This document shows positions 1-47,864 of a DNA stretch of 47,864 bases, piece by piece (the stretch's first letter is position 1; every line of letters starts with the position of its first letter). Made by a program: the position numbers and the translations under genes. This stretch comes from an uncultured Methylibium sp. GTDB taxonomy: Bacteria > Pseudomonadota > Gammaproteobacteria > Burkholderiales > Burkholderiaceae_C. Where the stretch lies: assembly GCF_902826655.1 (NCBI RefSeq), contig NZ_CADEFR010000023.1:5308-53171 (forward strand), in the 5' to 3' direction. The notes under the pieces were generated by a model. The model saw nothing but the letters and a program-made list of their open reading frames with translations. It had not been told where the DNA came from and made no database searches.

Positions 1-44
1 ACCGTGCCGCGGATGCCGTCGGTGCCGAAGTAGGTTCTGCTCAT
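1..44 (-). CDS. glmM: Phosphoglucosamine mutase, N-terminal fragment
   Basis: Only the first 14 codons are in the window (MSRTYFGTDGIRGT, then off the edge). This is the characteristic N-terminus of GlmM, which converts glucosamine-6-phosphate to glucosamine-1-phosphate for UDP-GlcNAc synthesis in the cytoplasm. The order ftsH-folP-glmM is common in beta- and gammaproteobacteria and supports the call. No convincing Shine-Dalgarno precedes the ATG. A CACAAT -10-like box lies 8 nt upstream at 53-58. The upstream folP frame runs into this ATG in the same frame with no stop codon, which is unusual. The rest of the protein, including the phosphoserine loop, cannot be seen. Confidence 0.8.
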   Translation of the reverse strand, partial: MSRTYFGTDGIRGT

Positions 45-923
45 GGCCGGCGATTGTGCCCCTGCGGTCGCCGCCGCCGGCGCTGAGTCGGCCAGCCCGG
101 CGGCTCGCCAGACCTTCAGCGCGTCGACCGTCGCGGCCACGTCGTGCACGCGGACGATGCGCGCCCCGTGCTGCACGGCCGCGAGCGCCGCGACGACGCT
201 GGCAACGAGCCGCTCACTGACGTCGTCGCGACCGATCAGGCGGCCCAGCGTGCCCTTGCGGGACCAGCCGGCCAGCAGCGGCAGGCCCAGGTCGAGCAGC
301 TCGCGCTGGCGCGCCAGCAGGGCCCAGTTGTGCTCGCTGCGCTTGCCGAAGCCGATGCCCGGATCGAGCACCAGGCGCCGGGCCTCGACGCCACGCGCCC
401 GCACCGCGGCGACGCGCTCGCCGAGGAAGCCGCCGACCTCGTGAACGACGTCGTCGTACTGCGGGTCTCCGTCCTGCATGGAACGGGGCTCCATGCCGCG
501 CATGTGCATCAGGCAGACGCCGCATGTCGCGTGGGCCGCCACCACGTCCAGCGCGCCCGGCTCACGCAGGGCCTTGATGTCGTTGACGATGTCGACGCCC
601 AGGTCGAGCGCCGCGCGCATGACCTCGGGCTTGTAGCTGTCCAGCGAGACCGGAACGCCGAGCCCGACCGCCTCGCGCAGCACCGGCAGCACACGCGCCA
701 GCTCGTCGTCGAGCGATACCGGATCGGCCCCGGGGCGGGTGGACTCGCCGCCGATGTCGAGCAGGTCGGCGCCCTCGCGCAACAGGCGCTCGCAGTGCGC
801 GAGCGCGCCGCGCGTGCCGGCATGACGTCCACCGTCGGAGAACGAGTCCGGCGTGAGGTTGACGATGCCCATGACCCGGGGACGGGTCAGGTCGATCTCG
901 TACCGGGTGGTGCGCCAGTGCAT
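45..923 (-). CDS. folP: Dihydropteroate synthase, open at its 3' end into glmM
   Basis: FolP condenses p-aminobenzoate with dihydropterin pyrophosphate in folate synthesis and is the sulfonamide target. From the ATG at 923 the motifs appear in order: GIVNLTPDSFSDGG, DIGGESTRPGA, LDSYKPEV, VNDI, LMHMRG, DPGIGFGK, GWSRKG and RVHDV. The core ends near VDALKVW, as in other FolP proteins. It is followed by an Ala-rich tail of about 18 residues that runs straight into the GlmM methionine; I checked every codon from 923 to 1 and found no stop. This is 293 codons before the GlmM start, where FolP is usually about 270-290 residues. A real FolP-GlmM fusion, or a lost or misread stop, would both explain it. 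ftsH lies 64 nt upstream on the same strand. Confidence 0.93.
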
Positions 924-947
924 CGCAAGGCCTCGCCGCAAATGCGA

Positions 948-965
948 GCGGGGCCGAAGCCCCGC
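948..965 (-). terminator. UUCG-loop hairpin between ftsH and folP
   Basis: A perfect 7-bp stem (948-954 with 959-965) has the loop TTCG on the transcribed minus strand, read GCGGGGC-TTCG-GCCCCGC. C(UUCG)G loops are exceptionally stable in RNA. No T-tract follows, so it is more likely a 3'-end stabiliser for ftsH mRNA or a weak attenuator than a full intrinsic terminator. It sits in the 64-nt gap between the ftsH stop and the folP start. Confidence 0.5.
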
Positions 966-987
966 CGCGATTCAGATGACCCGACGC

Positions 988-2907
<1,920 letters not shown>

Positions 2908-3084
2908 CGCGGCTCCTTCACCGATATCGGCCCGAGATGGCCGTCCTGCCCTTGCAGCGCCGAACGCGCTCGCTCTCGCGGGAAATTGGGGACGAGTTTA
3001 GTCCAGTCAAGTCCTGGCGCCGATCGGCTTTGCGACGCCCGGCGATAGCTGGTGACCGCTCGTTTCAGCGGTTTCGCCCGCTTT
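2908..3084. other. ftsH-rlmE intergenic region
   Basis: This 177-nt gap holds the ftsH ribosome binding site, the heat-shock-type promoter at 2983-3011, and a 6-bp perfect hairpin at 3055-3072 (ACCGCT, loop of 6, AGCGGT) just past the rlmE stop. That hairpin has no T-tract and may be only a weak 3'-end structure. No coding potential was found. Confidence 0.5.
2983..3011 (-). promoter_or_regulatory. Sigma-32-type (heat-shock) promoter of ftsH
   Basis: On the minus strand, CTTGACT (3011-3005) is followed after 13 nt by CCCCAATTT (2991-2983). This closely matches the RpoH consensus of a CTTGAAA-like -35 and a CCCCAT-T-like -10 with 13-15 nt spacing. No good sigma-70 -10 fits the same -35. Expected start of transcription is about 70 nt before the ftsH GTG. 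In E. coli ftsH is a heat-shock gene, which agrees. Confidence 0.6.
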
Positions 3085-3738
3085 TCACGCTTTCTTCGGA
3101 CCGATGCCGACCAGAAAGGTTTCGGACGACCGGTCGCGCGAGGCCTTGGGCTTGATCGGCTTGACCACCCGGAAGCGCCTTTTGAAGAGTTCGACCAGCT
3201 GGCTGTAGCCGCTGCCGTGGAAGACCTTGCAGACCAGGGCGCCCTCGGGCCGCAGGTGGGCGCCGGCGAAGTCGACCGCCAGTTCGACCAGCAGCGCGAC
3301 CCGGGCAGAGTCGGACGAGGCGATCCCGGACAGGTTGGGCGCCATGTCCGACACCACGACGTCCACCGGCCGGCCGCCGACCGCCGCCTCGAGCTGCGCC
3401 GCCACCGCCTCGTCGTGGAAGTCCCCCTGGATGAACTGCACGCCATCGACCGGCTCGAAGTCCAGCAGGTCGAGCGCGATGATGCTGCCGTTGAGCGCCC
3501 CGCCGCCCGGCGCCGCGAAGCGGCGGCGCAGGTACTGGCTCCAGGCGCCGGGCGCTGCCCCGAGGTCGACCACCAGCTGGCCGGGCCGGATCAGCCCCAG
3601 CGCCTCGTCGATCTCCTTGAGCTTGTAGGCGGCGCGGGCGCGATAGCCGTCCTTGTGCGCCATCTTCACGTAGGGGTCGTTGACATGGTCGTTCAACCAC
3701 GCCTTGTTGACCTTCTTGCTTTTCGTCTTGACCTTCAT
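3085..3738 (-). CDS. rlmE: 23S rRNA 2'-O-ribose U2552 methyltransferase RlmE
   Basis: RlmE (RrmJ/FtsJ) methylates U2552 in the A-loop of 23S rRNA on the 50S subunit, using SAM. The 217-residue protein has the basic N-terminus, the SAM motif VVDLGAAPG at 56-64, and the catalytic tetrad in context: Lys39 (AAYKL), Asp in VVSDMAPN, Lys in LVCKVFHG and Glu in SSETFLVG. Its start is 32 nt from the divergent yhbY ATG, and rlmE/yhbY adjacency is common. There is no Shine-Dalgarno; a GACAAT -10-like box lies about 10 nt upstream of the ATG. Confidence 0.96.
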
Positions 3739-3758
3739 CGGATGTCGATTGTCGCGTC

Positions 3759-3764
3759 GATAAT
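3759..3764 (+). promoter_or_regulatory. GATAAT -10 box implying a leaderless yhbY transcript
   Basis: GATAAT ends 6 nt before the yhbY ATG at 3771, so transcription should start at or next to the A of ATG. No Shine-Dalgarno is present. The -35 is weak. The same spacing recurs at rlmD and surE. Confidence 0.45.
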
Positions 3765-3770
3765 CCGGGC

Positions 3771-4241
3771 ATGCCTGCCCTTCAGCTCTCGCCTGCCCAA
3801 CGCAAGTCCCACCGCGCGGACGCCCATCACCTCGATCCGGTCGTGATGATCGGCAGCGACGGGCTGACCCCGGCGGTGCTGAAGGAGACGAACACCGCGC
3901 TCAACGCCCACGGCCTGATCAAGCTGCGCGTGCTGTCCGACGATCGCGAGGGCCGCGAGCAGCTGCTCGCCGACCTGGCCGAGCGCCTGGACGCCGCGCC
4001 GATCCAGCACATCGGCAAGCTCCTGGTGCTGTGGCGCCCGCTGCCACCCAAGGAGAAGGTCGAGCGCGAGGATCGCAAGCCCGGGCCGAAGGTGGTCAAG
4101 ATCCTCAAGTTCTCCAAGAGCGGCAACCATCGCGCGCAGGTCAAGAAGCTCACCGTGCTGGGCAACCAGCGCCTCACCGCCGGCGGCATCGTGAAGCGCG
4201 CCAAGAAGCGCGTCACCGGCAGCAAGAAGGCCGGCAGCTGA
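3771..4241 (+). CDS. yhbY: YhbY-family RNA-binding protein (CRM domain)
   Basis: This is a small pre-50S-associated RNA-binding protein. The CRM fold occupies about residues 5-95: [23 protein letters not shown], then the G-L-T-P-A-V-L-KE helix and the HGLIKLRV strand, ending in [10 protein letters not shown]. It is followed by a 55-residue lysine/arginine-rich tail that is longer than in E. coli YhbY (97 residues) but usual in Burkholderiales. The tail probably adds rRNA affinity. It is divergent from rlmE and convergent with the DUF502 gene, with only one base between stops. Confidence 0.92.
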
Positions 4242-4242
4242 G

Positions 4243-4929
4243 TCAGCGCCGCCCCGGCTCCGCCGCAGCGGCTTGGGGCAGGTGTTCGCGCGACGTGACC
4301 CCCATCGACACGTAGATGCTGGTCAGCGCCTCGATGCCGATATCGGCCGGCGTGACCCAGTCCTGCGGCACGTAGATGAGGCCGCCGCCGACCGGCACCG
4401 GCGAGGTCGGCACCAGCACCGCGTGGCAGGCCACCCCGCCGACGAGCACCGGCTCGGCGCAGGACAACAGCCCCAGCACCGCCGCGCCGCCCGGCCCGCC
4501 GAAGTGGCACCACACGGGTCGCATCGACTGCAGCCCGTCGGCATCGCGCGGCCCCAGCAGATCGACCAGCCGCTGTGCGATGCCATAGATGCCGCGCACC
4601 ACCGGGATGCGCTCGACCAGGGCGTCGACGGCCAGGCCGATCCATGCCCGCAGGCGCGTCTGCACCAGCAGCCCCAGCACGAAGACCGCCGCGGCGACGA
4701 TCGCCAGCCCGATGAGGTAGCCGACCACCTCGGAGCTGTCGCCACGCAAGCCCAGCGCGACCAGCCCGCGCCCGACGAAGCTGCCTGGGCCGACGTACTC
4801 GAGCAGCAGCCGCAGCACCCACACGACGATCAGCAGCGTCGCCGCCAGCGGCAGCGCCGCCAGCAGGCCGGCCAGGAAGATGCCGGCGATCGTCGGTCGC
4901 GCCGGTGGGGTCGATCGGTCTTCGGGCAT
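4243..4929 (-). CDS. DUF502 family membrane protein
   Basis: The 228-residue protein has two strong transmembrane segments (about residues 15-45 and 68-90). These are followed by a soluble conserved region with the DUF502 signatures IPVVRGIYGIAQRLVDLL, a GG-rich strand and VPTSPVPVGGGLIYVP. The biochemical role of the family is unknown; it is widespread and sits beside greA, rlmE and aspS-type genes. The ATG follows GGAGGAAA with good spacing. It lies 36 nt after the DUF4149 gene and is probably co-transcribed with it and greA. Confidence 0.88.
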   Translation of the reverse strand: MPEDRSTPPARPTIAGIFLAGLLAALPLAATLLIVVWVLRLLLEYVGPGSFVGRGLVALGLRGDSSEVVGYLIGLAIVAAAVFVLGLLVQTRLRAWIGLAVDALVERIPVVRGIYGIAQRLVDLLGPRDADGLQSMRPVWCHFGGPGGAAVLGLLSCAEPVLVGGVACHAVLVPTSPVPVGGGLIYVPQDWVTPADIGIEALTSIYVSMGVTSREHLPQAAAAEPGRR

Positions 4930-4965
4930 CGTTCGTTTCCTCCGGAGGCCGGCTCGGCGCCGCGG

Positions 4966-5421
4966 TCAGGGCCGGGCCGCTCGCCAGGCGAGCGCTGCAA
5001 CGATCAGGGCCTTCAGCCCGAACAGGCCGCTGGCCGCCGCGTGCAGCGTCGCGAAGGACCAGACACCCTGCCCCGCGCGCGCCGCCTCCAGCATGGGTTG
5101 CAGCGCGTGGTGGCCCAGCACCGTGCAGAACAGCGCGCCCAGGATCAGCAGCAACTCTCCGCTGAAGCGCGACCCGCCTCCGCCCTGCGCCAGGCGTGCC
5201 GCGCGGGCGCGCTCGATCAGACCGAGCACGACGCACAGCAGCAGGCTGAGCTGGGCCTCGATCGCGAACAGACGACCCGCGACGCGCCCGGCCGACGGCC
5301 GATCGAGCAGCCCGAAGAGGCTGGGGGCCGCGACGGCCCCCAATGCCAGCATCAGCCCCAGCCACATCGCCGGAAGCAGGCGCCGCAGGCGCTCGGCGAC
5401 GGCTGCGGCGCGCGCGCTCAC
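4966..5421 (-). CDS. DUF4149 family membrane protein
   Basis: This 151-residue protein has four predicted membrane helices (about residues 15-35, 48-68, 88-106 and 125-147). It includes the motif [17 protein letters not shown] and a conserved [12 protein letters not shown] loop typical of the DUF4149 family found after greA in betaproteobacteria. It starts at a GTG that overlaps the greA stop (GTGA), which implies translational coupling with greA. Function is unknown. Confidence 0.85.
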
Positions 5422-5894
5422 CGGTAGCGGACGCCGACGATCTCGTAGCGCCGCGTGCCGCCGGGCGCCTGGAACTCGGCCACGTCGCCGGCCTCCTTGC
5501 CGATCATCGCGCGTGCGATCGGCGAGCTGACCGAGATCAGGCCCAGCTTCAGGTCGGCCTCGTCGTCGCCGACGATCTGGTAGGTCACCTGGGCACCCGA
5601 GGCCTCGTCCTCCAGGTCGACGGTCGAGCCGAAGACGACCCGACCTCCGGCATCCAGCGTCGCCGGGTCGATGACCTGGGCGGCCGCGAGCTTGCTCTCG
5701 ATCTCGAGGATGCGGCCTTCGATGAAGCCCTGCTTGTCCTTGGCGGCCTCGTACTCGGCGTTCTCCGACAGGTCACCCTGGGCGCGAGCCTCCGCGATCG
5801 CCTGGATCACGGCGTGGCGATCGACGGACTTCAGGCGCTGGAGCTCTTCCTTGAGCTTCTCGGCGCCGCGTTTGGTGAGCGGTATCGTGGCCAT
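5418..5894 (-). CDS. greA: Transcription elongation factor GreA
   Basis: GreA inserts its coiled coil into the RNA polymerase secondary channel and stimulates cleavage of backtracked RNA. The protein starts [14 protein letters not shown] and is 158 residues long, the standard length. The coiled-coil tip carries [14 protein letters not shown] with the essential Asp and Glu, and the C-terminal FKBP-like domain ends in YEIVGVRY. I chose the ATG at 5894 over the in-frame ATG five codons upstream because it matches the family N-terminus and follows AGAGAA. It lies downstream of the carAB terminator, so it probably has its own promoter. Confidence 0.97.
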
Positions 5895-5913
5895 CGCGTT
5901 CTCTTGCATTGCA

Positions 5914-5963
5914 GCGCAAAAAATTCAGCCGCCCCGGGAAGCCGGGGCGGCCGACGTTTTGCG
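5914..5963 (-). terminator. Rho-independent terminator of carAB
   Basis: A 10-bp GC stem (5928-5937 with 5942-5951, loop of 4) is followed on the minus strand by TGAA and then six T (5923-5918). The core is enclosed by an outer stem pairing GCGCAAAA (5914-5921) with TTTTGCGC (5956-5963), so antiterminated RNA could form a longer nested hairpin. It lies between the carB stop and the greA start. Confidence 0.8.
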
Positions 5964-5968
5964 CGAGT

Positions 5969-9223
<3,255 letters not shown>

Positions 9224-9224
9224 C

Positions 9225-10376
9225 TCAGTGTTTCTCCATCAAGGCAACGAAACGGTCGAACAGGTAGCCGATGTCGTGCGGACCCGGCGAGGCCTCGGGA
9301 TGCCCCTGGAAGCAGAACGCCGGCTTGTCGGTGCGCGCCAGGCCCTGGAGCGTGCCGTCGAAGAGGCTGATGTGCGTGGGCCGCAGCGTCGACGGCAGGC
9401 TCTTCTCGTCGACCGCGAAGCCATGGTTCTGGCTGGTGATGCTGACGCGGCCGGTGTCGAGGTCCTTGACCGGGTGGTTCGCGCCGTGATGGCCGAACTT
9501 CATCTTGAAGGTCCTCGCGCCGGATGCCAGCGCGAGGATCTGATGACCCAGGCAGATGCCGAAGGTGGGCAGGCCGGTGTCGATCAGCTGTCGCGTCGCC
9601 TCGATGGCGTAGTCGCAAGGCTCCGGGTCCCCGGGGCCGTTGCTGAGGAAGATGCCGTCGGGCTTGAGCAGCAGCACTTCGGCGGCCGGCGTGGTGGCGG
9701 GCACGACAGTGACCTGGCAGCCGCGGCTCGCCAGCATGCGCAGGATGTTGCGCTTGACGCCGAAGTCGTAGGCGACCACATGGAACCTGGGAGCCTGCTG
9801 CTGCCCGTAGCCGGCACCGAGCTGCCACTCGGTCTCTGTCCAGGCATAGGGCATCGCCGCGCTGACGACCTTGGCGAGATCGAGGCCGGCCATGCTGGGC
9901 ATGGCCTTCGCCAGCGCGCGGGCTTCCTCGATATGCGTCGGCGTGGCCGCAACCCCCGCGGGCAGAGCCAGGATGCAACCATTCTGCGCTCCGCGAGTGC
10001 GCAGCAGGCGGGTCAGGCGGCGGGTGTCGATGTCGGCAATCGCCACCGTGCCCTCGTCGCGCAGGTACTGCGCCAGCGTCCGGGTGCTCCGGAAACTCGA
10101 TTCGACCTGCGGCAGGTCCCGGATGATCAAGCCGGCGGCGTGGACCTTCGTGGACTCGACGTCTTCGTCGTTGATGCCGGTGTTGCCGATGTGCGGGTAC
10201 GTCAGCGTGACGATCTGGCGGCAATAGCTCGGGTCGGTCAGGATCTCCTGGTAGCCCGTGAGCGCCGTGTTGAAGACCACTTCGCCGACCGTCTGTCCGG
10301 TCGCGCCGATGGAAAGTCCTTTGAAGACCGTGCCGTCTGCAAGTACGAGGAGGGCGGAAGGCAGATCTGGCAGCAC
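9225..10376 (-). CDS. carA: Carbamoyl-phosphate synthase small subunit
   Basis: CarA is the class I glutamine amidotransferase subunit that releases ammonia for CarB. The 383-residue protein has the N-terminal CarA domain ([23 protein letters not shown]) and the GATase domain with the nucleophile in [10 protein letters not shown] and the His in [13 protein letters not shown]. The frame is open well upstream, but GTG at 10376 gives the family length (E. coli 382). It is preceded by GGAG with a 6-nt spacer, so I chose it. A perfect TATAAT lies about 133 nt upstream, leaving a leader of roughly 125 nt. Confidence 0.97.
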
Positions 10377-10598
10377 GGGGTTCTCCGTTGTGCACGCGCC
10401 GGACTCCGCTCGTCGAAGAGCGTCATTCGGTGGTGATCCTCGGGGGAGACGGTGCTGTCTCGGGAGCGAGAGTCTGCGCGAGCGGGGTCGGTGCGGGTAA
10501 ACCTGTAAATTATAGCCGTGGGCCCGCGCTCGACGCACCGTCCGTCCCGTGGTGCGGAGATCATCATCAAGACCGCTACATCGCTCCCAGGAGGATCC
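10377..10598. other. carA-bfr divergent intergenic region
   Basis: This 222-nt region carries the carA leader and promoter on the minus strand and the bfr leader on the plus strand. The AT-rich core at 10498-10515 is the only clear promoter signal. I see no convincing Fur box for bfr here and no riboswitch fold in the carA leader. Confidence 0.5.
10509..10514 (-). promoter_or_regulatory. TATAAT -10 box of carAB promoter
   Basis: A perfect TATAAT is read on the minus strand inside an AT-rich patch, followed by TTACAGGTTTACC. The -35 region 17 nt upstream (TGCGTC-like) is poor. Position and orientation fit carA. Confidence 0.6.
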
Positions 10599-11078
10599 AT
10601 GAAAGGCGACACCAAGGTCATCGCGCACCTCAATGCGCAGCTGAAGAACGAGCTCACGGCCATCAACCAGTACTTCATGCACTACCGGCTGATGAAGCAC
10701 TGGGGCTACGACCGCCTCGCGAAGAAGGAGTACGAGGAGTCGATCGGCGAGATGAAGCATGCGGACAAGCTGATGGACCGCATCCTGATGCTCGACGGCC
10801 TGCCCAACCTGCAGGACCTCGGCAAACTGCTTATCGGCGAGGACCTCGTGGAAGCCATGCGCGGCGACCTGAAGCTGGAGCAGGCGGCCCAGAAGACGAT
10901 CAAGGAGGGCATCGCGCACTGCGAGTCGGTCCGCGACTATGTCTCGCGCGAGGTGCTGCAGGGCATCCTTGACGACACCGAGGAGCACATCGACTTCCTG
11001 GAGACGCAGTTGGGCCTGGTCGACCAGGTCGGGCTGCAGAACTACCTGCAATCCCAGATGGGCGACGTCACCTCTTGA
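10599..11078 (+). CDS. bfr: Bacterioferritin
   Basis: Bacterioferritin is a 24-mer heme-binding iron-storage shell with a di-iron ferroxidase centre. The 159-residue protein starts [12 protein letters not shown] after AGGAGG with a 6-nt spacer and matches the family length (158). Ferroxidase ligands are visible in [10 protein letters not shown] (Glu), [10 protein letters not shown] (Glu and His), and the downstream [13 protein letters not shown] (Glu and His). Met52-type heme ligation is plausible at KLMDRIL. The gene for its reductase partner Bfd follows 100 nt downstream. Confidence 0.97.
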
Positions 11079-11121
11079 AGCCAGGCGCCGGGGAGCGAAG
11101 ACCTTCCCGGCGGGATGGGGC

Positions 11122-11150
11122 TTGTATTGCGAATCATTCCTATTTATAGT
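11122..11150 (+). promoter_or_regulatory. Fur-box promoter of bfd-hemP
   Basis: TTGTAT (11122-11127) and TATAGT (11145-11150) are separated by exactly 17 nt, a good sigma-70 promoter. The spacer is largely a Fur-box-like sequence (GCGAATCATTCCTATT, 11129-11144), resembling GAGAATCATTCTCATT sites. Fur-Fe2+ would block polymerase directly, so bfd and hemP should be induced by iron starvation. The transcript should start near 11157. Confidence 0.65.
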
Positions 11151-11178
11151 GAGGCCATCGGACTTCGACCAGCCTCCC

Positions 11179-11400
11179 ATGATCGTCTGCGTCTGTCACC
11201 GCATTTCCCACCGTGAGATCGAGCGCCACGCGCTGGCCTGCGACAACTTCGACGAGTTGCAGCTGAACACCGGCGTCGCCACCGGCTGCGGCCGCTGCGG
11301 CGACTGCGCGCGTTCGGTGTTCGACGAAGTCCGCCAGATCTCCGTATGCCCCGGCGCTGCACGCGGCGCGGGCCTGCAGCATGCCGTCGCCCTGGCCTGA
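11179..11400 (+). CDS. bfd: Bacterioferritin-associated ferredoxin
   Basis: Bfd is a [2Fe-2S] protein that docks on bacterioferritin and passes electrons to the stored Fe(III), releasing Fe2+. The 73-residue protein begins [10 protein letters not shown] with the first two cluster cysteines (Cys4, Cys6). The second pair lies in TGCGRCGDC. There are three cysteines there (37, 40, 43) where most Bfd proteins have two, so which two bind the cluster is unclear. It is downstream of bfr with its own Fur-type promoter; hemP follows. Confidence 0.93.
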
Positions 11401-11479
11401 AGCGCATGTGGTGCCTGGCCTGCTTGCCAATCGTGGTCCTGGGGGCTTGGTGGGTGCTGCGACAACCGTGAGCCGATCG

Positions 11480-11692
11480 ATGAGCGCAATCCCTTGCCAT
11501 GGAGCAGAGGCAGTGGCCGGCAACCCGCCACCTGCCCCGGTCCGCAGCGCCTCTCCGCCCACGACATCTGCCGCGTCACCAGTGCCCAGCACGACCCTGC
11601 TGCAGGGCCGCAGCGTGGTCCAGATCGAGCACAACGGTGCGCTGTATCAGTTGCGCAGCACGCGGCTCGGCAAGCTGATCCTCACCAAGTAG
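11480..11692 (+). CDS. hemP: Hemin uptake protein HemP
   Basis: This 70-residue protein ends in the HemP signature: LLQGRSVVQIEHNGALYQLR followed by STRLGKLILTK. HemP is a small protein required for hemin utilisation and expression of the hemin receptor in Burkholderia-type bacteria, and is usually Fur-controlled. The N-terminal 35 residues are Pro/Ala-rich and low complexity. The ATG at 11480 and a GTG four codons upstream are both possible; neither has a strong ribosome binding site. It lies 79 nt after bfd, probably in the same transcript. Confidence 0.85.
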   Translation: MSAIPCHGAEAVAGNPPPAPVRSASPPTTSAASPVPSTTLLQGRSVVQIEHNGALYQLRSTRLGKLILTK

Positions 11693-11694
11693 CT

Positions 11695-12099
11695 TCAGCC
11701 GAGGGCGGCGATTCCGGCGCGGGCAATTTGTGCGTCCTCCGACGACTTCACGCCGCTGACGCCAACCGCGCCGACACATTGGCCCTGCACCATGATCGGC
11801 ACGGCTCCCTCCAGCATGCCCTGCAACTGCGGCGCGCTCAGGAACGACGTCCGACCCTGGTTGATCATCTCCTCGTAGACCTTGCTCTCACGCCGCCCGA
11901 GTGCCGCCGTATGGGCCTTGGCCGGCGCAATGTGAGCCGAGGCAGGCGCCGCGCCGTCCAGGCGCTGCAGCCAGAGCAGATGGCCGCCGTCGTCGACGAT
12001 GGCGATCGTGACGGCCCATTGATGGGCCAGGGCCTCGGCTTCGGCCGCCGCCGCGATGCGCTTCAGGTCGTCCAGGGTCAGGCAGGGCTTGGTCAGCAT
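11695..12099 (-). CDS. GlcG/HbpS family heme-binding-like protein
   Basis: The 134-residue protein is a single GlcG/HbpS (DUF336) domain: LTLDDLKRIAAAAEAEA, IAIVDDGGHLLWLQRLDGA, AKAHTAALGRRES and the C-terminal GAVGVSGVKSSEDAQIARAG. Family members bind heme or degrade it, act with redox sensors, or have unknown metabolic roles. No signal peptide is visible, so it is probably cytoplasmic. Its place next to bfr-bfd-hemP suggests a heme or iron role, but it is convergent with hemP (2 nt between stops) and not in that operon. Confidence 0.88.
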   Translation of the reverse strand: MLTKPCLTLDDLKRIAAAAEAEALAHQWAVTIAIVDDGGHLLWLQRLDGAAPASAHIAPAKAHTAALGRRESKVYEEMINQGRTSFLSAPQLQGMLEGAVPIMVQGQCVGAVGVSGVKSSEDAQIARAGIAALG

Positions 12100-12154
12100 G
12101 GCAGCCTCTCGGTCAAGGAACCACGACTCTATCCGTCGCCGCCGCGCGAATCGG

Positions 12155-12182
12155 CTGTCAAGGTGCCAGCTGGAACTACAAT
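12155..12182 (+). promoter_or_regulatory. Sigma-70 promoter of the Bax-inhibitor-1 gene
   Basis: CTGTCA (12155-12160) and TACAAT (12177-12182) are 16 nt apart. The transcript would start near 12189 and carry the strong CTAGGAGG ribosome binding site of the gene at 12231. Confidence 0.5.
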
Positions 12183-12230
12183 GCAGCTGTCAGCTCCAAG
12201 CCAGCATTCTTCTCCCTAGGAGGTTTCCGC

Positions 12231-12923
12231 ATGAACGAGATCCTGCAGAACGGTTACGGCGGTTCGACGGCCCTGGCCGGTGAGCGCAACCGCGTCCTGC
12301 GCAACACCTACTGGCTGCTCGCCCTGTCGCTGGTCCCCACGGTGATCGGCGCCTGGGTCGGCGTGGCGACGGGCTTCAGCTTCTTCGCCGGCAGCCCCTT
12401 CATCGGCTTCCTGCTCTTCATGGGCATCGCCTTCGGCTTCTTCTTTGCGATCGAGAAGTTCAAGAACTCCGGCATCGGCGTCGCGCTGTTGCTGGCCTTC
12501 ACCTTCTTCATGGGGCTCATGCTGTCGCGGCTCATCGGTGCGGTGCTGGGCTTCAGCAACGGCGCTTCGCTGATCGCCTTCGCCTTCGGCGGCACCGCCG
12601 TGGTGTTCTTCGGCATGGCATCGCTGGCCACGACGATCAAGCGCGACCTGTCCGGCATGGGCAAGTGGCTGATGGTCGGTGCGATCGGCATCATCGTGGC
12701 CGCTGTCGCCAACATCTGGCTGCAGATGCCGGCGCTGATGGCGACGATCTCGGCGCTGGCCGTCGTGATCTTCTCGGCCTTCATGCTCTACGACATCAAG
12801 CGCGTGATCGACGGCGGCGAGACGAACTACGTCACCGCGACGCTGGCAATCTACCTGGATGTCTACAACGTGTTCCAGAGCCTGCTGAGCCTGCTCGGCA
12901 TCTTCGGCGGCGAGCGCGAGTAG
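12231..12923 (+). CDS. Bax inhibitor-1/YccA family membrane protein
   Basis: The 230-residue protein has seven closely packed transmembrane segments spanning residues about 25-225, with the family features GERNRVLRNTYWLLALSL, IKRDLSGMGKW and YDIKRVIDGG (the di-Asp-type pH-sensing C-terminal region). Bacterial members are YccA (an FtsH substrate and modulator) and YbhL; YetJ-type homologues are calcium leak channels. Which of these applies is not decidable here. The gene stands alone with its own promoter and terminator. CTAGGAGG precedes the ATG with good spacing. Confidence 0.93.
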   Translation: MNEILQNGYGGSTALAGERNRVLRNTYWLLALSLVPTVIGAWVGVATGFSFFAGSPFIGFLLFMGIAFGFFFAIEKFKNSGIGVALLLAFTFFMGLMLSRLIGAVLGFSNGASLIAFAFGGTAVVFFGMASLATTIKRDLSGMGKWLMVGAIGIIVAAVANIWLQMPALMATISALAVVIFSAFMLYDIKRVIDGGETNYVTATLAIYLDVYNVFQSLLSLLGIFGGERE

Positions 12924-12942
12924 CACGGCGCTTCGCTGGACG

Positions 12943-12971
12943 AAAAGGCCCCGCGCAGCGGGGCCTTTTTT
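12943..12971 (+). terminator. Rho-independent terminator, possibly bidirectional
   Basis: A 12-bp stem (12943-12954 with 12958-12969; AAAAGGCCCCGC pairs with GCGGGGCCTTTT) with a 3-nt loop is followed by T-rich sequence. It ends the Bax-inhibitor gene. Its A-rich 5' flank gives a short T-run on the opposite strand, so it probably also ends rlmD. Confidence 0.9.
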
Positions 12972-12983
12972 CTTGCCGGCGGC

Positions 12984-14339
12984 TCAGGAGCGCTCGAACA
13001 CCGCGATGCTCTCCACGTGCGCCGTGTGCGGGAACATGTTGATCGCGCCCGCCAGCGCGCACCGGTAGCCAGCCTGGTGCACCAGCAGGCCGGCGTCGCG
13101 CGCAAGGGTCGCCGGGTTGCAGCTGACGTAGACGATGCGCGACGGCGGCGCCCAACCAGGCACCAGACCCGGGTCCTGCGCTGCGTCAGCGACCGCCTTC
13201 ACCAGCGCGAAGGCACCTTCTCGCGGCGGATCGACCAGCCACTTCTCGGCGACGCCGTAGCTCGCCACATCGGTCGGCGTCAACTCGAACAGATTGCGCG
13301 CTTCGAAACGGGTCCGTCCTTCCAGCCCATTGCGAAGCGCGTTCTCGCGCGAGCGAGCCACGAGGGCTTCGCTGCCCTCGACGCCGAGCACGTCTCGCGC
13401 CTGCGTCGCCAGGGGCAGCGTGAAGTTGCCCAGTCCGCAGAACCAGTCGATCACGCGCTCGCCAGGCTGGACTTCCAGCAGCCGCAGGGCTCGCACCACG
13501 AGGGCGCGGTTGATCGCGTGGTTGACCTGGGTGAAGTCGGTCGGCTTGAACGGCATCACGACGCCGAACTCGGGGAGCGCGTAGGCCAGCTCGCCCGGTG
13601 CCTGGTCGAGCCGACGCACGGAGTCCGGTCCCTTTGCCTGCAGCCACCACTGCACGCCATGAGCGGCCCCGAAGTCGCGCAGCCGTGCCAGGTCCGGATC
13701 GCTGAGCGGCTCCAGGTGGCGCAGCACCAGGGCCGTGACCAGGCCCTCGAGGCCTTCCCCGATCGCCACCTCGATCTGGGGCAGGCGATCGCGGCCATCC
13801 ATGGCAGCGATCAGCTCGCGCAGCGGCATCAGCATGCCGCTCAGGTGCGGCGGCAGGACCTCGCAGTGCGTCATGTCGGCGACGTAGCTCGACTTGCGCT
13901 CATGGAAGCCGACCAGCACCTTGCCCTTCTTGACCACGTGGCGTACCGACAGCCGTGCCCGGTAGCGATAGCCCCAGGTCGGCCCCTCGATCGGTCGCAG
14001 CATGCGTTCCGCCCGGACCTTGCCGAGATGCCAGAGGTTGTCCTCGAGCACGCGCTGCTTCACCGCGACCTGCGCAGCGACGTGGAAGTGCTGCATCTTG
14101 CAGCCCCCGCAGGTGCCGAAGAACTCGCAGCGCGGCGTGACCCGTTGTGAACTCTCGCGCCGCAGCGCCCGCATTGCGGACTGCTCCCAGTTGTTCTTGC
14201 GGCGACTCACGCTCACCTGCACCTGCTCGCCAGGCAGCGCGCCCTCGACGAACACCACCTTGCCTTCGGTGTTGCGCGCCACGCCCTGCGCCTCGAGATC
14301 CAGGGACTCGATCGTCAGCCATTCATCCTGTGCCGTCAT
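12984..14339 (-). CDS. rlmD: 23S rRNA (uracil-1939 C5) methyltransferase RlmD
   Basis: RlmD methylates U1939 of 23S rRNA using SAM and contains a [4Fe-4S] cluster. The 451-residue protein has an N-terminal TRAM domain (about 5-65), cluster cysteines Cys71, Cys77, Cys80 and Cys159, the SAM motif [14 protein letters not shown], and the catalytic Cys407 in [12 protein letters not shown]. Length matches the family. There is no Shine-Dalgarno. GATAAT ends 6 nt before the ATG, so the mRNA may be leaderless. It is divergent from the GST gene at 14393. Confidence 0.96.
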
Positions 14340-14345
14340 GCGCCG

Positions 14346-14351
14346 ATTATC
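14346..14351 (-). promoter_or_regulatory. GATAAT -10 box implying a leaderless rlmD transcript
   Basis: On the minus strand GATAAT is followed by CGGCGC and then the rlmD ATG at 14339. A 6-nt gap puts the expected +1 on the start codon. No ribosome binding site is present. Confidence 0.45.
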
Positions 14352-14392
14352 CCGGTGCGACTGTCGTCATCGCGTGCTGTAATCCCGTCGCC

Positions 14393-15064
14393 ATGATCAC
14401 CGTCCATCACCTCAACAACTCGCGCTCGCAGCGCGTGCTGTGGTTGCTCGAGGAGCTCGGCCTGCAGTACGAGGTCAAGCGCTACCAGCGCGATCGCAAG
14501 ACCATGCTCGCTCCGCCCGAGTTGCTGGCGGTGCACCCGCTCGGCAAGTCGCCGGTCATCAGCGACGGCGCGCTCGTGCTGGCCGAGTCCGGCGCCATCC
14601 TCGAGTACCTGGTGGCCCGCTACGGCCCCGGCCGCCTGGCGCCGCAGCCCGGCACGCCGGCTCACATGCGCTATATCTACTGGATGCACTTCGCCGAAGG
14701 CTCGGCGATGCCGCCATTGCTGATGAAGCTGGTGTTCGACCGCATCGAGCGCGCGCCGATGCCTTTCTTCGCCAAGCCGATCGCCCGCTCGATCGCCGGC
14801 AAGGTCAAGGCCATGATGGTCGAACCCAACATCAAGCGTCACCTCGACTTCATGGAGAACGAGCTGGCGCAAGGCCCCTGGTTCACCGGCGAGCAGTTCA
14901 CGGCGGCCGACATCCAGATGAGCTTTCCGCTCGAAGCTGCCGCGACGCGCGGCGGGCTCGACGCAGGCCGCCCGCGACTGACGCAGTTCCTCTCGCGCAT
15001 CCACGCGCGACCTGCCTACCTCCGCGCCCTCGAGACCGGCGGCCCCTACGAGCTGATGCGCTGA
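14393..15064 (+). CDS. Glutathione S-transferase family protein
   Basis: The 223-residue protein has an N-terminal thioredoxin-fold GST domain (ITVHHLNNSRSQRVLWLLEELG; HPLGKSPVI; LAESGAILEYL, the Glu-Ser that binds the glutathione gamma-glutamyl group). It has an all-helical C-terminal domain with the FTAADIQMSFPLEA N-capping motif. NSRSQRVLW provides a catalytic Ser, as in Beta/Nu-like bacterial GSTs. The substrate is unknown. The frame is open upstream, but the ATG at 14393 matches the family start; TGTAAT lies 9 nt before it. Confidence 0.92.
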   Translation: MITVHHLNNSRSQRVLWLLEELGLQYEVKRYQRDRKTMLAPPELLAVHPLGKSPVISDGALVLAESGAILEYLVARYGPGRLAPQPGTPAHMRYIYWMHFAEGSAMPPLLMKLVFDRIERAPMPFFAKPIARSIAGKVKAMMVEPNIKRHLDFMENELAQGPWFTGEQFTAADIQMSFPLEAAATRGGLDAGRPRLTQFLSRIHARPAYLRALETGGPYELMR

Positions 15065-15082
15065 CGGCGCCGAGGCGCTGAC

Positions 15083-16114
15083 TCAGAAGATCGAGTCGCG
15101 GTTCACGCCGTTGCGCGCCATCCGGCGCTTGAGCTTGAGCAGCGCCTCCTGCTGGATCTGGCGGATGCGCTCCCGGGTCAATCCCAGGCGTTCGGCCAGC
15201 ACCTCCAGCGTCTCGGGCTCGCGGTCGTGCAGTCCGTAGCGGCCGGTCAGGACTTCGCGCTCGCGTTCGCTCAGTTCGTCCAGCCCGTGCTGCAGCAGCA
15301 CGTCGAGCTCATGGCTCAGGGTGTGCCCCATCGGGTCGGCGGCCTGATCGTCGGCCACCATGTCGATCACGGTCTCGGCGCCGTTGCCGCTGTTCTGGCG
15401 CTCGAGCGGCGCGTCCAGCGACGTGGGTTGCTCGGCATAGCGCAACAGATCGCTGACCTCGGCCGCGGTCCGGCCGACCGCCGACGCGATGTCCTCGACG
15501 CGCACCGCGCGGCCCTCCGTGCCCGCCGCAGCATCGGCCTCGAGCGCGCGGCGCGCCTTGAGGACCTGGTTGAGCTCGCGCACGACGTGCACCGGCAGCC
15601 GCACGAGGCGTGCCTGATGCATGATCGCCCGCTCGATGCTCTGGCGGATCCACCACGACGCATAGGTCGAGAAGCGGAAACCCCGGTCCGGCTCGAACTT
15701 GCCGATCGCGTGCATCAGCCCGAGGTTGCCTTCCTCGATCAGGTCGGTCATCGGCAGGCCGCGACTCAGGTAGTTCTTCGCGATGCTGACCACCAGCCGC
15801 AGGTTGCGCTCGATCATCTGCTGCCGGGCGGCGAAGTCGCCGGCGCGCGCGCGAGTCGCCGTCGCGAACTCCTCCTCGGGCGTCAACAGCGGTGCGCGCC
15901 GGATCTCGCGCAGGTAGGTCTGGAGAGTGTTGCCGACCTCGCCCTCGCCGGCCGCCAGCGGCGCGACTTCGCGCGCGACGTCGGCGGGCTCCTCACTGCC
16001 GGGCAGTGCAGCCAGATCCTCGTCGGTCGGCTCGAGGGGGAGCGGCGGGGTCGGATTCGCCGCCACCTCCGCAAGCGCGTGCCCGTTGAGTGTGGGGCGC
16101 GTGCGCTTGCTCAT
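15083..16114 (-). CDS. rpoS: RNA polymerase sigma factor RpoS
   Basis: RpoS is the general stress and stationary-phase sigma factor. The 343-residue protein has an acidic N-terminal extension (about 1-60), then sigma regions 1.2 (LQTYLREIRRAPLLTPEEE), 2 (RNLRLVVSIAKNYLSRG; DLIEEGNLGLMHAIGKFE; FSTYASWWIRQSI), 3 and 4.2 (LTRERIRQIQQEALLKLKR). It lies 18 nt after nlpD in the classic surE-pcm-nlpD-rpoS order. In other bacteria a main rpoS promoter lies inside nlpD; I could not place one here. Confidence 0.97.
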   Translation of the reverse strand: MSKRTRPTLNGHALAEVAANPTPPLPLEPTDEDLAALPGSEEPADVAREVAPLAAGEGEVGNTLQTYLREIRRAPLLTPEEEFATATRARAGDFAARQQMIERNLRLVVSIAKNYLSRGLPMTDLIEEGNLGLMHAIGKFEPDRGFRFSTYASWWIRQSIERAIMHQARLVRLPVHVVRELNQVLKARRALEADAAAGTEGRAVRVEDIASAVGRTAAEVSDLLRYAEQPTSLDAPLERQNSGNGAETVIDMVADDQAADPMGHTLSHELDVLLQHGLDELSEREREVLTGRYGLHDREPETLEVLAERLGLTRERIRQIQQEALLKLKRRMARNGVNRDSIF

Positions 16115-16132
16115 GATCTTGGCGTCCGTCGC

Positions 16133-17059
16133 TCAGCGCGGCGGCAGCAGCCTGACGGGATCGATCGGCTTGCCCTGCTTGCGGATCTCGAAGTGCAGCT
16201 GCACCCGCTCGGCATCGGTCGATCCCATCTCGGCGATCTTCTGCCCGCGCTTCACCGGCTGATCCTCCTTCACCACCAGCGCCTGGTTGTGCGCGTAGGC
16301 CGTCAGGTAGGTGCTGTTGTGCTTCACGATCACCAGATTGCCATAACCGCGCAGACCGGAACCGGCATAGACCACACGACCGTCCGCCGCTGCCACCACA
16401 GGGTCGCCGGCCTTGCCGCCGATCACCACGCCCTTGCTGCGCACCTCGTCGTAGCCCGCCAGCACGGTACCACCGGCCGGCCAGGCCCAGCTCAGTTCGT
16501 CGTCGTCGCGGCTCGCCGGTGCCGTCGGCGCGGCTGCGGGTGCAGGTGCCGGCGCCGCGGGTGCCGCGGAGGCGCCGGCCTGCGGCGCCGATGCCGCAGG
16601 CGGCTTTGCGTCGAGCGGCCGCGGCTCCACCTTGGCGACCGCCACCGGTCGCGTCGCCACCGCACCGGGATCGACATTCGGCGGCACGACGCGCAGCACC
16701 TGGCCGACCTCGAGCGCATTGGCGTTGTCCATCCCGTTCCAGCGCTGGATGTCGCGCCAGTTCTGGCCGGTCTCCAGCCCGATGCGGATCATCGTGTCGC
16801 CGGGCTTGACGCTGTAATAGCCCGGCTTGCCGGCGTTCTCGGCGCCCGGCAGGACCTTGGGCGGTTCCGCAACCGGCGTGTTGGGCACCGCTGCAGCACC
16901 TGCCGCTGCGGCCGCGGCCGGGCTGCGCGTGGTGCGATCCTCCACCGGTGGCACGCGGAGAATGGTCGGTGCGCAGGCGCTCAGCGACCCGAGCAGCAGC
17001 AGCCACACCGCTCCCCGCAGCGCGGAGCCGCCCGTGGCAAATCGAAAGCTCAAGAGCAT
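16133..17059 (-). CDS. nlpD: NlpD-type LysM/M23 outer-membrane lipoprotein
   Basis: NlpD activates the septal amidase AmiC and is itself not a peptidase. The 308-residue protein has a lipoprotein signal with the lipobox LSAC (Cys at about 29), a LysM domain at about 80-125 (YYSVKPGDTMIRIGLETGQNWRDIQRWN), and an Ala/Pro-rich linker (about 140-190). The C-terminal M23/LytM domain begins near 200. The HxxxD zinc motif is missing (the region reads GVVIGGKAGDPV) and HxH is reduced to QLHFEIR, so the domain is catalytically degenerate as in known NlpD. It sits between pcm and rpoS. Confidence 0.95.
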   Translation of the reverse strand: MLLSFRFATGGSALRGAVWLLLLGSLSACAPTILRVPPVEDRTTRSPAAAAAAGAAAVPNTPVAEPPKVLPGAENAGKPGYYSVKPGDTMIRIGLETGQNWRDIQRWNGMDNANALEVGQVLRVVPPNVDPGAVATRPVAVAKVEPRPLDAKPPAASAPQAGASAAPAAPAPAPAAAPTAPASRDDDELSWAWPAGGTVLAGYDEVRSKGVVIGGKAGDPVVAAADGRVVYAGSGLRGYGNLVIVKHNSTYLTAYAHNQALVVKEDQPVKRGQKIAEMGSTDAERVQLHFEIRKQGKPIDPVRLLPPR

Positions 17060-17072
17060 GCGTCGCGTCCGT

Positions 17073-17882
17073 TCAATCGATGCCGGATTTTAAGGGGACG
17101 AACCGCACCGGCTCGTGAAAGGCACGGCGCAGCGCTCCGTCAAGTAGCCGGTCGATGACTACCAGCACCTGCCCGCCGTTGCGCACGTCGTGCATCGGTG
17201 CCACCAGCCGCCCCCCGGGCGCCAGTTGGTCCAGCCAGGGCGACGGCACGTCCTCGCCACCGGCGGCGGCGATGATCCCGTCGTAGGGGGCGTTGGGCGC
17301 GTGGCCGACGCGGCCGTCACCGTAGACCAGGCGCAGGTTGTCGAGCCGTTGCGCCGCCAGGTTGGCGCGCGCCTTGTCGTGCAGCGGCTTCAGCCGCTCG
17401 ATGGAGACGACCTGCCTCGCCAGCGCGGCGAGTACCGCGGCCTGGTACCCACAGCCGGTGCCGATCTCCAGCAACCGGGGCCGCGTGGCCGGCGGCAGCG
17501 GCGCGAGCAGCAGTTCGATCATGCGCGCCACCACCGACGGCTTGGAGATCGTCTGTCCCAGGCCGATCGGCAGGCTGGTGTCCTCGTAGGCCTGGTTGGC
17601 CAGGGCCGTGTCGACGAAGGCATGCCGCGGCACCGCGCGCATCGCCGCCAGCACGCGGGCGTCACGCACGCCCTCGGCCTGCAGACGCGCGAGCATGCGC
17701 TCGCGCACGCTGTGCGAGTCCAGTCCCAGGCCGGCTGGCGTGGCGCGTCGCTCGCGATCGAGTGCGGCGTCGCGCACGGGCCGCTGCGGCCTCAGCAGGG
17801 GCGCCGCCCTGGCTGTCGGCCGGGTGTCGACCTGGTCGAGTCGCAGCGGGAACTTCGGCGCGCGGCCGCTGCCCTCGCTCAT
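17073..17882 (-). CDS. pcm: Protein-L-isoaspartate O-methyltransferase
   Basis: Pcm methylates isoaspartyl residues of damaged proteins for repair, using SAM. With the ATG at 17882 the protein has 269 residues. Its N-terminal ~60-residue Arg/Pro-rich extension is absent from E. coli Pcm (208 residues) but common in Burkholderiales. The core has [30 protein letters not shown] and the SAM motif [15 protein letters not shown]. The ATG overlaps the surE stop (ATGA), supporting this start over an in-frame ATG 10 codons upstream. Confidence 0.95.
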
Positions 17883-18643
17883 CGCGCCGCCCCGGCGTCG
17901 CGATGCAGCCATGCCGACCAGGCCGGCAGCGCCCCGTGGTCGGTGAGATCGACCTGCAGCGGCGTCACCGACACGTGACCCTGTGCGACCGCATGGAAGT
18001 CGGTGCCCTCACCGGCTTCGCGCGCGTTGCCGGCCGCGCCGATCCAGTAGATCGGCTCGCCTCGGGGGTTGCTCTGGCGGATCACCGGCTCGCTCGCGTG
18101 CCGCCGGCCCAGCCGCGTGGTGCGGATCGGCAGCAAGGCGTCATGCGGCCGGTCGGGGATGTTGACGTTGAGCAGCCAGGGGCCGGCAGCCGGCGGCTGC
18201 TCGACGACCTGGGCGATCAGCCGGCGCGCCACCTGCGCGGCACTGTCCAGGTGCTTCCAGCCCTTCTCGGCCAGCGAGAAGGCGATCGACGGAACGCCGA
18301 AGAGATAACCTTCCATAGCCGCCGCGACCGTGCCGGAGTACAGCGTGTCGTCGCCCATGTTGGCGCCGTTGTTGATGCCCGAGACCACCAGGTCGGGGCG
18401 TTGCTCCAGCAGGCCGGTCAGCGCGACGTGCACGCAGTCGGACGGCGTGCCGTTGAGGTAGCGGTAGCCGTTGGCCGCGGTCCAGACGGACAGCGGCCGC
18501 TGCAGGGTCAGCGCGTTGGAGGTGCCGCTCGAGTTCTGCTCCGGCGCCACCACGTCGATCTCGCCGAGACCGCGGCAGGCCTCGACCAGGGCCGCCAGTC
18601 CCGGCGCCAGATAACCATCGTCGTTGGACACCAGGATGCGCAT
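17879..18643 (-). CDS. surE: 5'/3'-nucleotidase SurE
   Basis: SurE is a metal-dependent nucleoside monophosphatase and exopolyphosphatase linked to stationary-phase survival. The 254-residue protein begins [15 protein letters not shown] with the metal-binding Asp-Asp and continues with [33 protein letters not shown] (metal-binding Asn) and AFSL. It is first in the surE-pcm-nlpD-rpoS operon. TACAAT lies 6 nt before the ATG and there is no Shine-Dalgarno, so a leaderless mRNA is expected. Confidence 0.97.
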
Positions 18644-18649
18644 CGTCCG

Positions 18650-18655
18650 ATTGTA
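18650..18655 (-). promoter_or_regulatory. TACAAT -10 box of the surE operon, leaderless geometry
   Basis: On the minus strand TACAAT is followed by CGGACG and then the surE ATG at 18643. The 6-nt gap equals that at yhbY and rlmD. It would drive surE-pcm-nlpD-rpoS. Confidence 0.5.
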
Positions 18656-18740
18656 GGGAGCGCCTGCGTCGCATCGGCGACGGAACGACGCCGTCGCGCT
18701 GCCTATCATCGCCGGCATGGCGCACCGAGGAGACACGACC

Positions 18741-19718
18741 ATGCATGCCTGGCTCTGCGAGAACCCGATCGGCCCCGAAGCCCTGAAGTGGACCGAACTG
18801 CCCACGCCGCAGCCCAAGGCCGGGGAGGTGCGCGTCGCCGTGCGCGCGGCCAGCCTCAACTTCCCCGACCTGCTGATCGTGCAGAACAAGTACCAGATGA
18901 AGCCGCCGCTGCCCTTCGTGCCGGGCTCGGAGTTCTCGGGCGTGGTCGAAGCCGTCGGCGAGGGCGTCGGCCATCTGCAGCCGGGCATGGCCGTGGCGTC
19001 CTTCGGCGGACTCGGCGGCTTCGGCACGCAGGTGTGCGTCAACGCCGCGCTCGCGATGCCGCTGCCACCGGGCTTCGCCTTCGACGATGCCGCGGCCTTC
19101 CTCTGCACCTACGGCACGACCCACCATGCGCTGATCGACCGCGGCCAGCTGAAGGCCGGCGAAACGGTGCTGGTGCTGGGCGCGGCCGGCGGCGTCGGCA
19201 CCGCGGCGATCCAGATCGCGAAGGCCGCGGGCGCGATCGTGATCGCCGCCGCCTCGACCGACGAGAAATGCGCGCTGTGCAAGCAGCTGGGCGCCGACGC
19301 GACGATCAACTACGCCCAGGGCGACCTGCGTGAGCAGATCAAGGCCGCCACTGCCGGCAAGGGGCCGGACATCGTCTACGACCCGGTCGGCAGCGACCTG
19401 GCCGAGCCGGTGTTCCGCTCGATCGGCTGGCGCGGCCGCTATCTCGTCATCGGCTTTGCCGGCGGCAGCATCCCGGCCCTGCCGCTCAACCTGACGCTGC
19501 TCAAGGGCGCCTCCATCGTCGGCGTGTTCTGGGGCGACTTCGCACGCCGCGAACCGAAGAACAATGCCGGAGCGCTGGCCGAACTGGCTGCCTGGTATGG
19601 CCAGGGCAAGATCAAGCCGGTGATCGAGCGCAAGCTCGCGATGCAGGATCTGCCGCGCGCCTTCGAGCTGATGGCCGCACGGCAGGTGCGCGGCAAGCTG
19701 GTGCTGACCGTCGACTGA
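18741..19718 (+). CDS. NADPH:quinone oxidoreductase family protein (zinc-less MDR)
   Basis: The 325-residue protein belongs to the quinone oxidoreductase branch of the medium-chain dehydrogenases, which reduce quinones or enoyl-CoA-like substrates with NADPH. It has the GroES-like domain ([26 protein letters not shown]) and the Rossmann motif [20 protein letters not shown]; the structural and catalytic zinc ligands are absent. I chose the ATG at 18741 because GAGGAGA precedes it. An ATG eight codons earlier is only 7 nt past a TATCAT -10 box (18704-18709). It stands alone, divergent from surE. Confidence 0.92.
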
Positions 19719-19812
19719 CACGCCGCCCCCCGTCGGAGTGCCCTCCGGCGAGCCATCGGCCGCCGAGGGCTGCGGTGCACAATCGCGCCCTGCCCGCCCC
19801 AGGACGCCGACC

Positions 19813-20802
19813 TTGCGACGAACCCTGCTCAAGCTCCCCCTGCTGGCCCTGGCCGGCGCGGCGGGGCGCGCCTTCGCGCAGGACCGTCCCTCCTACGCCT
19901 TCGGCGTCATCACGACCACCAGCGTCAGCGAGACCAAGCTCGCCTGGGACCCGTTCTTCGAAGCCATGCGACGCAGCACCGGGCTGGACGTGCGCGGCAT
20001 CTACCCGGCCACCTACGAGGAAGCCGTCGATGCGGTCGTCAGCAACCTCGCGCAGCTGGCCTGGGTCTCCAACAAGGCGGCGCTCGACTGCATCGAGCGC
20101 GCCAACGTCGAGGTCTTCGCCCAGCTCGTCGACTCGGCCGGTGCGCTGGGCTACCGATCGCTGATCGTGGCACGGCGCGACGCCTCGCTCGGCTCGGTCG
20201 AGCAACTGCTCGGCAAGCCGCGCAGCTGGCGGTTCGCGATGGGCGAGCGCAGCTCGACGTCCGGCGCGGTGATGCTCGAATACGCACTGTTCGTGCCGCG
20301 CAACATCAAGCCCGAGGAACACTTCCTGACGCTGCTGCGCGGCACCCATGCCCAGGCCCTCGACGCCGTGCTGTCGGGCCAGGTCCACGCCGCCACCTAC
20401 AACACCGAGGAACTGCACCGCCTGCGCGAGCAGGCACCGCACAAGGCCGCGCAGGTCAAGACGCTCTGGGAGTCGGCGATGATCCCGAAGGACCCGCTGC
20501 TGTGGCGGCGCGACCTGCCGCTGTCGGTGCGCAACCGCATCGCGGCCTTTGTCTTCGGCGTCGGCAAGACGGTGGAGGAGAAGGTCATGCTCAAGCGCAT
20601 GTTCGACCTGGCCGGCTTCAAGCGGTCGACCAACCAGCAGCTGAAGTTCGTGCTGGACATCGAGGACTTCCGCCAGCGCTCGGAGGTGCTGCTCGATGTC
20701 CGCATGAGCGAGCCGCAGAAGAACGAGCGCCTCGCCGACCTGCGCGAGCGCTACAACCGTCTGTCGACCGCGGTGCAGGCCGGCGTCGAAGCCGGCCGCT
20801 AG
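19813..20802 (+). CDS. PhnD-like phosphate/phosphonate-type periplasmic binding protein
   Basis: With a TTG start at 19813 the 330-residue protein begins with an Arg-Arg signal peptide (about residues 1-22, ending AGRAFAQ). Then comes a PhnD/SsuA-type type II binding fold: YAFGVITTTSVSETKLAWDPFFEAMRR, YPATYEEAVDAVVSNLAQLAWVSNKAA, RSWRFAMGERSSTSGAVM and the helical C-terminus. AGGA lies 8 nt before the TTG; a GTG 25 codons upstream would bury the signal peptide. No permease or ATPase is nearby. It leads a three-gene run with a response regulator and a histidine kinase, which suggests ligand sensing rather than transport. The ligand is unknown. Confidence 0.85.
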   Translation: MRRTLLKLPLLALAGAAGRAFAQDRPSYAFGVITTTSVSETKLAWDPFFEAMRRSTGLDVRGIYPATYEEAVDAVVSNLAQLAWVSNKAALDCIERANVEVFAQLVDSAGALGYRSLIVARRDASLGSVEQLLGKPRSWRFAMGERSSTSGAVMLEYALFVPRNIKPEEHFLTLLRGTHAQALDAVLSGQVHAATYNTEELHRLREQAPHKAAQVKTLWESAMIPKDPLLWRRDLPLSVRNRIAAFVFGVGKTVEEKVMLKRMFDLAGFKRSTNQQLKFVLDIEDFRQRSEVLLDVRMSEPQKNERLADLRERYNRLSTAVQAGVEAGR

Positions 20803-20831
20803 CGGCCCGGCACGCGTTTGAGGAGAGCACG

Positions 20832-21569
20832 ATGGCTGTCAAGGTGTTGATCGTCGAGGACAACCCGGTGGCGCGGCACTTTCTCGTGCGCGTGGTCCGC
20901 GAGAGCTTCTCGGACGTCACCGGCATCACCGAGGTCAGCGACCTCGCCGGCGCCCGGCGCGCCCTGGGCGTCGGCGGACTTGCCGGCCCGCCGCCGGGCA
21001 GCGAGCCGTTCAAGCTGGTGCTGGTGGATCTCGAGCTGCCGGACGGCAACGGCCTGGAGCTGCTGACCGAGATGGCCGGTCACGGCGCCACCAAGATCGT
21101 CACGACGCTGTATTCCGACGACGACCACCTCTTCCCGGCGCTGCAATGCGGCGCCGACGGCTACCTGCTCAAGGAAGACCGGTTCGAGGTGCTCGTCGAG
21201 GAGCTCCAGAAGATCGTGCGCGGCCAGCCGCCGCTGTCGCCGGCCATCGCGCGTCGGCTGCTGTCGCACTTCCGGTTGTCCGACTCCGGATCGATGCCGC
21301 TGGACGCGCCGATCGCGCCGGGCGACTTCCAGCCCGCGCGCAGCATCGCGCCGCCGGTCTATGCCGAGCCCGATCACGAGCGCCTGACGCCGCGCGAGAC
21401 CGAGGTCCTGACCTACCTCAGCAAGGGCTTCACGATCAAGGAGATCGCCGGGCTGATGGGCATCAAGTGGTTCACCGTCAACGACCACATCAAGGCGATC
21501 TACCGCAAGCTCAACGTGTCCAGCCGCGCCGAGGCCGCGGTGCTGGCCAGCAAGCAGGGCCTGGTCTGA
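20832..21569 (+). CDS. LuxR/NarL-type response regulator
   Basis: The 245-residue protein has a receiver domain (KVLIVEDNPVARHFL) with the phosphoacceptor Asp66 in LVLVDLELPDG. Asp66 is later than usual because of a Gly/Pro-rich insert (about 45-58). The Thr and Lys contacts are in IVTTLYSDDD and GYLLKED. A flexible linker leads to a C-terminal LuxR-type helix-turn-helix (LTPRETEVLTYLSKGFTIKE, about 180-235). TTGAGGAGAG precedes the ATG. It lies 29 nt after the binding-protein gene and 22 nt before the histidine kinase, so all three are likely one operon. Targets are unknown. Confidence 0.93.
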   Translation: MAVKVLIVEDNPVARHFLVRVVRESFSDVTGITEVSDLAGARRALGVGGLAGPPPGSEPFKLVLVDLELPDGNGLELLTEMAGHGATKIVTTLYSDDDHLFPALQCGADGYLLKEDRFEVLVEELQKIVRGQPPLSPAIARRLLSHFRLSDSGSMPLDAPIAPGDFQPARSIAPPVYAEPDHERLTPRETEVLTYLSKGFTIKEIAGLMGIKWFTVNDHIKAIYRKLNVSSRAEAAVLASKQGLV

Positions 21570-21591
21570 CGCGGGGCGACGCGACGCGCCG

Positions 21592-23901
21592 ATGAGCACC
21601 CTGCCTCCGGCGTCCGCGAACCGGCCTTCGCCGACGCGTGACCGACGCGGCGCCTACCGCGGCAGCGGCCGCGGCGACGGCGGCGACTCCAGCCTCGACA
21701 CCGGCGTCCTCGAGCAATGGCTGCCGTCGCGGGTGCGGCACTCGCGCTGGCTCGGCTGGCGGCTGCGAGCCCTGGTCGCGCTGGCGCTGTGCGGCTGCGT
21801 CGGCCTGTTCCTGCTGACGCGCATGCTCGCAGCGCAGCCGTCGATCGACGCCAGCTGGCGCGCCAATCCGCAAGGGCAGCTCGAGCTCGCGGCCAGCGGC
21901 GACCCGGCGCTCGCGCCCTTCGTGGGCCGGGCGCTGCTGGGCGTGATGGGCGGCGACAACCGGATCGCCGTGCTCGATCCGCTGGTGCTGCAGCGCTCGC
22001 CGCGCTGGCTGCCCGACGACGCCGAGCGCGCCCGCCATCGCGAGCTGCACGCGCAACTGCACGCTGCGCTGTCGCAGCAACCGGTGCGGCTGTACTTCGC
22101 CGACGGCGGCACGGCCGAGCTCAAGCTGGGCCCGCGCGGCAGCCTCCACCTGGGCTTGCTCTACTGGCTGCTGGCCGGCCTGGCCCTGGTGCTGTATCTC
22201 ATCGCGATGGTGGTGGTGCTGGTCCGTCCGACGCTGCGCAACACCCTGTACGCGCTGATGGCGCTGGCGCAGAGCGGCAACCTGCTGTTCATCGCCTCGG
22301 CCAGCACGCTCGACCTCGCGCTGCCCGCCGGTTTCGCGAGCTGGGAGATGCGGGCCAGGATGCTGTTCGACCTGGTCACCGCCGCAGCCATCGCGCACGC
22401 CGCGGCTGTGCACCCGCGCCGCCTCCCCTACGCCAGCGCGATGGCCGTGCTGGCCTGGGGCACGGTGGTCGCGCTGGTCGTGCTGGAGCAGTGGCACCAG
22501 CTGCCTTCGGCCTGGTGGTGGACCCAGGGCGCCGGCGCGGCGCTCGGTCTGGCCGCGATCGCCCTGCTCGGCTGGTCCTACCGCATCGAGCCGCACCCGT
22601 ACGCGATGGTGCTGCGGCGCTTCGGCATCATCACCGTCGGCACCTGGATCCTGCTGACGGCCGCCGTCGCCGCAGTGAGCCAGCAAACCGGCCCGCAGTA
22701 CGGGATCGCGATCGTCGGGTCGATGATCTGGGTCGTGTTCCTGGCTTCGCTGCTGCTGCTGGTGCCCTTCCTGGCCAAGTCGCAGCAGGTGCTGCGCGAG
22801 TTCTCGCTGCTCGCCGGCATCAGCACCGTCGCCACCTCGCTCGACCTGCTGTTCGTCGCCGCGTTCTCGTTCGGCCAGTTCACGTCGATCACGCTGTCGG
22901 TGTTCCTGGCGCTGGGCCTCTACGCCGGCGCGCGCCAGTGGATGCTCAACCAGCTGCGCGGCAGCCGCATGCTGACGATGGAGCGCCTGTTCGAGCGCCT
23001 CTATCGCATGGCGCGCGAAGTCGAGGCCCACCCCGAGCGCGCCTCGCGGTCGCTGCTGGGCCTGCTGCGCGAGTTGTTCGAGCCGCTGGAAGCCGGCGTC
23101 GCCGCCAAGGCCAGCCGTCGCGCCCGCGCCAGCGGCGACGGTTCGACGCTGGCCGTGCCGGTGCCCGACCTCAGCCGCGTCAGCGGCCGGGCCGACGAGA
23201 CGCTGGTCCTGCGCTTCTCGCACCGCGGCCGGCGACTCTTCACCGAGGAAGACGCGCGCCTCGCCGACCGCATCGTCGACCAGCTCAAGCGCGCCGTCGC
23301 CTTCGACCAGGCCGTGGAACGCGGGCGCAGCGAGGAACGCAGCCGCCTCGCGCAGGACCTGCACGACGACATCGGCGCACGCCTGCTGACGCTGATGTAC
23401 CAGGCCCGCAGCCCGGAGCAGGAGGAGTACATCCGCCACACCCTGCAGGACCTGAAGACCCTGACGCGCGGCCTCGCCGTCAGCAGCCATCGGCTGTCGC
23501 ATGCCGCCGGCGAGTGGAAGGCCGATCTCGGCCAGCGCCTGCAGCTCGCCAACATCAGGCTGGACTGGCAGGCACGCCTGGACCGCGACACCGAACTCAA
23601 CGTGGTGCAGTGGTCGGCGCTGACGCGCATCCTGCGCGAGCTCGTCAGCAATGCGATCGCCCACGCGCAGGCGACGCAGCTGCTGATCACACTGGACCTG
23701 CAGGACGACAGCCTCGAGCTGCTGGTCCGCGACAACGGCCACGGCCACAACCCGCAGGTCTGGGCTCACGGCCTGGGTCTGGGTGGGGTGCGCAAGCGCG
23801 TCAAGCAGCTCGGCGGCGACGTCGAGTGGCGCGAGGCGGTGCCGAGCGGCATCGAGTGCCGCGTGCGCTTCGCGCACTGGTCGCAGGCCGCGAGCGGCTG
23901 A
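21592..23901 (+). CDS. Multi-pass membrane histidine kinase (HisKA_3/NarX-like output)
   Basis: The 769-residue kinase has an Arg/Gly-rich cytoplasmic N-terminus (1-50), a first transmembrane helix (about 58-78), a periplasmic loop of roughly 110 residues, and then a block of 7-8 membrane helices (about 188-460). The kinase core has SRLAQDLHDDIGARLL with phosphorylatable His591, the N-box RELVSNAIAHA, and the G boxes DNGHGHN and HGLGLGGVRKRV. It is most likely the partner of the response regulator encoded just upstream. The periplasmic loop is a plausible dock for the PhnD-like protein of the same operon, but this is inference. Confidence 0.92.
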   Translation: MSTLPPASANRPSPTRDRRGAYRGSGRGDGGDSSLDTGVLEQWLPSRVRHSRWLGWRLRALVALALCGCVGLFLLTRMLAAQPSIDASWRANPQGQLELAASGDPALAPFVGRALLGVMGGDNRIAVLDPLVLQRSPRWLPDDAERARHRELHAQLHAALSQQPVRLYFADGGTAELKLGPRGSLHLGLLYWLLAGLALVLYLIAMVVVLVRPTLRNTLYALMALAQSGNLLFIASASTLDLALPAGFASWEMRARMLFDLVTAAAIAHAAAVHPRRLPYASAMAVLAWGTVVALVVLEQWHQLPSAWWWTQGAGAALGLAAIALLGWSYRIEPHPYAMVLRRFGIITVGTWILLTAAVAAVSQQTGPQYGIAIVGSMIWVVFLASLLLLVPFLAKSQQVLREFSLLAGISTVATSLDLLFVAAFSFGQFTSITLSVFLALGLYAGARQWMLNQLRGSRMLTMERLFERLYRMAREVEAHPERASRSLLGLLRELFEPLEAGVAAKASRRARASGDGSTLAVPVPDLSRVSGRADETLVLRFSHRGRRLFTEEDARLADRIVDQLKRAVAFDQAVERGRSEERSRLAQDLHDDIGARLLTLMYQARSPEQEEYIRHTLQDLKTLTRGLAVSSHRLSHAAGEWKADLGQRLQLANIRLDWQARLDRDTELNVVQWSALTRILRELVSNAIAHAQATQLLITLDLQDDSLELLVRDNGHGHNPQVWAHGLGLGGVRKRVKQLGGDVEWREAVPSGIECRVRFAHWSQAASG

Positions 23902-23907
23902 GGCGTC

Positions 23908-25242
23908 TCAGTCGGCGGCCGCGGCGGCGGCGCCCGGGTCGGCCGGCCCCGCGCCGCCCAGGTGGTGCATCACCCGCTGCGGGAACGGGATCTGGATGCC
24001 CTCGGCGTCCAGCACGCGCAGGATCGCGAGGTTGACTTCGGAGCGCAGGTTGGACTGTCCGTTGACCGGGTCGGCGTTCCAGTACCAGATCGTCAGCTCC
24101 AGCCCGTCGGCGGCGAAGTTGTTGAGGTGCACGGACGGGCTGCGTTCCTCGTCCTTCGGCATGCGGTCGATGGTGCGGATCGCCGCCACCAGCTTGGGCT
24201 GCAATGCGGCGATGTCGGTGCCGTAGGCGACCTGCACCGTCGTCGAGCTGAGGATGGCCTGGTCGCTGAGCGACGCGTTCTCGACGCGCTGCGTGATCAG
24301 CAGTTCGTTCGGCACGATCGACTCGCGCCCGCTCGCGGCCCGGATCACGGTCGCCCGGGTGTTGATGTCGGTGATGCGCCCTTCGAAGCCGTCGACCTTG
24401 ACCAGGTCGCCGATGCGCAGCGAACGCTCGGCCAGGATCACGAAGCCGCTGACGTAGTTGGCGGCCAGCTTCTGCAGCCCGAAGCCCAGGCCGACGCCGA
24501 TCGCGCCGCCCAGCACGCTGAGCGCCGTCAGGTCGATGCCCGCCGCCGACAACGCCAGCAGCAGGCCGACGAAGAGCAGCAGCGCCCGCGTCAGGTTGGC
24601 CGCCATCTTGCGCACCGACAGGTTGGCGAGCTGGCCCTTGAGCAGGCGCGTCTCGATCGCCGCGCTGACCCACAGGGCCAGCATCAGGACGATCACGGCG
24701 TTGAACACGCCTTCCAGCAAGGCACGCAGGCTGATCCTGCTGCTGCCGAGCTTCCAGCTGATGGCGTCCAGCTCCTCCATCACCATCGGCAGCACGCCGG
24801 TGACCCAGAGGATCAGCCCGATCCACACGCCCCAGGACAGCCAGCGCTCGGCGATGCGCACGAACTCCGACGCCGGGAAAGCCGCGCGCAGCACGCGCAC
24901 CGCCAGACGGATCATCGCCAGCGCGAACAGCAGCGCGACCGCGAGCTTCATCACCGCCGGCGGCACGCCCGCCAGCACGGTGTGGCGCGCCAGCACCGCG
25001 AAGCCCAGCGCCAGCAGCGGGAACAGCGCGCCGTCGACCAGCTTCTCGCCGAACAGCACCGAGTGCCTGTCCGCGATGCTGCGGCCGCGCAGCAGCCGTG
25101 TCACGGCCCAGGCCAGCAGCAGACAGCCGGCCAGGACGGCCAGCTCGATCAGCGCACTGCTGCTCAGCAGCGACCGACCCAGCGCTTCCAGCTCGGCCGG
25201 CGTCATCGGCCGGGCGATCGGGGACGAGGCAGCGGCGTCCAT
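23908..25242 (-). CDS. MscS-family mechanosensitive ion channel
   Basis: The 444-residue protein has about five to six membrane helices. The pore-lining helix reads LSVLGGAIGVGLGFGLQKLAANYVSG, the Gly/Ala-rich TM3 typical of MscS. A cytoplasmic beta domain follows (SLRIGDLVKVDGFEGRITDINTRATVIR; IVPNELLI). It is larger than E. coli MscS (286) because of extra N-terminal helices. It should release solutes on hypo-osmotic shock. The C-terminus is an Ala-rich tail. It starts 8 nt after the stop of the deacetylase gene, so the two form an operon. Confidence 0.93.
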   Translation of the reverse strand: MDAAASSPIARPMTPAELEALGRSLLSSSALIELAVLAGCLLLAWAVTRLLRGRSIADRHSVLFGEKLVDGALFPLLALGFAVLARHTVLAGVPPAVMKLAVALLFALAMIRLAVRVLRAAFPASEFVRIAERWLSWGVWIGLILWVTGVLPMVMEELDAISWKLGSSRISLRALLEGVFNAVIVLMLALWVSAAIETRLLKGQLANLSVRKMAANLTRALLLFVGLLLALSAAGIDLTALSVLGGAIGVGLGFGLQKLAANYVSGFVILAERSLRIGDLVKVDGFEGRITDINTRATVIRAASGRESIVPNELLITQRVENASLSDQAILSSTTVQVAYGTDIAALQPKLVAAIRTIDRMPKDEERSPSVHLNNFAADGLELTIWYWNADPVNGQSNLRSEVNLAILRVLDAEGIQIPFPQRVMHHLGGAGPADPGAAAAAAD

Positions 25243-25250
25243 CGGCGGCG

Positions 25251-26192
25251 TCAGGTCCCCAGCCCCGCCAGCACGCGCACGTGGGTCGCCACGCTGCGCG
25301 CCAGCGCGCCGAGGTTGTAGCCGCCCTCCAGGCAGGAAACGATGCGCCCCTTCGCGTGTCGTTCGGCCAGGGTCTTGAGCCGCTGCGTGATCCAGGCGTA
25401 GTCGGCCTCGACCAGTCCCATCTGGCCCAGGTCGTCATCGCGGTGGGCGTCGAAGCCGGCCGAGATGAAGATCATCTGCGGCTTGAAGGCCTCGAGCCGC
25501 GGCATCCAGTCCTTGTCGATCAGGTCGCGCACCGCCGGCCCCTTGGTGTAGGCAGGCACCGGCACGTTGACCATGTTGGTGCCTTGCGGCACGCCGCCCG
25601 AATGCGGATAGAAGGGATGCTGGAAGTAGCTGACCATCAGCACGCGCTCGTCGCCGGCGATGATGTCCTCGGTCCCGTTGCCGTGGTGCACGTCGAAGTC
25701 GACGATGGCCACGCGCTGCAGGCCGCGCACGTCGAGGGCGTGGCGCGCCGCGATCGCCACGTTGTTGAGGAAGCAGAAGCCCATCGCCTGCCGGCGAGTC
25801 GCATGGTGGCCGGGCGGCCGCACCGCGCAGAAGGCGTTCTCGGCCTCGCCGTCGATGACCGCGTCGGTGGCCGCCACGGCGGCGCCGGCCGCACGCAGGG
25901 CGGCCTCCCAGGTGCCGGGCCCGGCGCTCGTGTCGGGGTCCAGCGCGCGGCGCCGGCCGCTGGCTTCGACCTGCTTCATCGCGTCGCGCAGTTCGGCGAT
26001 GTAGCCGGCCTCGTGCGCGCGGCTCAGCTGCGCGTCCTCGGCCCGGGGCGCATCGCGCATCAGCAGCGCCAGGTCGAGGCTGGTCGCGCGCAGATGGTCG
26101 GAGATGGCGTCGAGCCGCTGCGGGCTCTCGGGGTGGCCGGGACCCATGTCGTGGAGCCGGCACGCGGGGTGGGAGTAGTAGGCGGTCGCCAT
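25251..26192 (-). CDS. Histone-deacetylase-family amidohydrolase
   Basis: This is a class II HDAC-like zinc enzyme; bacterial members deacetylate polyamines, acetoin-pathway enzymes or other small amides. From the ATG at 26192 it has 313 residues and begins with YYSHPACRLHDMGPGHPE. It carries the catalytic RPPGHHA, the NNVAIAA helix, the zinc ligands DFDVHHGNG, and FDAHRDDDLG and CLEGGYN with the transition-state Tyr. An in-frame ATG 19 codons upstream (26249) overlaps the moxR start codon; it lacks family similarity, so I did not use it. The substrate is not evident from the sequence. Confidence 0.92.
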   Translation of the reverse strand: MATAYYSHPACRLHDMGPGHPESPQRLDAISDHLRATSLDLALLMRDAPRAEDAQLSRAHEAGYIAELRDAMKQVEASGRRRALDPDTSAGPGTWEAALRAAGAAVAATDAVIDGEAENAFCAVRPPGHHATRRQAMGFCFLNNVAIAARHALDVRGLQRVAIVDFDVHHGNGTEDIIAGDERVLMVSYFQHPFYPHSGGVPQGTNMVNVPVPAYTKGPAVRDLIDKDWMPRLEAFKPQMIFISAGFDAHRDDDLGQMGLVEADYAWITQRLKTLAERHAKGRIVSCLEGGYNLGALARSVATHVRVLAGLGT

Positions 26193-26234
26193 CCGTCTTT
26201 GTCTTTCGTGGTCTCCGGCGGCACGGCTTTCGGC

Positions 26235-26240
26235 TATGGT
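26235..26240 (+). promoter_or_regulatory. TATGGT -10-like box before moxR
   Basis: TATGGT ends 7 nt before the moxR ATG at 26248; no ribosome binding site lies between. This would give a leaderless or near-leaderless transcript for the moxR-DUF58-transglutaminase-mltB operon. The match to consensus is only 4 of 6. Confidence 0.3.
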
Positions 26241-26247
26241 GCGCGCC

Positions 26248-27168
<921 letters not shown>

Positions 27169-27187
27169 AGGGCGGTCATCAGTGATC

Positions 27188-27262
27188 AGTGAGCCGTGAA
27201 TGGTGATCCGTTGAAGGCAGAGCGGGCGTGATCGGATCACGGATCACCGATCACGGGTCACC
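27188..27262 (+). repeat. Imperfect palindrome built from GTGATC/GGATCAC units
   Basis: The arms 27188-27211 and 27239-27262 are 24 nt each and match at 20 of 24 positions as inverted repeats (inner 10 bp GGTGATCCGT/ACGGATCACC perfect). A 27-nt loop separates them. The arms are themselves iterations of GATCA/C-type short units, with further copies just before 27188. It looks like a dispersed intergenic repeat. The GTG start codon of the DUF58 gene (27228) lies in the loop, and the right arm is coding. Confidence 0.75.
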
Positions 27263-28232
27263 GCGCCAGCGCGCGCAGGCGCGCTGGCGCGCGTGGTGGG
27301 ACGCACGCCATCCGCGCCGCGACGTCCAGGAGCTGACGCAGCGCAACGTCTACATCCTGCCGACGCGCGCCGGCTGGGTCTTCGCGTTGACGCTCGGGGT
27401 GTTGCTGGTCGCGTCGATCAACTACCAGCTGAGCCTGGGCTATGTCCTGACCTTCCTGCTGGCCGGCAGCGCGGTGGTGGCGATGCACGTCACGCACAGC
27501 ACGCTGCGCGGCCTGAACCTGCACCTGCGCCCGCCGCAGGCGGTGTTCGCCGGCGAGGCGGCGACGGTCGAGTGCGTGCTGGTCAGCATGGCGCCCCGCG
27601 CGCGCCACGGCATCGGCCTGCGGCTGGTCGAGTCCGAGCGGGCACCACACTGGAGCTGGACCGACGTGGCCGCCGGCGGACAGGCCACCGTCCGCCTCGG
27701 CTTCGTCGCGCCGCGACGCGGCCGGCAGGTGCTGCCGACGATCCGGCTCGAGACGCGCTTCCCGCTCGGCCTGTTCCGTGCCTGGAGCGACTGGCGCCCG
27801 GCCTCGATGCTGCTCGCCTGGCCGCGACCCGAGCGACCCGCGGCGCCGCTGCCCGCGGCACGCGCGATCGGCAGCGGCAGCACGACCGCGCGCCGCAGCG
27901 AGGGCGGCGAACTCGAGGGCATCCGCGGCTACCGGCGTGGCGACCCGTTGAAGCTGGTGGTCTGGAAGAAGGCTGCACGCGCGCTCGACACCGGCGGCGA
28001 ACTCGTCAGCCGCGACACCAGCAGCGCCGCGCGCCACGAACTGTGGCTCGACTGGGCCACGACCGGCGCGCTGGCACCGGAGGACCGCCTCTCGCGCCTG
28101 AGCGCCTGGGTGCTGGCCGCCGAACGCAGCGGTGCCGACTGGGGCCTGCGGCTGCCCGGCCGTGAACTCGCGCCGGCGCAGGGCGAGGCGCACAAGCGGC
28201 AGGGGCTGGAGGTGCTCGCGCTATGGGCTTAG
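27228..28232 (+). CDS. DUF58 domain protein
   Basis: The 334-residue protein has two membrane helices (about 45-62 and 65-82), a beta-rich region, and the DUF58 signature GGELEGIRGYRRGDPLKLVVWKKAAR at about 225-250. DUF58 proteins are MoxR partners with a VWA-like fold, linked to envelope functions. The only usable start is a GTG inside the palindromic repeat, so the first ~12 residues (MIGSRITDHGSP) are repeat-derived. The conserved part begins near RWRAWWDARHPRRDVQEL. It lies 59 nt after moxR and overlaps the next gene by 10 nt. Confidence 0.92.
   Translation: MIGSRITDHGSPRQRAQARWRAWWDARHPRRDVQELTQRNVYILPTRAGWVFALTLGVLLVASINYQLSLGYVLTFLLAGSAVVAMHVTHSTLRGLNLHLRPPQAVFAGEAATVECVLVSMAPRARHGIGLRLVESERAPHWSWTDVAAGGQATVRLGFVAPRRGRQVLPTIRLETRFPLGLFRAWSDWRPASMLLAWPRPERPAAPLPAARAIGSGSTTARRSEGGELEGIRGYRRGDPLKLVVWKKAARALDTGGELVSRDTSSAARHELWLDWATTGALAPEDRLSRLSAWVLAAERSGADWGLRLPGRELAPAQGEAHKRQGLEVLALWA
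27263..27290 (+). repeat. Perfect 12-bp GC palindrome adjoining the GATC repeat
   Basis: GCGCCAGCGCGC (27263-27274) pairs perfectly with GCGCGCTGGCGC (27279-27290) across the loop GCAG. It abuts the first palindrome without a gap and lies within codons 12-21 of the DUF58 gene. In mRNA it would be a very stable hairpin just after the start codon and could limit translation. Confidence 0.8.
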
Positions 28233-30313
28233 ACCGCTGGACTTGGCCAGGTTGGCGGCACCTGCCGCGCGAGGCGCGCGACACGCTGTTCCTGCTGGCC
28301 GTCATCGCGTGGACCGTGCTGCCGCATGTCGGCCAGCTGCCGGTCTGGTGCACCGCGCTGACGGCGACGGTGCTGCTGTGGCGCGCCGCGCTCGCGGTGC
28401 GTGCCGCGCCGCTGCCCGGCCGCTGGGTCCTGGCCGGCGTGCTGGTCGTCGCGCTGGCGCTGACGCTCGCCAGCCATCGCACCCTGCTCGGCAAGGAGGC
28501 CGGCGTCACCCTGCTGGTGGTGCTGGTGGCGCTCAAGACGCTGGAGCTGCGGGCCCGGCGCGACGCTTTCGCGGTGTTCTTCCTCGGCTTCTTCCTGGTG
28601 CTCACGCACTTCCTGTACTCGCAGGCGCTGCCGATCGCCGCGGCGATGCTGGTGTCGGTCTGGGGCCTGCTGACGGCGCTGGTGCTGGCGCACATGCCGG
28701 TCGGCCAGCCCGGCCTGCGCCAGGCCGGGCTGCTGGCCGGGCGCTTCGCGTTGCTCGGCGCGCCGGTGATGGTGCTGCTGTTCGTGCTGTTCCCGCGCGT
28801 CGGCCCGCTGTGGGGCGTGCCCGGCGATGCCGGCGCGAAGACGGGGCTGTCGGGCGAGATGCGCATGGGCTTGATCGCCGAACTGGCATCCGACGACAGC
28901 ATCGCGATGCGCGTGCGCGTGCTGTCGGGCTCGCCGCCGGCGCCGGAGTCGCTGTACTTCCGCGGGCCGGTGCTGTCGGCCTTCGACGGCACGACCTGGC
29001 GCGTCGGCCGACCGAGCTTCCCGGCACGCCTGCTGCCGCCGCTGAACCTGCGGCGTGAGGGCGAGCCGGTGGAAGTCGAGGTCACGCTCGAACCCCTGCG
29101 GCTGGCCAGCATCCCGACGCTGGAAGCCACGCCCGAGCTGCCGCCCATCGACGACGTGCGTGCCCTGCTGCGCGACGACCTGCACTGGGTCGCCGAGCGG
29201 CCGATCGTCGAGCGCATCCGCTACACCGCGAAATCCTGGCCGCGCTTCGCGCACGGACCGACCGATCCCGTCGTCGGACTGCAGGACGACCTGGACCTGC
29301 CTCCCGGCGCCAATCCGCGTACGCTGCAGTGGGCGGCCGCGCTGAGGCGCGAGCCGCGCTACGCGGAGGCCGACGCGAGCACGCTCGCCGCCGCGCTGAT
29401 GCAGCGCATCCGCAACGAGGGCTACAGCTACACCCTCGCCCCCGGCACCTACGACGAGGACGGCAACGGCGACGGCGTCGACGAGTTCTGGCTCGATCGC
29501 AAGACCGGCTTCTGCGAGCACTTCGCCGCCGCGTTCGTCGTGGTGATGCGGGCGCTCGACGTGCCGGCGCGCATCGTCACCGGCTACCAGGGCGCCGAGC
29601 GGAACCCGGTCGACGGCAGCCTGGTGGTGCGCCAGAGCTATGCGCACGCCTGGGCCGAGTACTGGCAGCCGGGCGTGGGCTGGCTGCGCGCCGACCCGAC
29701 GGCCGCCGTCGCGCCGGAGCGCATCGACCGCAGCCGGCCGCTGCGCCCGGCGCCCGGCTTCGTCGCCACGGCCTTCGGCGGTGTCGCCCCCGGCGCGCTG
29801 CTGCAGCTGCGCGTGCTGTGGGAAGCGGCGAACAATCGCTGGAACCAGTGGGTCCTGAACTACTCGCGCGGCTCGCAGCTCGACCTGCTGCGGCAGCTCG
29901 GCTACCAGTCGCCACGCTGGGAGGACGTGGCCCTGCTGCTGGCCGCGATGATCGCGGGCTTCGGCCTGGTCGGCGCGGCCTGGGCCTGGTGGGACCAGCG
30001 CCGCAGCGACCCCTGGCTGCGTGCCTACGCGCGCGTGCGGCGCGCCGCGGCGGCGCTCGGCCTGCCGGCCGGCGACGCCCTGCCGCCACGGTCGCTGGCC
30101 GCGACCCTGCGTGCGCGCTACGGCGCCGCAGCCGCAACGGCCGAGCAGGCACTGCACGAGCTGGAAGGTCTGCGCTACGCGCCCCACGGCGCACCGCGGA
30201 CGGCACGCGCCGTCGCGGCCCGCGCACGGCGACTGGCCACCGACGCCGTCGGCGCGCTGCGCGAGCTGCCGCCCCCATCACCTGCCGCCCTTGTTGCCCG
30301 AGCTTCCCGATGA
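28223..30313 (+). CDS. Membrane transglutaminase-like protein (DUF3488/TgpA type)
   Basis: The 696-residue protein has five to seven N-terminal membrane helices (about 18-210), the DUF3488 region (LYFRGPVLSAFDGTTWR), and a periplasmic transglutaminase-like domain. The catalytic triad is in context: KTGFCEHFAAAFVVVMRALDVPARIVTGY (Cys), SYAHAWAEYW (His) and LRADPTAA (Asp). A C-terminal membrane helix (about 572-592) and a cytoplasmic tail follow. The P. aeruginosa homologue TgpA is essential, and the natural substrate is unclear. Start and stop overlap neighbours at both ends (10 nt with DUF58, ATGA with mltB), so the operon is tightly coupled. Confidence 0.94.
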   Translation: MGLDRWTWPGWRHLPREARDTLFLLAVIAWTVLPHVGQLPVWCTALTATVLLWRAALAVRAAPLPGRWVLAGVLVVALALTLASHRTLLGKEAGVTLLVVLVALKTLELRARRDAFAVFFLGFFLVLTHFLYSQALPIAAAMLVSVWGLLTALVLAHMPVGQPGLRQAGLLAGRFALLGAPVMVLLFVLFPRVGPLWGVPGDAGAKTGLSGEMRMGLIAELASDDSIAMRVRVLSGSPPAPESLYFRGPVLSAFDGTTWRVGRPSFPARLLPPLNLRREGEPVEVEVTLEPLRLASIPTLEATPELPPIDDVRALLRDDLHWVAERPIVERIRYTAKSWPRFAHGPTDPVVGLQDDLDLPPGANPRTLQWAAALRREPRYAEADASTLAAALMQRIRNEGYSYTLAPGTYDEDGNGDGVDEFWLDRKTGFCEHFAAAFVVVMRALDVPARIVTGYQGAERNPVDGSLVVRQSYAHAWAEYWQPGVGWLRADPTAAVAPERIDRSRPLRPAPGFVATAFGGVAPGALLQLRVLWEAANNRWNQWVLNYSRGSQLDLLRQLGYQSPRWEDVALLLAAMIAGFGLVGAAWAWWDQRRSDPWLRAYARVRRAAAALGLPAGDALPPRSLAATLRARYGAAAATAEQALHELEGLRYAPHGAPRTARAVAARARRLATDAVGALRELPPPSPAALVARASR

Positions 30314-31401
30314 CGACCCGCCTGCCGTTGCCCTCCCTGCTTGCCGCGCTGCTGGCGCTGACCGCTGCCCTGACGCCCACCGAGCTGTTCGCCGGCAAGG
30401 GACGCAAGACCAGCTCCGTCAACGATGCGCAGGCCGCCGAAGCCGTCGCCTACGGCCGCCGCGAGGACCTGATGGCGCTCGCCGCCGGCATCGCCGAGCG
30501 CCGCGCGCTCGACGCCGCCTGGGTCGAGTCGACCCTGGCGCAGGCCCGCTACGTGCCCAGCGTCGTGCGCCTGATGCAGCCGGCGCCGCCCGGCACGCCC
30601 AAGAACTGGGCCGCCTATCGCGCGCGCTTCGTCGAACCGGTGCGCATCCGCGCCGGCGTCGCGTTCTGGCGCGAGCACGAGCCCTGGCTGCGCGAGGCCG
30701 AGGCGCGCTTCGGCGTGCCGGCCGAAGTCGTCGTCGGCATCGTCGGCGTCGAGACGATCTACGGCCGGCACCCCGGCAACTACCGCGTGCTCGACGCGCT
30801 GGCCACGCTGAGCCTCGACTTCCCCAGGGACGCCCGACGCGACCGCAGCGCCTTCTTCCGCGACGAGCTCGAGGCCTTCCTGCTGCTGTGCCGCCAGCGT
30901 GACCACGACCCGCTCGCCCCCAGGGGCAGCTACGCCGGCGCGAGCGGCATGCCGCAGTTCATGCCCAGCTCGCAGCTGCGCTACGCCGTCGACTTCGACG
31001 GCGACGGGCGCATCGACCTCGACACCAGCGGAGCCGACGTGATCGGCTCGGTCGCCAACTACCTGGCGGTGTTCGGCTGGCAGCCGGGCCAGCCCACCCA
31101 CTACGGCGTCAACGCACCGACCGACGTGAGTGATCGCGCGGCTCTGCTGCTGCCCGACATCCTGCCGAGCTTCAGCGCCGCGCAGTTCGCGGAACGCGGT
31201 GCGGTGCTCGACGCCGCCGGCCGCGACCATGCCGGCCCGCTGGCGCTGGTCGAGCTGCAGAACGGCGAGGCCGCGCCGAGCTACGTCGCCGGCACCCAGA
31301 ACTTCTACGCGATCACGCGCTACAACTGGTCCAGCTACTACGCGATGGCCGTGATCGACCTGGGGCAGGCCGTCGCCGCCGTGGTCAGGTCGACGCGCTG
31401 A
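30310..31401 (+). CDS. mltB: Lytic murein transglycosylase B
   Basis: MltB cleaves the MurNAc-GlcNAc bond of peptidoglycan with formation of 1,6-anhydroMurNAc. The 363-residue protein has an N-terminal signal (about 1-28, ending LFAGKG; no lipobox Cys visible). The catalytic Glu lies in VVGIVGVETIYGRHPGN, followed by YAGASGMPQFMPSSQLRYAVDFDGDGRIDL, with an EF-hand-like Asp cluster, and TQNFYAITRYNWSSYYAMAV near the C-terminus. It should be soluble periplasmic or signal-anchored rather than a lipoprotein. Its ATG overlaps the transglutaminase stop. Confidence 0.94.
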   Translation: MTTRLPLPSLLAALLALTAALTPTELFAGKGRKTSSVNDAQAAEAVAYGRREDLMALAAGIAERRALDAAWVESTLAQARYVPSVVRLMQPAPPGTPKNWAAYRARFVEPVRIRAGVAFWREHEPWLREAEARFGVPAEVVVGIVGVETIYGRHPGNYRVLDALATLSLDFPRDARRDRSAFFRDELEAFLLLCRQRDHDPLAPRGSYAGASGMPQFMPSSQLRYAVDFDGDGRIDLDTSGADVIGSVANYLAVFGWQPGQPTHYGVNAPTDVSDRAALLLPDILPSFSAAQFAERGAVLDAAGRDHAGPLALVELQNGEAAPSYVAGTQNFYAITRYNWSSYYAMAVIDLGQAVAAVVRSTR

Positions 31402-31424
31402 GCCCGTCGCCGACGACGGCTCAG
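31398..31424. terminator. Hairpin between convergent mltB and small membrane protein gene
   Basis: CTGAGCC(C)GTCG pairs with CGACGGCTCAG across a short loop, with one bulged C. It covers both stop codons. There is no T-tract, so it may stabilise 3' ends more than terminate. Confidence 0.4.
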
Positions 31425-31717
31425 TTCAGGTAGGCGGCGACCGAGGCCTCGACGCTGTTGCGGTCGGCGATCTCGTCGGCCACGACGGCGATCGTCGCCT
31501 CGCTCACGGCCGGCTCGATACGCACGCCGTCACTCGCCGGCAGTGCGGCGACCGGCGCGCGGTCCGCCTGCGCCATCGAAGGCCCGCCTTCGTCCGGCGC
31601 CGCCAGCAGCAGCGTGCCGACCAGGGAGGCCGTGACGCACCACGCGAAGAGCTGCGTCGCGTGCGCGCCGCGCCGCTCTCTCGGGGCCGCGCCCCACAGA
31701 TGGAAGTTCCAGTTCAT
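31421..31717 (-). CDS. Hypothetical small membrane protein
   Basis: I do not recognise this 98-residue protein. It has a basic N-terminus (MNWNFHLWGAAPRERR), one membrane helix (about 24-44, FAWCVTASLVGTLLLAAP), and an acidic/Ala-rich tail that should lie in the periplasm. The ATG at 31717 is preceded by GGAG with an 8-nt gap, so I chose it over an ATG 18 codons upstream. Codon use is like its neighbours. It is convergent with mltB; on its own strand the nearest upstream gene is the HNH nuclease, 144 nt away. Confidence 0.6.
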   Translation of the reverse strand: MNWNFHLWGAAPRERRGAHATQLFAWCVTASLVGTLLLAAPDEGGPSMAQADRAPVAALPASDGVRIEPAVSEATIAVVADEIADRNSVEASVAAYLN

Positions 31718-31861
31718 GTTCCGCTCCAGGATGCTGCCCACCGAACCATTCGGCGGGGTTCTCGGTATCACGGAGCGCGGCCGCCAAAGCGGACATCCGC
31801 CGCGCCCCTGGAAGCTGACAGGAGCCGCCGGAGTGGGGGCGAGGGGTGCTGCGCGCCGGCC

Positions 31862-32215
31862 TCAACGCCGTCGGCGCGGCCTGCGGTTGCGGTCGTAGAA
31901 CTCCGGCGGCTTGCCGCGCAGCCAGTGCACGAAGGTGGCGATCTCCGGGTGCGCGCGCAGCGCGGTCCAGTCGCGGCGCTCGCTGGCCAGCTCGCGCTCG
32001 CTGAAGGTCGCGTGGATCTTGCGGTGGCAGATGCGGTGCAGCAGCGCCAGGTTGCCGGGTTCCGTGCGCCCACCCTCGCTGCGCGGCAGCAGGTGATGCT
32101 GGTCGGCCGACGGGCCGGGGGCGATCGCGCGGCCGCACAGGGGACAGTCGGGCACTGCCGCGGCCGGTGCGGCGCCGAAGGGCTCGCTGCCCCGCAGCCG
32201 GCGTTTGGCGACCAC
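31862..32215 (-). CDS. HNH endonuclease family protein
   Basis: The 117-residue protein has an HNH (beta-beta-alpha-metal) nuclease core. CPLCGRAI forms half of a zinc knuckle, then SADQHHLLPRSEGGRTEPGN provides the catalytic His pair and the Asn, and LLHRICHRKIHATFSE provides the second Cys and the closing His residues. The start is taken as GTG at 32215, 5 nt after the GNAT stop on the same strand; no strong ribosome binding site is present. Small lone HNH proteins of this kind are common in Burkholderiales chromosomes and their role is unknown. There is no sign of a restriction or toxin partner. Confidence 0.82.
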   Translation of the reverse strand: MVAKRRLRGSEPFGAAPAAAVPDCPLCGRAIAPGPSADQHHLLPRSEGGRTEPGNLALLHRICHRKIHATFSERELASERRDWTALRAHPEIATFVHWLRGKPPEFYDRNRRPRRRR

Positions 32216-32220
32216 CGCGA

Positions 32221-32763
32221 TCAGGCGCCGGGCAGGCGCGGCGGACTCGGGTGCAGGCGGGCCATCGCCAGCGCGTCGACATAGACGCCGTCGCGCAGCG
32301 CGAAGGCGCGGTGCGTGCCTTCGACCTCGAAGCCGAAGCGCCGATACAGCGCGATCGCGCGCGCGTTGTCGGCAAAGACCGTCAGCTCCAGCCGCAACAC
32401 CTGCGCCCAGCGGTCGGCGTAGTCGCACAGCGCCTGCATCAACGCCGTGCCGACGCCCTGTGCCTGCGCGGTCGACAGCACGTTGATGCCCAGCATCATC
32501 GCGTGGCGTCGCCGCAGCGACGGCCCGACCGGATGCAGGCCGGCGCTGCCGACGACCTCGCCGCCGCATTCGGCGACCAGCAGCAGGTCCGCCTTGCCGG
32601 GCTGCTGGATGTCGGCCAGTTGGGTGGCCCAGCGCTCCTCGCTGGGATGGGGCAGCTGCAGCGTGCCGGGGTAGACGGCCGGGTCACCCAGGATGCGTGC
32701 CCACGCTGCAGCGTCCTTGGTCGTCGCGCGGCGCACCGTGATCGGCGACGACGCGGCGGCCAT
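32221..32763 (-). CDS. GNAT family N-acetyltransferase
   Basis: The 180-residue protein has a GNAT fold: ITVRRATTKDAAAWARIL (strand 1, helix 1), the acetyl-CoA pyrophosphate loop AQAQGVGTALMQALCDYAD (about 108-126), and LRLELTVFADNARAIALYRRFGFEVEGTHR. It resembles RimJ/RimL-YhhY-type acetyltransferases that act on amino groups. The substrate is unknown. Its ATG is 2 nt after the alaS stop, so it is coupled to alaS, and the HNH gene follows 5 nt downstream. Confidence 0.9.
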   Translation of the reverse strand: MAAASSPITVRRATTKDAAAWARILGDPAVYPGTLQLPHPSEERWATQLADIQQPGKADLLLVAECGGEVVGSAGLHPVGPSLRRRHAMMLGINVLSTAQAQGVGTALMQALCDYADRWAQVLRLELTVFADNARAIALYRRFGFEVEGTHRAFALRDGVYVDALAMARLHPSPPRLPGA

Positions 32764-32765
32764 GC

Positions 32766-35393
<2,628 letters not shown>

Positions 35394-35473
35394 GCGGGGC
35401 TCGTTCGGGGTTCAAGCGCGCGGCGATGCCGTCGTGCGAGGTGCGCCAAGTGCTTGATTCAGCAAGTTTTTTC

Positions 35474-35479
35474 ATTATA
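35474..35479 (-). promoter_or_regulatory. TATAAT -10 box of alaS
   Basis: A perfect TATAAT on the minus strand lies in the AT-rich patch 35465-35480, giving an alaS leader of about 75 nt. The -35 at 16-18 nt spacing is poor. Confidence 0.5.
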
Positions 35480-35521
35480 GGTTTGGAGTCCTTATGGGTG
35501 CCGCGGTCGAGGGTCGGCGCT

Positions 35522-35527
35522 TATCAT
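35522..35527 (+). promoter_or_regulatory. TATCAT -10 box of gabD
   Basis: TATCAT lies 20 nt before the gabD ATG, leaving a short leader that contains the GAGGAG ribosome binding site. It is enclosed by a 5-bp inverted repeat, GGCGC/GCGCC (35516-35534). No clear -35 is present. Confidence 0.35.
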
Positions 35528-35547
35528 TTGCGCCTGAGGAGATCGCC

Positions 35548-37026
35548 ATGGACATGAAGACCTCGCCGCTGGCGCTGCTGGCCGATGCGACGCTGCTGAA
35601 GACCGACGCGCTGATCGACGGCGCCTGGGCGGGTGGTCGCAGCCGCTTCGCCGTGACCGACCCGGCGACCGGCCTCGAACTGGCCCAGGTGCCCAACCTG
35701 GGTGCCACCGATGCCGAGGCCGCAATCGCCGCCGCCGACAAGGCCTGGCCGGCCTGGCGCGGCAAGACGGCCAGGGAGCGCGGTGCGATCCTGATGAAGT
35801 GGTTCCACCTGCTGCACCAGCACGCCGACGACCTGGCCCGCATCATGACCGCCGAGCAGGGCAAGCCGCTGGCCGAGGCCAAGGGCGAGGTCGGCTACGG
35901 TGCGAGCTTTCTCGAGTGGTTTGCCGAGGAGGCCAAGCGCGTCTACGGCGAGACGGTGCCGACCACCGACAACAACAAGCGCTACCTCGTCATCAAGCAG
36001 GCGATGGGCGTGTGCGCGGCGATCACGCCGTGGAACTTCCCGATCGCGATGATCACGCGCAAGGTGGCGCCGGCGCTGGCCGCAGGCTGCACCGTGGTCA
36101 TCAAGCCGGCCGAGCAGACGCCGCTGTCGGCGCTGGCGGTGGCCGAGCTGGCGCAGCGCGCCGGCATGCCGGCCGGCGTGCTCAACGTGCTGACGGCCGA
36201 CGCCGAGAACTCGATCGCGATCGGCAAGGTCCTGTGCAGCAGCGACACCGTGCGGCATCTGTCGTTCACCGGCTCCACCGAGGTCGGCCGCATCCTGGCC
36301 GCGCAGTGCGCGCCGACGATCAAGAAGCTGAGCCTGGAGCTCGGCGGCAACGCGCCCTTCATCGTCTTCGACGACGCCGACATCGACAGCGCCGTCGAGG
36401 GCGCGATGGTCAGCAAGTACCGCAACGCCGGCCAGACCTGCGTGTGCGCGAACCGCCTCTACGTGCAGGAAGGCGTCTACGACGCCTTCGTCGAGAAGCT
36501 GGCCGCCAGGGCGAAGACGATCAAGGTCGGCAACGGCTTCGAGAGCGGCGTGAGCCAGGGCCCGCTGATCGACGGCCCCGCCATCGCCAAGGTCGAACGG
36601 CACGTGGCCGACGCGCTGGCCAAGGGTGCGAAGCTGCTGGCTGGCGGCCGGAAGATCGGCGACGCCTTCTACGAACCCACGGTGCTGGCCAACGCGACCA
36701 GCGACATGCTGTGCGCCCGCGAGGAGACCTTCGGTCCGGTCGCGCCGGTGTTCCGCTTCAAGACCGAGGCCGAGGTCGTTGCGCTGGCCAATGCCACCGA
36801 GTTCGGGCTGGCCAGCTACTTCTACAGCCGCGACGTCGGCCGCATCTTCCGCGTCGGCGAGGCGCTGGAGTACGGCATGGTCGGCGTCAACACCGGGCTG
36901 ATCTCGACCGCCGAGGTGCCCTTCGGCGGCGTCAAGCAGTCGGGCCTGGGGCGCGAGGGCTCGCACCACGGCATCGACGACTACGTCGAGATCAAGTACC
37001 TCTGCCTGGGCGATATCCAGAAATGA
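35548..37026 (+). CDS. gabD: NAD(P)-dependent succinate-semialdehyde dehydrogenase
   Basis: The 492-residue protein has the aldehyde dehydrogenase superfamily motifs: ITPWNFPIAMITRK, the NAD-binding FTGSTEVGRILA, the general base Glu in LELGGNAPFIVFDDAD, and the catalytic Cys in NAGQTCVCANRLYVQ. It matches the succinate-semialdehyde dehydrogenase (GABA shunt) group in its WNFPIAM and CVCANR contexts; a related semialdehyde is possible. The ATG at 35548 follows TGAGGAGATC; an in-frame ATG 18 codons upstream is not supported. Its stop overlaps the lpxO-like start (ATGA). Confidence 0.93.
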   Translation: MDMKTSPLALLADATLLKTDALIDGAWAGGRSRFAVTDPATGLELAQVPNLGATDAEAAIAAADKAWPAWRGKTARERGAILMKWFHLLHQHADDLARIMTAEQGKPLAEAKGEVGYGASFLEWFAEEAKRVYGETVPTTDNNKRYLVIKQAMGVCAAITPWNFPIAMITRKVAPALAAGCTVVIKPAEQTPLSALAVAELAQRAGMPAGVLNVLTADAENSIAIGKVLCSSDTVRHLSFTGSTEVGRILAAQCAPTIKKLSLELGGNAPFIVFDDADIDSAVEGAMVSKYRNAGQTCVCANRLYVQEGVYDAFVEKLAARAKTIKVGNGFESGVSQGPLIDGPAIAKVERHVADALAKGAKLLAGGRKIGDAFYEPTVLANATSDMLCAREETFGPVAPVFRFKTEAEVVALANATEFGLASYFYSRDVGRIFRVGEALEYGMVGVNTGLISTAEVPFGGVKQSGLGREGSHHGIDDYVEIKYLCLGDIQK

Positions 37027-37937
37027 GCTTCTCGCTCGAACCGCGCCACTGGGTGCTGATCGTCTTCCTGGCGTCGGCGCTCTTCATCCACTTCCGTGGC
37101 AAGGTGCGCTTCCCGCTGAAGCGGGCGCTGGACTTCACCATCGTGCTGGCACCGGTCAACGCGCTGATGTACCTGTTCTCGCGCGTGCCGGCCAAGGCCT
37201 ACCTCGACCCGCGCGACTTTCCCGAGCTGGCGCCGCTGCAGGCGAACTGGCAGACGATCCGCGACGAGGCGCTGCGTCTCAACGACGACGGCCAGATCCG
37301 CGCCGCGGCGAGCTACAACGACATCGGCTTCAATTCCTTCTTCCGCACCGGCTGGAAGCGCTTCTACCTGACCTGGTACGGCAAGGACCTCGCCAGCGCC
37401 GACGCGCTGTGTCCGCAGACGGTGGCGCTGCTCAAGAGCATCCCGACGATCAAGGCGGCGATGTTCGCGTCGCTGCCGCCCGGGGCCACGCTGGTGCGGC
37501 ATCGCGATCCGTACGCCGGCTCGCTGCGCTACCACCTCGGCCTGACGACGCCCAACGACCCCGGCTGCTTCATCGAGGTCGACGGCCAGCGCTACCACTG
37601 GAAGGACGGCGAGCCGGTGATGTTCGACGAGACCTTCATCCACCACGCGGCCAACGAGACCCAGTCGCAGCGCGTGGTGCTGTTCTGCGACGTCGAGCGG
37701 CCCCTGTACGCCGCACCGGTGCGCTGGTTCAACCGCTTCTTCGCCACCCACGTGATGGCCGCGGCGTCGTCGCAGAACGAAGAAGGCGATCAGCCGGTCG
37801 GCGCGATCAACAAGTTCTTCTTCTACGCCTACCAGCTGCGGCTCAAGGCCAAGGCCCTGAAGGCCAGCCACCGGCAGGTCTACTACGCCGGCAAGTGGCT
37901 GCTGATCGTCGGCCTGCTGTGGCTGCTGTTCTTCTGA
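37023..37937 (+). CDS. lpxO: LpxO-type aspartyl/asparaginyl beta-hydroxylase
   Basis: The 304-residue Fe(II)/2-oxoglutarate oxygenase has membrane helices at both ends (about 10-25 and 286-303) and an Asp/Asn beta-hydroxylase domain. Iron ligands fit ATLVRHRDPYAGSLRYHLGL (HxD) and MFDETFIHHAANET (distal His), and RVVLFCDVERP would bind 2-oxoglutarate. LpxO hydroxylates the 3'-secondary acyl chain of lipid A at the inner membrane, and this architecture matches. Its ATG overlaps the gabD stop, although no functional link to GABA catabolism is obvious. Confidence 0.88.
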   Translation: MSFSLEPRHWVLIVFLASALFIHFRGKVRFPLKRALDFTIVLAPVNALMYLFSRVPAKAYLDPRDFPELAPLQANWQTIRDEALRLNDDGQIRAAASYNDIGFNSFFRTGWKRFYLTWYGKDLASADALCPQTVALLKSIPTIKAAMFASLPPGATLVRHRDPYAGSLRYHLGLTTPNDPGCFIEVDGQRYHWKDGEPVMFDETFIHHAANETQSQRVVLFCDVERPLYAAPVRWFNRFFATHVMAAASSQNEEGDQPVGAINKFFFYAYQLRLKAKALKASHRQVYYAGKWLLIVGLLWLLFF

Positions 37938-37941
37938 ACAG

Positions 37942-38838
37942 CTAGTCGGCGGCCTCGTCGTTGGCCGCGCTGGCCGGGCCGCGCTCGACGATGTTGGCAA
38001 AGCCCGCACGGCCGATCGCGACCGCCCCCGCGGCGCCGGCAAAGGCCAGCCGCAGCAGGGTCTGCGCATCCTTGCCCTGCTCGGGGTAGTGCGCGATGCC
38101 CACGCTGGCGGCGACCGCGAGTTCACGGTCGACCACGCGCAGCGGACGCTGCAGGGCCCGCACGAGCTTGGCACCGACCCGCTCGGCGGCGGCCGGCGCG
38201 TCGATCCACGCCAGCAGCGCCGCGAAGGCATCGCTCCCGATCGAGGCCACGACGTCACTGGCACGCAGCGATGCTCGCAAGCGCACCGCCAGCTTGCGGC
38301 GCAAGGCGCCGGCCGCCGCCGGACCGAGCGCCGCCTCGGCACTGGCCAGACCCTCGATGCGCAGCACCAGCAAGGCCATCGGCCCGGGCGCCCGTTCGCG
38401 CAGCGCGAGCAGGTGGTTCATGTGCTCGAGCAGCTGCGCCTGGTTCGGCAGCCCGGTCGCCAGGTCGGTGGCGTAGGCCTTGCGCGCCTCGCGCTCGATG
38501 CGATTGCGCAGCACGGCCTGGTGGATCGCGCGTTGCAGCGCGCCGGGGCTCGCGTCGGCCGTCGCGAGCACGGCCTGGACGCCGCGGGCCAGCAGGTCGA
38601 CAGCGAGCTCCGGGGTCGGCGCGTCGGTCACCAGCAGCACCGCTGCATCGAGACACGCCTGCGACAGGCCCGGCCAGGTCGCGAGCGACGCCGCTGCGTC
38701 GGCCTGCACGATCAGCACCGCGTCGAAGACCGTGCCGGCGAGCCGCGCCGTGGCTTCGCCCAGCGTTGCGCAGACGGCTTCAGGCTGCAGCCCGGCAGGG
38801 ACCGGGCCGACGACGAGGAGCGGGGAATCGGCAGACAT
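37942..38838 (-). CDS. Degenerate GGDEF protein with pseudo-receiver N-terminus
   Basis: The 298-residue protein has an N-terminal receiver-like fold (about 5-110) in which the phosphoacceptor position is not an Asp (FDAVLIVQAD). A GGDEF-like domain begins at TDLATGLPNQAQLLEHM (about 123). The active-site GG(D/E)EF is GSDAF (residues 201-205), and the Ala where the catalytic Glu should be argues against cyclase activity. There is no EAL domain and no clear RxxD I-site. It may bind c-di-GMP or GTP or act as a scaffold. It starts 37 nt after tRNA-Gly on the same strand. Confidence 0.8.
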   Translation of the reverse strand: MSADSPLLVVGPVPAGLQPEAVCATLGEATARLAGTVFDAVLIVQADAAASLATWPGLSQACLDAAVLLVTDAPTPELAVDLLARGVQAVLATADASPGALQRAIHQAVLRNRIEREARKAYATDLATGLPNQAQLLEHMNHLLALRERAPGPMALLVLRIEGLASAEAALGPAAAGALRRKLAVRLRASLRASDVVASIGSDAFAALLAWIDAPAAAERVGAKLVRALQRPLRVVDRELAVAASVGIAHYPEQGKDAQTLLRLAFAGAAGAVAIGRAGFANIVERGPASAANDEAAD

Positions 38839-38875
38839 GCAGGCCGGACGGCTGGGAAGACAGGGGCCTCGATGC

Positions 38876-38949
38876 TGGAGCGGGCGATGGGAATCGAACC
38901 CACGTCTTGAGCTTGGGAAGCTCAGGTCCTGCCATTGAACGACGCCCGC
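38876..38949 (-). tRNA. tRNA-Gly (anticodon TCC)
   Basis: The 74-nt gene has a 7-bp acceptor stem (GCGGGCG/CGCCCGC), a T-loop GGTTCGATTCC, and the anticodon arm TGAGC-TTCCCAA-GCTCA with anticodon TCC. The 3' CCA is encoded. It lies 8 nt downstream of tRNA-Ser on the same strand. Confidence 0.96.
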
Positions 38950-38957
38950 AGGTCAGG

Positions 38958-39050
38958 TGGCGGAGACGAAGGGATTCGAACCCTTGATGGAGTTTTAAGC
39001 CCCATACTCCCTTAGCAGGGGAGCACCTTCGGCCACTCGGTCACGTCTCC
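38958..39050 (-). tRNA. tRNA-Ser (anticodon GCT)
   Basis: The 93-nt gene has the acceptor stem GGAGACG/CGTCTCC, the anticodon arm CTCCC-CTGCTAA-GGGAG with anticodon GCT, a long variable arm (GGGGCTTAAAACTCC region) typical of tRNA-Ser, and an encoded CCA. It starts 17 nt after the lysC stop and is likely processed from the lysC transcript. Confidence 0.96.
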
Positions 39051-39067
39051 TGAGCCAGCGCTGCGGA

Positions 39068-40339
39068 TTATGCCGCAGCGGGCTGGTCCAGATCGAAAGC
39101 CTTGTGCAGGGCGCGCACCGCGAGTTCCATGTACTTCTCGTCGATCACGACGGAGGTCTTGATCTCGGAGGTCGAGATCATCTGGATGTTGATGCCCTCT
39201 TCCGACAGCGTGCGGAACATCGTGCTGGCCACGCCGGCGTGGCTCTTCATGCCGATGCCGACGATGCTGACCTTGCAGATCTTCGGGTCGCCGCTGACCT
39301 GGGCCGCGTGGGTGGCCGGCTGCACGCTGGTCTTCAGCAGTTCGAGCGTGCGCGCGTAGTCGTTGCGATGCACGGTGAAGCTGAAGTCCGTCTTGCCGTC
39401 ATGCGAGACGTTCTGGATGATCACGTCGACGTCGATGTTGGCATCGGCCACCGGCCCCAGGATCTGGTACGCGATGCCCGGCTTGTCGGGCACGCCCAGC
39501 ACGGTGATCTTGGCCTCGTCGCGGTTGAAGGCGATGCCCGACACGATGGCTTGTTCCATGTTCTCGTCTTCCTCGAAAGTGATCAGGGTGCCGGACTTGG
39601 CCTCGACCTCGAGCGGGATGTCCCAGTCGGTGAAGCTCGACAGCACCCGGGTCGGCACGCGGTACTTGCCGGCGAACTCCACCGAGCGGATCTGCAGCAC
39701 CTTGGAGCCCAGGCTCGCCATCTCCATCATCTCCTCGAAGCTGATGGCCGACAGGCGCCGCGCCTCGGGGACGACGCGCGGATCGGTGGTGTAGACGCCG
39801 TCGACGTCGGTGTAGATCAGGCACTCGGCGGCCCTCAGCGCGGCCGCGACCGCGACCGCCGAGGTGTCCGAGCCGCCGCGGCCCAGGGTCGTGATGTGTC
39901 CGTCACCGTCGATGCCCTGGAAGCCGGTGATGACGACCACCTTGCCGGCGGCCAGGTCGGCACGCACGCGGACGTCGTCGATGCTCTCGATGCGGGCCTT
40001 GGTGTAGGCGCTGTCGGTGCGCACCGGGACCTGCCAGCCGGTGTAGCTGACCGCATCCATGCCCTCGGCCTGCAGCGCGATCGCCAGCAGGCCGACCGAC
40101 ACCTGCTCGCCGGTCGAGGCGATCATGTCCAGCTCGCGCGCCAGCGAAGCGCTGTGCGACGACGGCGACAGCTCCTTCGCCAGGCCGAGCAGGCGATTCG
40201 TCTCGCCGCTCATCGCGGACGGAACGACCACCATCTGGTGGCCGGCGCGCGCCCATTTGGCGACGCGCTTGGCGACATTGCGGATGCGCTCGGTCGAGCC
40301 CATCGACGTGCCGCCGTACTTGTGAACGATCAATGCCAT
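39068..40339 (-). CDS. lysC: Aspartate kinase
   Basis: LysC phosphorylates aspartate, the first step to lysine, threonine, methionine and diaminopimelate. The 423-residue protein starts LIVHKYGGTSMGSTERI. It has the active-site regions IASTGEQVSVGLLA, ITGFQGIDGDGHITTLGRGG and YTDVDGVYTTDPRVV, and two C-terminal ACT domains (about 265-420; VSIVGIGMKSHAGVASTMF, INIQMISTSEIK). It is a monofunctional aspartokinase. The frame is open upstream, but the ATG at 40339 matches the family. TAAAAT on its strand lies about 55 nt upstream. Confidence 0.97.
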   Translation of the reverse strand: MALIVHKYGGTSMGSTERIRNVAKRVAKWARAGHQMVVVPSAMSGETNRLLGLAKELSPSSHSASLARELDMIASTGEQVSVGLLAIALQAEGMDAVSYTGWQVPVRTDSAYTKARIESIDDVRVRADLAAGKVVVITGFQGIDGDGHITTLGRGGSDTSAVAVAAALRAAECLIYTDVDGVYTTDPRVVPEARRLSAISFEEMMEMASLGSKVLQIRSVEFAGKYRVPTRVLSSFTDWDIPLEVEAKSGTLITFEEDENMEQAIVSGIAFNRDEAKITVLGVPDKPGIAYQILGPVADANIDVDVIIQNVSHDGKTDFSFTVHRNDYARTLELLKTSVQPATHAAQVSGDPKICKVSIVGIGMKSHAGVASTMFRTLSEEGINIQMISTSEIKTSVVIDEKYMELAVRALHKAFDLDQPAAA

Positions 40340-40394
40340 GCGGGGGTTGCGGCGCCTTGGCTTTGGACGGGATGTCCCGCGCCGCGAACCGCGC

Positions 40395-40400
40395 ATTTTA
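40395..40400 (-). promoter_or_regulatory. TAAAAT -10 box of lysC
   Basis: TAAAAT on the minus strand lies between the tilS stop and the lysC ATG, giving a leader of about 50 nt. The -35 region lies in the 3' end of tilS and is weak. It could also drive the tRNAs downstream of lysC. Confidence 0.4.
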
Positions 40401-40428
40401 GCGGGCCGCTCGTGCGGGCCTGCACCGT

Positions 40429-41706
40429 TCAGGCCGGGTCGGCGTCCTGCCAGCTCAGCGCCATCTGGCGCGTGCCGGGGGCCGCCAGAGCGCGCGCGTC
40501 GATGCCCAGGCCGGGCACGAACAGCAACCGCCCCCCCGCGTCGTGCAGCAGCGGCCCCTGGCGCGACCACTCGGGCACGGCCCGGGCCTGGAACTGCTTC
40601 TTCAAGCTGCGCGGTGGCCGGCCCGGGGCCAGCTGGAAGCGCTCGGCGCCCTGGCGTGGCAGCAGCTGCAGCGCGGCCAGTCGTTCCAGCGCGACGCCGC
40701 CCTCGCGGACGGCCTTCACGACCAATACCCCGCCCCAACCGGGCAAGGCGTAGCGGCCGGCACGACCGATCGACAGCGCCGTCTCCTGCGTCTGCGTGTT
40801 CGCCATCGACGCGCGCTCGAAGCGCAGGCGGCCGCGGTAGCGCCGCAACTCGCCGCCCTGGAGCGCCCACCGGGCGGCACCCGGCGCCGGCAGCTCGGCC
40901 ATCAGCCGCTCGACGTCGCTGGCCTTCACGGTCCGGGCGCCAGCCGCCCTCAGCCAGGCCCGCAAGGCGTGCACCGCACGGTGCGGCGGCAAGCTTCGCC
41001 AGGCCGCCAGGTCGAGCCCCTTCGCATCGGCGCAGCGCCCCAGGTCCTCGATCGCCAGGTCGGCGATGCCGGCCGCGGCCTGCGCTGCCCAGGTGGCCGC
41101 GTCGGCCAGTGTTGCCTCGGCCTGCGGGAACGCGGCCGCGAGCGCCGGCCAGACCTGCAGGCGCAGGCGATTGCGGGCGAAGCGCGGGTCGTCGTTGCTG
41201 TCGTCGTCGATGTGGCGCAGCCGGTGGCGCTTCAGGTAGCCCTCGATGGCGGCTCGCGGCCGGGCCAGCCAGGGGCGAGCCCAGGTGATGCCGTCGCGCT
41301 CGACCTGCGCCGGCATGCCGGCCAGTCCGGCGACGCCCGCGCCACGCAGTCCCTGCAACAGCAGCGTCTCGGCCTGGTCGCGCCGGTGGTGCGCCAGCAG
41401 CACCAGCCGCGTGCCCTGCTCCAGCGCCATGGTGCGCAGGGCGGCGTAGCGGGCACGTCGGGCCAGCGCCTCGAGGCTGTCGCCGCGGCGCGGCATCAGC
41501 TGGACATGGGCGGCGTGGAAGCTGACCGGCAGACCCCGTTGCGCCCATCGTTCGCACTGGGTCGCGCAATGAGCGAGCCACTCGTCGGCGTGGGTGCTCA
41601 GGCCGTGATGCACGTGCAGCGCGTGCACCTGCAGGCCGAGTTCGGCCGCGGCCTTCAGCGTCGCGTGCAGCAGCGCGGTCGAGTCGCGGCCGCCGCTGTA
41701 GGCCAC
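40429..41706 (-). CDS. tilS: tRNA(Ile)-lysidine synthase
   Basis: TilS converts the wobble cytidine of tRNA-Ile(CAU) to lysidine with ATP and lysine, so that it reads AUA. The ORF has 425 codons. The PP-loop SGGRDS is at residues 4-9, followed by [20 protein letters not shown] and the C-terminal domains TilS_C/HGPRT-like ([19 protein letters not shown]). The oddity is the start: an in-frame stop lies 21 codons before, and GTG at 41706 is the only recognised start. That leaves almost no sequence before the PP-loop, although the codons upstream ([11 protein letters not shown]) would complete the normal strand. It is 25 nt past the accA stop. Confidence 0.92.
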
Positions 41707-41731
41707 CGCGACGGACCGGGCCGGAGGCGCC

Positions 41732-42706
41732 TCAGCGCTCCTTGGTGTCGGTGAAGCGGCCGTAGCTCTTCAGGCGCTCGTAGCGCTGGTTCAGCAGCTC
41801 GCGCGGCTTGAGGTCGGCGACCTGGCGCAGCGCGTCGTTCAACGCCCTCTTCAGGTAGACCGCCATCTGCGCGGGATCGCGATGCGCACCGCCGACCGGC
41901 TCGTTGACGATCTTGTCGACCAGGCCCAGGGCCTTGAGGCGGTGCGCGGTGATGCCCATCGCCTCGGCGGCCTCGCTGGCGCGCTCGGCAGTCTTCCACA
42001 GGATCGATGCGCAGCCCTCGGGCGAGATCACCGAGTAGACCGAGTACTGCAGCATCAGCACCTGGTCGCCGACGCCGATGGCCAGCGCGCCGCCCGAACC
42101 GCCCTCGCCGATGATGGTGGCGATGATCGGCACCTCGAGTTGCGCCATCTCGAAGATGTTGTGCCCGATGGCCTCGGACTGGCCGCGTTCCTCGGCGCCG
42201 ATGCCGGGGTAGGCGCCCGGCGTGTCGACGAAGGTGAAGAGCGGCAGCCCGAACTTCTGCGCCAGCTTCATCAGGCGCAGCGCCTTGCGGTAGCCCTCGG
42301 GCCGGCTCATGCCGAAGTTGCGCGCCGCGCGCTCCTTGGTGTCGCGGCCCTTCTGGTGCCCCAGCACCATGCAGGCCTGGCCGTTGAAGCGCGCCAGGCC
42401 GCCGACGATGCTCTGGTCGTCGGCGAAGGCGCGGTCGCCGTGCAGCTCCTGGAAGTCGGTGAAGACCTGGCCGATGTAGTCGAGCGTGTAGGGCCGCTGC
42501 GGATGGCGCGCGATCTGCGTCACCTGCCAGGGGTTCAGGCTCGAGTAGATGTCCTTGGTGAGCTGCTGACTCTTCTTGGACAGGCGGTCGATCTCCTCGG
42601 AGATGTCGACGGCCGACTCGCTCTGCACATAGCGCAGCTCGTCGATCTTGGTTTCGAGTTCGGCGATCGGCTGCTCGAACTCGAGAAAGTGCTTCTTGAT
42701 GCTCAT
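41732..42706 (-). CDS. accA: Acetyl-CoA carboxylase carboxyltransferase subunit alpha
   Basis: AccA forms the carboxyltransferase with AccD and makes malonyl-CoA for fatty acid synthesis. The 324-residue protein starts [18 protein letters not shown] and shows the crotonase-type core [24 protein letters not shown], the oxyanion [15 protein letters not shown], and [21 protein letters not shown]. The ATG at 42706 follows AAAGGA and matches the family; an ATG 15 codons upstream is not supported. A CACAAT -10 box lies at 42740-42745. It is followed by tilS. Confidence 0.97.
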
Positions 42707-42762
42707 CCCGAACGATCCTTTCGCTGGAAAGGTGGGCGCATTGTGGCCCAAGCGGCACGCGC

Positions 42763-43416
42763 TCAGTAGGCCACCGGCAGCGGGTCCAGGCTGCGCCAGA
42801 GATACCAGGTGGCCACCGAGCGGAACGGTGCCCAGGCGTCACCGACCTCGCGCGCCTCGTTGCGCGTCACCGGCTCGCCGCTGAAGTAGTTGAGGCTGAT
42901 GCCCTTCATCAGGCCCAGGTCGTCGAGCGGCAGCACGTTGGGCCGCATCAGGTGGAAGATCAGGAACATCTCGGCGGTCCAGCGGCCGATGCCGCGGATC
43001 GCCACCAGTTCGTCGACGATGGCCTCGTCATCCATCGAATCCCAGGCCCTGACATGCACCGTGCCGGCGTCGAAGTGCCCGGCCAGGTCGCGCAGGTACT
43101 CGACCTTGCGCGTCGACAGCCCGGCCGTGCGCATCGCCTGGGTGTCCAGCGCCAGCACGTCGGTCGGCGACACGCGCGCCAGCGCGCCGCCCATCAGCGC
43201 GGCGAAGCGGTCCCACACCGACTGCGCGGCAGGCACCGAGATCTGCTGGCCGACGATCGAGCGCGCCAGTGTCGTGAACGCGTCGCCGCGGCTTTCGAGC
43301 CGGCCCTCGCCGAACTGCGGGATCAGCTTGCGCATCACGCGGTCGCGCTTGGCGAGGTGCTTGCACGCCTCGTCCCAGTAGGCGGGCGTGACGAGGCCGG
43401 AACCGCGGGGCGACAT
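42763..43416 (-). CDS. alkA: DNA-3-methyladenine glycosylase II family protein
   Basis: The 217-residue protein has the helix-hairpin-helix GPD motif [15 protein letters not shown] and the catalytic Asp in [12 protein letters not shown], with [21 protein letters not shown] upstream. It removes alkylated purines, mainly 3-methyladenine, in base-excision repair. It lacks the extra N-terminal domain of E. coli AlkA (282 residues), as in Mag-type members. No iron-sulfur cysteines follow the HhH. It sits between cysS (35 nt upstream) and accA on the same strand. Confidence 0.88.
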
Positions 43417-43451
43417 GGCGATGGGCGTGAAGCGCTCGGACGCGGTCGGCC

Positions 43452-44837
43452 TCAGGCCTTGACCCAGGTCGTGCCGGCGGGCGTGTCCTTCAACACGATG
43501 CCTTCGGCCGCCAGCGCGTCGCGGATGCGGTCGGACTCGATGAAGTCCCGGGCCGCCTTGGCGGCCGCCCGCGCGGCGATCTGCGCGGCGATGCGTGCCT
43601 CGTCGACAGCGGCGCCACCCTGCAGGTACTGCGCCGCCGACTGCTGCAGCAGGCCGAGCGTGCCGCCGAGCGCCCGCAACAGGGCGGCCGCCGGCGCCGA
43701 CCGCGTGCGGTTCACTTCGCCGGCCAGGTCGAACAGGACCGACACGGCGATCGGCGTGTTGAAGTCGTCGTCCATCGCCGCCTTGAAGCGCGCGGCGTAA
43801 GGCTCGCTCCAGTCGACCGCCACGCCGGCGGCATCCGCACCCTCGAGCGCCGTGTAGAGCCGCCGCAGGCCGTTGCGGGCATCGTCGAGTCCGGCATCGC
43901 TGAAGTTGAACGGACTCCGGTAGTGCACGCGCAGCATGAAGAAGCGGATCGTCTCGCCGTCGTAGCGCTTCAGCACATCGCGGATGGTGAAGAAGTTGCC
44001 CAGCGACTTGGACATCTTCTCGTCGTCGACATTGAGGAAGCCGTTGTGCAGCCAGTACTTGACGAAGCTGTGGCCCGTGCCCAGATGGAAGGCGCCGTCG
44101 CTCTGCGCGATCTCGTTCTCGTGGTGCGGGAACTGCAGGTCCATGCCGCCGCCGTGGATGTCGAAGCGCTCGCCGAGGAGCGCGTGGCTCATCGCCGAGC
44201 ATTCGATGTGCCAGCCCGGTCGACCGGCGCCGAAGGGCGCGTCGTACTTCGCGTCGGCCGGCTCCTCGGGCTTGGCGGCCTTCCACAACACGAAGTCCAG
44301 CGGATCGTCCTTGCCCTCCAGCACGGCCACGCGTTCGCCGGCACGCAGCTGGTCGATCGACTTGCCGGACAGGCGGCCATAGCCGGGGAACTTGCGCACC
44401 GCGTAGTTCATGTCGCCGCTGTCGCCGCGGTAGGCCAGGCCTTTGCGCTGCAGCGTCTCGATCAGTCCGATCATGCCGCCGACGTGATCGGTCGCGCGCG
44501 GCTCGTGGTCGGGCTTCTCGATGCCGAGCGCCGCGAAGTCCTGGTGCATCGCCGCCGTCATCTCGTCGGTCAGCGCGCGGATCGTGATGCCACGGTCGAG
44601 GGCGCGCCTGATGATCTTGTCGTCGATGTCGGTGATGTTGCGCACATAGGTGACGCGGTAGCCGCTGATCCTGAGCCAGCGCTGCACCATGTCGAACACG
44701 ATGTTCATGCGCGCGTGCCCGACGTGGCACAGGTCGTAGACCGTGATGCCGCACACGTACATGCGGACCTCGCCGGGCACGACGGGCTCGAAGGCCTCGA
44801 CGGTGCGGGTCAGGGTGTTGTGCAGTCGCAGGCTCAT
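43452..44837 (-). CDS. cysS: Cysteine-tRNA ligase
   Basis: CysS charges tRNA-Cys. The 461-residue class I synthetase has the zinc Cys in [17 protein letters not shown] (HVGH is the HIGH motif), the other zinc ligands in [13 protein letters not shown] and [10 protein letters not shown], and KMSKSLGNF. It has the DALR-like C-terminal anticodon-binding domain, ending with an Ala-rich segment. The ATG at 44837 matches the family. On its own strand TATACT (44893-44898) lies about 55 nt upstream. Confidence 0.97.
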
Positions 44838-44892
44838 CGATCGGGGCGGCGAGGCGGTGGCGTCAGGCGGCAGCCGACGGTCGGAGCGACGC

Positions 44893-44898
44893 AGTATA
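44893..44898 (-). promoter_or_regulatory. TATACT -10 box of cysS
   Basis: TATACT on the minus strand lies in the 157-nt divergent gap between cysS and ppiA. The -35 is weak. A GACAAT box at 44939-44944 could serve ppiA on the plus strand. Confidence 0.4.
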
Positions 44899-44994
44899 GC
44901 CAGCAGCCCCTGCGCAGCACCCCGGGTTTGGATCGGTGGACAATAGCGGCAGCGCGTCGTTGCCGCACGACGCAGGACCGCTGGAGACCCACGC

Positions 44995-45561
44995 ATGAAC
45001 CGTCGAATCTGGCCCGTCGCGGCCGCCGTCGCAATGGCACTGGCGGTGCCATTCGCCGCCTTCGCGCAGAAGGTGAAGCTCGCCACCACCGAGGGCGACA
45101 TCGTGCTGCAACTCGATCGCGAGAAAGCGCCGAAGACCGTCGACAACTTCATCACCTACGTCAAGGCCGGCCACTACGACGGCACCGTGTTCCACCGCGT
45201 GATCCCGACCTTCATGGTGCAGGGCGGCGGCATGGACAAGGAGCTGAACGAGAAGAAGACGCGACCGCCGATCCCGCTGGAGAGTCGCAACGGCCTGAAG
45301 AACGAGCGCGGTACCGTCGCGATGGCACGCACGTCCGACCCGGACTCGGCGACCTCGCAGTTCTTCATCAACGTGCAGGACAACGTCTTCCTCGACCAGC
45401 CGACCTCGCGCGACGGTAACGGCTACGCGGTCTTCGGCAAGGTGGTCGCCGGCATGGACGTCGTCGACAAGATCAAGGCCGTACCGACCGGCAACAAGGG
45501 CATGCACCAGAACGTGCCGCTCACCCCCATCACCATCAAGAAGGCATCGTTGGAGAAATGA
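44995..45561 (+). CDS. ppiA: Periplasmic cyclophilin-type peptidyl-prolyl isomerase
   Basis: The 188-residue protein has a signal peptide (1-24, ending AFAAFAQ) and a bacterial cyclophilin domain: [37 protein letters not shown] and [17 protein letters not shown]. It catalyses Pro cis-trans isomerisation of envelope proteins. GGAG precedes the ATG. Only one base separates it from the cytoplasmic paralogue ppiB, and the two share a 47-nt segment that matches at 43 positions. Confidence 0.95.
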
Positions 45562-45562
45562 C

Positions 45563-46066
45563 ATGACCAAGACCGTCGAACTGCACACCACGCTGGGCCT
45601 CATCCGCGCCGAACTCGACGACGCCAAGGCGCCGGCCACGGTGGCCAACTTCCTGTCGTACGTGAAGGCCGGCCACTACGACGGCACGGTGTTCCACCGG
45701 GTCATCAAGGGCTTCATGGTCCAGGGCGGCGGCTTCGAGCCCGGCCTGAACCAGAAGCCCACCCAGGCGCCGATCGCCAACGAGGCCGGCAACGGCCTGA
45801 AGAACGACAAGTACACGCTGGCGATGGCGCGCACCAACGCGCCGCACTCGGCGACAGCGCAGTTCTTCATCAACGCGACCAACAACGACTTCCTGAACTT
45901 CCGGTCCGAGAGCCCGCAAGGCTGGGGCTATGCGGTGTTCGGCAAGGTCGTCGACGGCGCCGACGTGGTCGACAAGATCGAGGCGGTGCGCACCGGTCGC
46001 CAGGGGGGGTACGACGACGTGCCGGTCGAGGACGTGCTGATCACGCGCGCCGTCGAAGTCGGCTGA
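45563..46066 (+). CDS. ppiB: Cytoplasmic cyclophilin-type peptidyl-prolyl isomerase
   Basis: The 167-residue cyclophilin has no signal peptide, so it is cytoplasmic. Motifs include [38 protein letters not shown] and [19 protein letters not shown]. Length matches E. coli PpiB (164). It follows ppiA by one base and precedes lpxH by 14 nt, an order widespread in betaproteobacteria. It is a tandem paralogue of ppiA. Confidence 0.95.
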
Positions 46067-46080
46067 GCGGGTCCGGCGCC

Positions 46081-46902
46081 GTGCCGCAGTTCGCCGCGCC
46101 GCCGGGCAGCGTGCTGCCGCAGTTCTGGGAGTTCGAGGCCCCGGACGAATGGCGGGCCATCGACTTCATCTCCGACCTGCACCTGCAGGCCTCGCATCCG
46201 CGCACCTTCGCGGCCTTCGCCACGCATCTGCGCGAGACGAAGGCCGATGCGGTCTTCATCCTCGGCGATCTGTTCGAGGCCTGGGTCGGCGACGACGCCC
46301 GGCACGGCGGCTTCGAGGCCGAAGTCACCGAGGTCCTGCAGGACGCCGCAGCGCGGCGCAGCCTGGCCTTCATGGCGGGCAACCGCGACTTCCTGGTTGG
46401 TGCCGATCTGCTGCGCGCCTGCGGCATCATGGCGCTGTCCGATCCGACGGTGCTGCGCGCCTTCGGCGAGCGCGTCCTGTTGACCCACGGCGACGCGCTC
46501 TGCCTCGAGGACATCGACTACCAGCGCTTTCGCGCCGAGGTGCGCACCGAGGCGTGGCGCAGCGCCTTCCTCGCGCGTCCGCTGGCGGCGCGCCACGCGC
46601 TGGCAGCGCAGATGCGCGAGGCCAGCATGCAGCACCAGAGCGCGCAACGGCCCGAGACCTGGGCCGAACTGGACACCGGCACCACGGTCCAGTGGATGCA
46701 CGAGGCGGGAACGCCGCTGATGGTGCATGGCCACACACACCGCCCGGGCTCGCAGCAACTGGCTCCCGGCTACCAGCGCGAGGTCCTGACCGACTGGGAA
46801 CTCGACGGCAACGGCCCGCCGCGAGCCGGCGTGTTGCGCCTCAGCGCGCGCGGTTTGCAACGCCTCGCGCCGGCCGGCCGCGCGCTCGCGGACCGCGCGT
46901 GA
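46081..46902 (+). CDS. lpxH: UDP-2,3-diacylglucosamine diphosphatase
   Basis: LpxH hydrolyses UDP-2,3-diacylglucosamine to lipid X and UMP, the fourth step of lipid A synthesis, at the inner-membrane face. The 273-residue protein has the metallophosphoesterase motifs FISDLHL, LGDLFEAWVGDD, GNRDFL, THGDALC and HGHTHRPG. The GTG start at 46081 has only a weak ribosome binding site, and the N-terminus is about 20 residues longer than in E. coli LpxH (240). A shorter start cannot be excluded. The stop overlaps the mtfA GTG. Confidence 0.95.
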   Translation: MPQFAAPPGSVLPQFWEFEAPDEWRAIDFISDLHLQASHPRTFAAFATHLRETKADAVFILGDLFEAWVGDDARHGGFEAEVTEVLQDAAARRSLAFMAGNRDFLVGADLLRACGIMALSDPTVLRAFGERVLLTHGDALCLEDIDYQRFRAEVRTEAWRSAFLARPLAARHALAAQMREASMQHQSAQRPETWAELDTGTTVQWMHEAGTPLMVHGHTHRPGSQQLAPGYQREVLTDWELDGNGPPRAGVLRLSARGLQRLAPAGRALADRA

Positions 46903-47678
46903 TCGCCCGCTGGTGGCACCGGCGCCGCGAGGCGCGCGCGCTGCGCACGCGGGCCATCCCGCCGAGCCTGTGGGATGCCACGTTGCTGCGGTATCCCTTC
47001 CTCCAGCGCCTGGACGCCGACCGCCGCGAGCGGCTGCATCGCATGGCGACCCTCTTCCTGGACGGCAAGCGGTTCTCCACCACCGGCGAGCTCGAGCTCA
47101 GCGACGAGATCGCCGTCGCGATCGCCGCGCAGGCCTGCCTGCCGATCCTGGAATTGGAGCTGGGCCTGTCGGCCTACGACGGCTTCGTCGGCATCGTCGT
47201 CCATCCGGACGAGGTGCTTGCGCAACGCGAGCACATCGACGAGGACGGCGTCGTGCACCGCTACGAGGAGGTGCTGGCCGGCGAGGCGATGGAGGGCGGG
47301 CCGGTGATGCTGTCCTGGCGCGACGTCGCCGACGCGGGCCTGACCGCGGAGCAGGGCTACAACGTGGTGATCCACGAGTTCGTGCACGTGCTCGACATGG
47401 CCGATGGCGCGATCGACGGCGTGCCTCCGCTGCGCGATCGCGGGGCCCGTGCGCACTGGCGCCAGGTCATGGACGCCGCCTACCGGCGCTTCTGCCTGGC
47501 CCTCGACGAGGGTCGGGACAGCTTCCTCGACCCCTACGGCGCCGAAGCGATCGAGGAGTTCTTCCCCGTCGCGGCCGAGGCCTTCTTCGTCGCACCGGCC
47601 GCACTGCGCGACGAGCAGCCCGCGTTGTACGAGCTGTTCGTCGGCTACTTCAGGCAGGACCCCGCGGCCCGGCCCTAG
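46899..47678 (+). CDS. mtfA: MtfA-type zinc-dependent peptidase (M90)
   Basis: The 259-residue protein has the zinc motif NVVIHEFVHVLDMADG and a downstream Glu in EAIEEFFPVAAEAFFVAP, the M90/MtfA pattern. E. coli MtfA binds the repressor Mlc and has aminopeptidase activity, affecting glucose PTS expression. Whether that role holds here is unknown, since Mlc is not in the window. The GTG overlaps the lpxH stop (GTGA), so translation is coupled. It is convergent with clpA, 3 nt apart. Confidence 0.9.
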   Translation: MIARWWHRRREARALRTRAIPPSLWDATLLRYPFLQRLDADRRERLHRMATLFLDGKRFSTTGELELSDEIAVAIAAQACLPILELELGLSAYDGFVGIVVHPDEVLAQREHIDEDGVVHRYEEVLAGEAMEGGPVMLSWRDVADAGLTAEQGYNVVIHEFVHVLDMADGAIDGVPPLRDRGARAHWRQVMDAAYRRFCLALDEGRDSFLDPYGAEAIEEFFPVAAEAFFVAPAALRDEQPALYELFVGYFRQDPAARP

Positions 47679-47681
47679 GCG

Positions 47682-47864
47682 TCAGTCGGCGGTGGCCGGC
47701 TCGGCCTTGGGCTTGTCGCTCTTCTTGCTGGGCGTGATGTCGAGCACGGGCTGGCCCTCGGCGTCGATGTCCACCGTGAGGCGGCCGCCGTCGACCAGGC
47801 GACCGAACAGCAGCTCGTCGGCCAGCGCGCGGCGGATCGTGTCCTGGATCAGGCGCTGCATCGG
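47682..47864 (-). CDS. clpA: ATP-dependent Clp protease ATP-binding subunit ClpA, C-terminal fragment
   Basis: The last 60 codons are visible: PMQRLIQDTIRRALADELLFGRL, then VDGGRLTVDIDAEG, and a Lys/Pro/Ala-rich tail (ITPSKKSDKPKAEPATAD). This is the end of the second AAA+ C-terminal subdomain of ClpA, which unfolds substrates for ClpP. ClpB and ClpC share the fold but differ in the spacing after LADELLFG. The N-terminal Clp repeats and Walker motifs lie outside the window. Confidence 0.8.
   Translation of the reverse strand, partial: PMQRLIQDTIRRALADELLFGRLVDGGRLTVDIDAEGQPVLDITPSKKSDKPKAEPATAD

Follow-up and report, generated by a model that had tools for sequence, protein, structure and literature searches.

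The window analysed here, a stretch of 47,864 nucleotides from an uncultured Methylibium sp., carries a cassette of three genes for a PhnD-type periplasmic binding protein (SBP), a response regulator (RR) and a membrane-bound histidine kinase (HK) (Table 1). The genes are closely spaced, with 29 nt between the SBP stop and the RR start and 22 nt between the RR stop and the HK start, and a profile scan placed a gene for an alcohol dehydrogenase (ADH) upstream and an MscS-type gene downstream of the cassette. A first-pass annotation of this DNA had already described the three genes as one cassette and had remarked that no permease was near. The genes are confirmed in that order, and no match to a PhnE-type permease was obtained inside the window; the same contig contains, outside the window, one PhnE match below the cut-off (C23:728-1273).

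Table 1. Coordinates of the cassette, of its upstream neighbour and of selected regions, given as positions in the window
Feature	Position	Strand	Remarks
Zinc-type alcohol dehydrogenase/quinone reductase (ADH)	18717..19718	+	Usual upstream neighbour; outside the proposed mechanism
ADH-SBP gap, presumed promoter region of SBP-RR-HK in the window's genus	19719..19812	+	Inference
PhnD-type periplasmic binding protein (SBP)	19813..20802	+	TTG start; 329 aa
NarL/LuxR-type response regulator (RR; receiver and GerE HTH)	20832..21569	+	245 aa; profile matches
Membrane histidine kinase (HK)	21592..23901	+	769 aa; ~10 helices, GAF-like linker, HisKA_3-type H-box, HATPase_c
HK periplasmic alpha/beta domain, presumed SBP docking site	21832..22155	+	~residues 81-188; structure model
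HK catalytic part (H-box and ATPase domain)	23335..23868	+	Residues 582-759; profile matches

Both domains of the regulator match their Pfam profiles above the cut-off (Response_reg, 48.5 bits; GerE, 59.1 bits). The same applies to HATPase_c in the kinase (44.2 bits), while HisKA_3 stays below its Pfam cut-off of 24 with 20.4 bits; the H-box reads QDLHDDIGARLL. Matches of NarX/UhpB type were obtained for the C-terminal part of the kinase, every one of them under its cut-off. The single large periplasmic loop of the kinase had been noticed before and comprises ~108 residues, but the seven to eight membrane helices assigned at the same time appear to be an underestimate: a structure model combined with hydropathy suggests ten, one before the loop and nine after it, the last two of which are modelled with low confidence (pLDDT ~61-72). 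Searches with the model of the whole kinase, in which the helices dominated the matches, gave no named fold for the periplasmic domain.

Distribution of the binding protein and of the regulator-kinase pair

Co-occurrence of the three genes in other genomes, which the first-pass annotation had suggested as a check, was indeed found: the order ADH-SBP-RR-HK is present in eight genomes, namely in four of six genomes of the window's genus (G000, which is the window's own, G060, G172 and G299) and in four of five genomes of a second genus, g96 (G096, G197, G301 and G302). All eight intact SBP orthologs sit between ADH and RR-HK, and their identity to the window's protein is 63-78%. Three further genomes are exceptions: G300, with a partial SBP match of 36% identity, G271, with none, and G250. 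In G250 the SBP is shortened to 107 of 329 residues, with RR and HK adjoining it uninterrupted; the ADH of this genome is also gapped and out of frame, and either gene decay or a faulty assembly may account for the short SBP. For six pairs of SBP genes dN/dS was computed, and the values of ~0.11-0.26 show purifying selection; together with the order conserved in eight genomes of two genera this indicates that the cassette is more than a chance assembly.

The remaining SBP matches in the 299 family genomes at E 1e-20 reach about 38-39% identity at most. At the five loci of such next-best SBPs whose neighbours were inspected (L119-L123), what look like genes for an ABC ATPase on one side and for a permease on the other (named by eye) flank the SBP in all five, in the manner of PhnD, and the PhnE profile confirms a permease adjoining such an SBP in G133, G201, G066, G197 and G091. 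A second PhnD-type SBP is encoded elsewhere in G096 and G197, in the latter next to a PhnE. Among 399 sampled genomes of the order, 12 of which are listed as members of the same family while other family members are hardly sampled, there was no SBP match at E 1e-75 except the window's own.

The regulator-kinase pair has a wider distribution. A kinase ortholog (41-100% identity) occurs in 60 of the 299 family genomes when orthologs are counted by eye at E 4.2e-145 or better; 130 of the 299 genomes match at E 1e-20, and the partial kinase matches in G043 and G246 were set aside. An intact SBP accompanies the kinase in five of these 60 family genomes. According to the locus tables and a genome-wide search, 54 of the 60 have no SBP ortholog; genome-wide, the SBP matches of these 54 at E 1e-20 do not exceed 36% identity, and in G275 the contig stops short of the place where the SBP would lie. 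The usual order at the kinase loci starts with a gene that we take to encode SurE, followed by ADH, RR and HK, where ADH and RR are 25-301 nt apart; at some loci ADH does not adjoin RR. Two Rhizobacter genomes and one Aquincola genome have ADH-RR-HK without the SBP. In the 399 sampled genomes of the order, the kinase was detected at E 1e-60 in G000 and G091 only, both of which belong to this family. The regulator is 69-91% identical across orthologous loci and thus more conserved than the kinase. SBP-less orthologs possess the same kinase periplasmic domain, except that the kinase of G103 lacks its N-terminal part, and this domain therefore does not exist for the sake of the SBP. As 60 of 299 genomes have the kinase and only five of these 60 an intact SBP, the latter is, judged by its distribution, an accessory gene that has been gained or repeatedly lost. 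The earlier view of the cassette as one sensory unit is not supported in this respect, since the binding protein does not define the regulator-kinase pair.

The binding protein and its predicted pocket

The PhnD fold of the SBP is apparent from its matches to Pfam Phosphonate-bd (E 6.2e-58) and TIGR01098 (130.7 bits, above the cut-off of 112.05), but the protein fails the PhnD equivalog TIGR03431 (175 bits versus a cut-off of 261.1). Of the original label, PhnD/SsuA-type, the first half is upheld by the Pfam and TIGR matches, whereas the sulfonate-related half is not supported: the protein matches the PhnD type, and no SsuA is among the matches listed. Its N-terminus, MRRTLLKL, is Tat-like.

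All eight PhnD residues for 2-aminoethylphosphonate that were compared are conserved in the predicted pocket: Y68, Y114, S148 and T149 align with Y47, Y93, S127 and T128 of PhnD, and S150, H179, E199 and D227 with S129, H157, E177 and D205. The PhnD numbering of Y47, Y93, S127, S129 and H157 is based on the alignment. Glu177 and Asp205 of PhnD hold the amino end of 2-aminoethylphosphonate, according to a passage in PMC5908839. Because all eight pocket residues are kept, the ligand of the SBP is most likely an aminophosphonate or a close analogue.

Other residues set the cassette SBPs apart. They were compared with non-cassette SBPs of the PhnD type from the same family, of which 18 remain when L131 and L151 are left out of 20 rows; the neighbourhoods were examined for some of these 18. 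Ser86 is present in all eight cassette SBPs and is replaced by Gly in these 18; the further cassette-specific fixed residues comprise Arg115, which adjoins a pocket tyrosine, Lys226, which adjoins Asp227, and four changes in the N-terminal loop 33-42. We read this loop as the counterpart of loop 53-61 of AioX, which is described in a section of PMC5908839 as moving on arsenite binding and possibly contacting AioS.

Genes for phosphonate transport and breakdown

The genome that contains the window has an estimated completeness of 100% and encodes no PhnE above the cut-off (best E 5.8e-9), so that there is no PhnE transporter for its SBP to work with. As this genome also lacks a PhnJ match and has neither PhnW nor PhnX above the cut-off, the SBP persists there without any of the tested transport or breakdown routes. 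PhnE is found above the cut-off in the other seven of the eight SBP-bearing genomes, where it is located on other contigs or at least ~52 kb from the cassette (nearest in G172, on the same contig at ~52 kb), and in these a distant PhnE is a possible partner of the SBP. Pairing with a distant transporter, once named as an outcome that would speak against a sensory role, is thus not supported by any PhnE above the cut-off in the window's genome, but PhnE is encoded elsewhere in the other seven. PhnJ is present in two of the eight SBP-bearing genomes (G060 and G197). PhnX did not reach its cut-off in any of the eight, nor did PhnW in any of the five tested; both absences carry less weight because none of 14 control genomes reached either cut-off, though G201 passed that for PhnW.

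Transcription

The motif TA[ACG][CG]AT, which we read as a candidate promoter element, occurs 15-120 nt before the RR gene in 44 of 54 SBP-less loci, compared with 2.4 expected from single-base shuffling. It is also present between SBP and RR in all four g96 loci and was found before RR in none of the five loci of the window's genus. SBP, RR and HK probably form one transcript in the window's genus, and in g96 there are perhaps two. Since RR keeps a promoter-like element of its own in g96, the SBP and the kinase need not share a transcript there.

Phylogeny of the kinase and residues shared between SBP-bearing clades

A phylogenetic tree was calculated from 60 kinase rows, and residues were compared between six SBP-bearing and 54 other rows. 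Locus repeats (L013-L019, L073, L032), L097, whose kinase is devoid of the N-terminal part, and ten distant kinases (L103-L112) were dropped from both analyses. The rows with an SBP fall into two distinct clades that are not sisters, and a single change of the SBP state is not supported, as it was seen in none of 200 bootstrap trees with G250 counted as SBP-bearing. Two gains of the SBP, a transfer, or an old gene that was often lost are the alternatives; since the SBPs are mutually nearest kin in the sample, the gene may be old and often lost or may have moved between the two genera.

Ten kinase columns are fixed in the six SBP-bearing kinases and rare in the 54 others, and six of these ten fall into the periplasmic domain. 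Of 170 other clade pairs examined as a control, one reaches six shared residues (that pair has seven). Three further SBP-bearing genomes, which lie outside the alignment and are related to these two clades, retain 17 of 18 such residues. When the periplasmic domains are ranked by excess similarity to those of g96, the four kinases of the window's genus take places 1, 2, 4 and 5 of 58; the converse ranking, starting from the window's genus, gives a weak signal, with the SBP-less L118 in first place, L117 in fourth and L116 outside the top eight. The regulator exhibits no excess similarity between the SBP-bearing genera, the rows of the window's genus ranking 52, 56, 57 and 58 of 58. As the regulator gene lies between those for SBP and kinase, this disfavours the idea that SBP-RR-HK passed from one genus to the other as one block of DNA. 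The pattern fits a kinase periplasmic domain that has adapted to the SBP, in a post hoc test that was devised after the columns had been seen, counts G250 as SBP-bearing and covers one pair of lineages.

Proposed mechanism and alternative explanations

We propose that a binding protein was added to an existing two-component pair, giving rise to a three-component sensor. The SBP would be exported to the periplasm by its presumptive route and would bind a small ligand that resembles a phosphonate and is positively charged at one end, possibly 2-aminoethylphosphonate or an analogue. The closed SBP would then contact the periplasmic alpha/beta domain of the kinase, and this contact would alter the multi-helix membrane part and the histidine kinase in one direction or the other. 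The kinase would finally phosphorylate the NarL-type regulator, which would act on putative target genes. It appears reasonably probable that the ligand-loaded SBP docks on the periplasmic domain and thereby tunes the kinase, a mode of action also proposed for AioX-AioS. In favour of this reading are the constant position of the eight intact orthologs between ADH and RR-HK, the purifying selection on the SBP, its persistence in the window's genome without the tested transport and breakdown genes, the conserved pocket, the changes in loop 33-42 and the residues shared by the two SBP-bearing kinase clades; the 54 kinase-bearing genomes without the SBP, the separate promoter-like element in g96, the distant PhnE genes and the limits of the residue comparison weigh against it. 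The original idea of an SBP that signals to a kinase survives in so far as an SBP-aided kinase is probable, but it has to be modified, as regulator and kinase form a wider, independent core to which the SBP has been added. Adjacency of the genes is poor proof of docking because an SBP encoded next to a kinase can fail to bind: a passage in PMC11113362 reports no SBP binding to the sensor domain of AgtS. It is a more tentative suggestion that the SBP is a plug-in co-receptor, i.e., that a kinase which possesses a periplasmic domain of its own besides a 7TM-like membrane part, and which does without an SBP in most of its family, has recruited a PhnD as an outside subunit for ligand sensing, and that its periplasmic domain has adapted to it in two separate lineages.

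An alternative that we regard as unlikely, though not negligible, is that the SBP does not belong to the sensor and represents an orphan PhnD copy in the operon that serves scavenging or ligand delivery to a distant transporter. PhnE above the cut-off in seven of the eight SBP-bearing genomes lends itself to such a role, yet the window's genome has none despite its estimated completeness of 100%, and another SBP of the PhnD type is available in both G096 and G197, that of G197 adjoining PhnE. An orphan copy would also agree with the 54 of 60 kinase-bearing family genomes that are devoid of the SBP, with the regulator's own promoter-like element in the second genus and with the truncated SBP next to RR and HK in G250, which retains 107 of 329 residues; on the other hand, the similarity of the kinase periplasmic domains tracks the presence of the SBP, and all eight intact orthologs reside at the ADH/RR-HK locus. 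We consider it less likely still that the kinase senses a signal of its own by its membrane and periplasmic domains, with the SBP modulating or competing and the SBP-less kin sharing the cue. Kinase architecture is equal with and without the SBP, and the 69-91% identity of the regulator across loci points in the same direction, but this explanation by itself leaves the excess similarity of the periplasmic domains in the two SBP-bearing clades unaccounted for. An arsenic-oxyanion sensor of the AioX/ArrX type is highly improbable and is rejected because of the pocket residues, with Ser86 in all eight SBPs at the position where AioX has C106.

Implications

As stated in part of a 2018 paper (PMC5908839), no signalling members of the SBP family to which AioX belongs were known at that time other than the AioX orthologs. 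If the SBP indeed acts on the kinase, the cassette would be a second free-standing case, stemming from the PhnD lineage and equipped with an aminophosphonate-type pocket, and would point to independent recruitment. The same kinase and regulator occur in relatives that lack the SBP; nature thus provides a with/without comparison of how an SBP is wired onto a kinase, and if the SBP is a plug-in co-receptor, the origin of three-component from two-component systems would become testable in close relatives. A signalling SBP would furthermore imply a kinase pathway for aminophosphonate, even in a bacterium without the tested genes for phosphonate transport and breakdown, and would make the cassette a candidate aminophosphonate biosensor.

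Comparison with known systems

The arrangement of SBP, kinase and regulator is of a known kind, and no description of this particular version was recognized in the open-access papers searched. By analogy, AioX-AioS-AioR and its relatives ArxX and ArrX are the direct counterparts of the cassette: a free SBP of the PhnD fold, a kinase and a regulator are encoded together without a transporter (judged here by PhnE), and the ligand-loaded SBP is thought to act on the kinase, as outlined in sections of PMC5908839. Unlike AioX, with its pocket cysteine C106 and the role of this residue for arsenite described in the same sections (PMC5908839), the cassette SBP is of the PhnD lineage, has a 2-aminoethylphosphonate-type pocket and lacks the arsenite cysteine. 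The cassette regulator is of the NarL type, whereas AioR is described there as acting upstream of an RpoN promoter (PMC5908839); further differences from the AioX-AioS-AioR system are the ~10 helices of the cassette kinase and the optional nature of the SBP in the family.

The cassette SBP differs from PhnD of PhnCDE transporters (3p7i, 3n5l) in that no PhnE adjoins it, in that it falls below the PhnD equivalog cut-off, and in its Ser86, Arg115, Lys226 and distinct loop 33-42. A stand-alone periplasmic SBP combined with a membrane signalling protein is reportedly also realized in XAC2383-XAC2382, said to be a pair of receptor and diguanylate cyclase (structure 5ub3). The proposed signalling from an SBP to a kinase is shared with LuxP/LuxQ and TorT/TorS, in which LuxQ and TorS are hybrid kinases. 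LuxP and TorT are SBPs of structurally distinct origin, according to a passage in PMC5908839. Finally, a PhnD-like domain is used in sensing by the tetrathionate and thiosulfate kinases TtrS and ThsS, where, as described in part of PMC5408782, it lies inside the kinase, whereas the SBP of the cassette is a separate protein.

Binding protein, kinase and possible promoter-element variants in related genomes

In the related genome G250, the gene for the PhnD-type binding protein (SBP) of the cassette specifies only 107 residues and the upstream alcohol dehydrogenase gene (ADH) carries a gap and a frame change, while the regulator (RR) and histidine kinase genes alongside are unbroken; the damage reflects either decay or an assembly fault. 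G300, sixth among the genomes of the window's genus, has a partial PhnD-type match (36%) outside the cassette.

Coordinates of binding protein matches outside the window
Locus	Genome and contig span	Positions in locus	Feature
L147	G300:C491:4814-5179		partial PhnD-type match
L113	G250	6214-7351	shortened SBP, and ADH with gap and frame change
L131	G071:C2:106000-118000	2730-6903	tandem PhnD-like pair, hybrid kinase

At L131, two PhnD-like binding proteins in tandem adjoin a divergent hybrid kinase (HAMP-HisKA-HATPase-receiver). Judged by SBP match positions only, closely spaced pairs also occur in G122, G177, G215, G255 and G285. This arrangement possibly represents a second PhnD-type signalling module, unrelated to the cassette.

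Upstream of RR (≤120 nt), a TGCGCTAnnAT-like element recurs in RR-kinase loci of related genomes that lack an SBP ortholog (e.g., L012 and L031). Its short pattern, TA[ACG][CG]AT, was counted 15-120 nt before RR in 44 of 54 such loci, and the element is a candidate promoter or regulator site.

The kinase family extends beyond the cassette, since distant kinases (27-34% identity) at L103 and L105 have similar length, HisKA_3/HATPase_c domains and a related regulator close by.
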